From: Marinobacter bryozoorum
GTDB lineage: Bacteria; Pseudomonadota; Gammaproteobacteria; Pseudomonadales; Oleiphilaceae
NCBI RefSeq assembly: GCF_023156245.1
Contig: NZ_JAKZAH010000005.1
Coordinates: forward strand, 62,001 to 126,000
DNA: 64,000 nucleotides
Reading direction: 5' to 3'
Part shown: positions 1 through 64,000 of the stretch, one piece after another
Layout: every line of letters starts with the position of its first letter
Numbering within the stretch: the first letter of the stretch is position 1
The notes under the pieces: model-generated
What the model was told of the DNA's origin: nothing
The model's input: the letters and a program-made list of their open reading frames with translations, nothing else
The model's database searches: none
Program-made: the position numbers and the translations under genes

Positions 1-588
1 GATCAGCGCGGCAATGGCAAAGGCAAAGGCCACCGAGAACCCCACGTACCCCATGTAGAGCATGGGCGGATGCACGATCAGGCCGAAATCCTGCAGCAGC
101 GGGTTCAGGTCTGCCCCGTCCGCCGGCACGTTGGGCAGGATGCGATCGAAGGGGTTGGAAGTCATCAGGATAAACAGCAGGAAGCCAACAGCCACCATAC
201 CCATCACGGAAAGCACCTGGGAGACCATCACCGATGGCAACCGGCGGCTGAAGGTCGCAACCGCCAGGGTCCAGCCGCTGAGCATCAGGATCCACAACAG
301 CAGGGAGCCTTCGTGGCCGCCCCAGACCGCACTGAACTTGTAGTACCAGGGCATCAGGCTGTTGCTCTGGTTGGCGACGTAGGCCACGGAGAAATCATCG
401 ACCAGGAAGGCATTGGTCAGAATGCCAAAGGCAATGGCAATAAACACGAACTGCCCGGCGCCAAGCGGGCGGGCAAACGCCTGAAGGCTGTCACGGGCCG
501 TCAAGGAGCCGTACAGTGGGATTATCGCCAGCAGCACCGATAGCAGCAGGGCGATAATGAGGGTGACTTGTCCGAGTTCGGGAAGCAT
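1..588 (-). CDS. ccmF: Cytochrome c-type biogenesis protein CcmF (partial, N-terminal part)
   Basis: Only the first 196 codons are present; the gene runs off the left edge. CcmF is the large membrane subunit of the cytochrome c haem lyase, which takes haem from holo-CcmE and attaches it to apocytochrome c at the periplasmic face. The visible part starts [11 protein letters not shown] and shows several hydrophobic helices plus the family-typical stretch around [15 protein letters not shown] (about residues 86-100). The start at 588 lies 41 bases after the ccmE stop and completes the order ccmA-B-C-D-E-F. The longer frames in this area are shadows. Confidence is high; the C-terminal part and any downstream ccmGHI genes lie outside the window. 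Confidence 0.95.
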
Positions 589-629
589 GGTTCTCTCCGG
601 TCAGGAGTCGGGTAAATGGCGTCGGGCAA

Positions 630-1094
630 TCAGTATTCAGGCATCTCCCGGCCCTCTTCCCGGGCGCGGGCGGCGGACCGTTCCAGGGCCTCGCTGACCT
701 CCGGCGGCATGTACTGTTCATCGTGCTTGGCCAGCACCTCGCTGGCGACAAACTCCCGGTTCTCATTAAGCTGGCCAGTGGCTACCACGCCCTGCCCTTC
801 TGCAAACAGGTCCGGCAGGATGCCTTCATAGTGAACGGTTACAGACGACGAGTAATCCGTCACCCGGAACTGGACCTTCAGGCTGTCCGGGTCTCTTGCC
901 ACGGAGCCTTCTTCGACCATGCCGCCGGCACGGATGCGCACGTTAACAGGTGCTTCGCCGCCGGCGATCTGGCTGGGGTCATAGAACAGGTTGATGTTCT
1001 GCCGGAAGGCATAGGTGGTCAGGCCAACGGCAACGGCAACACCTGCGAGCAGGAACAGGACGATGGTGAGCTTGCGCTTGCGTGCTGGGTTCAT
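630..1094 (-). CDS. ccmE: Cytochrome c maturation haem chaperone CcmE
   Basis: 154 residues. CcmE is the periplasmic, membrane-anchored chaperone that binds haem covalently and delivers it to the CcmF/H lyase. A short basic N-terminus (MNPARKRK) precedes one transmembrane helix (about 9-28), followed by the OB-fold beta barrel. The haem-binding histidine is H124 in the motif [13 protein letters not shown], with the axial tyrosine Y128 four residues on. The length is normal for the family. The start overlaps the ccmD stop by four bases (ATGA), indicating translational coupling inside the ccm operon. Confidence 0.97.
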
Positions 1095-1351
1095 GACTTG
1101 CTGATCGACTCGCTTTGGGAAGTGGGAATACGTTGAAAACCGCCACCGGTGCGCTCATTGCGAACGGTATCAGTCTGACCGGGAGATGCCACTGTTTGTT
1201 CTCGCTGCTGGGTACGTACAACCCGGCGACGATCTCTCACGGAGAGCCAGGTTATAAGCGCCATCAGCAGGAAGAACACGCCGTAACAGGTCCATACATA
1301 GGGGCCGTGACCCTCCATGATGATAAAGGCACTGAAGGAATCAAACGCCAT
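1091..1351 (-). CDS. ccmD: Haem exporter subunit CcmD
   Basis: 86 residues. CcmD is the small single-span membrane protein of the CcmABCD complex that helps release holo-CcmE. It has a short N-terminus with the family-typical GHGPYVW motif (about residues 14-20), one transmembrane helix (about 18-37) and a basic cytoplasmic segment rich in R and Q. The C-terminal tail, about 40 residues of polar sequence, is longer than in the shortest homologues. It lies four bases after ccmC and overlaps ccmE by four bases. Identification rests on the motif and the strict gene order. Confidence 0.92.
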
Positions 1352-1355
1352 GGTT

Positions 1356-2123
1356 TCAGGCTCCTCCGGATTTCAGTTGCGAACCGCCGCCGGCGGCAAT
1401 GACATCTTTCACCCAGCGGGTACGACGTTCACGCCGCAACACTTCGGTCTGCATTCGGTAAAGGGAGACCCAGCCAAACAACAGGTAGGTTCCCAGCACC
1501 GCCAGCAACAGCGGCACCCACATCTCGGGCACCATGGTGGGCTTTTCAGTCAGTTTGAAGGTGGCCGGTTGATGCAGGGTATTCCACCAGTTCACCGAGT
1601 ACTTGATGATGGGAATATTCACCACCCCGACGACAGTCAGGACCGCCACCGCCCGGGCTGCAGTTTTCTCATCGGAATAGGCGTGGCTGAGGCCGATTAT
1701 GCCCAGGTACAAAAACAACAGGATCAGCATGGACGTCAGTCGTGCATCCCAGATCCACCAGGTGCCCCAGGTGGGCTTGCCCCAGACCGCCCCGGTAAAC
1801 AGGGCCAGCACGGTGAGGATAGCGCCGACCGGTGCTGCTGCGCGCACAAAGACGTCCGCCAGTTTCATTTTCCAGACCAGGGTGATCACCCCGGCGACCG
1901 CCATCATCATGTAGACCGACTGGGCCAGGAAGGCGGTGGGCACATGGATAAAGATGATCCGATAACTGTTGCCCTGCAGATAGTCCTGGGGCGCGAAGGC
2001 CAGTCCCCAGACAATACCGGCCAGAGACAGAACAAGGCCCAGCCCCAGCAGCCAGGGCATGAAGCGGCCTGCGATTCCGTAGAACCACTTTGGTGACCCC
2101 AGCTTGTGAAAGAATTGCCACAT
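1356..2123 (-). CDS. ccmC: Haem transport / holo-CcmE formation protein CcmC
   Basis: 255 residues with about six transmembrane helices. CcmC is a haem-handling protein that presents haem to CcmE. The tryptophan-rich periplasmic signature is visible as PTWGTWWIWDARLTS (about residues 125-139), and a conserved histidine lies in FIHVPTAFLAQS (about 58-69). It sits between ccmB and ccmD in the operon; the 63-base gap to ccmB is the largest among ccmA to ccmE. Length and motifs match the family, and nothing in the sequence looks damaged. Confidence 0.97.
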   Translation of the reverse strand: MWQFFHKLGSPKWFYGIAGRFMPWLLGLGLVLSLAGIVWGLAFAPQDYLQGNSYRIIFIHVPTAFLAQSVYMMMAVAGVITLVWKMKLADVFVRAAAPVGAILTVLALFTGAVWGKPTWGTWWIWDARLTSMLILLFLYLGIIGLSHAYSDEKTAARAVAVLTVVGVVNIPIIKYSVNWWNTLHQPATFKLTEKPTMVPEMWVPLLLAVLGTYLLFGWVSLYRMQTEVLRRERRTRWVKDVIAAGGGSQLKSGGA

Positions 2124-2186
2124 CGGGTATATCCCCTGATCCTATACCTTTAGGCGATAAAAACCTGCGCGATGGATGGTCGCAAG

Positions 2187-2921
2187 CTAGGACGCCGATA
2201 AACTGATTTTCAGAGCTGCAGCGGCCGCCAGCGGCGCCAGAATGACCGCCAGCATCAGCATGGCAGCCATCAGTGCCAGGTGCCCGGATACATCCGAACC
2301 ACCGGCCGCAGCCATGACAGTTCCGGTACCGAAAATCAGCACCGGAATATACAGAGGGATCACCAGCAGCGACAAGAGTACGCCCCCGGCCCGTAATCCC
2401 ACGGTCAGCGCTGCTCCCACCGACCCGATCAGGCTCAGTACCGGCGTTCCGATCAGCAGCGTTAGACACAGAATGGCAACAGAGTTCCCGTCCAGGAACA
2501 ACATCATGCCCAGCATTGGTGTAAGGATCACCAGGGGCAAGCCGGTTGCCAGCCAGTGGGCCAGGGTCTTGGCCAGCACCAGCACGAAGAGCGGCTGCGG
2601 CTGCAGCGCCATTTGTTCCAGGGTGCCGTCCTCGTAGTCAAACCGGAACAGATGGTCCAGCGACAACAGGGTAGCCAGCAGCGCGCCGACCCACAGGATG
2701 CCTGCCCCCGCTTCCTTGAGGAATTCTGACTCAGGGCTCACGCCCAACGGGAACAGGGCCACCACCATCACGAAGAACAGCAACGGGTTCAGCAGGTCCT
2801 GTTTCTGGCGTATGCTCAGGCGCAGATCACGCTGCAGCACCGCAACCATCGACTGAAACAGCCCTGGTGACGTTGTGACCGGATCAAGCACCGTTATCGA
2901 CAGGGATTGTTGCTGCCCCAT
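2187..2921 (-). CDS. ccmB: Haem exporter permease CcmB
   Basis: 244 residues. CcmB is the membrane permease partner of the ATPase CcmA in the ABC-type CcmABCD complex. The cytoplasmic N-terminus contains the family motif RDLRLSIRQKQDLLNPLLF (about residues 30-48), followed by about six hydrophobic helices and a C-terminus ending in AAAALKISLSAS. The ATG at 2919-2921 directly abuts the ccmA stop codon at 2922-2924, so the two are certainly co-translated. The N-terminal 20 residues or so are longer than in short homologues; an internal start at M25 is possible. Confidence 0.96.
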   Translation of the reverse strand: MGQQQSLSITVLDPVTTSPGLFQSMVAVLQRDLRLSIRQKQDLLNPLLFFVMVVALFPLGVSPESEFLKEAGAGILWVGALLATLLSLDHLFRFDYEDGTLEQMALQPQPLFVLVLAKTLAHWLATGLPLVILTPMLGMMLFLDGNSVAILCLTLLIGTPVLSLIGSVGAALTVGLRAGGVLLSLLVIPLYIPVLIFGTGTVMAAAGGSDVSGHLALMAAMLMLAVILAPLAAAAALKISLSAS

Positions 2922-3605
2922 TCAGTCCACCTCCCCGACGGCCCGGGTGACAGGCCCCTGCTCACCAGCGCCCCCCAGGCGAATGCGACGCATCCCCTGC
3001 ATGGCGGGTTCGTGGTGTGTGGTCATCACAACCGCCCCGCCCTGACGCACCCGATCCTCAAGCAGCCGCTCAACCGCGGCGACCGCATCGACATCCAGTG
3101 CGGTGAAGGCTTCATCCAGCAACCACACCGGTTCATCGGCAAACAGCAACCTGGCCAAAGCCACCCGACGCTTCTGGCCGGCGGACAACTGGCCACAAGG
3201 CACGTGGCTCCAGGGCCCGATACCGACCTGCTCCAGTGCCTGGCCAAGAACACGCCCCGGGACCTGCTGGCGCCCCGCCACCAGGGCCTGGAGGTTTTCC
3301 AGCGGCGTCAGCAACATCTTGATACCCGGACGATGCCCCAGGTAGAGCACATTGCGACGCACCAGGTCCCAGTGTTTCTGACGAGGCTGGCCGCACCAGT
3401 AGACCTGTCCCGACCAGTTGTCATTAAGGCCCGCCAGTATTCGCAACAGGGTTGTCTTGCCGGAACCGTTGGGGCCCTCGACACGGGTAAGGGTTCCCGG
3501 CACTATGGAGAAACTCAGGTCACTGAAGAGCGTCCGGCCATCTCGCTCGCATTCCAGGCCCTCGGCCCTCAGCAAGTGGTCAGCGTGTTGCAGCGGCTCA
3601 GTCAT
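2922..3605 (-). CDS. ccmA: Haem exporter ATP-binding protein CcmA
   Basis: 227 residues. CcmA is the ABC ATPase that powers release of holo-CcmE from CcmC and CcmD. Walker A is GPNGSGKTTLLR (about residues 39-50), the ABC signature LSAGQKRR and Walker B VWLLDEA, followed by the H-loop in TTHHEPA. I place the start at the ATG at 3605 rather than the TTG at 3608, because a GGGG Shine-Dalgarno sequence sits five bases upstream of the ATG. That Shine-Dalgarno lies in the 3' arm of a hairpin (3611-3625). This is the first gene of the ccm operon and is divergent from the flagellar gene at 3778. Confidence 0.96.
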   Translation of the reverse strand: MTEPLQHADHLLRAEGLECERDGRTLFSDLSFSIVPGTLTRVEGPNGSGKTTLLRILAGLNDNWSGQVYWCGQPRQKHWDLVRRNVLYLGHRPGIKMLLTPLENLQALVAGRQQVPGRVLGQALEQVGIGPWSHVPCGQLSAGQKRRVALARLLFADEPVWLLDEAFTALDVDAVAAVERLLEDRVRQGGAVVMTTHHEPAMQGMRRIRLGGAGEQGPVTRAVGEVD

Positions 3606-3608
3606 CAA

Positions 3609-3713
3609 GGCCCCGAAGTACGGGGGGCAGCCTCAAGGGCCACCCCGGATAATGCGATTTCGCCGGTAGTTCCGGCTGCGACCGGGTGCAGTCCCGGTGA
3701 GACCGCTATTATA
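3609..3713 (-). promoter_or_regulatory. Candidate ccmA promoter and hairpin-rich 5' leader
   Basis: On the minus strand a perfect TATAAT box (plus coordinates 3708-3713) is followed by about 100 bases of leader holding three perfect hairpins. They are ACCGGG/CCCGGT (3681-3698), GCCGG/CCGGC (3662-3676) and CCCCG/CGGGG (3611-3625). The last contains the only plausible ccmA Shine-Dalgarno sequence (GGGG). No good -35 hexamer is seen at normal spacing, so the promoter call is tentative. The leader structure is seen directly; a regulatory role is inference. Confidence 0.4.
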
Positions 3714-3777
3714 TAGAAATGGGCCATTGATTACTCTTGCCTGACATCAAAACCACGCATCGCACTTAACAAAAGCC

Positions 3778-5169
3778 ATGAAATTACCGCACGGTAACCC
3801 GATCCCGCCCCAGCCGTCGAACCGGTCAGCCCCGCCACAGCCCGCAGGCCAGCCGGATGCGATGCAACAACTCCGGCAACTGCATCTGGAAAACCGGCAG
3901 GCGGTCGTAGCCCGGGTCGCTGAACTACTGGCGCAAAGAGGCAGCCAGCAGGCGGTGCTGGATGTGCGGGGCCAGCGAGTGACCGTGGACTTGCCAAATA
4001 ACGGCCCCGAACTGAAAGCCGGTGACCTGATTCGCATAATGCGCGAAGGCCAGTCCCTGACCCTGCTGGACAAACTGCCGGCTGCCGCCGAGACCCGCCT
4101 GGGGCAGGCACTGCTGCGCCACCTGCCCTGGCAGCAAAACCTCGACAGCGGCCTGACCCGACTGTTAGCCGCCCTGAGCACCGGGCTCAACAGCGCCCCC
4201 GGTACCGCCCTGCCGGGCACAACCGAGCCTCTGCCGGCATCGGTGCGGGAAGCGCTGCAGGCCATCGTCCGGCTGCTGCCAAGGGCATCTGCCGAGAACG
4301 GAGCGCCGTCGTTCAGGCCAGTAACCGGCCAGTCCCCCGCCAGCCCCGGGACCTCCGCCGCCCTGTTGACGGGCACGGGCGCGCCGCTGAAAAACCCACT
4401 GGATGCAGCCGCGGTCAAACAGTGGCTGGCCACCAGCGGTGTGCTCGCCGAGGCTGGCCTGGCCCGGGGCACAGCACAGCCTGGTCCAACCGACCTGAAG
4501 CTTGCCCTTGGCCGACTCGCCCTGACTCTGTTGCAACACCAGAATCTGGGCAGTGACCAGTTCACCCGCTTCACCCCCCTTCCCAGCCAGGAGCTGATCA
4601 GCGCTCCACTGCAGTTCCCGGCACCGACGACACCGCCGGTCACCATGACCGAAGCCCGGGAACCGACATCACCCGGGCAAATGCTCAGGCTGCTGGCCGG
4701 CATGCTCAACCGGATCACTGTCAATCAACTGCACAGCCAGCTGCTGACCACGCGGGCAGGCGGCGAGGCCGGTACGCCCGTCAATACCCTGGTCACCGAC
4801 CTGCCCTGGATGGCCCCCGGAGGCGAGGTAAAAACCGCACAGCTGCGCATAGACTACGAGAGCCCGGATCAGCAGGGGGCATCGAAGGCCCGCAAAGCGA
4901 GCGTGGCCGAGTGGCGACTGTCCCTCGCCATGGACCTGGACGAGGCGGGCAAGGTGTTCTTTGACGTTGCCCTGCGACAGAGCTCGGTCTCCGCCCGGGT
5001 CTGGGCCGAACAACAGGCTACCGCGCGCCAGGTCACCCGGCAGCTGGGAGACCTGCGCACACGACTGACCGACCTGGGGCTGGAAGTCTCAGAGCTGGAG
5101 TGCCGCCGGGGCCAGCCACCGGTCACACCGACACGGCTGGAACACCGGCTACTGGACACACGGGCATGA
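3778..5169 (+). CDS. FliK-like flagellar hook-length control family protein (second copy)
   Basis: 463 residues. The N-terminal two thirds is low-complexity, rich in P, A, Q and T, as in FliK rulers. The last 150 or so residues contain the Flg_hook-like domain, seen in WRLSLAMDLDEAGKVFFDVA and the following strand and helix pattern ending in a coiled segment (QVTRQLGDLRTRLTDLG). Canonical fliK is at 28538-29815, so this is a second family member. It sits directly upstream of the FlhB C-terminal-domain gene fhlB, an arrangement also found next to ccm genes in Pseudomonas. It may tune export substrate switching, but that role is inference. Upstream only a weak ribosome-binding site (AAAAGCC) is visible. 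Confidence 0.8.
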   Translation: MKLPHGNPIPPQPSNRSAPPQPAGQPDAMQQLRQLHLENRQAVVARVAELLAQRGSQQAVLDVRGQRVTVDLPNNGPELKAGDLIRIMREGQSLTLLDKLPAAAETRLGQALLRHLPWQQNLDSGLTRLLAALSTGLNSAPGTALPGTTEPLPASVREALQAIVRLLPRASAENGAPSFRPVTGQSPASPGTSAALLTGTGAPLKNPLDAAAVKQWLATSGVLAEAGLARGTAQPGPTDLKLALGRLALTLLQHQNLGSDQFTRFTPLPSQELISAPLQFPAPTTPPVTMTEAREPTSPGQMLRLLAGMLNRITVNQLHSQLLTTRAGGEAGTPVNTLVTDLPWMAPGGEVKTAQLRIDYESPDQQGASKARKASVAEWRLSLAMDLDEAGKVFFDVALRQSSVSARVWAEQQATARQVTRQLGDLRTRLTDLGLEVSELECRRGQPPVTPTRLEHRLLDTRA

Positions 5170-5190
5170 GCAGCGATAAAGGCTGGCACA

Positions 5191-5475
5191 ATGACTGAAC
5201 AGAACAAAACGGGAAGGGAAACCGCCGTTGCCCTGAAATACGACGGTAAACGCGCCCCGACGGTAGCCGCCAGTGGCCTTGACGAGGTGGCGGAGGAAAT
5301 CATCCGCATCGCCCGGGAGCACGACGTCCCTCTTTACGAGAACGCCGAGCTCGCCGGAATCCTGGCGCGACTGGACCTGGACGAGGAAATCCCGGAAACC
5401 CTGTACCGGGTGATCGCGGAAATCCTGGCGTTTGCCTTCCACCTGCAAGGCAAGACGCCAGACGACGCTGAGTGA
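5191..5475 (+). CDS. fhlB: FhlB: stand-alone FlhB C-terminal-like export switch domain
   Basis: 94 residues. It matches the cytoplasmic C-terminal part of FlhB/YscU that remains after self-cleavage: VALKYDGKRAPTVAASG aligns with the segment following the NPTH site in FlhB, and ENAELAGILARLDLDEEIPE matches the region governing substrate specificity. It lacks membrane helices and the NPTH motif itself, so it cannot autocleave. In other bacteria FhlB-type proteins can substitute for the cleaved FlhB fragment in the flagellar export gate. It starts 21 bases after the FliK-like gene, probably in one transcript, and ends 14 bases from the convergent DUF2802 gene. Confidence 0.88.
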   Translation: MTEQNKTGRETAVALKYDGKRAPTVAASGLDEVAEEIIRIAREHDVPLYENAELAGILARLDLDEEIPETLYRVIAEILAFAFHLQGKTPDDAE

Positions 5476-5489
5476 GTTGACTGGTGAGC

Positions 5490-5891
5490 TTACGCGGCCC
5501 GCTGCTGTCGGCGGCGCAGGGCGGACACCAGCTCGGCTTCTGGCCGGGAGATGCCACAGGTATTCATCAGGTCATCCACATCCGCCCCGAGGTCCACCAG
5601 GCGGGAAGCCTCATCGTAGGAGACCCGCAGAGGGTCATTCTGGCGCATTTCGTCAAACTGGGTGCGCAGCTCATGGAGCTGGCGTTCGCAGGCAATCACC
5701 CGGTTGCCCACACCAATGCTGCCACTGCTGGTGGCATGGAGCTCACGAACCAGGTTTTCGCTGTTGTCCCGCAGCTGCTGACGCAGGCGGGCAATGCGCC
5801 GGGCGTTGAGTATCCCCTGCGCACCCAGCAGAAGCAAAGCCATTACGGTCAGGGCCCAGGGGGCCAGGGTAGTCCAGTCGGTGGTCATCAT
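5490..5891 (-). CDS. DUF2802 family membrane-anchored coiled-coil protein
   Basis: 133 residues. One transmembrane helix near the N-terminus (about 10-28) is followed by a coiled coil (ARLRQQLRDNSENLVRELHA) and a C-terminal helix-turn-helix-like segment (YDEASRLVDLGADVDDLMN...GISRPEAELV). This is the DUF2802 family, whose genes regularly follow cheW at the end of polar flagellar/chemotaxis operons in Pseudomonas-like bacteria. No biochemical function is known to me. I chose the ATG at 5891, which has an AGAGGA Shine-Dalgarno seven bases upstream; a GTG just upstream and another ATG just downstream are alternatives. It is the last gene of the che/mot transcript. Confidence 0.8.
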   Translation of the reverse strand: MMTTDWTTLAPWALTVMALLLLGAQGILNARRIARLRQQLRDNSENLVRELHATSSGSIGVGNRVIACERQLHELRTQFDEMRQNDPLRVSYDEASRLVDLGADVDDLMNTCGISRPEAELVSALRRRQQRAA

Positions 5892-5990
5892 CACTCATTC
5901 CTCTCAGGTGGTGATCACGCCAGGCGGTGGACCGGCCCTGACCGCTGTATTCCGACCGTCCTCCCCGGGGGAAGGCGACCGTGCTCAGGG

Positions 5991-6479
5991 TCAGAGTGCG
6001 GCGATCTCCGCCCACTCGTGATCAGACAGCATCTTGTCGAATTCAACAAGGATGATCAGTTCACCATCCTTGTTGCAGACACCCTGGATGAACTTGGCGC
6101 TTTCCTCGTTCCCCACATTGGGTGCCGTCTCGATCTCACTGGCCTTCAGGTACACCACCTCGGCAACGGAATCCACCAGGATACCCATCACCTGGCTGTC
6201 AGACTCCATCACCACGATGCGGGTGGCATCCGTCACCTCCGCATCCACCAGGCCGAACCGGCGGCGGGTGTCGATCACCGTGACCACGTTACCGCGCAGG
6301 TTGATGATGCCCAGCACATAGTCCGGGGCACCGGGAACCGGCGCGATCTCGGTGTAACGCAGCACTTCCTGGATCTGCATTACATCGATGCCATAGGTCT
6401 CGTCATCCAGACGGAAGGTGACGTACTGAAGAACCTTGTCGTCTCGGGCCTGACTGTTCTGTCCGTTATCGGATGCCAT
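5991..6479 (-). CDS. cheW: Chemotaxis coupling protein CheW
   Basis: 162 residues forming a single CheW (SH3-like) domain. CheW couples methyl-accepting receptors to the kinase CheA in the array. Typical strands are visible in YVTFRLDDETYGIDVMQIQE (about residues 19-38) and ILGIINLRGNVVTVIDTRRR (about 60-80), followed by the conserved VDSVAEVVYL. A GAGG Shine-Dalgarno precedes the ATG. A good sigma-54 promoter lies about 85 bases upstream (6564-6581), so it may be transcribed independently of parP. The partner kinase CheA is at 11330-13465. Confidence 0.96.
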   Translation of the reverse strand: MASDNGQNSQARDDKVLQYVTFRLDDETYGIDVMQIQEVLRYTEIAPVPGAPDYVLGIINLRGNVVTVIDTRRRFGLVDAEVTDATRIVVMESDSQVMGILVDSVAEVVYLKASEIETAPNVGNEESAKFIQGVCNKDGELIILVEFDKMLSDHEWAEIAAL

Positions 6480-6563
6480 AATGCCTCATCTCCTGGCAGG
6501 CCATCCGTCAACAGGACAGCCTGATGTCAAAAAACCATCGTCAGCGCCCCATACTATAGTCAG

Positions 6564-6581
6564 GGGCACAAACCGTGCCAG
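6564..6581 (-). promoter_or_regulatory. Sigma-54 promoter upstream of cheW
   Basis: Read on the minus strand: CTGGCACGGTTTGTGCCC. The -24 box TGGCACG is perfect and the GG to GC spacing is exactly ten bases, with GTGCC at -12. It lies in the 218-base parP-cheW gap, about 75 bases (from the predicted transcript start) ahead of the cheW ATG. FleQ is the likely activator in this gene context; that part is inference. Confidence 0.75.
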
Positions 6582-6697
6582 AGTGGTACGGTTTCATTTG
6601 GTAACTGCCGGCGGGTGTTGTCGTGCCAGCCTGTGGTAGATATCGGCCGGCGCCGGTGAAAACTTGAGTATTACCCTGAAATCCGTGCAGAAATTGC

Positions 6698-7492
6698 CTA
6701 TTCCAGGTCCAGCCGCTGCTCCCTCTCGGCCCTGGCCAGCAACCGGGCCATGGCGCCCACATCGATCAGGGCACACATATGCTGCACCACCGTACCCGCC
6801 AGCCATGGGCGCTTGCTGCGAGATGTACGCCAGCGTACCTGATCCGGATCGAGGGTGAAGGATTCTGCCACCTCGTCACAGGCCAGTGACCAGTCACTGT
6901 CGTCCAGGCGGATTACGAACCGGTAGCCTTCCCGGGCGTCCGCCGGCGCGCGACCGGGCATGATCCACTGGGCCGAGTCCACTACCTTCAGGTTCACCCC
7001 CCGGTCCGGCAACATGCCCATGTACCAGGGAGGGCGTCCGGGGATCGGCTTGATCCGGTCCTCGATACGGTGAATCGCGCCCAGCAGCACCAGGGGCACC
7101 GCCAGTTGCAGGCCTGCCACCCGGAAAATCAGGCACTCGAAGGGGCGTTCCGCCCAGTCCGGGCGCCCTTCCGTCGTGGGTTCCGGCTCGGGCCCTGCCG
7201 GCGTTTCCACCTGTTCGGCCACCACCGGCTCAGCCACCGGTACCGGTACCACTGACTCTGCCACTTCAGGCCCTGGCTCCGGCGGAACAGGGAGCTGCTC
7301 CGGCGGAACCGCCTCTTCCACCCGGGTTTGGGTATCAGCGGCAGGCGGCTCTGTCCGGGATTCCGGCGTTTCCTCCTCCACCTCCGTCAGGGTCGAGGTA
7401 GCCGTATGCAACAGGTCATCCAGGTAACTGACCAGCGCAGACGAAGGATCCGCCAGGTCGGCCTGCCGACGGGAGCCACGTTCAGCCGCCAT
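6698..7492 (-). CDS. parP: ParP-like CheW-domain protein (polar array localisation)
   Basis: 264 residues. A short N-terminal segment (DPSSALVSYLDDLLHTATST) leads into a long linker rich in P, E and V (about residues 40-140), then a C-terminal CheW-like domain (FECLIFRVAGLQLAVPLVLL onward). This architecture, directly downstream of a ParA-type gene inside the che cluster, is that of ParP. In Vibrio, ParP binds CheA and ParC through its C-terminal domain and keeps the array at the old pole. A GGGGGT Shine-Dalgarno precedes the ATG. The alternative name is 'CheW-like protein'; I favour ParP from context. Confidence 0.85.
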   Translation of the reverse strand: MAAERGSRRQADLADPSSALVSYLDDLLHTATSTLTEVEEETPESRTEPPAADTQTRVEEAVPPEQLPVPPEPGPEVAESVVPVPVAEPVVAEQVETPAGPEPEPTTEGRPDWAERPFECLIFRVAGLQLAVPLVLLGAIHRIEDRIKPIPGRPPWYMGMLPDRGVNLKVVDSAQWIMPGRAPADAREGYRFVIRLDDSDWSLACDEVAESFTLDPDQVRWRTSRSKRPWLAGTVVQHMCALIDVGAMARLLARAEREQRLDLE

Positions 7493-7606
7493 GGTACCCC
7501 CTGTCCGGAATCACGCACCGCGCCGGAAATCCGTCACACCAAAGACCCTCCGGGAACAGGCCCGCCAGGGGGATCGTATCGGAGCCCCTTTCTATCGCGC
7601 GATCAC

Positions 7607-8395
7607 CTAGTTGTGCTGCCATGAGGTGGTTCCCTCCTGCAGGTCCTGCAACAGCCGCCGGTAGGCCCGCACGCCCCGGGAATCCGGGTCCAGCCTGGAG
7701 GGCACCACGCCCGCCTGGCTGGCATCCCGGAACCGCGTATCTACCGGCACCATGAAGCGCCACAACTCTTCAGGATAGGTGCGCCTGAGTTCGTTCAGGG
7801 TCTTCACCGACGCCTGGGTACGCTTGTCATAGAGTGTCGGCACGATGGTGTATTCGAGCCGGTTTTTCTGGGATCGCATGATCATCTGCAGGGTGTGCAG
7901 CATTCGCTCCAGCCCTTTAAGCGCCAGGAATTCGGTTTGTACCGGCACGATCAGGTGCCGGGCCGCAGCCAGGGCGTTCACCATCAGAACACCCAGTGAC
8001 GGCGTGTTATCCAGCAACACATAGTCAAAGTCATCCCAAAGCATGGCCAGTGCCCGGGACACAATCAGCCCCATGCCCTCGACGCCGACCATTTTGCGCT
8101 CCAGGGTCGCCAGTGCGGTGCTGGCCGGTAACAGTGACAGGTTTTCACAACTCGTTTCGGTAACCAGCTGGGCCGGCAGATCCTCGGGCACCTTGCCGTT
8201 GTGCTGGAACAGATCAAATACACTGTGCGCCAGGCGGTCCGGGTCATAGCCAAACCAGCTGGTCAGGGAGCCATGGGGGTCCAGGTCGGCCACCAGCACC
8301 CGATGGCCCTGTTCCGCCAGGAGCCCCCCAAGGGTTACCACTGACGTGGTCTTGCCCACGCCCCCTTTCTGATTTGCTACTGCCCAGATCCGCAC
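7607..8395 (-). CDS. parC: ParC-type ParA ATPase for chemotaxis array positioning
   Basis: 262 residues. It is a ParA/MinD-superfamily ATPase with the deviant Walker A KGGVGKTT (residues 10-17), a switch I/II aspartate in VLVADLDPHGSLTSW and Walker B VLLDNTPSLG. Paired with parP downstream and cheA/cheB upstream, it corresponds to ParC, which recruits chemosensory arrays to the cell pole. The start is GTG at 8395 with GGAG eight bases upstream; an ATG start would cut into the P-loop strand. It should not be mistaken for a chromosome-segregation parA, since no parB or parS is visible nearby. Confidence 0.9.
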   Translation of the reverse strand: MRIWAVANQKGGVGKTTSVVTLGGLLAEQGHRVLVADLDPHGSLTSWFGYDPDRLAHSVFDLFQHNGKVPEDLPAQLVTETSCENLSLLPASTALATLERKMVGVEGMGLIVSRALAMLWDDFDYVLLDNTPSLGVLMVNALAAARHLIVPVQTEFLALKGLERMLHTLQMIMRSQKNRLEYTIVPTLYDKRTQASVKTLNELRRTYPEELWRFMVPVDTRFRDASQAGVVPSRLDPDSRGVRAYRRLLQDLQEGTTSWQHN

Positions 8396-8458
8396 AAACG
8401 CTTCTCCTGCTCCGGTATCCCTCTGGGGAGACCGTTGTTACTCTGAATCTGCCGATGC

Positions 8459-8497
8459 GCCCGGGCCGGCAACCGATTGCCGGCCCGGGCCTTTTTC
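8459..8497 (+). terminator. Rho-independent terminator on the plus strand, inside the motD-parC gap
   Basis: A perfect 14-bp GC-rich stem (8459-8472 with 8477-8490, loop CCGA) is followed on the plus strand by CTTTTTC. On the minus strand, where all neighbouring genes lie, the sequence after the stem is GCATCGG with no T-run. It therefore looks like a terminator for antisense transcripts, or a pause or processing hairpin in the minus transcript. Confidence 0.65.
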
Positions 8498-8572
8498 ATG
8501 GTCAAATCCGGCCTTTCCGGACATTGATACAGATATCGTGCCACCCTTATCAGACAGCATCGCTCCATCGAT

Positions 8573-9376
8573 TTACGGTGACCGGACCACGCCCCGGATC
8601 GCGGCATCACGGGAGATCAGCAGCACTACCCGCCGGTTACGGCGCCGGCCTTCGTCGGTGTCGTTACGGGCCACCGGCTGCCAGGCGCCATAGCCAACAG
8701 CCGCCATCCTCGATGCATCCACCCCCTCGGCGGCCAGCATGCGCACCACCGCCGATGCCCTTGCTGTCGACAGCTCCCAGTTCGACGGGTAGCGACTGGT
8801 CCGGATCGGCCGGTCGTCGGTAAACCCCTCCACCCGTATGGCGTTGTCCTCATCCCTCAGGATATCTGCGATCCGCTCCATCACCGGAAAGGCATCATAG
8901 TGCGGTTCCGCCTCACCGCTGCCGAACAACAGGCTGTCACGCATACTGAGCTCAATCCATTTGTCGTTGCTTTGCAGGCTGACCACCCCCTGCTCCATCA
9001 GGCTATCGAACTCCAGGGCAAAGCGGTTGGCCATCTCCTGCAGGGCCTCGCTGCGAAGGTCCTGCTCACGGACCGTGGTGGAAGGCTCCTCGGCGGGCAC
9101 CGGCTCAGGCGCCACCGGTGGGGGAATTACCTGGTCCCCGGTGGGCTCTGTCAGGGCTGGCTGATCGCCCACGGGAACGGGCGTCATGGATCGCTGGGGC
9201 GCGTTGAAGACGCCCGTCAGCGTTTCGGAGAGCACCTTGTACTTGCCTTCGTTCACAGAAGACACCGAGTACATGACCACGAAGAACCCGAACAGCAGCG
9301 TGATGAAGTCCGCATAGGAAATCAGCCACCGCTCCCGGTTCTGGCTTACCTCAGCCCGCCTGGATCGACGCCTCAT
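8573..9376 (-). CDS. motD: Flagellar motor stator protein MotD (MotB family)
   Basis: 267 residues. One transmembrane helix at 18-40 carries the proton-channel aspartate D23 (ISYADFITLLFGFF). A proline-rich linker follows (about 68-100), then an OmpA/MotB peptidoglycan-binding domain with IRVEGFTDDRPIRTSRYPSN and the closing GRRRNRRVVL. It forms a stator unit with the MotC gene just upstream. In Pseudomonas the second stator set MotCD supports swarming; no motAB pair lies in this window. A GGGGGAAC Shine-Dalgarno precedes the ATG, 21 bases after motC. Confidence 0.93.
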   Translation of the reverse strand: MRRRSRRAEVSQNRERWLISYADFITLLFGFFVVMYSVSSVNEGKYKVLSETLTGVFNAPQRSMTPVPVGDQPALTEPTGDQVIPPPVAPEPVPAEEPSTTVREQDLRSEALQEMANRFALEFDSLMEQGVVSLQSNDKWIELSMRDSLLFGSGEAEPHYDAFPVMERIADILRDEDNAIRVEGFTDDRPIRTSRYPSNWELSTARASAVVRMLAAEGVDASRMAAVGYGAWQPVARNDTDEGRRRNRRVVLLISRDAAIRGVVRSP

Positions 9377-9397
9377 GGGTTCCCCCTGCGCGTTGGC

Positions 9398-10141
9398 TCA
9401 TGGTTGCACGAACCCCCGCAATCGCATCTCGATGGCGCGGGGATTCTCGCCTTCCGCGATGGCAATAATGCCATCAATCATCATGTCCTCGTACCGGGTC
9501 CGACGCCGCACAATTTCCCGCATCTTGTTGGCAATGGGAAAAAACAGCAGGTTGGCCAGGGCGACCCCGTATATGGTGGCCACGAAGGCGGTAGCAATAC
9601 CGGCACCGAGGGTGGAAGGGTCGGTCAGGTTGGTCATGACCTGGATCAGCCCCATAACCGCCCCGATAATACCGATGGTGGGCGAGTATCCCCCCATGGC
9701 TTCGAACACCTGGGCGGCCTCCAGGTCGCGCTGCTCCCGGGATTCCAGGTCCACTTCCAGCACGCTGCGAATGGTCTCGGTTTCGGCACCGTCCACCAGT
9801 AGCTGCAGGCCTTTGCGGGCAAAGGGTTCGGGCTCTTTCTCGGCGATGCCCTCGAGGCCGAGCAGGCCCTGTTTGCGGGCCTTGACGCTCCAGTCCATGA
9901 CCTTGCCCACGCCCTCCTCGAGGCCGATGTAAGGCGGGAAAAACACCCAGCGGGCCTGGCTGAAGGCCCGGCGGAGAAGGCCCGCGGATGTCTGCAGGAT
10001 GGTGGCGGCCAGGGTACCACCGACCACGATCAGTGCCGCCGGCAGGTTGAACAGGGAGGCCAGGGTGCCCCCTTCGAGCATATTGCCCCCCAGCAGCGCC
10101 GCAAAGGCTAGGATAATGCCCAGCAGGCTGAGGATATCCAT
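9398..10141 (-). CDS. motC: Flagellar motor stator protein MotC (MotA family)
   Basis: 247 residues with four predicted transmembrane helices. The family signature PTIGIIGAVMGLIQVMTNL lies in the third helix (about residues 154-172), and the cytoplasmic loop between helices 2 and 3 is charged (about residues 60-145). It conducts ions with MotD to drive rotor protein FliG. The start codon shares one base with the cheB stop (TGATG), so expression is coupled to cheB. The length is shorter than MotA of E. coli and typical for MotC/PomA-like stators. Confidence 0.93.
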   Translation of the reverse strand: MDILSLLGIILAFAALLGGNMLEGGTLASLFNLPAALIVVGGTLAATILQTSAGLLRRAFSQARWVFFPPYIGLEEGVGKVMDWSVKARKQGLLGLEGIAEKEPEPFARKGLQLLVDGAETETIRSVLEVDLESREQRDLEAAQVFEAMGGYSPTIGIIGAVMGLIQVMTNLTDPSTLGAGIATAFVATIYGVALANLLFFPIANKMREIVRRRTRYEDMMIDGIIAIAEGENPRAIEMRLRGFVQP

Positions 10142-11301
10142 CAGTGGACCCCTTCAACCAGGCGGGGCCCGACCTCGTCCAGGGGCAGGATTTCATCACT
10201 GAGCCCGGCCCGGGCAACAGCCATGGGCATGCCGTAGATCACCGAGGATTTTTCATCCTGGGACCAGATCACCGACCCGGTCTGTTTCATCATCCGGCTG
10301 CCTTCCTTGCCGTCTGCTCCCATACCAGTGAGGATCACGCCCAGGGTCTTGCCCGGGAAGCTGCGGGCCAGGGAGCCAAAGGTGACATCGACGCTGGGCT
10401 TGTAGTTGAGCCGGTCATCCCCGGGCAGGATACGCACCCTGCCCTGGCCGCCCCGGTTCTCGATCATCATCTGTTTGCCACCCGGTGCCAGCAGTGCCAG
10501 GCCCGGACGCAGCATATCGCCGTCCTCGGCCTGGCGAACCTGGATGCGGCAGAGTTTGTTCAGCCGCTCGGCGAAGGCCGGGGTGAAACTGCCGGGCATA
10601 TGCTGAACCAGCACCAGTGGCGCCGGGAAATTGGCAGGCAGGTTGACCAGTACCTTCTGCAGGGCGATAGGGCCGCCGGTGGAGGTGCCAATGGCCACCA
10701 CATCATAGTGACGGTTGGCCGTGCGGCGGCGAGCGGGGCGCGCCGGGGCACCTGGTTCCTGTCGCGACGCCGGGGGGGCAGCGGGCGCCTGGCGTGCGCT
10801 AACACGGCTGGATTCCTGTCGGTGTGCAGGAGGAGTGGCCGGGCGTGAGCCAGCCGGTGCATTCGGGGGCGTTGACGGCGCCTTACTACGGCCTGCCCGG
10901 GGGCTACTTCGGGCCACATCCAGTATACGCTGTCGCAGGATGCGCTGGAGCTCCGAACCGTCCTTGGCAATATCTTCGAAATTCTTCGGCAGGAAGTCGA
11001 CGGCACCGGCTTCCAGGGCATCCAGGGTTACCCGGGCGCCCTCGTAGGTCAGGGAGGAGAACATCAGTACCGGCGTCGGGCAGCGGCGCATGATTTCCTT
11101 CACCGCTGCAATACCATTCATCACCGGCATTTCATAATCCATGGTGATGACATCCGGGCGAAGCTTCTCCGCCATTTCCACGCCTTCACGGCCATTGGTG
11201 GCGGCGCCCACAACCTTGATGGTGCCGGAAGCGTTGAGAATTTCCGTCAGTCGCTTGCGGAAGAACCCGGAATCATCAACGACCAGCACAGAAACTGTCA
11301 T
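10141..11301 (-). CDS. cheB: Chemotaxis protein-glutamate methylesterase CheB
   Basis: 386 residues. The N-terminal receiver domain has acidic D9/D10, phospho-acceptor D55 (VITMDYEMPVMNG) and a conserved lysine in DFLPKNFED. A long linker of about 60 residues rich in P, A and R (about 140-195) leads to the methylesterase domain. The catalytic serine is in GTSTGGP, the histidine in QHMPGSFT and the aspartate in GMGADGKEG. Phosphorylation by CheA activates demethylation/deamidation of receptors, giving adaptation. No cheR is present in this window. The linker is longer than in the E. coli enzyme. Confidence 0.97.
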   Translation of the reverse strand: MTVSVLVVDDSGFFRKRLTEILNASGTIKVVGAATNGREGVEMAEKLRPDVITMDYEMPVMNGIAAVKEIMRRCPTPVLMFSSLTYEGARVTLDALEAGAVDFLPKNFEDIAKDGSELQRILRQRILDVARSSPRAGRSKAPSTPPNAPAGSRPATPPAHRQESSRVSARQAPAAPPASRQEPGAPARPARRRTANRHYDVVAIGTSTGGPIALQKVLVNLPANFPAPLVLVQHMPGSFTPAFAERLNKLCRIQVRQAEDGDMLRPGLALLAPGGKQMMIENRGGQGRVRILPGDDRLNYKPSVDVTFGSLARSFPGKTLGVILTGMGADGKEGSRMMKQTGSVIWSQDEKSSVIYGMPMAVARAGLSDEILPLDEVGPRLVEGVH

Positions 11302-11329
11302 TCACTCCCCCTCTCTGATACCCGTCCGG

Positions 11330-13465
11330 TCAGCCGTAGTGCTGCAACAGGCTGGGCACATCAATGATCAGGGCGATGCGGCCATCGCCGGTAATGGTGG
11401 CACCCGCCATGCCCGGCGTGCCCTGCAAGGCACGACCCAACGGTTTGATAACCACCTCTTCCTGGCCAATCAGCTGGTCCACCACAAAGCCCACCTGGCG
11501 CGTGCCCATGGCCACGATCACCACATGGGCATTCTCAGGCTCGGCCGTGCCGGTATCCGAGGGCACCAGCCACCGCTTGATATGGAACAGCGGGAAGACC
11601 TTGTCCCGCACGACGATGCATTCACGACCGTCGACAACATTTTTCTTGCTCAGGTCCAGGTGGAAAATCTCCACCACGTTGACCAGCGGCAGGGCAAAGG
11701 ACTGGTTGCCCAGCATGATCATCAATGTGGGCATGATCGCCAGGGTCAGCGGCACCTTGATACGGATCGCCGTACCCTTGCCCGGACTGGATTCCACATG
11801 GACCTGGCCATTGAGCTGGCTAATCTTGGTCTTCACCACGTCCATGCCGACACCACGACCGGACACATCGGAGATCTGGTCCTTGGTGGAGAAACCGGCG
11901 GCGAAGATCAGGTTGAAACACTCGTTGTCGGTCAGGCGGTCTGCCGCATCCTGGTCGTAGATGCCCTTCTCTACCGCCTTGCGACGCAATTTTTCCGGAT
12001 CCATACCGCCGCCGTCGTCCTCGATGGACAGCAGGATATGATCCCCTTCCTGCTCTGCCGACAGGGTGACCGTGCCCTGGCGTGGCTTGCCGGCCTGCTC
12101 ACGGGCATCGGGCATTTCGATGCCATGGTCCACGGAGTTGCGCACCAGGTGCACCAGCGGATCGGCCAGGGCTTCCACCAGGTTCTTGTCCAGGTCCGTG
12201 TCTTCGCCGTGCATGACCAGGTTGATTTCTTTCTTCAGGTTCCGGGCCAGGTCACGGACCACACGGGGAAAGCGCCCGAATACCTTCTTGATGGGCTGCA
12301 TCCGGGTCGCCATGACAGCAGACTGAAGGTCCGTAGTGACGACATCCAGGTTGGAAACCGCCTTGTGCACCTCACTGTCTTCACTCTCCGAGCCCAGGCG
12401 CTGCAGGCGATTACGGACCAGGACCAGTTCACCCACCATATTCATGATGTCGTCCAGCCGCCGGGTATCCACCCGCACCGAGGTTTCCGCCGGCGCCTGG
12501 TTTGTCTGGGCAGGGCTCGCTGACTTGGCCGCCGCTGCCGGCTTGGCGGGCTCAGGCGCCGGCTCTGGCTTCTTCTCGGCTGGCTTGTCGCTGGCAGCCT
12601 TTGGTGCGGGCTGCTCTGGATTTGCCGCACCGGCCGAATGCGCCGGGCTCTTGCCCTTGCCGTGGAGGTCGTCAAGCAGGCGCTCGAACTCGTCGTCTGT
12701 AATCAGGTCGCTGTCGCCAGCGCTGGCTTTGTCGTCATCGCCTGCAGGCGCCTCCCCGGTACCTTCATCCGGGTCCGGCACGTCAGTGGAAGCCACTTCG
12801 CCGGAGAACCTGCCCTTGCCATGAAGCTGGTCCAGCAGGGCCTCGAATTCGTCGTCGCTGATATCATCACTGTCTGACGGGCCGCTGGCCTCACCAGCAC
12901 CGGCATCAGCGGGAGCTTTGTCGGCTACGCTTCCCTTGCCATCGTCAAGGGCATCCAGCAGCTGCTCAAATTCATCGTCGGTAATATCACCGTGGTCGTC
13001 ACCACCAGCAGTGGCCGTAGCCTCTTGTGCAGGTGCAGCCGGGGCGTCGGCCTGGCTGTCCAGGGGTGACTCACCCTCAGGCAGGGCGTACTGCCCGAGG
13101 GTGTCGATCAGCGACTGGGGTGCCGGGGTTGGTTCTTCCCGGTTGCGTACCTGGTCGAACATGGCGTTGACGTTATCCAGGGCCTGCAGCACCACGTCCA
13201 TCAGGTCCGAAGTGACGGCACGCTTGTGGTTACGCAGCGTGTCAAACACGTTCTCGGCCGAGTGACAGCAGTTGACCAGCGCTTCGAGCTGGAGGAACCC
13301 GGCCCCCCCCTTGACGGTGTGAAAGCCACGGAAGATGGCATTGAGCAGATCACTGTCTTCCGGGTGCTGTTCCAGGTCCACCAGTTGTTCAGAGAGCTGT
13401 TCCAGGATTTCCCCGGCCTCCACCAGGAAGTCCTGGAGAATCTCTTCGTCTGCATCAAATGCCAT
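11330..13465 (-). CDS. cheA: Chemotaxis histidine kinase CheA with triple acidic linker motif
   Basis: 711 residues. Hpt domain 1-110 has phosphorylated H49 in FHTVKGGAGF. The linker (about 112-328) replaces a recognisable CheY-binding P2 domain and holds three copies of a motif of the form D-I-[TS]-D-D-E-F-E-x-L-L-D (about 160-171, 201-212, 255-266), each followed by a short glycine/lysine-rich turn. Dimerisation starts near 330, the kinase N-box is LVHLVRNSVDHGIE, G-boxes are DDGGGMD and GRGVGMD, and the CheW-like regulatory domain closes the protein. CheA phosphorylates CheY and CheB. The linker probably contains the docking region for ParP/ParC-based polar localisation, by comparison with Vibrio CheA; the assignment of the repeats to that role is inference. 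Confidence 0.97.
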   Translation of the reverse strand: MAFDADEEILQDFLVEAGEILEQLSEQLVDLEQHPEDSDLLNAIFRGFHTVKGGAGFLQLEALVNCCHSAENVFDTLRNHKRAVTSDLMDVVLQALDNVNAMFDQVRNREEPTPAPQSLIDTLGQYALPEGESPLDSQADAPAAPAQEATATAGGDDHGDITDDEFEQLLDALDDGKGSVADKAPADAGAGEASGPSDSDDISDDEFEALLDQLHGKGRFSGEVASTDVPDPDEGTGEAPAGDDDKASAGDSDLITDDEFERLLDDLHGKGKSPAHSAGAANPEQPAPKAASDKPAEKKPEPAPEPAKPAAAAKSASPAQTNQAPAETSVRVDTRRLDDIMNMVGELVLVRNRLQRLGSESEDSEVHKAVSNLDVVTTDLQSAVMATRMQPIKKVFGRFPRVVRDLARNLKKEINLVMHGEDTDLDKNLVEALADPLVHLVRNSVDHGIEMPDAREQAGKPRQGTVTLSAEQEGDHILLSIEDDGGGMDPEKLRRKAVEKGIYDQDAADRLTDNECFNLIFAAGFSTKDQISDVSGRGVGMDVVKTKISQLNGQVHVESSPGKGTAIRIKVPLTLAIMPTLMIMLGNQSFALPLVNVVEIFHLDLSKKNVVDGRECIVVRDKVFPLFHIKRWLVPSDTGTAEPENAHVVIVAMGTRQVGFVVDQLIGQEEVVIKPLGRALQGTPGMAGATITGDGRIALIIDVPSLLQHYG

Positions 13466-13478
13466 GCAACTACCTCAC

Positions 13479-14261
13479 TTAAAAGCCGAGACTGGACAGC
13501 AGGTCGTCAACGTCGTCCTGTCCGGACACAACGTCAGACCGCTCTGCGGCGCGCATCTGGGGTCCTTCCCCCTTGATCGAGGCATCCTTTTCCTTGATTT
13601 CGTGGACGGTTCCGGTGAGCTGGTCCACGTGGCTGGCCATCACAACAAGGCTCAGCAGGTTCTCTTCTACTTCTTTCACCAGGGCGGTGACCTTCTGGAT
13701 CACCTGCCCGGTCAGGTCCTGGAAATCCTGCGCCAGCAGGATTTCCGAGAGATCGGTGTACATCTTCTCGGCGTCGTCGGCCAGGCTCTCGAAGAACCGG
13801 TCAATGCGGCCATACAGCTCACGGAACTCGGACGGAGCCATCTCCCGGCGCCGCAGCCGTTGCCAGTCATCCCGCAAGGATCGCGCCTGTTCACACATGG
13901 CGTTGGCCCGGGGCATGGCATCTTCCACCAGGTCCATGGTGCGGTTGGCGGCCTTGCCGGTCATTTCCACCACGTACTGAAGCCGGTCCGAGGCATCGGA
14001 CATCTTGGACAGGGCTTCCTGCTGCTCCGCATTCTGCGGCTGGATCTGGAAATTGCGGATGGCCTCGTGGAGGCTGCGGGTCAGGCGACCCACTTCCCGG
14101 TACAGACTCTGATCCCTCACCTCGCTCAGGTCATTGATCAGGGTCATGGCCCGGGCATAGTCACCGGCATTGACCTGCTCAACAAGCTCCTGGGCCTGTT
14201 CCTTGAGCTTGCTGGTGGTTTCCGGGTCCAGGCCGGGGCTGTTCTGTTTGTCTTCGCTCAT
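13479..14261 (-). CDS. cheZ: CheY-phosphate phosphatase CheZ
   Basis: 260 residues, almost entirely helical. CheZ removes phosphate from CheY-P. The catalytic region of the long hairpin is visible as LLAQDFQDLTGQVIQKV (about 185-201), containing the conserved D and Q of the active site. The CheY-binding C-terminal amphipathic helix is VDDVDDLLSSLGF-like at the very end. It is 47 bases after cheY and 13 bases before cheA on the same strand. Length is slightly above that of the enteric protein because of an N-terminal extension rich in charged residues. Confidence 0.95.
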   Translation of the reverse strand: MSEDKQNSPGLDPETTSKLKEQAQELVEQVNAGDYARAMTLINDLSEVRDQSLYREVGRLTRSLHEAIRNFQIQPQNAEQQEALSKMSDASDRLQYVVEMTGKAANRTMDLVEDAMPRANAMCEQARSLRDDWQRLRRREMAPSEFRELYGRIDRFFESLADDAEKMYTDLSEILLAQDFQDLTGQVIQKVTALVKEVEENLLSLVVMASHVDQLTGTVHEIKEKDASIKGEGPQMRAAERSDVVSGQDDVDDLLSSLGF

Positions 14262-14308
14262 GGGAGCACATCCGGACAGTCAGTTCAGGGTTCAAGGCGC
14301 TGGCGGCC

Positions 14309-14680
14309 TTACTGGATTCGCTCGAAGATCTTCTCGATCTTCTCCTTGAGTACGGCGGCCGTGAACGGCTTGACCACATAGCCGTTGACGCCGGCCTGGG
14401 CCGCCGCCACGATCTGGTCGCGCTTGGCCTCGGCCGTCACCATCAGGATCGGCAGATCCTTCAGGTCTTCGTCGGCCCGTACCGCCTTGAGCAAATCGAA
14501 CCCGGACATGCCCGGCATGTTCCAGTCGGTCACCAGGAAGTCGTACTTGCCCGTCTTGAGCATGGGCAAGGCGGTATTGCCGTCATCCGCCTCGTCGGTG
14601 TTGGTGAATCCGAGATCACGGAGCAGGTTCTTGATGATCCGTCGCATCGTGGAGAAGTCGTCCACGATGAGAATTTTCAT
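14309..14680 (-). CDS. cheY: Chemotaxis response regulator CheY
   Basis: 123 residues, a single receiver domain. Acidic D8/D9 in [14 protein letters not shown], phospho-acceptor in [13 protein letters not shown], conserved T in [12 protein letters not shown] and lysine in YVVKPF are all present. CheY-P binds FliM/FliN and changes rotor direction. I start it at the ATG at 14680 (MKILIV), as in other CheY proteins, with GGAC seven bases upstream; the longer upstream frame has no family support. The gene follows fliA after 206 bases containing a candidate sigma-54 promoter. Confidence 0.97.
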
Positions 14681-14866
14681 GTTCTTGTCCAATGGGACCT
14701 CCAGTTGGTCGTCGCCGGAATATTGACCTGGCCCTGTGCGGGCCTTTGGCAGGCGATAACCTGCCTGCACTGCTGTCAGATCCTCAGCTGTGGCGTCATT
14801 CTAGCAGCCTGAGCGATGCTTACCGTTTCAATGTGTTATCGAACGATTCTGCTGTAACCGTCTGTC

Positions 14867-14884
14867 TGCCCGGACCGTGCCAGG
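14867..14884 (-). promoter_or_regulatory. Candidate sigma-54 promoter upstream of cheY
   Basis: Read on the minus strand: CCTGGCACGGTCCGGGCA. The -24 box TGGCACG is perfect and GG to GC spacing is ten; the -12 box (GGGCA) lacks the usual TT. It lies immediately downstream of the fliA stop, about 190 bases before the cheY ATG. It would give the cheYZAB-mot-par block its own promoter. Confidence 0.5.
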
Positions 14885-14886
14885 CG

Positions 14887-15636
14887 TCAGAGGGCGCCTG
14901 CATCCCCGGCCTGCCAGTCCGACAGCCGGCCCCGCAACCGCAGTGCGGCCTGGCTGTGGATCTGGCTGACCCGGCTTTCACTGACGCCGAGTACCGCGCC
15001 GATTTCCTTCAGGTTCAGTTCGTCCTGGTAGTACAGGCTCAACACCAGCTTTTCCCGCTCCGGCAGATCATTGATGGCCGATGCGAGGTTCTGGCGGAAT
15101 GCCGCTCCGGACACATCATCCAGCGGATTATCCGTGGCTTCCTGTTCGTGTATCGGCAGCTCTCCGGTTTCATTGAGCTCATCGAGGGAAAAAAGTCGAC
15201 CGGAGCTGGCGTCACTGAGGCAGGAGTGGTATTCGGTCAGGGTCATGCCCAGCTCGTCGGCCACTTCCTGGTCCTGGGCTTCGCGCCCTTCCCGGTCCTC
15301 AACCGCCTTGATGGCAGCCGCGACACGGCGGGCATTGCGATGGACCGAACGGGGAACCCAGTCACCCTTGCGGATTTCGTCCACAATGGCGCCGCGTATG
15401 CGAATGCCGGCGTAGGTTTCAAAGGAGGCACCCCGGTCATCCTGGTACTTGGCCGCAGCTTCCAGCAGGCCGACCATGCCAGCCTGGATCAGGTCGTCCA
15501 GCTGAACGGAGTCGGGCAGCCGGGCCATCAGGTGCAGGGCGATTTTCTTGACCAGCGGCGCATGCTGCTCAACCAGCTGATGGGTACTGCCCCGACCGGT
15601 CTGGTGGTAAATTCCGAGTCTTCTGGCCAATGTCAT
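14887..15636 (-). CDS. fliA: RNA polymerase sigma factor FliA (sigma-28)
   Basis: 249 residues with sigma regions 2, 3 and 4: LVKKIALHLMARLPDSVQLD then DLIQAGMVGLLEA (region 2), RGAIVDEIRKGDWVPRSVHR (2.4-3.0) and the C-terminal helix-turn-helix LKEIGAVLGVSESRVSQIHS (region 4.2). FliA directs transcription of late flagellar and chemotaxis genes. It is held by the anti-sigma factor FlgM, which is not in this window. The gene follows fleN by 31 bases. The ribosome-binding site is weak, which may keep its level low. Confidence 0.96.
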   Translation of the reverse strand: MTLARRLGIYHQTGRGSTHQLVEQHAPLVKKIALHLMARLPDSVQLDDLIQAGMVGLLEAAAKYQDDRGASFETYAGIRIRGAIVDEIRKGDWVPRSVHRNARRVAAAIKAVEDREGREAQDQEVADELGMTLTEYHSCLSDASSGRLFSLDELNETGELPIHEQEATDNPLDDVSGAAFRQNLASAINDLPEREKLVLSLYYQDELNLKEIGAVLGVSESRVSQIHSQAALRLRGRLSDWQAGDAGAL

Positions 15637-15667
15637 GTATCCGGTTAACCCGTACTTCAGGAATGGA

Positions 15668-16486
15668 TCAGGCGTTACTACCTACCAGGCGCTCAACGAA
15701 AAACTCCAGGTGCCCCCGGGGCGATGTAGGCAGGGGCCAGTTGTCGACCTGCTCCGCCAGGGCCTTGATGGCCAGTGACGCCTTGGCCCGGGGGTAAGCG
15801 TCCAGTACCGCCCTCTGACGTTGCACTGCCTTGCGCACAGATTCGTCGTAAGGAACCATGCCCACGTATTGTAATGCAACATCAAGGAACCGCTCAGTGA
15901 CCCGGGTCAGTTTACCGAACAGATGCTTGCCTTCCTGCTCATTACGGACCTGGTTGGCGAGGATGCGGAAACGATTGACACCATAGTCGCGGTTCATCAG
16001 CTTGATCAGGGCATAGGCATCGGTGATTGACGTCGGCTCGTCACAGACCACCAGCAACAACTCCTGGGCAGCACGCAGGAAACTGACCACGCTCTCCGAA
16101 ATACCGGCGGCCGTATCGACAATCAGGACATCCACCTGGTCACCCAGTTCGCTGAACGCATTAATCAGCCCGGCATGTTCCATGGGTGAAAGCTGGGTCA
16201 TACGCTGGGTGCCCGACGAAGCAGGCACGATCTTTATGCCACCCGGGCCATTCACCAGCACATCACGAAGGTCACACTCACCGGACAGTACGTCGGCCAG
16301 GTTACGCTTGGCGCCGATTCCCAGCAGCACATCAATATTCGCCAGGCCCAGGTCGGCATCCAGCAGGATAACCCGGCGGCCCATTTGCGACAGGGCAATT
16401 CCCAGGTTGACCGAAACATTGCTCTTGCCCACGCCACCCTTGCCACCGGTGACTGCGATTACCTGAACCGGATGTGGTCTGCTCAT
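15668..16486 (-). CDS. fleN: Flagellar number regulator FleN (FlhG), MinD-like ATPase
   Basis: 272 residues. It is a MinD/ParA-type ATPase with deviant Walker A GGKGGVGKSN (about residues 14-23), LLDADLGLANIDVLLG and VDTAAGIS. In polar flagellates FleN limits flagellar number by antagonising FleQ, and cooperates with the GTPase FlhF. The C-terminal helix KASLAIKALAEQVDNW resembles the membrane-targeting region of the family. It lies between flhF and fliA, the usual order; its own Shine-Dalgarno is weak and the 89-base gap to flhF shows no strong promoter. Confidence 0.95.
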   Translation of the reverse strand: MSRPHPVQVIAVTGGKGGVGKSNVSVNLGIALSQMGRRVILLDADLGLANIDVLLGIGAKRNLADVLSGECDLRDVLVNGPGGIKIVPASSGTQRMTQLSPMEHAGLINAFSELGDQVDVLIVDTAAGISESVVSFLRAAQELLLVVCDEPTSITDAYALIKLMNRDYGVNRFRILANQVRNEQEGKHLFGKLTRVTERFLDVALQYVGMVPYDESVRKAVQRQRAVLDAYPRAKASLAIKALAEQVDNWPLPTSPRGHLEFFVERLVGSNA

Positions 16487-16575
16487 AGTGGTTGTCTGTT
16501 CCCGCTGAGGTTGTTCTCATTCATACCAATAAGCCTGCAGGGTGCCGACCACGTCCGGCTGCCGGCAAGGGCCAC

Positions 16576-17919
16576 TCAGGCACCTTCTGCCATGGTCTGC
16601 TGCTTGCGTACGTCCCGCAGGCGTTCCACACCCAGGCGCACCAGTGATGCCGCATTGGCCGGGTGAAGGTCCTGCGGAATCTTCTGGCCATCAGTGACCC
16701 AGGCAACCGGCAGGGCGGTTTCCAGCGCAAACCCGAGAACCTCGCCGAGGGTCAGCGCCTCATCCAGCTTGGTCATGATGCAGCCTGCAAGACCCGACAT
16801 CTTATAGCAATGCCACATGGATTTCATGATCCTGGGCTGGCTGGTCGCCGGAACGACCAGGTGCGGACTGACACGGTGCCGGCTGTTCGCCAGCTCTGCC
16901 AGCTGCTCCTGGCATCCGGGGTCGGCGCCGGACAGGCCGGCAGTATCGATCAGCACCATATGGCGGCCTTCCAGCTCATCCAGCACGTCATCCAGGCTGT
17001 GGCTGTCATCCACCACCCGTACCGGTACATTCAGGATACGACCAAACACGAACAGTTGCTCATGGGCTGCCACCCGGTAGCGATCGGTGGTCACCAGCGC
17101 CAGGGAGTCGGCACCATGCTCCAGTACGTACTGGGCGGCAATCTTGCCGATGGTGGTGGTCTTGCCGGAGCCGGTGGGACCCACCAGAGCGTAGATACCA
17201 CCACGGGTCGCCCAGTCACTGTTGCCGGTTTTCAGACCCGCGGCCAGTGTGCGCAGAGCCCGCTTCCAGTTGTCTTCCAGCTTGCCGCGACCACTCTGGC
17301 GGGCCAGCGTGTCGGCCAGGGTGCTGCTCATGCCAAATTCTTCCAGACGCTCCGCCAGCCGCTTGCGCACCGCGTCCGGCGCCTCCGGGGTATGCTCCTG
17401 CGAGCTGGCGAACGACGCAACAGCGCCAGTTCCCTGTTCACTGATCATCGCCCGCAGCGAGTCCAGTTCACGACGCATCGCCGCGAGTTCATTGCTGCCG
17501 GCACCCTCAGCATTGTCGACCTGTGCCCCGGCCGCCTCGGGCTGACGGTTTTCCGACAGCGAAGGCAGGCTCTCGGTGTCAAGGTGATCCTGGAGCTCTT
17601 CGTGACGCTGGCGGGGCTCATAGCCACCCCGCTGCTCACGCAGGTGCCGGATACGACTGCGAGAGCGATCAAGCTCATCCTGCAGGCGCAGGTGTTGCTC
17701 CGCCTGTAATTCCGCCAGCCGGCCGTCACTGGTGGCGTCTACCGCTGCATCGCCAAGTTTCTGGCGGGCCATGTTTTCGTCATAGTCCAGTGCCGTCACA
17801 ATCTCCACACCGCCATCGACCCGGCGGCTGGACAGGATTACCGCGTCATCGCCCATGGACTCGCGGACCTGCTTGAGGGCAGCGGACATGGTTGCCGCAA
17901 AGAACCGTTTTACTTTCAT
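16576..17919 (-). CDS. flhF: Flagellar placement GTPase FlhF
   Basis: 447 residues, an SRP-family GTPase. An N-terminal basic B-domain (MKVKRFFAATMSAALKQVRE) and a coiled variable linker rich in R, E and Q (about 60-160) are followed by the N domain and the G domain. The G1 motif is GPTGSGKTTTIGK (247-259), G3 is VLIDTAGLSG and G4 is TKLDEA. FlhF marks the pole for flagellum assembly, counterbalanced by FleN. It starts 24 bases after flhA with no room for a promoter, so it is co-transcribed with flhA. Confidence 0.96.
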   Translation of the reverse strand: MKVKRFFAATMSAALKQVRESMGDDAVILSSRRVDGGVEIVTALDYDENMARQKLGDAAVDATSDGRLAELQAEQHLRLQDELDRSRSRIRHLREQRGGYEPRQRHEELQDHLDTESLPSLSENRQPEAAGAQVDNAEGAGSNELAAMRRELDSLRAMISEQGTGAVASFASSQEHTPEAPDAVRKRLAERLEEFGMSSTLADTLARQSGRGKLEDNWKRALRTLAAGLKTGNSDWATRGGIYALVGPTGSGKTTTIGKIAAQYVLEHGADSLALVTTDRYRVAAHEQLFVFGRILNVPVRVVDDSHSLDDVLDELEGRHMVLIDTAGLSGADPGCQEQLAELANSRHRVSPHLVVPATSQPRIMKSMWHCYKMSGLAGCIMTKLDEALTLGEVLGFALETALPVAWVTDGQKIPQDLHPANAASLVRLGVERLRDVRKQQTMAEGA

Positions 17920-17943
17920 CTGTCTCTACCTCCCAGTGGGTCG

Positions 17944-20121
17944 TTACTTACCGACCGACGCCACGATGGTGACCTGCTTGTTATCCGGCACTTCCTGGTA
18001 CGACAGCACGTGCAGGCGTTCTACCCCGTAGCTGGCGAACTTCGCCAGTACGGGCCGCAGGGGCGCTGATACCAACAGGATGGCGGGCTTGCCCATCATT
18101 TCCTGCCGCTGCGCACTCTCCTGCAGGGACCGCTGTAACTTCTCCACCATACCTGGCTCGAGCACCATGCCGATGTCGTCACCACCGCCGGATTGTTGAC
18201 TCTGTTGCTGACTCTTCAGCAATAACTGTTCCAGTTCCGGATCCAGAGTGATTACCGGAATCTCCTGGTCGTTGCCGCAGATGCTCTGCACAATCATCCG
18301 TCGCAGGGCCTGGCGGGCCGCCGTGGTCAGCACGTTCGGGTCCTGGCTCTTGGGATGGACGTTAACGATGGCTTCGGCAATGGACCGCATATCCCGTATC
18401 GGCACCTCCTCCCGCAGCAGGCTTTGCAGCACTTTCAACAAAATGGAGATAGACACGGTGGTGGGCACCAGCTCTTCCGACAGCTTGGGCGAGACCTTCT
18501 CCAGCTGGTCCAGCCACTTTTGCACTTCCTCGTGGCCCAGCAGTTCGTGGGCGTGGCTCTGCAGGATCTGGTTCAGGTGGGTGGCCACCACAGTACTGGC
18601 ATCCACCACGGTATAACCGAGGGTCTGGGCGTTATCTTTCTGGTCTGGCTCGATCCAGATGGCATCCAGGCCAAAGGCCGGGTCCTTGCCGGCAATACCT
18701 TCCACCTGACCAAACACCTGACCGGGATCGATGGCCAGTTCCCGCTCGGGATGAATCTCCGCCTCGGCGATGGTGACGCCCATCAGGGTGATCCGGTAGA
18801 CGTTGGGCATCAGGTCCAGGTTGTCACGGATATGCACGGACGGCATAAGGAAGCCCATGTCCTGGGACAGCTTCTTGCGAACGCCCTTGATGCGGCTGAG
18901 CAGCTGACCGCCCTGGGACTTGTCCACCAACGGAATCAGGCGATAACCCACTTCCAGCCCGACGATGTCTACCGTGGCCACATCGTCCCAGCCCAGCTCC
19001 CTGTTCTCCGGCGGTGCCGGCAAGCCCTGCCCCTGGTCGGCCGCCTCCGGGCGGGCACCACCAGACGGCGCCGGCTGGCCGCCACCACTGCGGGCAGCCG
19101 CCGGCCAGCCGCTGCTGCCGTCTTCTTCCACAGCCTGGCGGCCCTGCTTCCAGACCCACCAGGCGGCACCGGCCGCCAACAGGCCCAGTCCCAGGAAGGC
19201 GACATGGGGCATACCGGGAATCAGCCCGAGCAGGATCAGGATAGCAGCGGCAATGGCCAGGGCCTTGGGGGCATCGAACATCTGCTTGAGGATCTGCCCG
19301 CCCATATCCTGGCTGGTGGTGACCCGGGTTACCATGATGGCCGCCGAGGTCGACAACAGCAGTGACGGAATCTGGGCCACCAGGCCGTCACCGATGGTCA
19401 GCAAGGCGTAGTTCTGGGTGGCACTGGCAAAGTCCAGGCCGTGCTGGATCATGCCGATGCCGATGCCGCCAATAAGGTTGATAAACAGAATCAGCAGGCC
19501 GGCGACGGCGTCCCCTTTAACGAACTTGCTGGCACCGTCCATGGAGCCGTAGAAGTCGGCCTCCTGGGCGATTTCTTCCCGCCGGTGCTTGGCATCATCC
19601 TGGTTGATCAGGCCCGCATTAAGGTCGGCGTCGATAGCCATCTGCTTGCCAGGCATCGCATCAAGGGTAAACCGGGCGCTGACCTCAGACACCCGGCCGG
19701 CACCCTTGGTGACCACCAGGAAGTTAATAATCATCAGGATGGCGAACACCACTATACCCACGGCGTAGTTACCGCCGATCAGCACCGCACCGAACGACTC
19801 GATCACCTTACCGGCGGCATCGCCGCCCTCGTGGCCGTTAAGCAGGACAATCCGGGTAGAGGCCACATTCAGGGCCAGTCGCAACAGGGTCGCTACCAGC
19901 AGCACCGTCGGGAAGGCCGCAAACTCCATGGGCCGCAAAGCGTAGACGCACACCAGCAGGATGGTAATGGACAGGGCAATATTGAAGGTAAAGAGCACGT
20001 CCAGCAGGAACGCCGGCATGGGCAGGATCATCATGCCCAGCAGTGCCATGAGCATAATCGGAATGCCCAGGTTTCCCCGCGTCAGGGATTTGACGTTATT
20101 CAGGACAAGGGCCCGGTCCAT
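17944..20121 (-). CDS. flhA: Flagellar type III export gate protein FlhA
   Basis: 725 residues. Eight N-terminal transmembrane helices occupy about 1-330, including the FHIPEP-family signature around RVSEVSARFTLDAMPGKQMA; the soluble FlhA-C domain (about 365-725) binds chaperone-substrate complexes. FlhA converts proton motive force into export and forms the nonameric ring of the gate. I use the ATG at 20121 (MDRALVLNNV), which aligns with homologues, rather than the GTG 18 bases upstream. A sigma-54 promoter lies 87-104 bases upstream (20208-20225). A glycine/proline-rich linker follows the last helix. Confidence 0.95.
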   Translation of the reverse strand: MDRALVLNNVKSLTRGNLGIPIMLMALLGMMILPMPAFLLDVLFTFNIALSITILLVCVYALRPMEFAAFPTVLLVATLLRLALNVASTRIVLLNGHEGGDAAGKVIESFGAVLIGGNYAVGIVVFAILMIINFLVVTKGAGRVSEVSARFTLDAMPGKQMAIDADLNAGLINQDDAKHRREEIAQEADFYGSMDGASKFVKGDAVAGLLILFINLIGGIGIGMIQHGLDFASATQNYALLTIGDGLVAQIPSLLLSTSAAIMVTRVTTSQDMGGQILKQMFDAPKALAIAAAILILLGLIPGMPHVAFLGLGLLAAGAAWWVWKQGRQAVEEDGSSGWPAAARSGGGQPAPSGGARPEAADQGQGLPAPPENRELGWDDVATVDIVGLEVGYRLIPLVDKSQGGQLLSRIKGVRKKLSQDMGFLMPSVHIRDNLDLMPNVYRITLMGVTIAEAEIHPERELAIDPGQVFGQVEGIAGKDPAFGLDAIWIEPDQKDNAQTLGYTVVDASTVVATHLNQILQSHAHELLGHEEVQKWLDQLEKVSPKLSEELVPTTVSISILLKVLQSLLREEVPIRDMRSIAEAIVNVHPKSQDPNVLTTAARQALRRMIVQSICGNDQEIPVITLDPELEQLLLKSQQQSQQSGGGDDIGMVLEPGMVEKLQRSLQESAQRQEMMGKPAILLVSAPLRPVLAKFASYGVERLHVLSYQEVPDNKQVTIVASVGK

Positions 20122-20207
20122 GTTGACGGATCTCTCCACACTGGTCGTTCTTGCTGCAAAGGCCGGGGCCGATTTTTTGACGCCCTGGCCGACTTACAGG
20201 GACTAGC

Positions 20208-20225
20208 GGCAAGATCCATACCATT
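20208..20225 (-). promoter_or_regulatory. Sigma-54 promoter upstream of flhA
   Basis: Read on the minus strand: ATGGTATGGATCTTGCCG, with TGGTATG at -24 and TTGCC at -12 and exactly ten bases between GG and GC. It lies in the divergent gap between flhA (minus) and upp (plus). FleQ activation is inferred from context. The spacing to the flhA ATG leaves a leader of about 75 bases. Confidence 0.75.
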
Positions 20226-20315
20226 TCTTACATTTTCTCCAGAATCCCCCCTGACTGAGTCGCTTCGATACGGTATCCTTGCGCAAATCCCACCCGACCA
20301 GCTGACAGGTGAACC

Positions 20316-20954
20316 ATGCCCATTCACGAAGTCAAACACCCGCTTATCCAGCACAAACTCGGCCTGATGCGCCGCGCCGATATCAGCACCAAGAATTTCC
20401 GCGAACTGGCCCAGGAACTAGCGTCGTTATTGACCTATGAAGCCACCAAGGACTTCACCCTGAGCAAGGAAACCATCGATGGCTGGGCAGGCCCGGTAGA
20501 GGTGGAACAGATCGGCGGTAAAAAGGTCACCATCGTACCCATCCTGCGGGCAGGCCTGGGCATGATGGACGGTGTACTTAGCCTGATCCCGGTGGCCCGG
20601 GTCAGCGTGGTGGGCCAGATTCGCAACGAGGAAACCCTGGAAGCCTCCACCTACCTGGAAAAACTGGTGGGCGAACTGGACCAGCGCATGGCGCTGATCG
20701 TCGACCCCATGCTGGCAACCGGGGGCTCGCTCATCTCCACCATCGACCTGCTGAAAAAGGCAGGCAGCACGGAAATCCGCGCACTGGTCCTGGTCGCGGC
20801 CCCGGAAGGCGTGGAGAAGGTTCTCGAGAAGCACCCCGACGTGTCCATCTATACCGCCTCGGTGGACGAGCGCCTGAACGAGAAAGGCTACATCCTTCCC
20901 GGTCTTGGGGATGCCGGCGACAAGATCTTCGGCACCAAGCAGAAGGATGTCTGA
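20316..20954 (+). CDS. upp: Uracil phosphoribosyltransferase Upp
   Basis: 212 residues. Upp makes UMP from uracil and PRPP in pyrimidine salvage. Family features are the start [18 protein letters not shown], the PRPP-binding loop [17 protein letters not shown] (about residues 128-144) and the uracil-binding C-terminal [25 protein letters not shown]. The length matches E. coli Upp. It stands divergent from flhA and directly upstream of uraA; the two stop/start codons are separated by one base. It has no evident link to motility and interrupts the flhB-flhA gene order. Confidence 0.97.
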
Positions 20955-20955
20955 T

Positions 20956-22257
20956 ATGCAGGATGCTGATCACACCACATCCCTGAGGGAAGACTACGCC
21001 GGCGAGCCCGTCTGGCGCCAGGCCCTGGCCGGCTCCCAGATGCTGCTGGTGGCTTTTGGTGCCCTGGTGCTGATGCCCCTGCTCACCGGCCTGGACCCGA
21101 GCGTGGCATTGTTCACTGCCGGCCTTGGCACGCTGATTTTCCATATTGTCACCGGTGGCAAGGTGCCCGTGTTCCTGGCCTCTTCCTTTGCCTTTATCGC
21201 GCCGATCATGGCGGCCAAGAGCCAGTTCTCCATTCCGGAGATTCTCGGCGGCCTGGTGGCGGCCGGTATCCTCTATATCCTGCTCAGCGGCGCCGTGCGC
21301 CTGCGGGGCACCGGTTTCATTAACCGCCTGCTGCCGCCTGTGGTCATTGGCCCTGTAATCATGGTCATCGGCCTGGGCCTGGCCCCGGTCGCGGTGAACA
21401 TGGCCACCGGCCACACCGGTGATGGTTCCGCCGAACTGGTGCCCTACAAGCCTGCCATTGTGATTGCCATGATTTCCCTGCTGGTGACCATCGTGGTTTC
21501 CGTATGGGCGAAAGGCATTTTCCGGCTGATTCCGATTATGGTCGGCATTATCGTTGGCTACCTGCTTACCTGGCTGGCCGGTGTGTTCGAGGTAACCCCG
21601 GTTATCGTGGACTTCTCCCCCATTGCGGAAGCCGCCTGGTTTTCCATGCCGGCCTTCCAGAGTCCTTCGTTCAGCTGGGGTGCCATCCTGTTCATGATTC
21701 CGGTGGCCATTGCCCCGGCCATTGAGCACATCGGCGACGTGCTGGCGATCAGCAACGTGACCGGCAAGAACTTCCTCAAGAAGCCTGGCCTGCACCGCAC
21801 ACTGCTGGGCGACGGCCTGGCCACCAGCTCCGCCGCGTTCCTTGGCGGGCCACCCAACACCACCTACTCAGAAGTAACCGGAGCGGTGATGCTGACGAAG
21901 AACTTCAATCCGCGGGTGATGCTGTGGGCTGCAGGCGTGGCAATTGTACTGGCCTTCGTGGGCAAGTTCGGCGCCGCCCTGCAGACGATTCCGGTGCCGG
22001 TGATGGGTGGCATCCTGTGCCTGCTGTTCGGTTCCATTGCGGTGGTGGGGCTGAACAGCCTGATCCGCAACCAGGTGGACCTGTCCCAGGCCCGCAACCT
22101 GGTGATCGTGGGTGTGACGCTGGTGTTCGGCATCGGTGGTATGACGATCTTCGGGGTTGAGGGTATCGCCCTGTGTGGCATCGTTGCCATTCTGCTGAAC
22201 CTGGTTTTGCCGGGCTCTGACAGTGCCTGGGGGGAACGTGTTCACCACGAGCACTGA
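20956..22257 (+). CDS. uraA: Uracil permease UraA (NCS2 family)
   Basis: 433 residues with about 14 hydrophobic helices. It is a nucleobase-proton symporter of the NCS2 family. Visible hallmarks include FASSFAFIAPIMAAK, PAIEHIGDVLAISNVTGK (the conserved acidic substrate-binding region of helix 8) and the helix 10 segment GGPPNTTYSE. I start it at the ATG at 20956, which has GAAGGA nine bases upstream; the frame also allows an ATG at 20947 overlapping upp. With upp it forms a uracil uptake and salvage operon. Confidence 0.95.
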   Translation: MQDADHTTSLREDYAGEPVWRQALAGSQMLLVAFGALVLMPLLTGLDPSVALFTAGLGTLIFHIVTGGKVPVFLASSFAFIAPIMAAKSQFSIPEILGGLVAAGILYILLSGAVRLRGTGFINRLLPPVVIGPVIMVIGLGLAPVAVNMATGHTGDGSAELVPYKPAIVIAMISLLVTIVVSVWAKGIFRLIPIMVGIIVGYLLTWLAGVFEVTPVIVDFSPIAEAAWFSMPAFQSPSFSWGAILFMIPVAIAPAIEHIGDVLAISNVTGKNFLKKPGLHRTLLGDGLATSSAAFLGGPPNTTYSEVTGAVMLTKNFNPRVMLWAAGVAIVLAFVGKFGAALQTIPVPVMGGILCLLFGSIAVVGLNSLIRNQVDLSQARNLVIVGVTLVFGIGGMTIFGVEGIALCGIVAILLNLVLPGSDSAWGERVHHEH

Positions 22258-22321
22258 GGGTGAATCCTTCCCTCGGACGGAAGTCGTCTACCTCTGTCCC
22301 TAGCCTGCGGGTTATGGGGTA

Positions 22322-22434
22322 GGCGGCAACCAGGGGGGAGGCTTTTTCCGCCGCATTGGAGGGGCGTCCTGCCACCCCAATGCTTCCGCGACATCCCTGT
22401 CGCTGCTCCAAAAGCCTCCCCCCTGTTCACCGCC
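22322..22434. repeat. Long palindromic intergenic element between uraA and flhB
   Basis: Outer arms 22322-22346 and 22410-22434 are 25 bases each and complementary at 22 positions, including an uninterrupted 15-base core (AGGGGGGAGGCTTTT). Inside lie two more hairpins: GCATTGG/CCAATGC (22353-22359 with 22377-22383) and GCGACA/TGTCGC (22388-22393 with 22398-22403, loop TCCC). The whole 113 bases could fold into a cloverleaf. It sits between the converging ends of uraA and flhB and could end transcription from both sides. It resembles a dispersed palindromic (REP/MITE-like) unit; copy number cannot be judged here. Confidence 0.8.
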
Positions 22435-22516
22435 AGTTACTCTGGTCGATATCGGTTGTATTAGAAATGTATAGGGGGTTGCGCTTGCCCTACGCTACGA
22501 AGCGCTGAGCATGAAC

Positions 22517-23653
22517 TTATATATCCCGACGCATATCCTTGGGAATGGGGAAGTTCGGCATAGTCGGCTTGGGCGCATGCCCCTTGCGGAACTGCCGCAG
22601 CTGGAAGATATAGGCCAGCACCTGGGCCACCGCCATGTACAGCCCGTCGGGAATCTCCTCCCCCACCTTGGTGTTGTGGTAGACCGCACGGGTCAGTGGC
22701 GGCGTACGCAGCAGCTCCACCTTGTTCTCCCGGGCAACCTCCATGATCTTGAAGGCCACCTCGTCTGAACCCTTGGCCACCACCACCGGCGCTCCCATCG
22801 AGTTCTGGTCGTACTTCAACGCCACCGCGTAATGAGTCGGGTTGGTGATAACCACATCGGCGCCCGGCACATCCGCCATCATCCGCCGCTGGGCCATCTC
22901 CCGCTGCAGCTGACGAATCTTGCCCTTCACCTCCGGCTTGCCTTCCGTGTCCTTGTACTCGTCCTTCACCTCCTGCTTCGTCATCCGCAGTTTTTTCTGG
23001 TGATCATAGATCTGGAACGGCACATCAATGACGGCGATAACGATGGTGGCACAGGCCAGGAAGAAAAAACTCCACGCCATGGTCCACACCACATGGGCCA
23101 TGGCCGGTACCGTCGGCTCCTCGGAAATACTCAGCAGATCCTCGGTACGCAGGTTCAGTATCAGGATCGCCACCGCCAGCACCAGGCTCACCTTCAGAAT
23201 CGCCTTGACCAGCTCAACCAGCGACCGGGCAGAGAACATCCGTTTCAGACCCTTGAGGGGGTCCATACGATTCAGCTTGGGGGCAATGGCCTTGCCACTG
23301 AACAGCAAACCGCCGATACCGATGGGCCCGGCGATTGACGCAATCAACAGCAACAACAGCAGCGGACCAAGGGCCACGGTTGCTTCCCATGCGGAGCCAA
23401 TCAGCTGGGTACTCATAAAGCGGGTATCAAAGATTTCCCCCCGCTCCAGCACAAAGGCGCCCCGCATGATCTGCTCCATGGAAATGGCCATGCTCTTGCC
23501 AAACACCAGAAGCCCGCCGGCCCCAGCCAGCAGCACAGCCATGGTGGCCAGTTCCTTGGAACGAGCGGTCTGGCCATCCTCCCGGGCCTTCTCAAGGCGT
23601 CGGGGCGTCGGCTCTTCCGTTTTCTCCTGACTGTTGTCGTTCTCTTCGGCCAT
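22517..23653 (-). CDS. flhB: Flagellar type III export switch protein FlhB
   Basis: 378 residues. A charged N-terminus (EKTEEPTPRRLEKAREDGQ), four transmembrane helices (about 35-215) and a cytoplasmic C-domain with the self-cleavage site NPTH at 271-274. Cleavage between N271 and P272 lets the gate switch from rod/hook to filament substrates, with FliK as the signal. Start at the ATG at 23653 (MAEEND), matching homologues; a TTG 12 bases upstream is unlikely. It is separated from fliR by 255 bases that hold a palindromic element, which is unusual for this operon. Confidence 0.96.
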   Translation of the reverse strand: MAEENDNSQEKTEEPTPRRLEKAREDGQTARSKELATMAVLLAGAGGLLVFGKSMAISMEQIMRGAFVLERGEIFDTRFMSTQLIGSAWEATVALGPLLLLLLIASIAGPIGIGGLLFSGKAIAPKLNRMDPLKGLKRMFSARSLVELVKAILKVSLVLAVAILILNLRTEDLLSISEEPTVPAMAHVVWTMAWSFFFLACATIVIAVIDVPFQIYDHQKKLRMTKQEVKDEYKDTEGKPEVKGKIRQLQREMAQRRMMADVPGADVVITNPTHYAVALKYDQNSMGAPVVVAKGSDEVAFKIMEVARENKVELLRTPPLTRAVYHNTKVGEEIPDGLYMAVAQVLAYIFQLRQFRKGHAPKPTMPNFPIPKDMRRDI

Positions 23654-23706
23654 ATCAGCAATCAAAGTCCAAGCAGGCGCGGCACACAGTTAAAAGGGCA
23701 TGGCCG

Positions 23707-23851
23707 GGGTGCTCCTTTCCGGAACCGTGAGGCGCCACATGCGGCGCCGCCCGCGCTCTACGACCGCCACGGATGGCGGGAGTGCCGATTTTGCAGGAGC
23801 ATAAATCGGCCAGGGACGTACTTGCGGGGCGTGTTTCAGAAAGGGGTACCC
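23707..23851. repeat. Multi-hairpin palindromic element in the fliR-flhB gap
   Basis: Outer arms 23707-23724 and 23834-23851 match at 14 of 18 positions; three of the four differences still allow G-U pairing in RNA. Inner stems are GGCGCC (23731-23736 with 23743-23748), CCGCCA/TGGCGG (23764-23769 with 23774-23779) and GCCGATTT/AAATCGGC (23784-23791 with 23803-23810). No convincing gene lies here; the 85-codon minus-strand frame across the gap has no domain-like features. The architecture recalls the 22322-22434 element without shared primary sequence. Confidence 0.65.
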
Positions 23852-23908
23852 TAGCCGTGACCCTGCACACAGATAAAAGGCAACGCCAGGGTATTGTTTG
23901 TAAGAATT

Positions 23909-24694
23909 TCAAGGCTGTCCCTGAAGCTGTCTCATAAACTCAAAAGTCTCACGGGTATACTGCTCAAAGTGCGGCAGAAAATTGGCATGCAGCACCCATA
24001 TGGCAAACAATCCAAAAATCAGGCCAATCGGGAAACCCAGGGCAAAGATGTTCATCTGGGGCGCCGCCCGGGTCATCACACCAAAGGAAATATTCACGAT
24101 AAACACCGCCGTCACCGCCGGCAAAGCCAGCAACAGGGCAGCAGCAAACATCCACGAAATCCGGTGGGCCAGCTGCCAGACTCCCTCCTGCCCCAACCCC
24201 TCAAGGCCAATGGGCAGGGTGCGGAAACTCTCCAGGAACACCTCGATTGCCACCAGGTGCCCGTTCATGGCCAGGTACAGCAGCGTGATCGTAATGGTGT
24301 AGATCTGGGAGAGAACCGTCACATTGACCCCGTGGGAGGGGTCGTTCATGGACGCAAAGCCCAGGCCCATCTGCATGGCGATCATCTGCCCGGCGATGGT
24401 AAACAGCTGGAACAGGGCCGTCAGCGCAAAGCCCATACCCACGCCGATCAGAATCTGCTGCAACGTGATAATGACGGCCTCGCCACTCATGGCCTCCACC
24501 TGGGGCACCGGCGGCAGCATGGGCACTACAAGGATCGTGGTCAACAGTGCCAGGCCCAGGCGAATCCTCGCCGGCACCAGCTGGGTGCCGATAAACGGGA
24601 TCACCATGAAGAAACTGGCGATGCGGAACAGCGGCCACAGGTGCTGCCCCACCCACTGGCTCAGAACGTCCGCGCTGAGGTCGGCGGGAATCAT
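23909..24694 (-). CDS. fliR: Flagellar type III export protein FliR
   Basis: 261 residues with about six transmembrane helices. With FliP and FliQ it forms the export gate channel. Family features include RIASFFMVIPFIGTQLVPAR (about residues 25-44) and the segment FASMNDPSHGVNVTVLSQIY. The start is seven bases after fliQ with a GAGG Shine-Dalgarno. The protein ends RQLQGQP. Order fliM-N-O-P-Q-R is intact. Confidence 0.95.
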   Translation of the reverse strand: MIPADLSADVLSQWVGQHLWPLFRIASFFMVIPFIGTQLVPARIRLGLALLTTILVVPMLPPVPQVEAMSGEAVIITLQQILIGVGMGFALTALFQLFTIAGQMIAMQMGLGFASMNDPSHGVNVTVLSQIYTITITLLYLAMNGHLVAIEVFLESFRTLPIGLEGLGQEGVWQLAHRISWMFAAALLLALPAVTAVFIVNISFGVMTRAAPQMNIFALGFPIGLIFGLFAIWVLHANFLPHFEQYTRETFEFMRQLQGQP

Positions 24695-24701
24695 GCCCGC
24701 C

Positions 24702-24971
24702 TCATCCGATCAGGTAGGGGATGCTGCCAATCAGCCCCTCGGCATGGTCAATCAGCTGGGTCAGCATCCAGGGACCCGCAAAGATAATCACCAGCAAGGT
24801 GACCAGCAACCGTGGCAGGAAACTCAGGGTCTGCTCGTTGATCTGGGTGGCCGCCTGAAAGGTACTCACCACCAGGCCAATCACCAGGCCGGGGCCGATG
24901 ATAAAGGCCGCCAGCATCACGATCATCCACAGCGCTTCACGCATGATGTCGATGGCGGTTTCCGGCGTCAT
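24702..24971 (-). CDS. fliQ: Flagellar type III export protein FliQ
   Basis: 89 residues, two transmembrane helices (about 15-38 and 52-75). FliQ packs around FliP/FliR in the export gate. The start MTPETAIDIMREALWMIVML and the following GPGLVIGLVVSTFQAATQINE are characteristic. I start at the ATG at 24971, giving the standard family length, instead of the longer frame reaching into fliP. It is 11 bases after the fliP stop and seven before fliR. Confidence 0.95.
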   Translation of the reverse strand: MTPETAIDIMREALWMIVMLAAFIIGPGLVIGLVVSTFQAATQINEQTLSFLPRLLVTLLVIIFAGPWMLTQLIDHAEGLIGSIPYLIG

Positions 24972-24982
24972 GGCAGGCCTCC

Positions 24983-25729
24983 CTATATTCCGTAGCTGGC
25001 GGCCAGGGTGCCCATGATCAGGGCCCATCCGTCCACCAGTACAAACAGCATGATCTTGAACGGCAGTGAGATGATGATCGGTGACAGCATCATCATCCCC
25101 ATGGCCATCAACACACTGGCCACCACCATGTCGATAATCAGGAACGGGATGAACAAAATGAAGCCGATCTGGAACGCGGTTTTCAGCTCACTGGTCACAA
25201 AGGCCGGCATCAGCACCCAGAAAGAGACGTCCTCCGGGGTATCGTACTGCTCGTCAGCAATGCGCATAAACAGGCCCAGGTCACTCTCGCGGGTCTGGGC
25301 CAGCATGAACTCCCGGAAGGGTCCACTGGCGGCCTCCACGGCCTCGATGGAGGTCATCTCCTCTGCCAGGTAGGGTTGCAGCCCCACCTGGTTGGCCTCT
25401 TCGAAGACCGGCTTCATGATGAAGATACTGAGGAACAGCGCCAGCCCCAGCAGGATCTGGTTGGAGGGCGTGGATTGCAGTCCGAGGGCCTGGCGCAGGA
25501 TGGCGAAGACCACGATGATGCGGGTAAACGACGTCATCATCATCAACATGGCGGGCAGGAAGGTCAGCGCCGTCATGAAGGCCAGAATCTGCAGGGTGAC
25601 CGAGTACTCTTCCCCCTGCTCTCCCGGCGTCACGGTGACGGCCGGAATGCCCGGTATACCGCCAATGCCGTCCTGGGCAAACACATCCGGGGCCAGTGCA
25701 AGACCCGCCAGCAGCAACAACCAGCGCAT
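24983..25729 (-). CDS. fliP: Flagellar type III export protein FliP
   Basis: 248 residues with an N-terminal signal peptide (cleavage probably after DVFA, near residue 18) and four transmembrane helices. FliP forms the core pentamer of the export gate. Signatures: [40 protein letters not shown] and [20 protein letters not shown]. The start codon shares one base with the fliO stop (TGATG), indicating coupled translation. Confidence 0.96.
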
Positions 25730-26199
25730 CAGTCTGACTCCCCCTTCCGACCGGTGTCGCCAGGTTTCCAGTGCCGTCCCATAAGGCTTTGCAGCTTCCT
25801 GGCGAAGTCACCGTTGACAGCCTGGCCCGGCGCCACGACCGGTTCATCAAACACATGGAGGGTGCGGATGGAGCTGGGGGTAATGCCCACCAGTATCTGG
25901 GTGCCAGCCACGTCAATCAGGGCGATGCGCTCGCGTGCACCCAGGGCCATGACCGAAATAACCTTCATGGCGCCGCTGTTCATGCCGGTCAGTCCGTTCA
26001 TGCGGCGGATCAGCCAGGCACATCCAAAAATCAGTGCCACCACCACCAGCAGGCCAATACCCATGGTGGCCAGGGTGGCAACCGCATCGGACTGGCTACC
26101 ACTGCGCTCCGGCGCCTGCTGAACGGTTTCGTCCTGTGCAAGGCTCACGGCAGGTACCATCAGCCAGGCGACCAACGCCGCGGCACGTGCCTGTGTCAT
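25729..26199 (-). CDS. fliO: Flagellar protein FliO
   Basis: 156 residues. FliO is a small membrane protein that aids FliP assembly. An N-terminal signal-like hydrophobic segment (about 7-21) is followed by a second helix ([20 protein letters not shown], about 42-61) and the cytoplasmic FliO domain with [20 protein letters not shown] and [16 protein letters not shown]. It overlaps fliN by four bases and fliP by one. Two hydrophobic segments suggest a cleaved leader or a double-span topology. Confidence 0.9.
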
Positions 26200-26705
26200 G
26201 ATTTCTGAAGGCGCTTGATGCGCTCACCGGGGCTGATCACATCGGTCAGGCGAATACCGAACTTCTCGTTCACCATTACCACCTCACCGTGGGCAATCAG
26301 GGTGCCATTAACCAGCACATCCAGTGGCTCACCGGCCAGGCGGTCCAGTTCGATCACGGACCCCTGGTTCAACTGAAGCAGGTTGCGTATCGGAATCTGA
26401 GTGTTGCCCACTTCCATGGAAATGGTCACCGGGATGTCCAGGATGACATCCAGGTCCGGCTCGGTGGCCGGCACGCTGCCGGACTCTGACCCGACCCCGA
26501 AATCTTCCATGGGCGCAGTTCTCACCTGCTTGCCGGGGTCCTCTTCAGAATCCTCGGCCTCGGCCATGGCAGCGGCCCATTCGTCGGCCCGGTCTTCACC
26601 TTCCTTTTCGTCGCTGTCGCCGGATTCTTCCATGGCCGCTTCCCACTCGGCAGCCAGCTTTTCGTCTTCGCTGAGCTCGCGTTCGTCTTTGTTATCGTCA
26701 GCCAT
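26196..26705 (-). CDS. fliN: Flagellar motor switch protein FliN
   Basis: 169 residues. An acidic N-terminal extension of about 85 residues (rich in E and D, repeating EWAAAM-type segments) precedes the SpoA domain with LDVILDIPVTISMEVGNTQI, GSVIELDRLAGEPLDVLVNG and GIRLTDVIS. FliN builds the C-ring base with FliM and binds CheY-P and FliH. It overlaps fliM by eight bases and fliO by four. The N-terminal extension is longer than in E. coli, as is common in Pseudomonas-like FliN. Confidence 0.95.
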   Translation of the reverse strand: MADDNKDERELSEDEKLAAEWEAAMEESGDSDEKEGEDRADEWAAAMAEAEDSEEDPGKQVRTAPMEDFGVGSESGSVPATEPDLDVILDIPVTISMEVGNTQIPIRNLLQLNQGSVIELDRLAGEPLDVLVNGTLIAHGEVVMVNEKFGIRLTDVISPGERIKRLQKS

Positions 26706-27696
26706 GTTTACCTACCTTCAGTTGTTTCTTCACCTTCGGAAGCCGGGTACGCTCCTTGATTCTCAAGGCCATCTTGCCGTCGCGGGTACCCAGGGTTGCC
26801 TTGTAGATGGGAATACCGTTTGCCGTCATGTCCAGCGCTTCCGGCATCTCCACGGGAATCACATCACCTGGCTTGAACTTGGCCACATCTCGCAGGGAAA
26901 TACGGCGCCGGCATACTGTCGCGTTGACCGGCACCAGGACTTCCTTGATATCTTCCTGCAGGGCATTGACCCAGCGCTCGTCCACATCGTCTATATCACT
27001 CTGGACACCCGCATCGAGCACTTCCCGTATGGGCTCGATCATGGAATACGGCAATGCCATGTGCAGTTCACCGCCGCCGCCGTCCAGCTCCACATGGAAG
27101 GTGCTGATAACCACCACCTCACTGGGGCTGACAATATTGGCCATGGCCGGATTGACCTCGGAGCTGAGGTACTCGAAGTCGACCTTCAGCACCGCATGCC
27201 AGGCCTCTTTCATATCCACAAAGACCTGGTTGAGTACCATCTGCACGATGCGGGTCTCGGTGGGGGTGAATTCCCTGCCCTCAATCTTGGCATGGCGCCC
27301 CTCACCCCCGAAGAAGTTGTCCACCAGCTTGAACACCAGCTTGGCATCGAGAATAAACAGACCAGTGCCCCGCAACGGCCGGACCTTGACCAGGTTCAGA
27401 CTGGTAGGCACATAGAGAGTATGGATGTACTCCCCGAACTTCATGATCTGGATGCCGCCTGTGGAAACGTCGGCATTTCGGCGCAGGAGGTTGAACAGAC
27501 TGATGCGTGTATAACGGGCGAACCGTTCGTTGACCATTTCCAGGGTCGGCATACGCCCCCGGACAATCCGGTCCTGGCTGGCGAGGTCATAGGTCTTGAC
27601 CCCCTCGTCATCAACCTCGTCATAGGTGTCGATATCGCCGTCGTCCACCCCGTGGAGCAGCGCATCGATTTCATCCTGTGAGAGTAAGTCCTGCAT
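26698..27696 (-). CDS. fliM: Flagellar motor switch protein FliM
   Basis: 332 residues. The N-terminal CheY-P-binding peptide is visible as LLSQDEIDALLHG (residues 4-16). The middle domain contains FARYTRISLFNLLRRNADVS and the GGEG motif (NFFGGEGRHA), and the C-terminal SpoA domain includes LPVNATV-like and FKPGDVIPVEMPEALDM segments. FliM links FliG to FliN and sets rotation sense. It follows fliL by 74 bases and overlaps fliN by eight. Confidence 0.96.
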   Translation of the reverse strand: MQDLLSQDEIDALLHGVDDGDIDTYDEVDDEGVKTYDLASQDRIVRGRMPTLEMVNERFARYTRISLFNLLRRNADVSTGGIQIMKFGEYIHTLYVPTSLNLVKVRPLRGTGLFILDAKLVFKLVDNFFGGEGRHAKIEGREFTPTETRIVQMVLNQVFVDMKEAWHAVLKVDFEYLSSEVNPAMANIVSPSEVVVISTFHVELDGGGGELHMALPYSMIEPIREVLDAGVQSDIDDVDERWVNALQEDIKEVLVPVNATVCRRRISLRDVAKFKPGDVIPVEMPEALDMTANGIPIYKATLGTRDGKMALRIKERTRLPKVKKQLKVGKHG

Positions 27697-27770
27697 CGTT
27701 ATCAGCCTCTGACTGCCTGCAGTCTGGACGTATACCGGTCAGCGATCCCGGTACCCGGCCTTCGTGTGTT

Positions 27771-28268
27771 TTACTGAACAACAAAGTTGCGCAACAGCAC
27801 CCGGTCCAGGGTGGGCTCCCCCTCTGCCGCCAGGGTCTCATTGACGGCAGCCAGCAATTGATCGGGCAGGCCCTGCCGACCTTCCGGGGTCTGCAGCACC
27901 ATGAACTCCTGCTGTCCCAGCTCGGAAATCAGCCTGTTACGGACCAGCGGCATATGCTTTTCAGCCGCGGCCAGGGCATCCGCCTGCTCCGACTCAAAGG
28001 CCAGGTATACCTGGATATAGCGCTGCCGGCCGGGATGGCGGACGGTGGTAACCAGCGGCCGTTCCATCACCAGGTAACTCGCCGGGACAAAGGCCTCTTC
28101 TTCTGCGGCTGCCGGGGCGGCCGGGTTACCTTCCCCGCCCCTGGTAAGGAACCAGAGTGTACCCGCCACAGACAGACCAATCGCCAGAACCAGGATAATG
28201 ACCAGCAGCAGTATGGTCTTGAACTTGCCTTTTTTGGGTGGCCCAGCCACCGAGTTGTCTTCCGCCAT
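27771..28268 (-). CDS. fliL: Flagellar basal body-associated protein FliL
   Basis: 165 residues. One transmembrane helix (about 18-40, IILVLAIGLSVAGTLWF) and a periplasmic FliL domain. FliL surrounds the stator and affects torque. The end EPTLDRVLLRNFVVQ is family-typical. I choose the ATG at 28268 (MAEDNSV) over a TTG 15 bases upstream. A sigma-54 promoter lies 57-75 bases upstream, so fliL probably heads the fliLMNOPQR-flhB transcript. Confidence 0.93.
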   Translation of the reverse strand: MAEDNSVAGPPKKGKFKTILLLVIILVLAIGLSVAGTLWFLTRGGEGNPAAPAAAEEEAFVPASYLVMERPLVTTVRHPGRQRYIQVYLAFESEQADALAAAEKHMPLVRNRLISELGQQEFMVLQTPEGRQGLPDQLLAAVNETLAAEGEPTLDRVLLRNFVVQ

Positions 28269-28324
28269 TCCGGAGTCCGTCAATTTTTTGCCGATGCGGG
28301 TCAGAAATCCCCTTGCAAGAGATT

Positions 28325-28343
28325 AAAGCAATCCCTGCGCCAA
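28325..28343 (-). promoter_or_regulatory. Sigma-54 promoter upstream of fliL
   Basis: Read on the minus strand: TTGGCGCAGGGATTGCTTT. TTGGCGC at -24 and TTGCT at -12, with GG to GC spacing of ten. The predicted start point gives a leader of about 45 bases before the fliL ATG. Control by FleQ is inferred. Confidence 0.8.
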
Positions 28344-28360
28344 TCCTGACCAAGCCTGAA

Positions 28361-28475
28361 GTTATGTCGCCAGAGTGTAACCCTGTCAGCCTGCGAACCG
28401 AAGCACCCCGGCCCGCAAACACAAACGCCAGCCTGATGGCTGGCGTTTGTGACATAACTCACCAGAGTGTAACCC
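28361..28475. repeat. Hairpin flanked by inverted and direct repeats between fliK and fliL
   Basis: A perfect 14-bp stem with a TGAT loop occupies 28420-28451. It is flanked by GTTATGTC (28361-28368) and its inverse GACATAAC (28451-28458). A 14-base direct repeat CCAGAGTGTAACCC appears at 28370-28383 and 28462-28475. Neither strand has a strong T-run, so a classic terminator is only possible; on the minus strand the hairpin ends the region downstream of fliK (stop at 28538). Confidence 0.7.
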
Positions 28476-28537
28476 CTGACCCGCCCGGTGGCGAATACTT
28501 TGAGCACTCCGGCAAAGGGAATAACCATCAACCGGAA

Positions 28538-29815
28538 TCAGGCATAGAGGTCCACTTCGCCTCGCCAGGACAGGTCCAGTGAGCCAGCCGCGATGGTATC
28601 CGCATCAGTGTCGTCGCCCTCATCGGCCAGCTGGCCGGGGCCAGGTTCGCTGCGCCCCTCGCCATCACCTTGCTGGTCAGCGGTTTCACGGCTGCTGGAG
28701 TCGCTCACGTCAAAGCCTTCGAGGCTGAGCCCCTGTTCGCTGAGCATGTCCCGCAGCCGGTGGCCATGGAGTTCGAGCTGTTCCCTCACCGCCGGAGTAG
28801 TGGCATGCACCGTTACCGTGGCCTGGTCGTTCTGTACCTGCACCCGCACATCAAGGGGGCCCAGCTCCGGTGGTGTGATATGGATCTCCGCTACCGACAT
28901 CTGGCTGGCGGTCAGCCAGGCCAGCTTGCCCATAACCTTCTCGCCCCATTCATTGTCTCCAACGGGCGAGTCAACACTGGTGGTATAACTGCGCATCAGT
29001 GCCTGGGCCTCCTGCCCACGCAGGGTCGCTGACTGGCTCAGGGACTGGGTCAGCTCGGGCGCCGACATTCGGGCCATCAGCGTATCCGCAAACTTACCCG
29101 ATGACTCGCCAGACAGCTGACTACTGCCACCCTGAAGCCCTGCCAGCAGGCCCCCGCCCTTCGCAGAGGATTCCTTGCCGGCTTCCAGCATGGCGGTAAA
29201 GAGTTTACCAACGGTCGGGGATGCTCCGGGCTGCTGGCCGGTCAGTCCCGGCGCCAGCAAGCCAGCCGCCAGGGAACCATTGAGAGCCTGGGCAGTCCCT
29301 GTCTGAAGCTGTCCGTTAACGCCGAGTATGAACGGCGCCTCGGCCCCCTCGGCCAGGTCCAGCAGTTCGGCGCTTTGCTCTTCCAGGGAGCGGATATCGA
29401 TTGCCGTGTCCGTTTCAGGTTTGCCCCCGGCGTCGGCAGCCTGACCCTTACGACCCGGGTCCACTTCCGAGCTGGCGTTACGATCCGCAGGCGCCTCTGG
29501 GCGGCCTTGCCTTGCCGTTTTAGCGGCAGGCTCCGCCTCCCTGGCCTCCGGGTGGCTGGTTGCCTGTTCTTCCCTGCCCTTGCCAGCGCTGTCAGTACGA
29601 CGGGATTCCGCCTGGCGTTCCTGTTCCATTTTCCGGTCGCGAGCCCGGTCTTCGAGACGCCATTGCTCCAGCCTCTTCTCCTGTTGGCGTACAATTTCGT
29701 CGTACCGGCTCGGGCCATTATCGGCCGGAGCCTGGGGGGACGGGGTTTTACCAGGCGCCTTTCGGTCAACGCCCGGTTCAGGGTTAAGTAACTGAGTAAG
29801 CACCATTGAGGACAT
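28538..29815 (-). CDS. fliK: Flagellar hook-length control protein FliK
   Basis: 425 residues. A long hydrophilic, E/Q/R-rich N-terminal ruler part (about 1-320) precedes the C-terminal Flg_hook domain with AEIHITPPELGPLDVRVQVQ and HGHRLRDMLSEQGLSLEGFD. FliK measures hook length and triggers FlhB switching. Start at the ATG at 29815 (MSSMVLTQLL), with AGAGG six bases upstream; the longer frame has no such site. A sigma-54 promoter lies 61-78 bases upstream. A second FliK-like gene is at 3778-5169. Confidence 0.93.
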   Translation of the reverse strand: MSSMVLTQLLNPEPGVDRKAPGKTPSPQAPADNGPSRYDEIVRQQEKRLEQWRLEDRARDRKMEQERQAESRRTDSAGKGREEQATSHPEAREAEPAAKTARQGRPEAPADRNASSEVDPGRKGQAADAGGKPETDTAIDIRSLEEQSAELLDLAEGAEAPFILGVNGQLQTGTAQALNGSLAAGLLAPGLTGQQPGASPTVGKLFTAMLEAGKESSAKGGGLLAGLQGGSSQLSGESSGKFADTLMARMSAPELTQSLSQSATLRGQEAQALMRSYTTSVDSPVGDNEWGEKVMGKLAWLTASQMSVAEIHITPPELGPLDVRVQVQNDQATVTVHATTPAVREQLELHGHRLRDMLSEQGLSLEGFDVSDSSSRETADQQGDGEGRSEPGPGQLADEGDDTDADTIAAGSLDLSWRGEVDLYA

Positions 29816-29875
29816 GGCAACCTCTTGCCGCAGAATCGCTGAAATCCGCACGTAAGGCGGGTTTTCCAGGAAACC

Positions 29876-29893
29876 TGCAAACACAATGCCAGA
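29876..29893 (-). promoter_or_regulatory. Sigma-54 promoter upstream of fliK
   Basis: Read on the minus strand: TCTGGCATTGTGTTTGCA. TGGCATT at -24, TTGCA at -12 and a GG to GC spacing of ten make this one of the best matches in the window. It implies that fliK is transcribed separately from the hsb genes upstream. Confidence 0.8.
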
Positions 29894-29964
29894 GACGGCA
29901 AGGGAGGGAAAAGAGCCGGCGCGAGCAGCGCTGATTCTGGCCTGGGCGCCTTGCGGACAAGGCC

Positions 29965-30312
29965 TCAGGCGAGGAGTGCGTCTTCCATCAGGCGACGAAC
30001 GGTGGCGAATTCGGTCTCCAGGGGGGCCATGACCTGGCGGGCAGCGTCCAGGTCACCTTCACGGCCAGCCTTTTCAACTTGCAGGCACAGGTCACCCAGG
30101 CGGGAGGCACCGATATTGATGCTGCTGCCCTTGAAGCTGTGAGCCGTCCTGGAAAACGCGTCCGGATCATTCTCGGACAGGGCCTGGTGAAGTGACTGGA
30201 TTCGTTCACGGGAGTCATTGATGTACGTCTGTATGAGGATGTCGAATTCATCCTCCATCACATCCCGCAGTTCCGCGAGGGCCTCTTCATCAAGGTGTGG
30301 CTTGGTGTTCAT
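29965..30312 (-). CDS. hptB: Histidine phosphotransfer protein HptB
   Basis: 115 residues, a four-helix Hpt domain with phospho-accepting H58 in RTAHSFKGSSINIGA. In Pseudomonas, HptB receives phosphate from hybrid kinases and passes it to the receiver domain of HsbR, steering the choice between motility and biofilm. It lies downstream of the hsbR-like gene here, supporting the assignment. I start it at the ATG at 30312, with GAGG six bases upstream. No hybrid kinase is in the window. Confidence 0.85.
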   Translation of the reverse strand: MNTKPHLDEEALAELRDVMEDEFDILIQTYINDSRERIQSLHQALSENDPDAFSRTAHSFKGSSINIGASRLGDLCLQVEKAGREGDLDAARQVMAPLETEFATVRRLMEDALLA

Positions 30313-30452
30313 AACCGACCTCACAGGAGCCACCGGTAGCGGTGACCCTTGATGTGTTTATCTGATCATAGTCGAGCCAGCCGGGAAAATAACAGCCCGG
30401 TCCGCTGCCCCGCAAGCAAACCCGACAGGCTTTACCGGTTGGCCAGGGAGCG

Positions 30453-32174
30453 TTAGCCCCCGTTCTCGGATAACTCCCAATCATATACTACTTCAGCCTG
30501 ATTTCCTTGTTTGTTGTAGCTCAGGCCACTGGACAACTGGCGGATCAGGCTCAGTCCCCGGCCCGCATAGACGCTCGTGCCGCCCTCACCCTCCGGCGCA
30601 TCAGGGTCGAAGCCACGACCGGAATCCTGGCACCGTATCACCAGCTGTCCACCATTACCCTCCATGCGATGCTCCAGTTCAAAGCGGATATAGTGGCCAT
30701 CAACCCTGGCCAGCCGGCGCTCCCGTTCAGCGTAGTAGCGGGAAAAGCCTTCCGGGCCATTTTTCCAGCCTGAAGGCAGCTCGAGTACCCCGTGTTCAAG
30801 GGCATTGTTGTACAGCTCCGCCAGCAGGGTGTAGATCTCACCGCTGTGTTGTCGCAGGCCAGCCACGGCCATACACACGTGGAGTAACAGGGGCAACGGA
30901 TTAAACTGCCCCAGGGTCTGCCCCTCCACCTGGTAGCTGCAGCGCCAGAACGCCGGCCCGGTCACCGCCGACCGTGCGGCTGAGACCGACTGCAGGGCCA
31001 CCGGGTCCTGGCCGGTAACCCTCAGGCCCAGCAGGGTCAGGTCGTCACTCTCCCGGGCACTACCAGTGAAGCCCTGTACCGCCTGGACCAGGTGATCCAC
31101 CGGTGACGCGCCCGTCGGCCGGGCCCCCAGTGTCTCGGCCAACCGACGCTCACCAAAGTGTTGCCCCTGCTCATCGGCCGCCTCCAGCACCCCGTCGGTC
31201 ATCAGCAGAAGCTGGTCTCCCGGCTCGACCCGGTACTCCTCCATGGCGGCAACAAACCGCTCCGGCGCCAGTATCCCCAGCGGCAGGTGCCTTGAGGCGA
31301 GGGCCTGATGGTCACCGCTCTTGTACATCAGGTAACCATCCGGCAAGCCGCCATTCCAGAACCGCAGCATGCCCTGCCGGAAGTCCACATCAGCAAAGGC
31401 CGCGCAGCAGAACATTCCGGTCGGCAGGATCCGCACCAGTTTCTGGTTCAACTCCCGCAATACATCCGGCCCACTGAAGCCTTTGCTGGTCATACCGTAG
31501 AAAATCTCCGCCACAGGCAGGGCACCAATGGCGGCTGGCAGCCCGTGGCCGGTAAAATCCCCCACCAGCAGGTGTACTCCACCGGCCGGACGGGGGCAGG
31601 CAAACAGGATGTCACCGTTGAACACTGACATCGGAGAGGCGTGGTACCGGATATTGGGAGCGTTCAGGCAGCCGGTGTGGGCGATGTTGTCAAAGACCCG
31701 GCGGGCAATGATCTGCTCCTCCAGCAACTGTTCGTTGCGCGCCTTGATCAGGTCCCGTTGCTGGCTAAGGGTTTCATGCATGCGGCGCATGCGATCAAAG
31801 GCACGGAGCTTGGCTTCGATAATCACCGGATTGTAGGGCTTGGGCAGGAAGTCATCACCGCCGGCGTCCAGGCACTGGGCCAGGGACCCTGCATCGGTCA
31901 GCGAGGTCAGGAAGATCACCGGCACCAGGGTTTCGCCGGCAAGGGCCTTGATTTGCCGGGCTGCCTCCACGCCGTCCAGGCGTGGCATCATCACATCCAG
32001 CAACACCATATCCGGTTGCCAGCAGTCATAGAGCTTCAACGCAGCCTGGCCATCTTCCGCGGCCTGGACCTCGTGGCCCTGGCGTCGCAACATGGCCTGC
32101 AGGATCAGTCGGTCAGTGTTGCTGTCATCGGCAATCAGCAGCCGCAATGGTCTGGGATTCTCTGGCTCTGTCAC
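30453..32174 (-). CDS. hsbR: HsbR-like response regulator with PP2C phosphatase and anti-sigma kinase domains
   Basis: 573 residues. Receiver domain (about 10-128) with D60 in MVLLDVMMPRLDG; SpoIIE/PP2C-type serine phosphatase domain (about 195-390) with FTGHGLPAAIGALP and LLLMTDGVLEAADEQG; C-terminal HATPase_c2-type kinase domain (about 430-570) with ELYNNALEHGVLELP and CQDSGRGFDPD. This is the HsbR architecture: depending on phosphorylation by HptB it dephosphorylates or phosphorylates the anti-anti-sigma protein HsbA, its downstream target. The start is GTG at 32174 with GAGAGG upstream; no ATG lies near. Confidence 0.88.
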   Translation of the reverse strand: MTEPENPRPLRLLIADDSNTDRLILQAMLRRQGHEVQAAEDGQAALKLYDCWQPDMVLLDVMMPRLDGVEAARQIKALAGETLVPVIFLTSLTDAGSLAQCLDAGGDDFLPKPYNPVIIEAKLRAFDRMRRMHETLSQQRDLIKARNEQLLEEQIIARRVFDNIAHTGCLNAPNIRYHASPMSVFNGDILFACPRPAGGVHLLVGDFTGHGLPAAIGALPVAEIFYGMTSKGFSGPDVLRELNQKLVRILPTGMFCCAAFADVDFRQGMLRFWNGGLPDGYLMYKSGDHQALASRHLPLGILAPERFVAAMEEYRVEPGDQLLLMTDGVLEAADEQGQHFGERRLAETLGARPTGASPVDHLVQAVQGFTGSARESDDLTLLGLRVTGQDPVALQSVSAARSAVTGPAFWRCSYQVEGQTLGQFNPLPLLLHVCMAVAGLRQHSGEIYTLLAELYNNALEHGVLELPSGWKNGPEGFSRYYAERERRLARVDGHYIRFELEHRMEGNGGQLVIRCQDSGRGFDPDAPEGEGGTSVYAGRGLSLIRQLSSGLSYNKQGNQAEVVYDWELSENGG

Positions 32175-32237
32175 GGGTGCGTCCTCTCACCCCTGAGGGC
32201 ATTGTGGCCACTGGCCGCAATATCCCCGACGGTATCG

Positions 32238-32543
32238 TCAACGAATGGAAAACAACTGCTCGAAATTGGAAATGGCCAGGATCCTGCGCACGTCACCGTT
32301 GCAGTTTTCAATGTGGATACTGGCCTTGTCACCACCGGCGTAGTCTCGCAGCAGCAGCAACATACCCAGGGCGGAGCTGTCCAGGTAACTGGTGTCGGAC
32401 ATATCAATCACCCAGTGATGAACGCCCTCGGAGCCCTTTTCGTAGGCGTCACGGAACGCCTGGTGGGTACTGAAATCAAACCGCCCTTCAATGGCAATGG
32501 TGCGGGTTTCACCGTCGTCGCTTTGTCGGGTATGCACAGGCAT
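32238..32543 (-). CDS. hsbA: HsbA-like anti-sigma factor antagonist (STAS domain)
   Basis: 101 residues forming one STAS domain. The phosphorylatable serine region is YLDSSALGMLLLLRDYAG (about residues 53-70), with S56 the likely site. In Pseudomonas, unphosphorylated HsbA binds FlgM and frees FliA, while phosphorylated HsbA feeds a c-di-GMP pathway. The ATG at 32543 has GGAGGG seven bases upstream. It stands between fliJ and hsbR on the same strand; the order hsbA-hsbR-hptB follows transcription. Confidence 0.87.
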   Translation of the reverse strand: MPVHTRQSDDGETRTIAIEGRFDFSTHQAFRDAYEKGSEGVHHWVIDMSDTSYLDSSALGMLLLLRDYAGGDKASIHIENCNGDVRRILAISNFEQLFSIR

Positions 32544-32736
32544 GGTGTTTCCCTCCACTAACCGGGGCCAGGAGTCTGCAGGATGTCTGCGGCACAGACT
32601 GCTGGAATCGTTTGGGTAATCCTGCTGTTAATCGGGTGCCACTGCAAGGCGTTTGTCCAGCTGCAGAACGGCCACTACGCCCTACAGGATAGCGAATGGA
32701 AAGGCATTTGTATTGCGGGTGCTATCGGCGCCGCGA

Positions 32737-33180
32737 TCAGCGCCGGCGGGAAAACTGACGGGCGGCGGCTTCGTCGGCCTGCTTCTGCTCAGCGAGGTCG
32801 CGGGCGCGCTGCTCCTGGACACGGCAGGTATCAATGTACCTTTCCATCCCACGCCTGCGCTCCCAGGCCTGCTGCCATTGCTGCCGAGCCTGTTCAACCC
32901 GTTGTTCCGCCTGGCTGGCCCGGGCCTGCTGCTCACCGATGAGCAGATCCAGCCGGGCGATAAAGCTCTGCCACCCCTGCAAACGGGAGACCGGCACGGT
33001 ACCTTGCTGCTGTTGGCGCATCTGTTGGTGGTATTCCTGTTGATAGCTCTGCAGCTCTGCGAGTCGGTCCTGCTCCGCCTGCCACTGGCGGCGAACCTCG
33101 TTCATGCGGTCCAGGGCCTGTTGTTCCTTGCGCTCCTCCAGCTCCAGCACCACCTGGAGACGCTCCGACCGCACCGTCAT
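32737..33180 (-). CDS. fliJ: Flagellar export chaperone FliJ
   Basis: 147 residues, predicted as a long antiparallel coiled coil rich in Q, E and R (for example [20 protein letters not shown]). FliJ forms the central stalk of the FliI hexamer and helps recycle chaperones. The ATG overlaps the fliI stop by four bases (ATGA). Sequence conservation in the family is low, so the call relies on length, coiled-coil character and position after fliI. Confidence 0.88.
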
Positions 33181-34556
33181 TCACGACCCCCGGCCTGGTT
33201 CTTTTCCGCACCAGGTGCCTTGGCGGGCTTCGCCGGCAATAACGCCAGCAATTGCTCGACGGACTGTTCGAAGGGCGCCGCCTCATCCAGGCCCTGCTGC
33301 AGGAAGTCCCGCATGGCATCAATGTAGCGGATCGCAAAGTCGGTTTCCGGGTCCGAGCCCTTTACATAGGCACCGACGCTGATCAGGTCACGGGCCTGCT
33401 GATAGCGGGAATAGACCTGCTTGAAGCGCTGGGCCCGGGCGAAGTGATCTTTTTCGGTGACATGGGGCATCACCCGACTGACGGAAGCCTCCACATCAAT
33501 GGCCGGGTAGTGCCCCTCTTCCGCCAGACGGCGGGAAAGCACGATATGACCATCCAGGATAGCCCGGGCCGAATCCGCCACCGGATCCTGCTGGTCATCC
33601 CCTTCAGTCAGCACGGTATAGAACGCGGTAATCGACCCACCCCCGGGCTTGCCGTTGCCCGTGCGTTCCACCAGCTGGGGGAGCTTGGCAAATACCGACG
33701 GTGGATAACCCTTGGTGGCTGGCGGCTCACCCACCGCCAGTGCGATTTCCCGCTGGGCCTGGGCGTAACGGGTCAGGGAGTCCATCAGCAACAACACCCG
33801 CTTGCCCTGGTCGCGATAGTACTCGGCAATACGGGTGGTCAGCATGGCGGCCCGCAGGCGCATCAGGGGCGAGTCATCCGCCGGCGACGCAACGACCACG
33901 GAACGGGCAAGGCCCTCTTCCCCCAGGATGTCGTCGATGAATTCCTTGACCTCCCGACCCCGTTCGCCGATCAGACCAACGACGGTGATATCAGCGTCGG
34001 TGAAACGGGTCATCATGCCCAGCAGCATACTCTTGCCCACACCACTGCCCGCAAACAGGCCCAGGCGCTGACCCTGGCCTACGGTCAGCAGGCTGTTGAT
34101 GGCACGGATACCCACATCCATGGAGGTGCGAACCGGGGCCCGGTCCAGGGGGTTGATGATCTCACCGGTAAGTGGCACCCGGGCTTCCGCCCGTAACGGG
34201 CCATGACTGTCGAGGGGTTCACCATTACCGTTGACCACGCGGCCCAGCAACCCTTCACCCACCGGCACCTTGCTGGCAGCGGAGAGAGGCACCACGCGGG
34301 CGCCGGGACGAAGCCCGTCAATAGCGGTCAGGGGCATCAGGTAAACCCGGTCATCCTCAAAACCAACAACCTCGGCTTCCACTGTGGCATCACCCTGACC
34401 CAGGATCAGGCAGCGGTCGCCCACCACCATGGGGCAGCCCACGCACTCCAGGGTCAGGCCGACCATACGGGTCAGGCGTCCGGACAGTTCCGGTGCGGGC
34501 TCTGAGGGGATATTGGCGGAAAGTTGCTGAAGCCGGTCAGCCAGGCTGCTGGTCAT
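33177..34556 (-). CDS. fliI: Flagellum-specific ATPase FliI
   Basis: 459 residues, F1-beta-like ATPase. Walker [12 protein letters not shown] (166-176), Walker [19 protein letters not shown] and the type III ATPase signature [20 protein letters not shown]. FliI hexamers promote loading of substrates at the export gate with FliH and FliJ. I start at the ATG at 34556 (MTSSLADRL), consistent with homologues; it lies inside the 3' end of fliH (20-base overlap). It overlaps fliJ by four bases. Confidence 0.96.
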
Positions 34557-35385
34557 CGTCGGACTCCCCCGGCTCGTCCAGCACCTCACGATGGAAATCG
34601 GACAGGTCTCCCATCGCCGCTCCCGGCTGATCGCCCTCACCGGCGGAGGCAGTGCCGACCTGCTTTTCCAGCATGGCCTGGACGGCTTTCTGGAAACGTT
34701 TCTCGATCGTGTAGTCCACCAGTGAGTGCCGGGTTTCCACCTTGCAACCACCGGCCAGGATGGATTCGTCAGTGGTCACCGACACCTCGGCATCCAGCCG
34801 TGAGGCGACCTCATTCACCCATTCCTGGTCGGAAGGATTGATCCGTATGCGGACGTTTTCCCGGGTGGACGGCAAACTGTTTACTGCATCGGTAACCACC
34901 TGCCGGATCTGGGACGAATCCAGTGACAGCTCCCGGTGAATCACCGCCCGGGCCAGCACCGTGGCCAGGTTGACCAGGGCGGATTCCAGCTCGTCCTGGT
35001 GCCGCTCGATGGGGGCGACCAGTTCAGCCATCACGCTTTCCAGCCGCGCCAGTTTTTCGTCGATGGTGCTGCGGGTGTCCTGCTCGGCCTGCGACCGGCC
35101 TTCCTGTTCACCGGCTTCCCGGCCTTCCCGGTAACCCTGTTCGCGGCCTTCTTCCGCTCCCTGTTTGAAACCTTCATCGTGACCTGAACGGCGGCCCTCT
35201 TCCCTGCCTTCTTCCCAGGCAGACTGGCGAATGGCTTCAATGTCCGCGGCGGTCAGGGGCTTGACCTCGACCTCTTCTTCGCGGGGCACCTCGTTACCCT
35301 GTCCATCCAACAGGGGCAGCTCCCAGCGTTCCCAGGCACTGAGCTCTTCGCGGGGAATATTGTCGCGGCGACGGGAATCCTTCAT
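34537..35385 (-). CDS. fliH: Flagellar assembly protein FliH
   Basis: 282 residues. FliH is the negative regulator and peripheral stalk of FliI. The central region has glycine-spaced helical repeats typical of FliH ([20 protein letters not shown] and following, about 58-96), then the ATPase delta-like C-domain ([20 protein letters not shown] onward). The ATG at 35385 shares one base with the fliG stop (TGATG). The acidic tail ends ESDDDQQPG. Confidence 0.93.
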
Positions 35386-36422
35386 CACATCATTTCTTCG
35401 CCGGCACCGCCGAGGGTGATTTCACCCGCTTCAGCCATTCGACGGGCAATGGTAATAATGTCTTTCTGCGCCGTTTCCACTTCACTGACACGGACCGGGC
35501 CCTTGGCTTCCAGGTCATCCTGCAGCAGCTCGGCCGCACGCTTGGACATATTGCGGAAAATCTTGTCCTTGACGGAATCATCCGCACCCTTGAGCGCGAC
35601 AACCAACACGTCGGAAGAGACTTCCCGCAACAGGGCCTGGATGCCCCGGTCGTCCACTTCCACCAGGTTGTCGAAGACAAACATCAGGTCCTCAATGGTG
35701 GAGGCCAGGTCCGGATCCATGTCCTTGATGGAATCCATCAGGCCACCTTCGATGGCCCGGTCCATGAAGTTCATGATATCCGCGGCACGTTTGACGCCAC
35801 CAATGCGGCTGGTCTGGGCACCGGAACCACCGGAGAACTGTTTCTCGAGAATATCGTTGAGCTCCTGCAAGGCCTGGGGCTGGATGCTTTCCAGTGCGGC
35901 CACCCGCATCATCACGTCCAGGCGTACCTTCTCATCGAGTGTGGCAAGGATTTCTGCGGCCTGGTCCGGATCCAGGTAGGAGATAACAATGGCCTGGATC
36001 TGGGGGTGTTCATAGCGAATGATATCCCCCACCGCCCGGGGTTCCATCCACTTGAGGGTGTCCAGGCCGGTGGTGTTCCCACCGATAAGGATCCGGTCGA
36101 TCAGGCTGGCAGCCTTGTCGTCGCCGAGGGCCTGGGTCAGCATGGCGCGGATATAGTCGTCGTTACCGACGCCCAGACCCGTCTGGCCACCAACCGCATC
36201 GACGAACTCATTGAGCACGAACGACACGTCGTCCTTGCTCACATCTTTCATCTGGGCCATGGCTACGCCCACTCGCTGGACTTCCTTCGGGCCCATATGG
36301 CGCAATATTTCGGCGGCGTCGGACTCACCCAGGGACATCAGCAGGATTGCGGCCTGCTCGACCCGGGGAATCTTGCGGCGGAGCTGTTTCTTGTCCCCGT
36401 CCTGGCGGTTTTCTTCACTCAT
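35385..36422 (-). CDS. fliG: Flagellar motor switch protein FliG
   Basis: 345 residues. N-terminal domain binds FliF, middle domain carries the EHPQ motif (IRYEHPQIQAIVISYL, about residues 134-149) and the C-terminal domain carries charged torque helices (DKIFRNMSKRAAELLQDDLE). It is the rotor component that contacts the stator. It overlaps fliF by eight bases and touches fliH by one. The N-terminal basic stretch (KKQLRRKIPRVEQ) is normal for the Pseudomonas type. Confidence 0.96.
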   Translation of the reverse strand: MSEENRQDGDKKQLRRKIPRVEQAAILLMSLGESDAAEILRHMGPKEVQRVGVAMAQMKDVSKDDVSFVLNEFVDAVGGQTGLGVGNDDYIRAMLTQALGDDKAASLIDRILIGGNTTGLDTLKWMEPRAVGDIIRYEHPQIQAIVISYLDPDQAAEILATLDEKVRLDVMMRVAALESIQPQALQELNDILEKQFSGGSGAQTSRIGGVKRAADIMNFMDRAIEGGLMDSIKDMDPDLASTIEDLMFVFDNLVEVDDRGIQALLREVSSDVLVVALKGADDSVKDKIFRNMSKRAAELLQDDLEAKGPVRVSEVETAQKDIITIARRMAEAGEITLGGAGEEMM

Positions 36423-38127
36423 CGACGTTCACCCACTGGCGCATTACCTGGGCAACCCGGGCCGGGTCCTCGGCAATCAGCCCCTTCAAAGCGTTCAGGT
36501 GCCTATCATAGCTGTCAGTAGCCCCGGGCAAAAGCAGCTCGTCCTGGCCGCCCATGGCATCCGCCAGGGCTTTGTCCGCTCCCATGCCCAGGTCATCGTA
36601 GGAGCCGCCGCCAGATTCAAAGTCATCTTCCCGCTCGCGGCGGCCACCGCCGGAGATGGACTTGAGCACCGGACGCAGCAGCCCCAGCACCAGGGCCAGG
36701 ATAACCACCCCGGCAAGTACCTGCTTCATCAGGTTCCAGAACCAGGGTTGCTCCCAGAACGATGGCTCCACATATTCCACCGACTCTTCCGGTGCGAAGG
36801 CGGTGTTCATCACCGTCACACTATCACCCCGGGCAGCAGAGTAACCAACGGCGTCGCGAACCAGCATATTGAGCCGTTGCAGCTCCTGTTCTTCCCAGGG
36901 CTGGTAGGTAACCTCGCCGGTATCCGGGCTGACCACCCGCTTGTCATCCACGGCCACCGCCACGGTCAGACGTTTGACGTCGCCCTGGGCCTGGCGAATG
37001 TAGCTGACCGTGCGGTCCACTTCGTAGTTGCGGGTCGACTCGCGGCGGATATCCACCGGCTGGGTCTGGCCACCTTCGTCATCGTCCTCGTTACCTGCCC
37101 CAGCCTGCTCAGGCACCGTGGCGGCGCCCGGCGGCTGGTTGGAAAGGGCTCCGGGAATCCCACCTTGCGCCCCGGCGACCCGCTGCTCGGACGACTCCCG
37201 CTCACTGCGTATGGCCTGTTGCTCCGGGTTGAACAATTCTTCGGCCTGCTCCACCGACGAGAAATCCAGGTCGGCGCTGACCTCTGCCCGGAAGCGGCTG
37301 TCGCCTACAATCGGTGCAATCATCGAGGCTACCCGGCGGGTAAGGCGATCTTCTACCCGCTCGGTGTACTCATACTGTTCCTGCATATCCCGGCGGCTTT
37401 CATCTTCATCACGGCCGGTAAGCAGGTTGCCATTCTGGTCCACCACCGTGACCTGGTCGCGCTGCATTTCCGGCACACTGCCGGCTACCAGGTTAACAAT
37501 GGCCTTGATCTGCTCCTGCTCGACCCGGCGACCCGCAAACACATTCAGGAAGACAGACGCGCTGGGCTGACGGGCATCACGAACGAACACGGAACGCTCG
37601 GGAATCGCCAGGTGGACGCGGGCAGACTTGACGCTACGCATGCTGCCAATCGTGCGGGCGAGCTCGCCTTCCAGGCCCCGGCGGAAGCTGACGGTCTCCA
37701 TAAACTGGGAGGTACCCAGCCCCTGGTCCTGGTCCAGCAATTCATAGCCGATGGTGTCCCGGTCTGTCACACCCTCCGCAGCCAGTTTCAGGCGGGCATC
37801 ATAGACATCATCGGAAGCCACCAGCAACGCGCCGGAGCGCCCGTCCATACGGTACTGTATACCACTCTGGTCAAGGATGCGGGACACATCTTCCGGGTTG
37901 TAACTGGACAGGTCTCCCAGTACCGGCTGGTAATCCGGTTCCTGGGCCCACAACACGACAGCCACGCCCAGTGCCACGCTGGCAGCCAGCCCTACCATAA
38001 GGCCGATCTGCCGCAACAGGTTCAGGCGATTGAAGCCGAACAACAGGTCGCTGCGGCTTTCGTTCTCGGTGTCCGAGCCGGTGGTGGACAGCTCGGTGGA
38101 GGTGGCGTCTGCAGGTACACTGGCCAT
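36415..38127 (-). CDS. fliF: Flagellar MS-ring protein FliF
   Basis: 570 residues with two transmembrane helices (about 40-60 and 463-483). Between them lie the ring-building motifs and the beta-collar, with DQDQGLGTSQFMETVSFRRG and RSVKSARVHLAIPERSVFVR. A P/G-rich insert lies near 320-350. The cytoplasmic FliG-binding tail ends VMRQWVNVDE. FliF is the first-assembled platform of the basal body. It lies 35 bases after fliE and overlaps fliG by eight. Confidence 0.96.
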   Translation of the reverse strand: MASVPADATSTELSTTGSDTENESRSDLLFGFNRLNLLRQIGLMVGLAASVALGVAVVLWAQEPDYQPVLGDLSSYNPEDVSRILDQSGIQYRMDGRSGALLVASDDVYDARLKLAAEGVTDRDTIGYELLDQDQGLGTSQFMETVSFRRGLEGELARTIGSMRSVKSARVHLAIPERSVFVRDARQPSASVFLNVFAGRRVEQEQIKAIVNLVAGSVPEMQRDQVTVVDQNGNLLTGRDEDESRRDMQEQYEYTERVEDRLTRRVASMIAPIVGDSRFRAEVSADLDFSSVEQAEELFNPEQQAIRSERESSEQRVAGAQGGIPGALSNQPPGAATVPEQAGAGNEDDDEGGQTQPVDIRRESTRNYEVDRTVSYIRQAQGDVKRLTVAVAVDDKRVVSPDTGEVTYQPWEEQELQRLNMLVRDAVGYSAARGDSVTVMNTAFAPEESVEYVEPSFWEQPWFWNLMKQVLAGVVILALVLGLLRPVLKSISGGGRREREDDFESGGGSYDDLGMGADKALADAMGGQDELLLPGATDSYDRHLNALKGLIAEDPARVAQVMRQWVNVDE

Positions 38128-38162
38128 GGATTTGCTCCGCTGCTAACTCGTTATACCGGCCG

Positions 38163-38531
38163 TCAGATCGGCATGTTCATGATGTCTTCGTACGCCTTCA
38201 CCACCCGGTTACGAACCTGGGACAGCGCATCAAAGGCGACAGAAGATTTCTGGGAGGCAATCATCACCCGGGTAATATCCACGTTCGGGTCACCCTGTTC
38301 GTAGGCGGTTCGCAAATCGCCGGTGGTGGACTGGAGGTCATTCACCTTGTCCACCGCCTGGCTGAGCATATCGCCAAAACCCGGAGTTTGATTGGCTTTC
38401 TCGGGACCCGCCGGCTTGTCTACCTGACCACGTACCGCCAGGTCATTGTCCATACGCTGGTTCTGCGTCATCTGCGCCCGCAGGTTGCGCATTTCAGACA
38501 GGACGTTGTTAATGTCGGCTCGTTGGACCAT
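38163..38531 (-). CDS. fliE: Flagellar hook-basal body adapter FliE
   Basis: 122 residues. FliE joins the MS ring and export gate to the rod. The C-terminal half holds the conserved FGDMLSQAVDKVNDLQ and the end DALSQVRNRVVKAYEDIMNMPI-like pattern of the family (positions about 100-122). GGAG precedes the ATG at proper spacing. It heads the fliEFGHIJ transcript from its own sigma-54 promoter 75-94 bases upstream, after the fleR terminator. Confidence 0.94.
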   Translation of the reverse strand: MVQRADINNVLSEMRNLRAQMTQNQRMDNDLAVRGQVDKPAGPEKANQTPGFGDMLSQAVDKVNDLQSTTGDLRTAYEQGDPNVDITRVMIASQKSSVAFDALSQVRNRVVKAYEDIMNMPI

Positions 38532-38605
38532 TGCTCATCTCCCGGTTCCCAAAGCTGTTTCCAGGCCCCACGTCATACTCGGGGCTGAACAGGTTTGATC
38601 CGTTC

Positions 38606-38625
38606 AATGCAAACTCCTGACCAAC
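38606..38625 (-). promoter_or_regulatory. Sigma-54 promoter upstream of fliE
   Basis: Read on the minus strand: GTTGGTCAGGAGTTTGCATT. TTGGTCA at -24, TTGCA at -12, GG to GC spacing ten. It directly follows, in the direction of transcription, a 17-base AT-only-arm palindrome (38629-38645). Confidence 0.8.
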
Positions 38626-38628
38626 TCA

Positions 38629-38645
38629 TAATTAATCATTAATTA
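38629..38645. promoter_or_regulatory. AT-rich palindrome adjacent to the fliE promoter
   Basis: TAATTAATCATTAATTA is a perfect palindrome apart from its central base. It lies just upstream of the fliE sigma-54 promoter, where a bacterial enhancer-binding protein such as FleQ, or a DNA-bending protein, could bind. The sequence is seen directly; the role is inference. Confidence 0.45.
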
Positions 38646-38736
38646 CAGTCAGTTAAGCGGGAACTCAAAATGCTGACCGAAGGATATGCCGGGATTTTGA
38701 CGAGCTGACAGGGGCCATCGAAGGCCCAGAAACACG

Positions 38737-38758
38737 AAAGGCGCCCGCAGGCGCCTTT
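38737..38758 (-). terminator. Rho-independent terminator after fleR
   Basis: AAAGGCGCC and GGCGCCTTT form a perfect 9-bp stem with a four-base loop; on the minus strand it is followed by CGTGTTTCTGG. It begins 18 bases past the fleR stop codon and separates fleSR from fliE. Confidence 0.75.
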
Positions 38759-38776
38759 ACGCATCCATGGTCAGTG

Positions 38777-40255
38777 TCAGCCAGCCATGGCCAGCTCGGC
38801 GTCCAGGTCGATACCGAAGTCACGCATCTGGGCGAGCTTGTAGCGCAGGGTGCGGGGACTTATGCCCAACTGCTCTGCCGCCCGGTTGCGGCGGCCACGC
38901 TCGCGTCGAAGCGTATCGATGATGATGCGGAACTCCCTGCGGCGGACTTCATCTCCCAGTGAGGCAGACTCCGCTTCGGGTTCCGGTGTCACCTGCGAGT
39001 GCCCTGCCGTGTCACCATGCTCAGCGACCGGTGCGCTGACCGGCTCAGCCTGCACTGGTGCCGGCGGCGCCTGGGTAACCGGTGCGGTCGGGCTGGCAGC
39101 CACGCTGCCCAGTCCGGTAATACCCATATCCAGGCACAGGTCCTCCGCCTGGATCTCGGCACCCTGGTGCAGTACCAGGGCCCGCTGTATGGCGTTATCC
39201 AGCTCCCGCACGTTGCCGGGCCAGCCGTGATTCTGAAGCGCCTGGCGAGCCCCGCCTCCCAGGGTAATACCGGTGAGTTTCATCTTGCGACTGTGCTCGC
39301 GCAGCAGGTGCTCAGCCAGGGGCAGGATATCCTTCGGGCGATCCCGCAACGGGTGCCAGTGCATGGGCAGTACGCTCAGACGGTAATAGAGGTCTTCCCG
39401 GAACTTGCCTTCACGGACGTAGTCTGCCAGGTCCCGGTTGGTGGTGGCCAGTACGCGTACATCGAGGGAAATGGTGCGGCGCCCACCGACCCGCTCCACT
39501 TCCCGCTCCTGCAATACCCGCAAGAGCTTGGACTGCAACCCCAGGTCCATCTCCGAAATCTCGTCCAGCAGGATGGTGCCACCGTTGGCCTGCTCGAACT
39601 TGCCCGGTACCGAGGCATGGGCGCCGGTAAACGCGCCCTTCTCGTGACCGAACAGAATGGCCTCAAGCATGTTCTCGGGAATGGCAGCGCAGTTGATGGC
39701 TACGAAGGGCTGGTCACTGCGACCGGAGTTCTGATGGATAAAGCGGGCCAGCACTTCCTTGCCGGTGCCACTCTCGCCGGAAATCATCACCGTGGAATCA
39801 CTGGCAGCCACTTTCTTTGCCAGCTGGAACAGGCGCTTGCTGATGGGATCTTCCGCCACCGGGTCGTCACTGTTGCGACGGCGACTGACCGTGGCACCCA
39901 CGACCTTGTCCACCGCTTCCACCAACACCTGCGGCTCGAAGGGCTTGACCAGGTAGTCAATCGCGCCGGTCTGCATGGCGCTCACCGCATCGCTGATCTG
40001 GCCATAGGCAGTAATCAGCATCATGGGCAGCCCGGGGTACTTCTTCAGCACTTCCGAGAGCAACTCATGGCCGGACATACCCGGCATATTAACGTCACTG
40101 ACCACCATATCCACCGGCCCACGGGCCAGTTCCTCCAGCGCCTTTTCACCGGATGCGGCTTCCCGCACCCGGAAACGGGCCAGCTCAAGGGTGGTAACCA
40201 GCGCCTCGCGCAGGTCGTGGTCGTCTTCAACGATAAGAATCTGGGGTCGGGCCAT
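38777..40255 (-). CDS. fleR: Sigma-54-dependent two-component response regulator FleR
   Basis: 492 residues. Receiver (1-120) with D54 in VVSDVNMPGMSG; AAA+ domain with Walker A GESGTGKE, the sigma-54 contact loop GAFTGA and DLYYRLSVLP; a P/A-rich linker (about 385-430) and a Fis-type helix-turn-helix at the end (RNRAAEQLGISPRTLRYKLA). FleR activates class III flagellar genes when phosphorylated by FleS. It starts 25 bases after fleS and is followed by a clear terminator. Confidence 0.95.
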   Translation of the reverse strand: MARPQILIVEDDHDLREALVTTLELARFRVREAASGEKALEELARGPVDMVVSDVNMPGMSGHELLSEVLKKYPGLPMMLITAYGQISDAVSAMQTGAIDYLVKPFEPQVLVEAVDKVVGATVSRRRNSDDPVAEDPISKRLFQLAKKVAASDSTVMISGESGTGKEVLARFIHQNSGRSDQPFVAINCAAIPENMLEAILFGHEKGAFTGAHASVPGKFEQANGGTILLDEISEMDLGLQSKLLRVLQEREVERVGGRRTISLDVRVLATTNRDLADYVREGKFREDLYYRLSVLPMHWHPLRDRPKDILPLAEHLLREHSRKMKLTGITLGGGARQALQNHGWPGNVRELDNAIQRALVLHQGAEIQAEDLCLDMGITGLGSVAASPTAPVTQAPPAPVQAEPVSAPVAEHGDTAGHSQVTPEPEAESASLGDEVRRREFRIIIDTLRRERGRRNRAAEQLGISPRTLRYKLAQMRDFGIDLDAELAMAG

Positions 40256-40280
40256 GATGTCCTCCGACGGTCCTTTTCTG

Positions 40281-41543
40281 TCAGGATGTTGTTTTCAGGT
40301 TACGGGCGGCGGGTAAACGCACCGAGGCACAGGCGCCGCCAGCAGGCATGGGTACCAGGCTGAACTGCCCGTTATGGGCCTTGACCACAGCCTGCACCAC
40401 CGCCAGGCCCAGACCGGTGCCATGGGACTTGGTGGTGTAGAACGCTTCCATCAACTGGCCGGCCTGTTGCTCAGGGAAGCCGGGGCCATTGTCCGCCACT
40501 GCGATAATCAGTTCGTCGCCGTCCCCTGTCACAGAGACTTCCACCTTTCCGGCACCAGCTTCCAGGCTGTTATTCACCAGGTTCATACAGGCCCCTACCA
40601 GGGCTTCCTGGTTGCACATCAGCGGCACCCGGTTACCCCGGACAACCAATTCCACTTGCTGACTGTCAGTAAGGTTCAAGCCATCCACCGCCGCCCGCAG
40701 ACCATCTTCGATGCGCTCGGATGACAGCGCTTCCGCCAGCCGGGTTTCACCCCGGGCAAAGGTCAGCATGTCACGCACCTGGGACTCCAGGTGGGTCAGG
40801 CGGGACATAAGGCGACTGGCACAACGCTGGCGCAGTTCCTCGTCCAGCTCTGGCTGGGACAGGTGGCCACCGTAAAGGATGGCCGCCGACAGCGGGGTGC
40901 GGATCTGATGCGCCAGCGACGCCACCATGCGGCCCATGGCGGATAGCCGTTGGGCATGGGCAAGCTGGGACTGGAGCTGACGGGTTTCGGTGAGATCGGT
41001 GAGCAGGATCAGCTGACCCGGCTCGTTTTCCATGGTACGGATTTCGATACTGACCCGGCGACCGTCCTTCAGGGACACTTCGTGGCCGTCGTCCCGGCGG
41101 GGGGCAAAGCAGCGCTGGATAACGCTGACCCAGCGTTCGCCTTCCAGGGGCTCCCCCAGCAGGGCGACGGCAGCCGGGTTGCACTGGGCAACCGTGCCCT
41201 GGCTGTCCAGTACGACAACGCCAGCGGGCAGGGCCGATAACAGGGTTGAGAGGCGGTCCGCCAGGCGCTCTTTTTCTTCCAGCTCTCGCTGGCGTTGACG
41301 GGTCTCGGCGGTGAGTTCGCCGGAAAGCTGGTTCACCCGGGACTCCAGTGTACGGTAGGAGTCGGTGATCTGGCGGGACATCTGATTGAACAGGTCCAGG
41401 GCAGAGTCCACCGCAGCATCGTCATCCTGCGCCGGGAACAGCGCGGTCACCTTGTCGTTGGCGTCCGCCGCGGCATCCCTTGAACTTACGGAACCGAACT
41501 TCCCGGAACGGGAGGCAGGTACTGCCGTCTGGATCTGTCTCAT
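40281..41543 (-). CDS. fleS: Two-component sensor histidine kinase FleS
   Basis: 420 residues without transmembrane helices. A coiled N-terminal region, a PAS-like domain (about 95-195, VVVLDSQGTVAQCNPAAVAL) and the kinase core with H-box MVASLAHQIRTPLSAAILY, N-box NLVNNSLEAG and G-boxes DNGPGF and GTGLGL. As a soluble kinase it probably senses an internal state of flagellar assembly. The ATG has GGGGGAAG upstream. A sigma-54 promoter lies 40-58 bases upstream, so fleSR is probably FleQ-dependent. Confidence 0.93.
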   Translation of the reverse strand: MRQIQTAVPASRSGKFGSVSSRDAAADANDKVTALFPAQDDDAAVDSALDLFNQMSRQITDSYRTLESRVNQLSGELTAETRQRQRELEEKERLADRLSTLLSALPAGVVVLDSQGTVAQCNPAAVALLGEPLEGERWVSVIQRCFAPRRDDGHEVSLKDGRRVSIEIRTMENEPGQLILLTDLTETRQLQSQLAHAQRLSAMGRMVASLAHQIRTPLSAAILYGGHLSQPELDEELRQRCASRLMSRLTHLESQVRDMLTFARGETRLAEALSSERIEDGLRAAVDGLNLTDSQQVELVVRGNRVPLMCNQEALVGACMNLVNNSLEAGAGKVEVSVTGDGDELIIAVADNGPGFPEQQAGQLMEAFYTTKSHGTGLGLAVVQAVVKAHNGQFSLVPMPAGGACASVRLPAARNLKTTS

Positions 41544-41582
41544 GCTTCCCCCTGACCATAATGTAATGATTCAGGAGGGTAT

Positions 41583-41601
41583 TAGCAGGACCCGTGCCAG
41601 A
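41583..41601 (-). promoter_or_regulatory. Sigma-54 promoter upstream of fleS
   Basis: Read on the minus strand: TCTGGCACGGGTCCTGCTA. A perfect TGGCACG at -24, CTGCT at -12 and GG to GC spacing of ten. The region upstream (about 41602-41645) is strikingly AT-rich, suiting an activator or bending site. Confidence 0.8.
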
Positions 41602-41686
41602 AGATTTTTATTGTTTTAATTCAGATTGTTGCAGGAATAAAAAAACAGATCCCCAGGTCCCTTTAACGGACAGTGACAGAAAACCG

Positions 41687-43138
41687 TCAGCTGTCACCCT
41701 CTTCCCGAAGACCGTATTTTCGAACCTTCTCTACCAGGGTTGTCCGGCGAATTCTCAGCTTTTCAGCCGCCCTGGCGACCACGCCACTGGCCTCGTCAAG
41801 GGCCTGCTGAATCAGCTGCTTCTCCAGGTTGGACAGGTAATCCTTTAGGTCGAGCCCATTAACCGGCAACAGCGCCGGCGCATCCAGGCCTACCAGCCCG
41901 GGCATGCCTCCGGCGGGCATGGCGTCTTCGTCTCCCGGCAGGCCCTCGTCGTAGTCATCGACATAGCGGAATTTTTTCGGCAACTCCTGTACCCCGATAA
42001 CACCGTAGGGGTGCATGATGGCAAGTCGCTCCACCAGGTTGGCCAGCTCACGGACATTACCAGGCCAGTCGTGGCGGCAGAGGCTGAGAATGGCGGCGGA
42101 GTTCAGGCGCAGCGACCCGCGCTTTTCCTTTTCCATCCGGGCAATAAGCTCATTGATCAGTAAGGGGATGTCTTCGGCCCGTTCCCGCAGTGCTGGCATC
42201 TCGATGGGGAATACATTGAGGCGGTAATAGAGATCTTCCCGGAAGTCGCCCTTCTCAATCATGTCTTCCAGGTTCTTGTGAGTGGCAGCAATAATGCGCA
42301 CATCGGCACTCTGGGTCTTGTTACTGCCCACTCGCTCAAAGGTACGCTCCTGCAATACCCGCAGTATCTTCACCTGCATATTGAGGGGCATGTCGCCAAT
42401 TTCGTCCAGGAAAAGGGTGCCCCCTTCGGCCAGCTCGAACCGCCCCACCCTCGCCGTAATGGCACCGGTAAAGGCACCTTTTTCATGCCCGAACAGCTCG
42501 CTTTCCAGGAGCTCGGCGGGGATGGCGCCGCAGTTAACCGGTACGAAGGGCTTTTCACGCCGGGGAGAATGATAGTGCAGGTTGCGGGCGACCACCTCCT
42601 TGCCGGTACCAGACTCGCCTGTCACCAGCACGCTCACGTCCTTATCCGCCACCTGGCTCATGAGGTCACGTACAACCTTGACAGTGCGGGAAGTGCCTAC
42701 CAGGCTCCGGAACAACATGACATTGCGCTGCTGACCACGCCCCCGTGCCCGGGTGTGCTGATCACGGTAGATCTGGGCCCGGTACAGCGAGTCGATAAAC
42801 TTGGTGTAGTTAGGGGGCCACTCCAGGCGAGCGATCACCCGCTCGCGGTAGTCCTTGTCCAGGTCCGCCAGGTCGGGGTCACCCACCACCAGGATCGGCA
42901 GTCCTGCCTCGGCGTTACAGACCGCCTCGATATCTTCACGCAGCTGCCTAGTATCCTCGCCGTCGACCACTGCCACGCCCAGCTCTGCCAGGGCGTCTTC
43001 ATCGCCGCTGGCCAGGCGTTCGCGGGAGGCACTGTCGTCCAGAACCGTCTCCTTGCCAATGAATTCGAGTATGGTTTTCAGATCCCTGGCCCGTGAGTCA
43101 TCCCTACCCAGCACCAGCACGGTATCAGTCATCGACAT
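41687..43138 (-). CDS. fleQ: Flagellar master regulator FleQ (sigma-54 enhancer-binding protein)
   Basis: 483 residues. Divergent receiver-like N-domain (1-130) without a clear phospho-acceptor motif; AAA+ domain with [25 protein letters not shown] and [16 protein letters not shown]-terminal Fis-type helix-turn-helix ([20 protein letters not shown]). FleQ starts the flagellar cascade, binds c-di-GMP in Pseudomonas and is antagonised by FleN. The weak Shine-Dalgarno leaves ATGs at 43138 and 43132 both possible. A sigma-70-like promoter lies about 90-115 bases upstream. Confidence 0.95.
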
Positions 43139-43225
43139 TCAGATTGTATCTCTTGGTCAGCACAGCAAGAAAACGGACCAGGTAAAGGGATACCCTGATC
43201 TGCCCGGCGATATTGTTTGTGCAGT

Positions 43226-43254
43226 ATTTAAGACTTTTAACGGATGGGAGTCAA
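43226..43254 (-). promoter_or_regulatory. Candidate sigma-70 promoter of fleQ
   Basis: On the minus strand TTGACT (43249-43254) and TTAAAT (43226-43231) are separated by exactly 17 bases. A GACGCGG/CCGCGTC hairpin (43261-43277) lies just upstream, between fliT and this promoter, without a T-run. A vegetative promoter fits FleQ being at the top of the cascade. Confidence 0.55.
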
Positions 43255-43316
43255 TTTTATGACGCGGATCCCGCGTCCGCCGGTGACACAAGTCAAAACC
43301 GACGTGAACCGGAACG

Positions 43317-43649
43317 TCAGGAGCGATTACGATCCGACACATTGGCATAGGCACTGGCGGCCTTGCGGTTCTGCCCGACCTGCTCAAGGGCCTCCTTGGC
43401 CTCATCGCGAACCTTCCGGGCCTGGGTATCGGCCTGTTCGACAAATTGCTCCAGGGTACGAAGGCGCTTCTGCACTTCCGTCGGCGACAGCTGTCGCTGC
43501 TCCATGGCCACCATCACCGGGTCAATCAGGTCACGGACGTCATTGTTGAGATCTCCCAGGCGCGTCCAATCCCGGTCTTCCAGCGCTTGTTGTAGCTGAC
43601 CAATGCGCTCATCCAGTCTTGCGAGGGCTTCCTGGGCATCTTGGGTCAT
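43317..43649 (-). CDS. fliT: FliT-like flagellar export chaperone
   Basis: 110 residues, all helical. It resembles FliT in length, in the DWTRLGDLNNDVRDLIDPV segment and in the ending GQNRKAASAYANV. FliT proteins are cytoplasmic chaperones of the cap protein FliD and lie upstream of fleQ in Pseudomonas. I choose the ATG at 43649, with GGAG six bases upstream, over two closely preceding ones. The usual upstream genes fliS, fliD and fliC are missing here; the next gene is a divergent non-flagellar one. Sequence identity of this family is low, so confidence is moderate. Confidence 0.7.
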   Translation of the reverse strand: MTQDAQEALARLDERIGQLQQALEDRDWTRLGDLNNDVRDLIDPVMVAMEQRQLSPTEVQKRLRTLEQFVEQADTQARKVRDEAKEALEQVGQNRKAASAYANVSDRNRS

Positions 43650-43823
43650 TGTCATCTCCGGATCGATGGCCCCGGCCAGGCGTATCCAGTGGCCAGGGGG
43701 GAACTCGCTACAGGTTAACCAGTATACTGGTCCTGACCATGCCATAAACCAGGAGAAACTGAACGTCGATTCTGGTAAGCTGTCACGTTATTCAGCGATT
43801 CACACGACGAGGTACAGCCAGCC

Positions 43824-44297
43824 ATGTCAGCACAGTGGCAGACACTGGTGTCACAGAAGCTCTACCTGGCTAACCAGCTGGCCGGACTGTCCCGCAAACA
43901 GGCTTCAGCCACTGACCGGGAAGCCACGTTGCAGGGCGCAATAGAGCTGGCGCTGAGGGCTCGCAGACTGATGTTTGCTCTGGTTGCACGTTACCACCAG
44001 CACAATCGCGCGATGCCTGCTTCGGTCAATGAACTTGTCGAACTGATTTCCGATACGCCCGACGCAGAGATACTGGCCGACCTGCTCCGTACGCCAGACA
44101 GCTGGCTGAGCCACCTGGAGCAGCTGGAAACGGCTCAGAGCGAGCCGCCCAGGCAACAAAAAGCCGTATCGGAAGAGAATATCATCGCTGTATCGACGGC
44201 TGCCGGGCCGGACCGCTCTGCGGACGGCCTGCTGGAAACGCTGGCAGCCATGAAAGCATTCATGACAGACCTGGGTGAACGCCACGCCGAATGGTAG
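43824..44297 (+). CDS. DUF6586-type conserved hypothetical protein
   Basis: 157 residues, mostly helical, no signal peptide or membrane segment. The N-terminal half (QKLYLANQLAGLSRKQASAT and RRLMFALVARYHQHNRAMP) resembles a small conserved family found beside sulA-lexA in Pseudomonas-like genomes. Function is unknown to me. It starts the plus-strand pair with the gene at 44329, 31 bases downstream. A GAGG sits upstream at a long spacing of about 12 bases. The family name is from memory and could not be checked. Confidence 0.65.
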   Translation: MSAQWQTLVSQKLYLANQLAGLSRKQASATDREATLQGAIELALRARRLMFALVARYHQHNRAMPASVNELVELISDTPDAEILADLLRTPDSWLSHLEQLETAQSEPPRQQKAVSEENIIAVSTAAGPDRSADGLLETLAAMKAFMTDLGERHAEW

Positions 44298-44328
44298 TGC
44301 CGCTGCCCGGGCTTGATGTAAGGATTCT

Positions 44329-44589
44329 ATGTCACCTTCATTCTTTGAAATTGTACAACTGAGTAACGGCGACTACGCACTCAAGCGCGTGGACGATGAA
44401 TCAGCCCCGCTGGTGAAAATCTCCTTTTCCCAGGAAGCCCGGGAATTGATGGAAAACCGGGACATGACCGTTGCCCGCGCCATGATCGACGCAGGCATCC
44501 AGGCCGTAAGCCACATTAATGACGCCGTGGAGTGGGAAGACGCCGACCCGGAAGACTTTGAACTGCACGCCCATCACACCCTGCACTGA
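44329..44589 (+). CDS. Conserved small acidic protein of unknown function
   Basis: 86 residues, acidic, soluble (MSPSFFEIVQLSNGDYALKR at the start; EWEDADPEDFELHAHHTLH at the end). A clear AAGGAT Shine-Dalgarno sits six bases before the ATG. Similar short genes occur next to lexA-sulA in Pseudomonas, but I know of no assigned function. It is 31 bases downstream of the DUF6586-type gene and converges with sulA 18 bases away. Confidence 0.65.
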   Translation: MSPSFFEIVQLSNGDYALKRVDDESAPLVKISFSQEARELMENRDMTVARAMIDAGIQAVSHINDAVEWEDADPEDFELHAHHTLH

Positions 44590-44607
44590 AGAAACCACAG
44601 TGCGCGG

Positions 44608-45027
44608 TTAACGGCACCGCAGAATGACCCCGTGGCTCTGCCCACGGGCAGATGCCTGCTCCAAGGCACCAAAATCCCGATTTGATAACCGGGTGGTCCA
44701 CATAACCACCGCATGGCAGGTGCCTGCGCCCAGCGCCCTTTCCGCCAACTCAAAGGCAGAGTAATCCCGACTGGATCTCAGCACCAACAGCTCACTGGCA
44801 ACGATGCCGTGCATGGTTTGCCACTTGCTGACCAGCTCCTGGGGCGGGTCAATCCAGGCCAGCCAGCGACGCTCCTGGTTCAGCTGGGTCAGCATGGGCA
44901 GCAACAACTGGAAGTTCTCCACCTGCCCTGGTGGCAGAATCACCTCGGTCACATTGCCGCGGGGCTCTGGCGCCACCTCGGTAACCGGCATCAACTCTGT
45001 GTTTACACTCAAACCCAGCTGTTCCAT
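44608..45027 (-). CDS. sulA: SOS cell division inhibitor SulA
   Basis: 139 residues. SulA blocks FtsZ polymerisation during the SOS response. The RecA-like core is recognisable in VTEVILPPGQVENFQLLLPM, RRWLAWIDPPQELV and SRDYSAFELAERALGAGTCH. I start it at the ATG at 45027, which has a strong GGGAGGAAGTC Shine-Dalgarno; a longer TTG start overlapping lexA lacks one. It directly follows lexA, forming a lexA-sulA operon as in Pseudomonas, so it should be induced by DNA damage. No Lon-recognition claim can be made from sequence alone. Confidence 0.85.
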   Translation of the reverse strand: MEQLGLSVNTELMPVTEVAPEPRGNVTEVILPPGQVENFQLLLPMLTQLNQERRWLAWIDPPQELVSKWQTMHGIVASELLVLRSSRDYSAFELAERALGAGTCHAVVMWTTRLSNRDFGALEQASARGQSHGVILRCR

Positions 45028-45080
45028 GACTTCCTCCCGGAATACTGCGGGCTGATACCGGCTGGCACCAGCCTGGACAA

Positions 45081-45698
45081 TCAATGCACCTGGTGAAGGT
45101 CAGACTGGCGAATCACACCAACCCCCAGTCCCTCGATCACCAGCTCCTGCTCGCGCAGGTCGACCACAATCGGTTCAAACTCTTCGTTCTCTGCCACCAG
45201 GTACACTTGGGGACCTTCCCGACGGTAACGCTTGACCGTAACTTCCTCACCAACCCTGGCGACCACCACCTGGCCGTTGTGCACATCCTGGGTCCGGTGA
45301 ACGGCCAGCAGGTCACCGTCGAGAATGCCGATGTCCTTCATACTCATGCCCCGAACACGCAGCAGGTAATCGGCGGAGGGGTTAAAGAACTCCGGCTGCA
45401 GGGTGCAATAATCTTCGATATGTTCCTGGGCCAGGATGGGGCTACCCGCCGCCACCTGGCCAATCACCGGCAGCCCCGGGTCTTGCTCTTCTTCCGGCAG
45501 GCGAATACCCCGGCTGGTACCCGGTACCATTTCAATGGCACCCTTGCGGGCCAGCGCCCGGAGGTGTTCCTCGGCAGCATTGGCGGAACGGAAGCCCAGC
45601 TCCTCCGCGATCTCCGCGCGGGTGGGCGGATAACCGGTTTCATCCACATGGCGACGGATAATCTCCAGTACCTGGCTTTGTCTCGCAGTGAGTTTCAT
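45081..45698 (-). CDS. lexA: SOS repressor LexA
   Basis: 205 residues. N-terminal winged helix ([20 protein letters not shown], with [20 protein letters not shown]). Self-cleavage site A84-G85 in [10 protein letters not shown], catalytic S119 in GMSMKDIG and K156 in EVTVKRYRR; the numbering matches E. coli LexA. It represses SOS genes until RecA filaments trigger cleavage. Candidate operators lie just upstream (45723-45756). It is co-transcribed with sulA. Confidence 0.98.
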
Positions 45699-45722
45699 GA
45701 GCAGTGGCCCTCGTGGCTGGTG

Positions 45723-45756
45723 CTGGTGTTATATACAGTAAGTTAACTTTATACAG
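45723..45756. promoter_or_regulatory. LexA operators (SOS boxes) upstream of lexA
   Basis: Box 1 (45723-45738, plus strand) is CTGGTGTTATATACAG, one base from the CTGT-N8-ACAG consensus of gammaproteobacteria. Box 2 (45741-45756) is weaker, ending ACAG but starting AGTT. Paired boxes ahead of lexA are usual for autoregulation. The sites lie between lexA and the divergent amidoligase operon, whose start codon is about 180 bases away. Confidence 0.75.
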
Positions 45757-45934
45757 TATTCTATCCAGTGTAAACCCCGCACCTGACACTTTTACGCCCC
45801 GACCCATTACGCCCCCTGCGGGCCTGTCCATGAACATTTATCAAGGTTTTTCCAGCAGGCCGGTAAGCTGTTACATTGAAAGCCTTAAACCCGATCCGGT
45901 GATGCCGGCACCACTCTCAGGGAGCAAGCCCAAC

Positions 45935-46930
45935 ATGCCAGAACGCTGCCAGATGCCCGATGTTCTTACTACCGAGGACGGCAACAAGCGCCGGGTGGGG
46001 GTAGAGATCGAAATCTCGGGCCTGGGTTACGAGAAACTCGTAGCGCTGACGGCAGAGCTCCTCGACGGCCAGGCCAGTACCGCCAGCCGCTATGTCAGCC
46101 GCATTGACTCAGACCTGGGGGAGTTCACGGTAGAACTGGACTCTGATCCGATAAAGGACCTGAACCTGCAGGACGACAGGGTGCCCGAATCCCTGCGGGA
46201 ACTGGGCAGCCATGCCATGGACGTGATCGACTACGCCGCCGAGCGGCTGGTCCCCCTGGAAATCGTGTCACCGCCTATCCCCTTCCAGGAGCTGGAGACC
46301 ATTGAAGCGCTGACAGACCACCTGCGGGAGGCAGGCGCCGTAGGCAGCCGCGAGGCCATCCTCTACGCCTTCGGGCTGCAACTGAACCCGGAGCTGCCGG
46401 ACCTGGATGCTGGCACGCTGTGCCGTTATCTGCAGACATTCGCCGCCCTCTATGACTGGCTCAAGGGCCGCCACCAGCTGGACTTCAGCCGCAAGGTCAC
46501 CACCTATATCGAACCCTGGGCCAGCAAATACGTGGATAAACTGGTGGCCGAAGACTACTCGCCGGATATGGAAACCCTGATGCGGGACTATCTGAAGGAC
46601 AACCCTACCCGCAACCGCGCCCTGGACCTGCTGCCCCTGTTTGCCCACATCAACAAGGACCTGTTGGCAGAATACGTGGACGACCCCCGCATCAAGTCCC
46701 GCCCTACCCTGCACTACCGGCTGCCGGATTGTGACATCGATAACCCCCGCTGGCACTTTTCCACGGTGTGGAACGACTGGGTGGTACTGGAGCAGATCGT
46801 CGCCAGCCCGGACCACCAGCGCGAACTGAATGACCTGTTCCGTGAGAGCCGCACCCTGTCGTTCCGCAACCTGACCAGCACCTGGCGTACCCGCTGCCAG
46901 CACTGGCTGGAGAACCGGGGCTATGTCTGA
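45935..46930 (+). CDS. Putative amidoligase (COOH-NH2 ligase fold)
   Basis: 331 residues, soluble. It resembles the 'putative amidoligase' family related to glutamine synthetase: KRRVGVEIEISGL (18-30) gives the first metal-binding strand with two glutamates, GEFTVELDS the next, and VPLEIVSPPIPFQEL a later acidic strand. Such enzymes are predicted to use ATP to form amide bonds, possibly on peptides or cell-wall components. The substrate is unknown. I prefer the ATG at 45935 (GGGAG 11 bases upstream), which begins near the conserved core; ATGs at 45902 and farther upstream are possible. It overlaps the glutamine-amidotransferase gene by eight bases. Confidence 0.78.
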   Translation: MPERCQMPDVLTTEDGNKRRVGVEIEISGLGYEKLVALTAELLDGQASTASRYVSRIDSDLGEFTVELDSDPIKDLNLQDDRVPESLRELGSHAMDVIDYAAERLVPLEIVSPPIPFQELETIEALTDHLREAGAVGSREAILYAFGLQLNPELPDLDAGTLCRYLQTFAALYDWLKGRHQLDFSRKVTTYIEPWASKYVDKLVAEDYSPDMETLMRDYLKDNPTRNRALDLLPLFAHINKDLLAEYVDDPRIKSRPTLHYRLPDCDIDNPRWHFSTVWNDWVVLEQIVASPDHQRELNDLFRESRTLSFRNLTSTWRTRCQHWLENRGYV

Positions 46931-47699
46931 AGCGGACCCGGGGCCGGAAGAGGAAGTACCCGGCCTGACCATCGGCATCAGCGGCCCGTCCCGCAAACGC
47001 ACGGCTGATCGCCTGATTGCCCTGGGGCTGCGACTCTACGGTGCCCACACCCACTTTATCCGCCCCGGCAGCAAGATCGATGTCTCGCTGCTCGACGGCA
47101 TCGTGCTGTCCGGGGGCAGCCACATCCACCCGGAACTCTATGGCCAGCAACCCACGATCAAGGCCCGCTACGACCGACTGAGGGACAGCACCGACCAGAC
47201 TTTGCTCGCAGAGGCAGAACGACTGCACCTGCCGGTGCTGGGTATCTGCCGGGGCGCACAGCTGATTAACGTATTCCGTGGCGGTTCCCTGTGCCAGGAC
47301 GTGACGCCGCTGCGGGTCAAGACACGCCACCGCCCCTTACTGCTGCCCCTGCAACCGGTGCGCATCGTGGAGCCGACCCGGCTGGGGCGCATTGCCCATA
47401 CCCGGAACATCGGGGCCAACCGTATCCACAGCCAGGCCATCCAGTGGCTGGGCGATGGGCTGAGGGTCAGTGCCGTAGACAATGACCTGTTCGTACAGGC
47501 CATCGAGAACACCCATGGGCAATGGCTGATGGGCGTACAATGGCATCCGGAATACCTGCTCTACCACGGTGTGCACCGCCGAATCTTCCGGGACTTCGTG
47601 CGCACCGCCGAACAACTCAAACTGGCCCGCCTGACCCGGGGTGAATACCCGGAGCCGGAGGGCCTGCCCCTGACGTCAGAAGGAACAGACCATGACTGA
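46923..47699 (+). CDS. Class I glutamine amidotransferase-like / gamma-glutamyl hydrolase (peptidase C26 family)
   Basis: 258 residues. GIVLSGGSHIHPELYG (59-74) is the C26 nucleotide-loop region; nucleophile C109 lies in GICRGAQ, and H208 with E210 in GVQWHPEY complete the triad. H169 in RIHSQAI matches the PuuD-like subgroup, which hydrolyses gamma-glutamyl amides. Overlaps of eight bases with both neighbours show strict co-translation with the amidoligase and the SIMPL protein. It may supply ammonia to, or reverse the product of, the amidoligase; this is inference. Confidence 0.85.
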   Translation: MSEADPGPEEEVPGLTIGISGPSRKRTADRLIALGLRLYGAHTHFIRPGSKIDVSLLDGIVLSGGSHIHPELYGQQPTIKARYDRLRDSTDQTLLAEAERLHLPVLGICRGAQLINVFRGGSLCQDVTPLRVKTRHRPLLLPLQPVRIVEPTRLGRIAHTRNIGANRIHSQAIQWLGDGLRVSAVDNDLFVQAIENTHGQWLMGVQWHPEYLLYHGVHRRIFRDFVRTAEQLKLARLTRGEYPEPEGLPLTSEGTDHD

Positions 47700-48411
47700 T
47701 CGCCGTTTTCGTTACTTCTTCAGCCCCCTGGCGTTCGCGCTGCTGCTGCCAGCAGGAACCGCCCTTGCCGAGACCCCTGAGGTCAGCCTCAGCGGCGAGG
47801 GCAAGGTGCAATACTTGCCCGACAGCGCCCGGCTGAGCTTCAGCATCAACGCCGAACACCCGGAGGCAGACCAGGCCCTGGAGCAGGTCCGGTCCACCAT
47901 GGGCCAGTGGCGCGACGCCATCGAGGATATAAGGGATGAACTGGTCGACTACAGCGACGCCTCAGCCCACCTATACCAGCGCCGGGAACCACCCCGCCCG
48001 GTTCGTAATGGTGACAGCGAGGACCAGGAGCCAAAGACCATCGCCGTTGCCAGCCAGACGGTCACCTTCGAGATCCACGACCTGGAACTGCTGAACCCGG
48101 TACTGGAAAAGGCCCAGAACCTGGGCATGAACTATAGCCTGGGCCAGCACCAGTTCTTCCATTCCGACGAGGAAAAGCTCCAGCGGGAAGCCCTTGCCAA
48201 GGCCATCCGCAACGCAAGGGAAAGATGTCGCTTCGCGGCCACCCAGCTGGATATGACCTGCGGCGAAGTGAAATCCCTGAACCTGCAATCCTCCGGCGGC
48301 GGCCCGGTGATGATGCGCATGGCGGAATCCTCAGCCAAGGCGGACACGGTAAGCGACGTGGGCCCGCGGGAAATTACCGCCTCGGTACAGGCCACGTTTA
48401 CGCTGGAGTAG
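47692..48411 (+). CDS. SIMPL-domain (DUF541) periplasmic protein
   Basis: 239 residues. A signal peptide (about 1-26, cleavage after ALA before ETPEVSLSG) and one SIMPL/DUF541 domain: VSLSGEGKVQYLPDSARLSF (30-49) and later FEIHDLELLNPVLEKAQNLG. SIMPL proteins form oligomeric rings at the cell envelope; precise roles are unclear. It overlaps the amidotransferase gene by eight bases and ends 38 bases from the convergent tamB. The pairing of an exported envelope protein with two cytoplasmic amide-chemistry enzymes is notable. Confidence 0.85.
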   Translation: MTDRRFRYFFSPLAFALLLPAGTALAETPEVSLSGEGKVQYLPDSARLSFSINAEHPEADQALEQVRSTMGQWRDAIEDIRDELVDYSDASAHLYQRREPPRPVRNGDSEDQEPKTIAVASQTVTFEIHDLELLNPVLEKAQNLGMNYSLGQHQFFHSDEEKLQREALAKAIRNARERCRFAATQLDMTCGEVKSLNLQSSGGGPVMMRMAESSAKADTVSDVGPREITASVQATFTLE

Positions 48412-48449
48412 AGAATCTGGCAGGCAAGCTGGAATGTCGGGCGGACGTG

Positions 48450-51400
48450 TCAGAAGTCCCGGGTATAGAAGATATCCAGTGAAGACGCCAGCCCGCTGGC
48501 CGCCTCGACATAGAAGTAGCGGCCAAGGTCGTAGCGCAGGGCCACCGTGGTAATGGGTTCAAACAGGCCGACACCATAGCGCAGGCTGAGGTCTTCCGTA
48601 AGGTAGCCGCTGGCCACGACGGCAGCGTCGTCCCCGGAACCCTCGGCTTCCAGGGTCAGGTCCTGTATACCGAAGGCTTCGCCGATATCCCGGGTCAGGC
48701 CACTGGCGCGGTTGAGCCCCAGGGAGAGAGCGGCCCGGCTGACCTGGCCCTGGTCGCCCTGACTTTGCAGGGGCCGGCCCAGAATGACATAGGACAGTGC
48801 CTGGTCCTGGGACATCGGCGGCTCCGAAAACACCGCCGTGCGCGGTTCACTTGCCGGGCCGCTGAGGCGGATGCCCGCCACCACGTTGTCAACCCGCCGC
48901 ACGGCTTCGATATCCATGTAGGGTTCACCCACCGAACCCACGAACACCAGCCGTGCCTGCCGCAGCTCAAGCTCCTGGCCAAAAGCCTCGTAACGTCCCT
49001 CCACCAGCTGCAGGGCGCCGCGAGTGTCCATGTTGTTACCGATCCTCAGCTCCCCTTCGAGCTCGCCGGTGACCCCGAAACCGTCGAAGGTGACTTCATC
49101 CTCACCCACCACCACAGTCACGTCCATGTTCATGGAACGCACCGGCGGTGGCTCCGGTTCGCGGCCGACGATCACTTCGTCATCGGAGACGGTTACGGCC
49201 TGCTCCGGCAACTCCCGTACTTCGATCTGGCCCGTTGGCACGGCAACACGTCCGGCAATGGACAGGTCACCGTCCACAAAGCGCAGCTCCAGGTCCGGCG
49301 AAACCTTGAGCCGGGCATAGGGTTCGTAGTTGAGAGGCAGCTGGTCGCCTTCCAGTACCAGGGTAAGCACTGGCGAGCCCTCCCAGTCCAGGGCTCCGCC
49401 GATGTCACCACGCCCGCTACCGTTGCTCTGCCATGAGCCTTCGAGGGTGGCCCGTTTACCACTGAATGCCAGGCGAAGGTTCAGGTCAGACACGGGAATC
49501 GGCACCATCGGGTCAATCACACGACCGTCCGACAGCACCAGCTCGCCATTCACCCTGGGCTCCAGCAAGGGGCCTTCCAGGGTGCCGGAGCCTTCCACCA
49601 GGCCGCTCACCTCTTCCATGTTCAGCAAAGAGCCCACCATCGCCAGGTCAAAGCCGGTAAGGCTGAAGGTGCCGCTCGCGGGCCTGTCCTCAGCATTGGG
49701 GTCCACAGAGAGATCCACCGATAACGCACCCAGGCCCTCGCCATCCAGGCGAAGCACCACATTCGCCTGCTGGGGAGTGAGCTCGGCAGACAACGTCAGG
49801 GTCCGGTAGCTCAGGGTTTCCCAGTCCTCTTCCAGGACCACGTCCACTTCACCGGGCCCTGCTGACAACTGAACCTGTCCAACAGGGCCTTCATCCGTCA
49901 GCGTCAGCATCAGTGACGCGTTAATTGGCGCCTGCCAGCGGATGGTTTCCGGCAGCAGCGGCGCCAGGGCCGAGGCCGGGAGATTACTGATTTCCAGGTC
50001 CAGTGACGTATCCGGCACCAGTTCCTGGTCGCCGGCACACAACGTGCTGTCCTGCCAGCGCCAGCAATGGGCACCAAGCGTCAGGGTCCGGTCTTGCCAA
50101 CGGAGGTCAGCCGGTGCCTCAAGTTGCCAGCTCTGGTCCGGCTCCGGTAACCGCACCTGGCCATCGGCCAGCTGCCCCAGCCACTGGCCGCCCTCGTCCG
50201 CCAGCCAGGCGCCCGCCAGGGTCAAATCGAGAACCGCCTGGGGATGGCGTACCGCCAGGGTCAACTGATGGTCATCGAGGGTGCCGGTCAGGTCGGCCTG
50301 CACCTGCTCGACAAGCTGGCCTGCCGCCTGGATGGTATCAACCGCAACCGAGGCCTCCAGGGCCTGGTTTTCATCCAGCCGGGCGCTCAGTGCCAGGTCC
50401 CCTATACTCAACTGATCCTGCCAGGCCAGCCCTTCGCCCGAGGCCTCCAGGGTACCGGCGGGCGACAGCATGGAGCCGTTTACGGCAAATTCCCCCTGCA
50501 GGCGACCAGCCAGTTCCGGGTGCAGGGCTTGTGGCTGCCGGACATCCAGCTCACCTTCTATATCCAGCCCCGGTGCCTCACCTAACGGGTCCAGTAGCTG
50601 GCCAGACAGCGCCAGCCGGTTGTCACCGATCGTCGCCATTACCTCGGGAATCTGCCACCGCCTGTCCTCTGCGGTCAGTTCACCGCGACTGGTCAGCGGG
50701 GCCTCCCGCCACTGGCCATCCAGCTCCCAGGCAGCGGACAACTCCGGCTGGCCGTCCGCATCCAGCGCGCCTTCGGAGCGAATTGCCCCGTTAATACTGG
50801 CAGACGCCTCAGGTATCCAGTAGCCGGGATCAAACTGTTCCAGGGTGATCTCTCCCTGCCAGCTCAGGGCTTCGGCAAAGCCGACCTGAGCCTGCCCCTG
50901 AAGACGTCCGCCCCCCGTGGTCATGGTCAACTCGTCCAGGCGCACCTGCTCGAGGTCACCCTGAACCCGGGTGTCCAGGGTCGCATCACCCATGGGGCCG
51001 ACTGCATCCAGGTCTACCGTGGCGCTGTATGTGCCGTTACTGAACTCCCCCTGCGCCACCAGGGCGGTAATGGTGACCGGCGGCGGTGCTGTCCCGGGTA
51101 ACAGGCCATACCAGGCAAAGGCACCCATCTCGACGCTGGCCCGGGCAGTAAGCTGGTCCACCCAGCTTACTGCCCCGTCCAGGCGCAGCTCGGCCTGGCT
51201 GTCATCCACGGCCGAGGGACCTGTCAGGACCAGCTGCAGGTCACGGGCAGCCTCCTGTGTGATACGACCGGACAGATCCAGGCTTACGGGGCCTTCCTGC
51301 CCCGGCAACCGGGCCGTGGTGTTGATCTTATAGCCGCTGGCCAGGTTACCCCGCGCCTCAAGCTGCCAGTCCTGCAGAGTCAGGGTTTCAGGCAGGGAGC

Positions 51401-52202
51401 CCAGGGCGTGGAACGCATCCGAGCGGAATTCAGCACTGACCGGCAGCTCCGGGTTCAGCGGAGCTACCTCGGCCTGCAACAGACCCTCCAGGTAGCCACT
51501 GGAAGTCAACTCGGCCCGCAGGTCGCGCACACTGCCCCCTAACTGACCAGCGATGCGCCAGCGCTCCCCTTCCGGAGGCGGCAGGGCCAGGTCCACGTCC
51601 AGCGCCAGGGGCCAGTCACCCCGGGTTTCCAGGCGACCACTGACGACCACTGAAACCTCTTCCCGTGTCAGGGCGAGTTCGCGGATATGGAAATCCGCAC
51701 CGCCACCACTGCCCTGCAAGGTGAGCTGGTCCCACACCAGGGCCTCGTTGAAGTGGAACGTGCCGAGATCAACCGACCCGATGTCCAGGTTCACCGGTAG
51801 CCTGACATCAGGCAGTTGCACCGGGCCGGTCGTATCCTCCTCCTGGACGGTGCTGTCGGGCGTGCGGGTGACGTCGAGCGATGCCACCTCGAGGCGCTCA
51901 AGGCAGAAGGTTTTGCGGAACAGGCAGGTGGGCGACCAGTCGATAACGGGCGCCTCGGCAAACACCCTGACGCCATAGCCATTCCAGGACAGTTCAGAGG
52001 CCTGCCACTCACCCAGTAGCGAACCACTTGCCCCTTCAGTGACAAGCCCCGGAACCTGGTCCAATACCCAGGCAGTACCGGTGTCGGAGCGCAGCGCTGC
52101 CAGCAACGCACCGACCACAACCACCAGCAATACCAGCAGTATCAACAAGGTGATCAACAACCACTTGAGGGTTTTCGTCAATACACGGCTCACCCGGCTC
52201 AT
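48450..52202 (-). CDS. tamB: Translocation and assembly module protein TamB
   Basis: 1250 residues. One N-terminal transmembrane helix (about 10-33) anchors it in the inner membrane; a very long beta-taco of repeated strands spans the periplasm, ending in the TamB/DUF490 domain (about 900-1250) with GDLSIAGRVAVPTGQIEVRE and the C-terminal barrel-contacting end YYVEAASGL-like, SLDIFYTRDF. TamB works with TamA in outer-membrane protein and lipid transport. The ATG overlaps the tamA stop by four bases (ATGA). Confidence 0.95.
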   Translation of the reverse strand: MSRVSRVLTKTLKWLLITLLILLVLLVVVVGALLAALRSDTGTAWVLDQVPGLVTEGASGSLLGEWQASELSWNGYGVRVFAEAPVIDWSPTCLFRKTFCLERLEVASLDVTRTPDSTVQEEDTTGPVQLPDVRLPVNLDIGSVDLGTFHFNEALVWDQLTLQGSGGGADFHIRELALTREEVSVVVSGRLETRGDWPLALDVDLALPPPEGERWRIAGQLGGSVRDLRAELTSSGYLEGLLQAEVAPLNPELPVSAEFRSDAFHALGSLPETLTLQDWQLEARGNLASGYKINTTARLPGQEGPVSLDLSGRITQEAARDLQLVLTGPSAVDDSQAELRLDGAVSWVDQLTARASVEMGAFAWYGLLPGTAPPPVTITALVAQGEFSNGTYSATVDLDAVGPMGDATLDTRVQGDLEQVRLDELTMTTGGGRLQGQAQVGFAEALSWQGEITLEQFDPGYWIPEASASINGAIRSEGALDADGQPELSAAWELDGQWREAPLTSRGELTAEDRRWQIPEVMATIGDNRLALSGQLLDPLGEAPGLDIEGELDVRQPQALHPELAGRLQGEFAVNGSMLSPAGTLEASGEGLAWQDQLSIGDLALSARLDENQALEASVAVDTIQAAGQLVEQVQADLTGTLDDHQLTLAVRHPQAVLDLTLAGAWLADEGGQWLGQLADGQVRLPEPDQSWQLEAPADLRWQDRTLTLGAHCWRWQDSTLCAGDQELVPDTSLDLEISNLPASALAPLLPETIRWQAPINASLMLTLTDEGPVGQVQLSAGPGEVDVVLEEDWETLSYRTLTLSAELTPQQANVVLRLDGEGLGALSVDLSVDPNAEDRPASGTFSLTGFDLAMVGSLLNMEEVSGLVEGSGTLEGPLLEPRVNGELVLSDGRVIDPMVPIPVSDLNLRLAFSGKRATLEGSWQSNGSGRGDIGGALDWEGSPVLTLVLEGDQLPLNYEPYARLKVSPDLELRFVDGDLSIAGRVAVPTGQIEVRELPEQAVTVSDDEVIVGREPEPPPVRSMNMDVTVVVGEDEVTFDGFGVTGELEGELRIGNNMDTRGALQLVEGRYEAFGQELELRQARLVFVGSVGEPYMDIEAVRRVDNVVAGIRLSGPASEPRTAVFSEPPMSQDQALSYVILGRPLQSQGDQGQVSRAALSLGLNRASGLTRDIGEAFGIQDLTLEAEGSGDDAAVVASGYLTEDLSLRYGVGLFEPITTVALRYDLGRYFYVEAASGLASSLDIFYTRDF

Positions 52203-53953
52203 AGTTCAGGCCCCATTGAAAAGTGCAGGCGCCACCCGCCACCAAACTGCTCGTCCATGCCCCGGGCGATATCAAACCGGATAGGCCCAACCGGGCTGAT
52301 CCAGCGCACCCCGACACCGACACCCGTGGCCAGCGGATCGTTCAGGTTATCGATGGCGTTACCCTCATCAACAAAGGCCGCCAGGCGCCAGTTGTCCGCC
52401 ACCTGGTACTGATATTCCAGGCTGCCCACCAGCTGGTAGCGGCCGCCCACGGCGGTGCCATCACTGTTTTCCGGCGACAGGGTTTCGTAGCCATACCCCC
52501 GCACACTCTGGTCACCACCGGCGAAGAAACGCAGTGATGGCGGTACGTCAGAAAACCGGTTGGTGGCCACACCGGCAAGCTGGATACGCCCCAGGAAGCG
52601 ATGGTTATCCGCCAGGGTGATCAGCCCCTTGGCTTCCGAGTTGACGTGTAATACATCCACGGTGGAGAAGGCGTCGCGAAGGCCACCGGTTACATCGAGC
52701 TGCAACCGGTATCCACGGGACGGGTCGATAGGCGAATCGGCGTGGCGTTTGGAGAAGGCAACGCCCGGCATCAGCAGGCGCGTGTTACCTGAATCGGCAT
52801 TACCAATATCAAACCGCTCGTTCTCCCAACGCATGGAGAGTACGCGGGTCCAGCCATTATCCATCCGGTGACGCCATTGCTGGCCGATAGTGAACCGGTC
52901 TGACTGCACATCCTCGATGTCTTCCCGCTGGTAACCGGCGGACAGGCGAATGGAATCCGTCATCGGCGGATCCAGGGGCAGTTCGTACCAGCCGGTAATG
53001 TTCTGGCGAGGTGCCGACAGCTCGGTCTCCGCACCCCGGCGATGCCCCCATTCATTCACCCAATGCTCCGTCCAGGTGCCGCGGAAACGAGGGCCCACAT
53101 CGGTTGAGAAGCCCACACCAGCCGCAACGGAACGGGGGTCACGCTCACTGACCCGGGCCGTAACCGGGATGGTGCCGTCTTCCGCTTCCATTGGCGGTGC
53201 GGTGACCAGCACCTGTTCAAAATAGCCGCTGTTGGAAAGGTCTGAACTCAGCTCGGCTACCTTATCCGCGTGGTACGGGGTACCTGGCTCAATCTGCACA
53301 AACCGGCGCAGCAGCGACTGGTCAAACACATGGTCTTCGTTGAAAGTCACCGCCCCCAGTCGATAGCGCTCGCCACTGTCGAAGTGCAGCAGGATATCCG
53401 CCTCACGGGTCTCCGGGTTCACCCTGAGGGTATGCTCCCGGAATTCACCATCAAAGTACCCGAAACGGGACGCCCGGCTGCTGATCACCTGCCGCAGGGC
53501 GTCGTATTCGCCATGATTGAGGATATCGCCCTGTGACGGACGTTCCGGCAGGTTGGAGGTGAACCCCGAATCTTCGGAGGCAGGGCCGGTGATGCTGACA
53601 CTGCGGGATGCGACCCGCACCGGCTCCCCGGGCACCACCTCCAGTATCAGTACCGGGGGGTCACCATCCTGGATACGGCGGGTGATAGCGGGACTGTAAT
53701 AACCCAGGGCGCGCAACGCCTCACGGACCTGTTCCTCTGCCGTGCGGCCATAACGACGCAACGCCGGGCGGCTGCGGTTTTCGACTTCACCCACAAAGGC
53801 ACGGGCATTCTGCAGCAGCTGGGGGTAATCCCCCTCCATGCGGATATCCACCTGGTTGGCACTTGCCACTGGAGCCATCGCCACTACCAGCCAGGCGCTC
53901 AGCCAGCTTCGGATACCGCGGGGATAACGCCCTGGTGTATGAATGAATCGCAA
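52199..53953 (-). CDS. tamA: Translocation and assembly module protein TamA (Omp85 family)
   Basis: 584 residues. Signal peptide (about 1-33, ending ASA before NQVDIRM), three POTRA domains (about 35-270) and a 16-strand beta barrel. The Omp85 signature is visible as LRFFAGGDQSVRGYGYETLS (about 483-502), and the closing PVGPIRFDIARGMDEQ is typical. TamA sits in the outer membrane and partners TamB. The gene is divergent from the voltage-sensor-like gene at 54054. Confidence 0.96.
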   Translation of the reverse strand: MRFIHTPGRYPRGIRSWLSAWLVVAMAPVASANQVDIRMEGDYPQLLQNARAFVGEVENRSRPALRRYGRTAEEQVREALRALGYYSPAITRRIQDGDPPVLILEVVPGEPVRVASRSVSITGPASEDSGFTSNLPERPSQGDILNHGEYDALRQVISSRASRFGYFDGEFREHTLRVNPETREADILLHFDSGERYRLGAVTFNEDHVFDQSLLRRFVQIEPGTPYHADKVAELSSDLSNSGYFEQVLVTAPPMEAEDGTIPVTARVSERDPRSVAAGVGFSTDVGPRFRGTWTEHWVNEWGHRRGAETELSAPRQNITGWYELPLDPPMTDSIRLSAGYQREDIEDVQSDRFTIGQQWRHRMDNGWTRVLSMRWENERFDIGNADSGNTRLLMPGVAFSKRHADSPIDPSRGYRLQLDVTGGLRDAFSTVDVLHVNSEAKGLITLADNHRFLGRIQLAGVATNRFSDVPPSLRFFAGGDQSVRGYGYETLSPENSDGTAVGGRYQLVGSLEYQYQVADNWRLAAFVDEGNAIDNLNDPLATGVGVGVRWISPVGPIRFDIARGMDEQFGGGWRLHFSMGPEL

Positions 53954-54053
53954 ATCCTGCTCCGCTTGCCAACGCCCCCCTGTCTGGCTGCCTGCCGAGG
54001 TTCGTCGTGGACGTTCAAATACGCTAGTCTGTTAGAAAGAGTCTGACAACACC

Positions 54054-55166
54054 ATGAATCGGCGGCAAATACTGATCGCCATGACTGTTGGCGGACCGTT
54101 TTACAACCAACCAGGTCACCAGGGGAGTCATAGCCAGCGGATGTTCACCATCAACCGGGAGAATCTCAAAAGAAGCCATCAGAGCATCTGGTTTATCGTC
54201 GACTTCGTGATGCTCGGCCTGCTCATCCTCAACCTGTCGCTGATTATCTTCGATTCCATCTACAGCTTTGCGGCAATCCAGGACTTTTTCCAGCAGTCCC
54301 TGCCCGCATTCTACAACGCCTACCACCCGGTACACCGCAATTTCATTTTCTATGACCTGATCTTCGTCGGTATCTTCCTGACTGAGTTCCTCGTGCGCTG
54401 GCTGTATGCAATCCGGATAGGGCTCTATCAGCGCTGGTACTTCTACCCGTTTATCCACTGGTACGACCTGCTTGGCTGCATACCTACCAGCGGCATGCGC
54501 TTCCTGCGGGTGCTGCGTGTGATCAGCATTGCGTACCGCCTGCACCGCTATGGCATCATCGATTTTACGCAAACAAAGCTTTACCGGTTCCTCGCTTTCT
54601 ATTACGAAGCCTTTATGGAAGAGCTGTCGGACCGGATCGTGCTGAAGGTTCTGTCCGGTATGCAGGAAGAGGTGCGCCGAGGCTCTCCACTGCTGGATCG
54701 CATCGAACACGAGATCATCCTGCCCCGCAAGGACATCCTGGTGGGCTGGATATCCGACCGGGTGGCAGACCTGGCCAACGAGGGCTACGTACCCAACCGG
54801 GATGCCCTGCGCCGGTATATGGAGCAACGCATCAGCGAAGCCATCCGACAGAATCCGGAACTCTCCCGGCTCAAGTTGTTGCCCATTTTCGGCAACCAGG
54901 TGCGTGGCACTCTGGAAGAGGCCATCGGCGACATCACGGCCAATATCCTCAACCAGGTGATGGACGACCTGTCCAGCAGTCGCAACCATGACTTCATTGC
55001 CGACCTGGTGGATGTGTTCATGCCGCAAACCAGGACCTTCAACGCCACCGGAGAACCCGAACTGCCCCGCCGCCAGGACAATGAGGTACTGATCAACCTG
55101 ACACTGGAAATCATTGACGCTATAAAGGACCAGGTTCACCACAAACGGTGGCGTGAGGAACTCTGA
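54054..55166 (+). CDS. Voltage-sensor-like four-helix membrane protein without a pore domain
   Basis: 370 residues. Hydrophobic helices at about 45-70, 98-120 and 131-145 and an arginine-rich fourth helix at 148-165 (MRFLRVLRVISIAYRLHR, with R at 149, 152, 155, 162 and 165) follow the S1-S4 plan of voltage-gated channels. Acidic residues D101 and E111 in S2 and D138 in S3 sit where countercharges are expected. No S5-pore-S6 region follows; residues 166-370 are hydrophilic and helical. Nucleotide-binding or phosphatase motifs are not seen. Start codons at 54054, 54081 and 54141 are all possible since no strong Shine-Dalgarno is visible. It lies 25 bases ahead of an amidase gene. Function unknown. 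Confidence 0.7.
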   Translation: MNRRQILIAMTVGGPFYNQPGHQGSHSQRMFTINRENLKRSHQSIWFIVDFVMLGLLILNLSLIIFDSIYSFAAIQDFFQQSLPAFYNAYHPVHRNFIFYDLIFVGIFLTEFLVRWLYAIRIGLYQRWYFYPFIHWYDLLGCIPTSGMRFLRVLRVISIAYRLHRYGIIDFTQTKLYRFLAFYYEAFMEELSDRIVLKVLSGMQEEVRRGSPLLDRIEHEIILPRKDILVGWISDRVADLANEGYVPNRDALRRYMEQRISEAIRQNPELSRLKLLPIFGNQVRGTLEEAIGDITANILNQVMDDLSSSRNHDFIADLVDVFMPQTRTFNATGEPELPRRQDNEVLINLTLEIIDAIKDQVHHKRWREEL

Positions 55167-55191
55167 CCCCGCCACGACCTGGGAGACGTAC

Positions 55192-56682
55192 ATGGTCCAA
55201 CCGCTGCATTACCACACGGCATCCCGACTGCTGCGGCTGATGGAAGCCGGCGAGCTGACCAGTGAGGCCCTGACCCGGTCGCTGCTCCAGCGCATTGAAG
55301 AGCACAACCCCGCCCTCAACGCTGTTATCGACCTGGACCGGGAGCGCGCCCTGACCCTGGCCAGGGAGGCGGACCGTCAGCGCCAGGCCGGCGAGCCCTG
55401 CAGCCCCCTGCACGGCCTGCCCATGACCGTGAAAGACACCTGGGAAGTGCCCGGCCTGGGTTGCTGCGCCGGCGCGCCGGTGCTCTCAGGCTATCAGCCG
55501 GAACAACCGGCGGACGTCATCCGGCGACTGCAGGACGCCGGTGCCATTATCATTGGCAAGACCAATGTCCCCTACTACGCCTCCGACATCCAGACCTACA
55601 ACCGGGTGTACGGCACCACCAGTAACCCCTGGAACCGTGACCATACCCCTGGCGGCTCGTCCGGTGGATCCGCTGCGGCGCTGGCCAGCGGCATGACGCC
55701 CCTGGAAGTAGGCAGCGACCTGGCCGGCTCCATTCGCACACCAGCCCATTTCTGCGGCGTGTTCGGCCACAAGCCCAGTCGCACACTGGTGTCCTTTCGT
55801 GGCCATATCCCCGGCCCGCCGGGCACCATCAGCCAGCCGGACCTGGCGGAAGGTGGCCCCATGGCGCGCTCGGCAACAGACCTGGAACTGCTGCTCAATA
55901 TCATCGCAGGCCCCCGCCCCCACCTGGCCCGCAGCTGGCAACTGAACATGGCGCCGGCAGCCATTAAAAGCCTGCCCGAAGCCCGCATCGGCCTCTGGCT
56001 GGAAGATCCGCAATGCCCGGTGGACCATGAGCTGACCAACGGCTACCGGAAACTGGCTGACGCCCTGACCAGCCAGGGCGCCATGGTCACTGACCTGCAG
56101 CATCCGCTATTGTCGCTGGCCCATATCATGCCGGCCTACTTCAACCTTCTGGGCAGCCTGCTGGGCAGTGGCATGACCAACAGCCAGAAGCGACGTCTCA
56201 AGCTCTTCGCCCTGGCAGAAAAACCCCTGCGCCGGGTAACACCCATGACCTGGGGCATGGCGGAATTCGCCCGGGGAACCAGCCAGACCATCAGTCACTG
56301 GATGCACTGGAACGAAACCCGGGAGAAGATGCGGGAGCAGGTAGAAGAGATTTTCCGGGAAGTGGACGTCATCCTGGCGCCGGTAAATCCGGTCACCGCC
56401 ATCCCCCACGATCAGAGCGACCCGCCCTTTCGCCGCCTGATCCGTGTCAACGACGAGAACCGGCCCTATCACGACCAGTTCTGCTGGATTGCCCTCGCCA
56501 CGCTGCTGGGGCTGCCTGCCACCTCCGTTCCGATTGGCGTGACCACTGCCGGACTGCCCTACAGTATTCAGGTAATCGGTGCGCCAGGCATGGACCTGAC
56601 CACTTTGGGGTTCGCACGCTTACTGGAAGAAGAAGGGTTCGCCGGCTTCAGAACGCCGCCGGGGTATTCGGAGGAAACGTAG
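55192..56682 (+). CDS. Amidase signature family enzyme
   Basis: 496 residues, no signal peptide. The Ser-cisSer-Lys triad is complete: K81 in LPMTVKDTWEV, S156 in HTPGGSSGGSAAALASG and S180 in GSDLAGSIRTP. It hydrolyses an amide; the natural substrate cannot be told from sequence, and it does not look like GatA because no gatB or gatC is nearby. The ATG at 55192 has GGGAG six bases upstream. It follows the voltage-sensor-like gene by 25 bases, suggesting a shared transcript, and converges with the TRAP binding protein gene. Confidence 0.9.
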   Translation: MVQPLHYHTASRLLRLMEAGELTSEALTRSLLQRIEEHNPALNAVIDLDRERALTLAREADRQRQAGEPCSPLHGLPMTVKDTWEVPGLGCCAGAPVLSGYQPEQPADVIRRLQDAGAIIIGKTNVPYYASDIQTYNRVYGTTSNPWNRDHTPGGSSGGSAAALASGMTPLEVGSDLAGSIRTPAHFCGVFGHKPSRTLVSFRGHIPGPPGTISQPDLAEGGPMARSATDLELLLNIIAGPRPHLARSWQLNMAPAAIKSLPEARIGLWLEDPQCPVDHELTNGYRKLADALTSQGAMVTDLQHPLLSLAHIMPAYFNLLGSLLGSGMTNSQKRRLKLFALAEKPLRRVTPMTWGMAEFARGTSQTISHWMHWNETREKMREQVEEIFREVDVILAPVNPVTAIPHDQSDPPFRRLIRVNDENRPYHDQFCWIALATLLGLPATSVPIGVTTAGLPYSIQVIGAPGMDLTTLGFARLLEEEGFAGFRTPPGYSEET

Positions 56683-56693
56683 GAAGGGATCAT

Positions 56694-56713
56694 CCAGGCC
56701 ATCCCTGGCCTGG
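56694..56713. terminator. Possible bidirectional hairpin between the amidase and TRAP protein genes
   Basis: CCAGGCCA and TGGCCTGG form a perfect 8-bp stem with a TCCC loop in the 51-base gap between two converging genes. No T-run follows on either strand, so it is only a possible terminator. Confidence 0.35.
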
Positions 56714-56733
56714 TCGAATCGTCCCGAAGGGAA

Positions 56734-57873
56734 TTACTGGCCGTACTGAGACACGTCGACCTTCGAGAACACATGCTCCCAGTAAAGGTCCGCCAGCTCT
56801 TCGCTGCTCTCGACACCATCAATACGCTCACGCCACTCGGTCAGCAGCTCACGGAAGCGTTCGATTTTCTCATCGGCATTCTGGATGCCGTAGCGCTCCT
56901 CGTAGGCAGAGGCGATGGTTTTCAGGTCCTCACGGATAAACTCGCGGTTCTTCTCTACCATCGCTGCTGAGGGCTGGGTCAGGCCAATGCCCTGTTCTTC
57001 GGAGATGCGCTCGTTGTCCACCGCGCCCTTCTCGTAACCCCAGCTGAACTCGGCAGATAACACCGATGCGGCTTGCACCAGCTTCTCACGCTGTTCTTCG
57101 CTCAGTGAGCGCCAGCTGTCCAGGTTGATATTGGCAGAGCCCACACCACTGAAGGTACCTGAGGGGTAGTTGACAGTAATGTCGTCCACCACTTCAAACA
57201 GGTTGAAAACGGACAGCTCCGAGGTGGACTGGACCGAACAATCAACCACGCCCTGGCTCAGGCCCTCGTAGATTTCGTTAACCGACATGGTGATGGGGTT
57301 GGCGCCGACAGACTCGGCCCAACGTGCCCACTGGGCGCCGGAAGTACGCAGGTTCTTGCCTTCCAGGGCCTCCAGGCTATCCACCTTTTCACGGCACAGC
57401 AGCGAGTATGGCGGTGTAGCGGCACTGCCCAGGAACAGCTGGTTCTGGGCCGCAAACTCATCCTGGCAATCGGTGCACTCAGAAAAAATAAACTCGGACA
57501 TGGCACCGGTGTAAACCAGGCCAGCCTGGGACGAGCCACGCTCGGTCAGTTCGATGGACATGGACACTTCCGCCACCATATTGGTGTGCGGGAAATCCGC
57601 CGGGAAGTACGGCGTCAGCACAACGCCCATATCGGCCATCCCGTCACGGATACCAGCCGAGGTCTCACGCAGGTTCAGCAGGGACAGCTCGAATACCCGA
57701 ACGCCCACATCGCCACCAGACAGTTCATCCAGCCGTTCTTCAAACACGCCCAGGGCATCGCTGGTGATACTGCCCTGCGGATAGCCCGAGGCAAACCGCA
57801 GTTCAGCCGCCTGGGCAGCCACGGAACCCATGGCCATCACACCAATGGCCACAGCAAGGGGATACTTTTTCAT
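56734..57873 (-). CDS. TRAP transporter substrate-binding protein (DctP family), orphan
   Basis: 379 residues with a signal peptide (about 1-22, AQA before AELRFASG). The DctP fold is seen in GIRDGMADMGVVLTPYFPAD, and the ligand-binding arginine is probably R176 in KNLRTSGAQW. Such proteins capture organic acids in the periplasm for a DctQM permease; no permease genes lie next to it. It has four cysteines, C133 and C136 as a CxxC, C160 and C212, unusual in this family. AAGGAG stands six bases before the ATG. The ligand cannot be predicted. Confidence 0.9.
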   Translation of the reverse strand: MKKYPLAVAIGVMAMGSVAAQAAELRFASGYPQGSITSDALGVFEERLDELSGGDVGVRVFELSLLNLRETSAGIRDGMADMGVVLTPYFPADFPHTNMVAEVSMSIELTERGSSQAGLVYTGAMSEFIFSECTDCQDEFAAQNQLFLGSAATPPYSLLCREKVDSLEALEGKNLRTSGAQWARWAESVGANPITMSVNEIYEGLSQGVVDCSVQSTSELSVFNLFEVVDDITVNYPSGTFSGVGSANINLDSWRSLSEEQREKLVQAASVLSAEFSWGYEKGAVDNERISEEQGIGLTQPSAAMVEKNREFIREDLKTIASAYEERYGIQNADEKIERFRELLTEWRERIDGVESSEELADLYWEHVFSKVDVSQYGQ

Positions 57874-58019
57874 GGGGGACTCCTTTATTGTTGTTTCAAA
57901 ATGAAACCATATTTATTCGTCCGTAACTATACGTACCTCCATGAAAGGAATCCACCGTTCGCTCATTGCAGAGCCTTCCCCATATCCCCTGGTGATATAG
58001 CCCGCAATGGGCTGCAGAA

Positions 58020-58406
58020 TCAGATTGCCTGAACGGCCTCGGCCAGCATATCCCGGACCTTGGCGGCAACCTGCTTCAACTCATCGTTGTCGACAGCCGT
58101 CATGGACTCCACCGGGTCAATAGCACTGACCTCAATGCCACCGTCTGTCTCCCGCAGAATCACGTTGCACGGCAACATGGCGCCCACCTTCGGCTCAGCA
58201 CCAATCGCCTCCCAGGCCATGCCGGGGTTACAGGCCCCGAGAATGCGATAGCCAGCCATGTCCTTGTCCAGCTTCTTCTTCATGGTGGCCTTTACGTCGA
58301 TCTCCGTCAGCACCCCAAAGCCTTTGTCAGCCAGCGCCTTGCGGGTACGCTCGTCAACGGTTTCAAAGTCCGCATCCGCAATGATGCGATCCATGGTGTA
58401 GGTCAT
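58020..58406 (-). CDS. DUF302 family protein
   Basis: 128 residues, soluble. The DUF302 fold is visible as TRKALADKGFGVLTEIDVKA (about 21-40), YRILGACNPGMAWEAIGAEP (53-72) and LPCNVILRETDGGIEVSAID (79-98). The two conserved cysteines are C59 and C81. Its role is unclear; some relatives are linked to sulfur metabolism or stress. GAGGAG precedes the ATG. It is 146 bases from the TRAP gene on the same strand and could be independently transcribed. Confidence 0.88.
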   Translation of the reverse strand: MTYTMDRIIADADFETVDERTRKALADKGFGVLTEIDVKATMKKKLDKDMAGYRILGACNPGMAWEAIGAEPKVGAMLPCNVILRETDGGIEVSAIDPVESMTAVDNDELKQVAAKVRDMLAEAVQAI

Positions 58407-58674
58407 ACCAATCTCCTCATTTGCGCGGTGAAGGTGAAAAGGGAACAGCCAGAAAACCTGATCATATAGTGGCCCGCCACCGCAACAAACGCAAAGGCCC
58501 AGCTGCGGCCACGCCCGGTGCCTGGTGAAGGCCTCTCTCCTTCGGATATCTTGTTTATTAGTTCCCTATCCAGGGCAGGAATGCGATCATGATGGAAAGA
58601 TAGGGCCTATCGAAGCCGGCCTCGCGGCTGGTGGGCATTGGTGTTCAGGTTAAGTAAGTACCAGGAGTACAGAC

Positions 58675-59019
58675 ATGAACTATACGCCGTCCCTGGACCA
58701 GGAAAGATTGGCACAACTGGCGAATCAGTACCTGGGCAATGCCCCGGTGACTGGAGATGTCGTTTTCTTTGCAGATGAAGGTGAGCGGTTGAGCCATGCA
58801 ACCTGGCAGTTTCCCGAGAAAGATCAGGACAGGCTGCGGGATTCGGGGTTCAAGTCTGCACTGCTGGAAATGCTTGATGAACTAATCAGCCACCGGGCCA
58901 GCCAACACCAGGCCAACCTTTGCCAGGGTGTTGTCAATATTGAAAAAAACCAGATCAACATACGGTGGCTGCCCCTGGAAGAAGCGCAGGCACTGCGAAA
59001 CCCGCGTGAAGCCGGCTAG
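58675..59019 (+). CDS. Hypothetical protein of 114 residues
   Basis: I do not recognise this protein. It is hydrophilic, without signal peptide or membrane helix, with a helical N-terminal start (LDQERLAQLANQYLGN), a short beta segment (DVVFFADEGERLSHATWQFP) and a second helix (FKSALLEMLDELISHRASQH) followed by two strands ending NQINIRWLPLEEAQALRN. A GGAG Shine-Dalgarno seven bases before the ATG and coding-like composition support a real gene. It stands 268 bases from the divergent DUF302 gene; the next gene downstream is a thioesterase on the same strand. Confidence 0.6.
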   Translation: MNYTPSLDQERLAQLANQYLGNAPVTGDVVFFADEGERLSHATWQFPEKDQDRLRDSGFKSALLEMLDELISHRASQHQANLCQGVVNIEKNQINIRWLPLEEAQALRNPREAG

Positions 59020-59097
59020 GAGTCTGCGCGACAGTACGCGACAGAAAGTCCCGCAGCCCCCCAGACACCGTCCTGACAAACCAACAAAAAACGACCC

Positions 59098-59514
59098 ATG
59101 AATACTATCCAGAACCAACTTGAATCCAGTTTCTACGCCCGGGGCCTGATGAAAACCCTGGGGGCTCGCCTGCTGTCCATTACCGACGGTGAAGTCCAGA
59201 TCGAATTGCCATTCTCGGCGGACCTTACTCAGGGGCTTGGCTACCTGCATGCCGGCGTTGTTACCAGCCTGGTGGATACCGCCTGCGGCTATGCCGCCCT
59301 GACCCGCGCCCCTGAAGGCCATACCGTGGTCTCCGTCGAATTCAAGACCAACTTTGTCCGGCCTGCTGTTGGTGATCGCTTTGTCGCCATTGGAAAGCTG
59401 GAAACCGCTGGCCGCATGCTGTCAGTCTGCCGGGGCGAGGTTCTGGCCTATTCCGGCGACAGTGTGAAAACCGTTGCCTTGATGCAGGCAACCATGGCCA
59501 ATGTTCCAGGCTGA
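59098..59514 (+). CDS. PaaI-type hotdog thioesterase
   Basis: 138 residues. A single hotdog domain with the family motif GYLHAGVVTSLVDTACGYAA (about residues 45-64) and VSVEFKTNFVRPAVGDRFVA. Such proteins hydrolyse aromatic or aliphatic acyl-CoA thioesters. The neighbouring acyl-CoA ligase and dehydrogenase suggest fatty or branched acyl-CoA metabolism, but no experiment can be inferred. No good Shine-Dalgarno is seen before the ATG. It is separated from the ligase by 232 bases containing one copy of a 21-base repeated motif. Confidence 0.9.
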   Translation: MNTIQNQLESSFYARGLMKTLGARLLSITDGEVQIELPFSADLTQGLGYLHAGVVTSLVDTACGYAALTRAPEGHTVVSVEFKTNFVRPAVGDRFVAIGKLETAGRMLSVCRGEVLAYSGDSVKTVALMQATMANVPG

Positions 59515-59569
59515 AAACCCCATTTCAATGGTCCCTTTTCTCCCGCCCCCTTCTTGCCGCTGATCGCAA

Positions 59570-59590
59570 TTCGTCCATTCCGACGATGGC
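59570..59590 (+). promoter_or_regulatory. Repeated 21-base motif, copy 1 (upstream of the acyl-CoA ligase gene)
   Basis: TTCGTCCATTCCGACGATGG followed by C. A second copy at 61689-61709 differs at one base. The copies lie 157 and 104 bases before the start codons of an acyl-CoA ligase and an acyl-CoA dehydrogenase gene. The TCGTC/GACGA arms give partial dyad symmetry. A shared regulator site is an inference. Confidence 0.5.
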
Positions 59591-59746
59591 CGGATTTCCC
59601 GGCCACTTCTACGTTGTTGAAGTAGCAATCAAGCTCACTAATAGCTTCACTGCATTCGCGTGAACAGTTTCAAAGCGCCCGCGGTCCTTCCCGGCAAACC
59701 GGGACCGCGATCAATGTGAACATCGACAATAACAAGGTAGCTAGCG

Positions 59747-61387
59747 ATGTTGGGCATAATGCAAGACCAGCCCCTGATGATTTCCTCACTCATCGAGCAC
59801 GCGGCCCGGTTTCACCCGGACGCAGAGATCGTCACCCGAACCGTTGAAGGTCCACTCCACCGGACAAATTACCTGGAGCTGAGGAATCGCTCTAAACAGG
59901 TTGCGAACGCCCTGGAAAAACTCGGCGTCGAACAGGGTGACCGCGTGGGAACCCTGGCCTGGAACACCTATCGTCACATGGAGCTGTACTTCGGCGTCTC
60001 CGGCTCTGGCGCGGTTCTGCACACCATCAACCCCCGGCTGTTCGAAGAGCAGATTGACTACATCATCAACCATGCGGAAGACCGGGTGCTGATGTTCGAC
60101 ATCTCCTTTAGCGACCTGGTGGAAAAGCTGGCACCGAAGCTGAAGTCAGTAGAAGTCTTCGTTGCCATGACCGACAAGGAGTCCATGCCGGACGTGGACC
60201 TGCCCAACCTCTACTGTTACGAGGAGCTGGTGCAGGCAGAAAAACCCGACTATCAGTGGCCACTGTTTGACGAGAGAACCGCCTCGTCCCTTTGCTACAC
60301 CTCAGGCACGACCGGCAACCCCAAGGGCGTTCTCTACTCCCACCGCTCCACCGTGCTTCACACCATCATGGCCGCCACGCCGGACGGCGCAAACATCAGC
60401 GCATCCGAGTGCCTGCTGCTGATTGTGCCAATGTTCCACGCCAATGCCTGGGGCATCCCCTACGCCGCGGCGATGACAGGGGCGAAAGTGGTACTGCCGG
60501 GCCCGCGCCTGGATGGCGAGAACCTCTACGACCTGATGAAAACCGAAGACGTCACCTTCTCCCAGGGGGTACCCACGGTCTGGCTGATGTTCCTGCAATA
60601 CATAGATTCCAAGTCAGGGCTGAACCTGTCGGACCTCCCCCTCAAAAAAGTCAGCATCGGGGGCGCAGCGCCTCCCAGAAGCATGATCGAACGATTCGAG
60701 GACAATGGCATCGATGTAATGCAGGGCTGGGGCATGACCGAAACCAGCCCGCTCGGGTTCGTGAACGGCGACCTGTTACCGAAACACAGGAATCTCTCCA
60801 AGGACGAGCGCTTTGCCATCAAGTCCAAGCAGGGGCGCGGCATCTGGGGCGTGGAGTCCAAGATCACCGATGACGAAGGCAACGAGCAACCCTGGGATGG
60901 CGAGTCTGTCGGCAACCTGATGATACGCGGTCCATGGATTGCCGCAGGCTATTTCAAAAAAGACAACAGTGACCAGCTGGACACCGAGGGCTACTTCCCA
61001 ACCGGCGATATCGCAACCATCGACAGCAATGGCTACCTGCAACTGGTAGACCGGTCGAAGGACGTCATCAAGTCTGGCGGGGAGTGGATCTCCACCATGG
61101 AGCTTGAGAACCAGGCGGTATCACACCCTGACGTGGCAGAAGCCGCTGTCATCGGCATCCACCACCCCACCTGGCAGGAGAGGCCACTGCTGATCGTGGT
61201 GGCAAAAGACGGAGCCACGGTTACCGCCGACGACCTGATGCAATTCCTTGGTGAACGGGTCGCCAAGTGGTGGTTGCCGGATGACATCGCGTTTGTTGAT
61301 GAGCTCCCCCACACCGCCACCGGCAAACTGCTCAAGACAAAGCTACGGGAGCAGTTCAAGGGATACGTTGCAGCAGAAAGTTCCTGA
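59747..61387 (+). CDS. Fatty acyl-CoA ligase (AMP-binding enzyme, AlkK/FadD-like)
   Basis: 546 residues, an adenylate-forming acyl-CoA synthetase. P-loop [20 protein letters not shown] (about 182-201), [13 protein letters not shown], the adenylate-binding [11 protein letters not shown] and hinge [15 protein letters not shown], and the C-terminal lysine in [13 protein letters not shown]. It activates a carboxylic acid, probably a medium- or long-chain fatty acid, to its CoA thioester. Start at the ATG at 59747 with AAGG nine bases upstream. A GC-rich hairpin (about 59678-59710) lies in the leader. It likely acts with the downstream acyl-CoA dehydrogenase. Confidence 0.92.
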
Positions 61388-61812
61388 GTACCCCCAACAA
61401 CAACCCGAAGCCAGGCTTCGGAATGGAGATCACCTTGAACAACCAGCTAACACACTTTTAAAGGCCGGTACCCACCACGCGGCTTTTGTGCCCTATGAAT
61501 CCGCGATGATGCTTTAGCAAACCACGCTGAACCAGATCCGTAGAAGGAGGCATCCAAATTTACCAGTAATCACCGGAACTACTGGCAGTAACCCGCGAGT
61601 TCGTAAAAAGGAATCTTTAAAACAACTTTGGCTACTCCGGCTTGTACAGCAAGAATTCCCTCAGTAATCTATAGAGCGCTCGCCCTATTTCGTCCATTAC
61701 GACGATGGCGCGTATGGCCCACGACGTCAAAATGGAACCTATACCAGACTGATCAGCATGGCCTCCATTCCACGGAGCGGCCTGCCAGTAAGACCCTTTG
61801 CCGGAGATAACA
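61388..61812. other. 425-base intergenic region between acyl-CoA ligase and dehydrogenase genes
   Basis: No convincing gene. It contains a CCGAAGC/GCTTCGG hairpin (61405-61421, 17 bases after the ligase stop, no T-run) and the second copy of the 21-base motif (61689-61709). A 60-codon plus-strand frame at 61628-61810 has no protein-like features. The composition is more AT-rich than the flanking genes around 61550-61640, as expected of promoter DNA. Confidence 0.5.
61689..61709 (+). promoter_or_regulatory. Repeated 21-base motif, copy 2 (upstream of the acyl-CoA dehydrogenase gene)
   Basis: TTCGTCCATTACGACGATGG followed by C; identical to copy 1 (59570-59590) at 20 of 21 positions and in the same orientation. 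Located 104 bases before the dehydrogenase ATG. Confidence 0.5.
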
Positions 61813-63021
61813 ATGACAAACACCAACATGGACCCGATCACAGACGACAGCTTCCCGGACCGGGCACGGGCGGAAGAGATTGCCGAGAAAGTTGAACGGT
61901 TTGTACGTGACGTTGTCATCCCCTATGAACACGACCCACGCCGGGACCACCACGACTGCCCCACCGACGAGCTGACCCAGGAAATGCGCGCCAAGGCCCG
62001 GGAGGCCGGCGTACTGACCCCCCATATCTTCCCGGAAGGGGGCCACCTGAGCCAGCGCGGTACCGCCATGGTGCTGATTCGCAGCGGCCTGTCGCCCCTC
62101 GGTCCGCTGGCCTGTAATACCGCCGCGCCGGACGAAGGTAACATGTTCCTGCTGGGCAAGATGGGCAGTGACCTGATCAAGGAACGCTTCCTCAAGCCCA
62201 TCGTGGCTGGCGAGAAACGCTCCGCTTTCTTCATGACCGAGCCGTCCCAGGAAGGTGGTGCGGGGTCTGACCCGTCCATGATGATGACCGAGTGCCACAA
62301 AGACGGCGACGAGTGGGTCATCAATGGTCGTAAGGCGTTTATCACCGGTGCCCAGGGCGCAGGTGTGGGCATCATCATGGCCAAGGCACCGGAAGGCGCC
62401 AGCATGTTCCTGGTTGACCTGCCCAACCCGGCCATCCAGATCGATAACGTGCCCAACACCATGGACAGCTCCATGCCGGGTGGCCACGCTACCCTGACCA
62501 TCAAGAACCTGCGAGTGCCGGAAGAGCAGATGCTAGGCGCCGCCGGCGACGGCTTCCGTTATGCCCAGGTACGCCTGGCACCGGCCCGCCTGTCACACTG
62601 CATGCGCTGGCTGGGTGCCTGTATCCGCGCCAACGAGATTGCCACCGACTACGTCAACCGTCGCATGGCCTTCGGCAAGCCGCTGATTGACCACGAAGGT
62701 GTCGGCTTCATGCTGGCCGAAAACAAGATCGACCTGCAGCAATGCCAGCTGATGATCGACTGGTGCGCCAGCGTGCTGGACCGGGGCGAACAGGGCGGCA
62801 CCGAAAGCTCCATGGCCAAGGTGGCAGTGAGTGAAGCGCTGATGCGCATTGCCGACCGCTGCGTCCAGGTCATGGGCGGCAACGGCCTGACCGAGCACAC
62901 CATCGTGGAACAGGTATTCCGTGAAATCCGCGCCTTCCGCGTATACGACGGCCCCACCGAAGTCCACAAGTGGTCCCTGGCCAAGAAGATCAAGCGTGAC
63001 TGGAAGCGCGATAACGGCTGA
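61813..63021 (+). CDS. Acyl-CoA dehydrogenase (ACAD10/11-like)
   Basis: 402 residues, FAD-dependent. FMTEPSQEGGAGSDPSMM (FAD-contacting loop), the C-terminal helical domain with FGKPLIDHEGVGFMLAENKI, VMGGNGLTEHTIVEQVFREI, and FRVYDGPTEVHKWSLAKK near the end. The segment where most acyl-CoA dehydrogenases have YEGT reads YDGP here, as in ACAD10/11-type enzymes. It introduces the double bond in beta-oxidation. I start at the ATG at 61813, with GGAG six bases upstream, rather than a TTG 15 bases earlier. A terminator follows at 63099. Confidence 0.92.
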   Translation: MTNTNMDPITDDSFPDRARAEEIAEKVERFVRDVVIPYEHDPRRDHHDCPTDELTQEMRAKAREAGVLTPHIFPEGGHLSQRGTAMVLIRSGLSPLGPLACNTAAPDEGNMFLLGKMGSDLIKERFLKPIVAGEKRSAFFMTEPSQEGGAGSDPSMMMTECHKDGDEWVINGRKAFITGAQGAGVGIIMAKAPEGASMFLVDLPNPAIQIDNVPNTMDSSMPGGHATLTIKNLRVPEEQMLGAAGDGFRYAQVRLAPARLSHCMRWLGACIRANEIATDYVNRRMAFGKPLIDHEGVGFMLAENKIDLQQCQLMIDWCASVLDRGEQGGTESSMAKVAVSEALMRIADRCVQVMGGNGLTEHTIVEQVFREIRAFRVYDGPTEVHKWSLAKKIKRDWKRDNG

Positions 63022-63098
63022 CAATCAACAACCGAACCCTTCGGTAACTTGCTGAAGTTGCCTCCTTGACCTGGACCATCTCCCGGTTCAAGGCCTCG

Positions 63099-63129
63099 CC
63101 CCGGTGCCTCTGGTATCGGGGTATTTTTT
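63099..63129 (+). terminator. Rho-independent terminator after the acyl-CoA dehydrogenase gene
   Basis: CCCCGGT (63099-63105) pairs with ATCGGGG (63115-63121, one G-T pair), followed by TATTTTTTT on the plus strand. It ends at the stop codon of the convergent LysR gene. Confidence 0.8.
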
Positions 63130-64000
63130 TATCCGGCGGGTGAGCCCACAAGCTGCTCAACCAGGAAGTCGATCATCAGCCGGACCTTGGCTGGCAAACG
63201 GCGATCCGGCGGAAACATCACATAAAGCCCGCCAAGCTCCACCAACGGCTGATCGAGCTCCAGTGACACCAGTTCACCCTTGGCAATCGCCCGGTCCACG
63301 ATAAAGTCCGGCTGGTAGATGATGCCCTGCCCTCCCACAGCCGCAGCCAGCAAGGCATCGCCATTGTTGGCTGTCAGATTGCCATGCACCGGCACCTTGA
63401 TATCCCCCTGGCGACCAAAGGCCCAGGTACCCTTGCCCTGCAGGGGAGATAAGGTATAGCCAAGGCAGTTGTGCTCAGCCAGGTCCGCCACCCGGCGAGG
63501 CCGGCCGTGCCGCGCCAGGTAGTCGGGTGAGGCACACACATACAGCTGACAGTTGCCCAGCCGACGGGCCTTGAGCGAACTGTCCGCCAGGTGACCAATA
63601 CGAATGCCCAGGTCCCAGCCTTCCCGTATCAGGTCATGCTGCGCATCGCTGAGCCCCACCTCTACATCGATTCCGGGATAACGACGACTGAACTCAGGTA
63701 ACAGGGGCGCAATAAAACGTGTGCCGAAGGAGTGGGGCAGATTCATGCGCAGTCGTCCGACGGCTTCCGTGCGCTGTACGCTGACTTCGGCTTCCGCTTC
63801 GTCCAGCTCCTGCAGAATGCTGCGGCACGACTCCAGGAACTCCGTGCCCGCATCCGTCAGTGTCAGCTTGCGGGTGGTGCGGTGCAGCAACTTCACGCCC
63901 AGCCGAGCCTCCAGCGCATCCATATGCTTGGTAGCCATGGCCGGAGACATGTCCATCACACGGCCGGCAGCAGAAAGACTGCCATGGGTGGCCGCCTGTA
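63129..64000 (-). CDS. LysR-family transcriptional regulator (N-terminus beyond the window)
   Basis: At least 289 residues are visible; the gene runs off the right edge. The truncated N-terminal helix-turn-helix is recognisable in HGSLSAAGRVMDMSPAMATK and ALEARLGVKLLHRTTRKLTL; the frame stays open to position 64000 with no stop. The periplasmic-binding-protein-like effector domain follows (LVLEQ-type ends in PPDRRLPAKVRLMIDFLVEQ). It belongs to the CrgA/DhcR-like LysR group by the RTTR motif. Target and inducer are unknown; the acyl-CoA genes next to it point the other way and converge on it. Confidence 0.93.
   Translation of the reverse strand, partial: QAATHGSLSAAGRVMDMSPAMATKHMDALEARLGVKLLHRTTRKLTLTDAGTEFLESCRSILQELDEAEAEVSVQRTEAVGRLRMNLPHSFGTRFIAPLLPEFSRRYPGIDVEVGLSDAQHDLIREGWDLGIRIGHLADSSLKARRLGNCQLYVCASPDYLARHGRPRRVADLAEHNCLGYTLSPLQGKGTWAFGRQGDIKVPVHGNLTANNGDALLAAAVGGQGIIYQPDFIVDRAIAKGELVSLELDQPLVELGGLYVMFPPDRRLPAKVRLMIDFLVEQLVGSPAG

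Follow-up and report, generated by a model that had tools for sequence, protein, structure and literature searches.

Can a bacterium possess a voltage sensor that serves no pore? This question is raised by an open reading frame in a stretch of 64,000 nucleotides of Marinobacter bryozoorum DNA (the window). An earlier note, made from the letters alone, had read its product as a voltage-sensor-only membrane protein with a cytoplasmic domain of a new kind. According to the accessible part of a 2023 review, all prokaryotic voltage-sensor domains (VSDs) come with a pore (PMC10377628). The contexts in which VSDs are found, as far as the available part of another paper names them, are Hv, Kv, phosphatase and solute transporter (PMC12332018).

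Gene and start codon

The frame of 370 codons at 54054-55166 on the forward strand is present as described, with all of the residues named in the earlier note in their places. Its start at 54054 is most likely 29 codons too early. Judged from the alignment of homologues, the gene most likely starts at the ATG at 54141 and encodes 341 amino acids, because the homologues' ATG is aligned with this codon in 81 of 100 loci and lies only 1-5 codons away in 18 more. The last of the 100 loci is cut at its own start. The set includes near-duplicates and the window's own locus. All numbering below is counted from 54141, where the ATG is M30 of the earlier numbering. Hence R149, R152, R155, R162 and R165 become R120, R123, R126, R133 and R136, and D101, E111 and D138 become D72, E82 and D109.

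To judge from its codon changes, the frame is coding and the gene is real, because the differences from the M. segnicrescens gene, the nearest named relative (91%), are mostly third-position and synonymous. Over 341 codons there are 29, 7 and 90 changes at codon positions 1, 2 and 3 (90 of 126 at the third position), and of the codons that differ, 85 are synonymous and 30 replacement. The frame of 389 amino acids on the other strand (54024-55193) is not a gene; it is interrupted in 75 of 80 relatives. The coordinates of all features are collected in Table 1.

Table 1. Parts of the pore-less VSD gene and neighboring genes discussed in the text
Feature	Position	Strand	Basis or remark
Pore-less VSD gene, 341 aa	54141..55166, stop included	+	Start alignment (most likely start), codon changes, antisense check
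S1, residues 15-41	54183..54263	+	Model helix 15-41; N31, outer acidic D38 by conservation
S2, residues 68-93	54342..54419	+	Model and conservation; D72, aromatic F79, E82, invariant W87
S3, residues 99-116	54435..54488	+	HWYDLLGCIP, D109; short outer half
S4, residues 117-136	54489..54548	+	Model helix 117-136; R120, R123, R126, R133
Cytoplasmic C-terminal domain, residues 144-341 (helical, predicted)	54570..55163	+	No known family
YYxxxxEELSDRxVxxVL segment, residues 154-171	54600..54653	+	Proposed coupler from S4 to output domain
Amidase-family gene	55192..56682	+	PF01425; directly downstream, a neighbor and not a proven part
Exo_endo_phos loci	L193, L195, L196, L197, L201, L209, L213		Pfam on three, the rest by BLAST cluster

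A voltage-sensor domain homologous to those of channels

For the family as a whole we aligned the window protein with 54 relatives that are 23-64% identical to it. Out of 68 distinct matching frames, the 60 with more than 100 bits were taken, a set without the window's own copy, a truncated second copy at locus L102 and a protein that consists of the C-terminal domain only (L210). Six near relatives (L175-L179, L181) were then removed and the window protein was added, which gives 55 rows. Counts over these 55 members exclude the short forms described below and one fragment (L112).

On the strength of sequence homology, residues 15-136 are an S1-S4 VSD that shares descent with the VSDs of voltage-gated channels. 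We conclude this because a profile comparison scores above its controls, because the matches outside the family are themselves VSD proteins, because Ion_trans turns up more often than any other family among the weak Pfam matches and because a short sister form matches Ion_trans over S1-S4. Compared with 21 Ion_trans channels of the class, the VSD profile of the 55 members reaches an hhalign score of 55.3 (P 5.8e-8), against 25.0 for the reversed control and 23.6 for the best of 50 column shuffles. A profile of 15 sequences scores 50.6 against the same 21 channels, where the reversed control reaches 25.1 and none of 20 shuffles exceeds 20.6.

At E<=0.1, a search of 143 genomes of the class with the VSD-only profile gives 12 match rows, of which three are full-length family members and one is the L112 fragment, which covers about 36 positions. 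Five lie outside the family, with E between 1e-5 and 0.0095. One is a Kv channel whose filter reads TVGYGD (L282), three are Nav-type channels of bacteria (L276-L278) and one is a short sister form (L275), with the types read from the sequences. The remaining three, at E 0.075-0.09, are unrelated. Since E is given per genome, about 1.4 chance matches are expected at 0.01 over 143 genomes; none of the five is of any other kind. The full-length family profile also matches pore-bearing channels over S2-S4 at E of about 1e-5. Three such matches were checked and each carries Pfam Ion_trans and Ion_trans_2; two more weak ones are unchecked. The profile check against voltage-sensor families that the earlier note had proposed supports its reading, with only channels or the short sister form appearing outside the family at E<=0.01.

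At E<=0.1, Ion_trans is found in 13 of the 55 members, with 0.0008 as the best value, and the next Pfam family in five. The window protein is not among the 13, and Pfam finds no Ion_trans in it even at E<=10. It does not meet the full-length Ion_trans gathering score of 25 bits, and the best that any member achieves is the E of 0.0008. A PDB search with the VSD-only profile gave nothing at E<=10.

The short sister form (L259:680-1459, reverse strand) has 260 amino acids, with a VSD, a shorter helical tail and no pore. Its Pfam Ion_trans match of 24.6 bits covers S1-S4 only and is just under the cut-off of 25. Another representative (L169:1387-2037, reverse strand) is 53% identical to L259 and matches the family profile at E 1.7e-10; when trimmed, it has no Pfam Ion_trans match. 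Searching 274 genomes of the class with the sister form returned one full-length match, its own.

The residue pattern is that of a VSD: arginines at every third residue in S4, acidic residues in S2 and S3, and an aromatic residue in S2. The arginines are almost invariant (R120 in 54, R123 and R126 in all 55, R133 in 54 of the 55 aligned members), and L122 is found in at least 90% of the family. D38 is kept in 53 of 55. Position 72 is D in 49 members, E in one and G in five; position 82 is E in 39 and D in 16; position 109 is D in 48 and E in seven. Position 79 is aromatic in 48 (F 38, Y 9, W 1) and L in seven. The S4 arginines and acidic residues listed in the earlier note are where it placed them; of these, R120, R123, R126 and R133 and an acidic residue at 72, 82 and 109 are kept in 50-55 of the 55 members. 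Position 31 is Asn in 48 members, including the window protein, Asp in five and Ser in two. S3 has the lowest mean entropy (0.69) of 13 segments compared.

The spacings of D72, F79 and E82 in S2 (7 and 10) and of N31 and D38 in S1 (7) equal those of a Nav-type channel (L123). In NavAb the N49-E59 spacing is 10, according to the accessible part of PMC13095418. From D109 to the first S4 arginine there are 11 residues, 8 fewer than the 19 in L123, and therefore the outer S3-S4 paddle is missing. The S4 series ends after three regular arginines, and the fourth place (129) is Ser in 41 of 55 members. The N-terminus, the S2-S3 loop and the stretch after S4 contain basic residues, which suggests, by inference, an N-in/C-in topology.

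No pore

As far as can be read from the sequence, the window protein is without a pore. In 19-residue segments taken at every fourth residue, hydropathy reaches 2.27 in S1 and 1.89 in S2 and is weak in S3 and S4; from residue 137 on, no segment exceeds 0.44. Hence there is no S5, pore or S6. Reading by eye through the relatives displayed (one in two of the 55), we saw no S5-pore-S6 either. Both the absence of S5-S6 and the description as a voltage-sensor-only protein consequently stand.

The predicted structure, from which the limits of S1-S4 are taken, is weak, with a mean pLDDT of 58 (a fair 76-85 over residues 21-90, a weaker 55-69 over 101-140 and at most 58 from 151 on); an earlier model from 20 sequences was poorer still (49.5). 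With this weak model Foldseek found no significant match (best E 0.76), and 9 of its 12 matches at E<=10, none of them significant, are voltage-gated or TRP channels. Realignment with VIA-align 2, which covered only Foldseek's own top 65 chains, places NavAb first (Z 8.1, rmsd 4.2, 106 aligned, model residues 11-141). Among the best 50 realigned chains, ranks 1-46 are channels or transporters that carry S1-S4 domains, and four unrelated chains stand at the foot (Z 4.1-5.0). For helical bundles, a Z below about 13 may reflect no more than a common arrangement. The NavAb alignment, at Z 8.1, therefore counts as agreement and not as proof of a four-helix membrane bundle that includes S4.

The C-terminal domain and a relative without a sensor

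The structure model predicts, with low confidence, that residues 144-341 are helical. No Pfam family is consistent across the 55 members for this domain, and no consistent PDB relative was found by sequence or profile. The proposal of a C-terminal domain of about 200 residues and of a new kind is thereby borne out. Several weak candidates were rejected. PDB profile matches of the whole protein, none better than E 0.049, are to designed helical proteins, TEL2 and similar ones. The best single-sequence PDB match, ribosomal uS4 (E 0.007, over 157-214), is not repeated by the profile, and weak Pfam matches to ARM-repeat families and MMS19 are not consistent from member to member (MMS19_C in 2 of 55). 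The domain resembles DUF445 (PF04286) in being helical, and three of the 55 members have weak matches to it, the best at 0.0092. Its profile scores with four DUF445 sets, 21.0-23.4, exceed those of 20 shuffles (at most 17.3-19.8) but stay under the reversed control for each of the four sets (21.6-28.7). Hence DUF445 fails as the fold of this domain.

Conservation within the C-terminal domain is highest in the helix that directly follows S4 (YYxxxxEELSDR), with E160 in 55, E161 in 52, S163 in 54, D164 in 54 and R165 in 53 of 55 members.

One genome (G796) contains the C-terminal domain by itself, as a protein of 181 amino acids (L210:6854-7396, reverse strand) that matches the family profile with 113 bits over model positions 168-334. 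No VSD lies in the 0.8 kb upstream, whichever of the three frames on this strand is read. The site is syntenic with the full gene of locus L202: a nitroreductase-like gene downstream and a gene of unknown function upstream are both related to those of L202. Broader profiles find this protein and a genus-specific one misses it. EELSDR is replaced by NNQISNH. Because the domain stands alone at a syntenic site from which the VSD has gone, its sequence context points to an output module. We read the case as an output domain that works without its sensor and whose coupler decays once the sensor is gone. It is a single case, in a fragmented assembly of 190 contigs.

Distribution and gene neighborhood

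Almost every Marinobacter genome sampled has a member of the family, and its occurrence across the order is patchy. It occurs in 25 of 25 genomes in one sample of the genus and in 11 of 12 in another; the one genome without a member (G893) is also negative with a genus-specific profile. In the order it is found in 68 of 293 genomes, including the one with the C-terminal domain only and one with a short form (G471), in the class in 10 of 369 (one of them a fragment) and in the phylum in 20 of 398; the samples overlap. Three scans of viral contigs found no relative.

Two observations concern single loci. Genome G004 has two copies (L102:4061-4885 and 10136-11179, both on the reverse strand); its second copy matches the first two thirds only and departs after residue ~220. 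A Marinobacter-like copy (62%) lies on a contig labeled Rhodopirellula (L069:17-952, forward strand), which we infer is probably mis-binned.

An amidase gene lies 3' of the VSD gene in 6 of 9 Marinobacter loci and is also adjacent in L214 and L215; the two genes are possibly co-transcribed. Upstream, on the other strand, a tamA-like gene is found in 9 of 9 Marinobacter loci, with two other frames in between in four of them. In the window itself, 48450-53953 on the reverse strand holds tamA (Omp85/POTRA_TamA) and a gene for a protein of 1250 amino acids, which is presumably TamB, both divergent from the VSD gene. At seven loci in two families an Exo_endo_phos-like gene lies at most 23 bases upstream of the VSD gene, touches it or overlaps it. 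We do not claim a link to phosphatases from this neighbor, as it occurs in two families only. Other neighbors are an acyltransferase and MinC (in the f15 branch), a cobalamin adenosyltransferase, a LysM/transglycosylase gene and a thioesterase. The survey of the homologues' neighbors found none common to the whole family. Neighbors are lineage-specific and therefore no partner is claimed.

Discussion

What could a voltage sensor without a pore do in a bacterium? The explanation that we favor, and hold to be probable with considerable room for doubt, is a stand-alone VSD joined to a helical cytoplasmic output domain of a new kind, which would make the protein an electrical switch, in a bacterium, rather than a channel. 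The sequences establish the gene itself, the homology of its VSD, the conservation of the sensor residues, the lack of a pore, a C-terminal domain of no known class and one natural instance of that domain by itself; the voltage response, its coupling and the output are inferred. Upon depolarization R120, R123 and R126 would move through a transfer center made up of F79, E82 and D109, while D38 and D72 would act as outer countercharges. The conserved EELSDR helix just after S4 could pass the movement on, and the C-terminal domain might then change its assembly or its binding to a partner or the membrane. Of the two suggestions in the earlier note, a voltage-coupled output or a proton pathway, the former is thus our preferred inference and the latter has become weaker for this protein. 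There are points against a switch as well. We have no electrical or biochemical evidence, five members carry Gly at position 72, the S3-S4 paddle is missing and S4 has only three regular arginines. The window protein itself lacks an Ion_trans match, the structure model is weak, no neighbor is common to the family, and the C-terminal domain on its own is known from one fragmented genome.

One could also argue that the VSD fold is only a membrane anchor or assembly platform, with a C-terminal domain that is constitutively active at the membrane. Ion-channel S1-S4 domains that have stopped sensing voltage are a precedent, the lost paddle and the mere three regular arginines fit, and in one genome the C-terminal domain exists without the VSD, which is hence dispensable there. 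However, between 50 and 55 of the 55 members, whose identity to the window protein falls as low as 23%, retain R120, R123, R126 and their acidic partners. Such conservation of buried charges argues against a mere anchor, which would not need them, and we consider this explanation unlikely, if still worth taking seriously. The accessory subunit of a pore-bearing channel, whose voltage dependence it would adjust, is harder still to believe in, and is the alternative to which we give least credit. The window's genome does encode one Ion_trans channel (G000:C94:162156-162812, forward strand), its only Ion_trans match, which covers nearly the whole model. It lies on another contig. No channel is found among the neighbors put through Pfam, which were a selection.

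There remains conduction of protons or cations by the VSD itself, as in Hv1, with the C-terminal domain as an oligomerization tail. The window protein is like Hv1 in having a VSD without a pore and three S4 arginines. It differs in being bacterial, in its helical domain of about 200 residues and in carrying N31 where Hv1 has its S1 selectivity Asp. The role of this residue, D112, is treated in the accessible parts of PMC7059764 and PMC5938591. Our register for position 31 is inferred by way of the Nav S1, without a direct alignment to Hv1. The S4 motif of Hv1, RxWRxxR (given in the available part of PMC8804609), is absent, and the window protein reads RFLRVLR instead. Five of the 55 members do have Asp at position 31, all of them in the f15 branch (L205, L206, L207, L208 and L168), together with Gly at 72 and Glu in S3; the sixth f15 member (L204) has Asn. 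From these residues it is possible that f15 is a proton-conducting branch, which we offer as a lead only. For the family, Asn in 48 of 55 members speaks against conduction, and a tail that survives alone without the VSD is hard to square with mere oligomerization. We therefore think it quite improbable that conduction explains the window protein.

The favored switch can be set beside known systems. The S1-S4 domains of BacNav and Kv channels (Ion_trans) are homologous, with the same spacings in S1 and S2, the S3 Asp and the S4 RxxRxxR, whereas the window protein lacks S5-pore-S6 and has the new C-terminal domain. The proposed logic is that of Ci-VSP, a VSD joined to a cytoplasmic domain. Unlike the PTEN-like catalytic domain of voltage-sensing phosphatases, with its active-site Cys, the C-terminal domain matches no phosphatase in Pfam, and there is no Cys after residue 113. 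SLC9C1, the sperm Na+/H+ exchanger, likewise couples a VSD to a module that is not a pore, and 8pd9 is among the structural matches; the window protein has no transporter domain.

In the literature we found no report of a prokaryotic VSD without a pore, with incomplete coverage in which most subscription journals are left out. As far as we could find, this is the first bacterial family of VSD proteins that lack a pore and carry an unclassified output domain. It contradicts the statement on pores of prokaryotic VSDs in the accessible part of the 2023 review (PMC10377628). A bolder reading, tentative and in our view somewhat short of an even chance, is that we are looking at the first family in bacteria of voltage-gated effectors other than channels, in which S4 would move, EELSDR would switch the output domain and f15 might conduct protons. 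By analogy, the family might then be the prokaryotic counterpart of the voltage-sensing phosphatases.

If f15 does conduct protons, conduction of the Hv1 type is either older than the eukaryotes or convergent. A bacterial family without pores reopens the question of how often sensors have parted from their pores. Through it, membrane potential would act directly in the bacterial cytoplasm without any flux of ions, and the question of what a bare voltage sensor can drive can be put to a small, culturable system.
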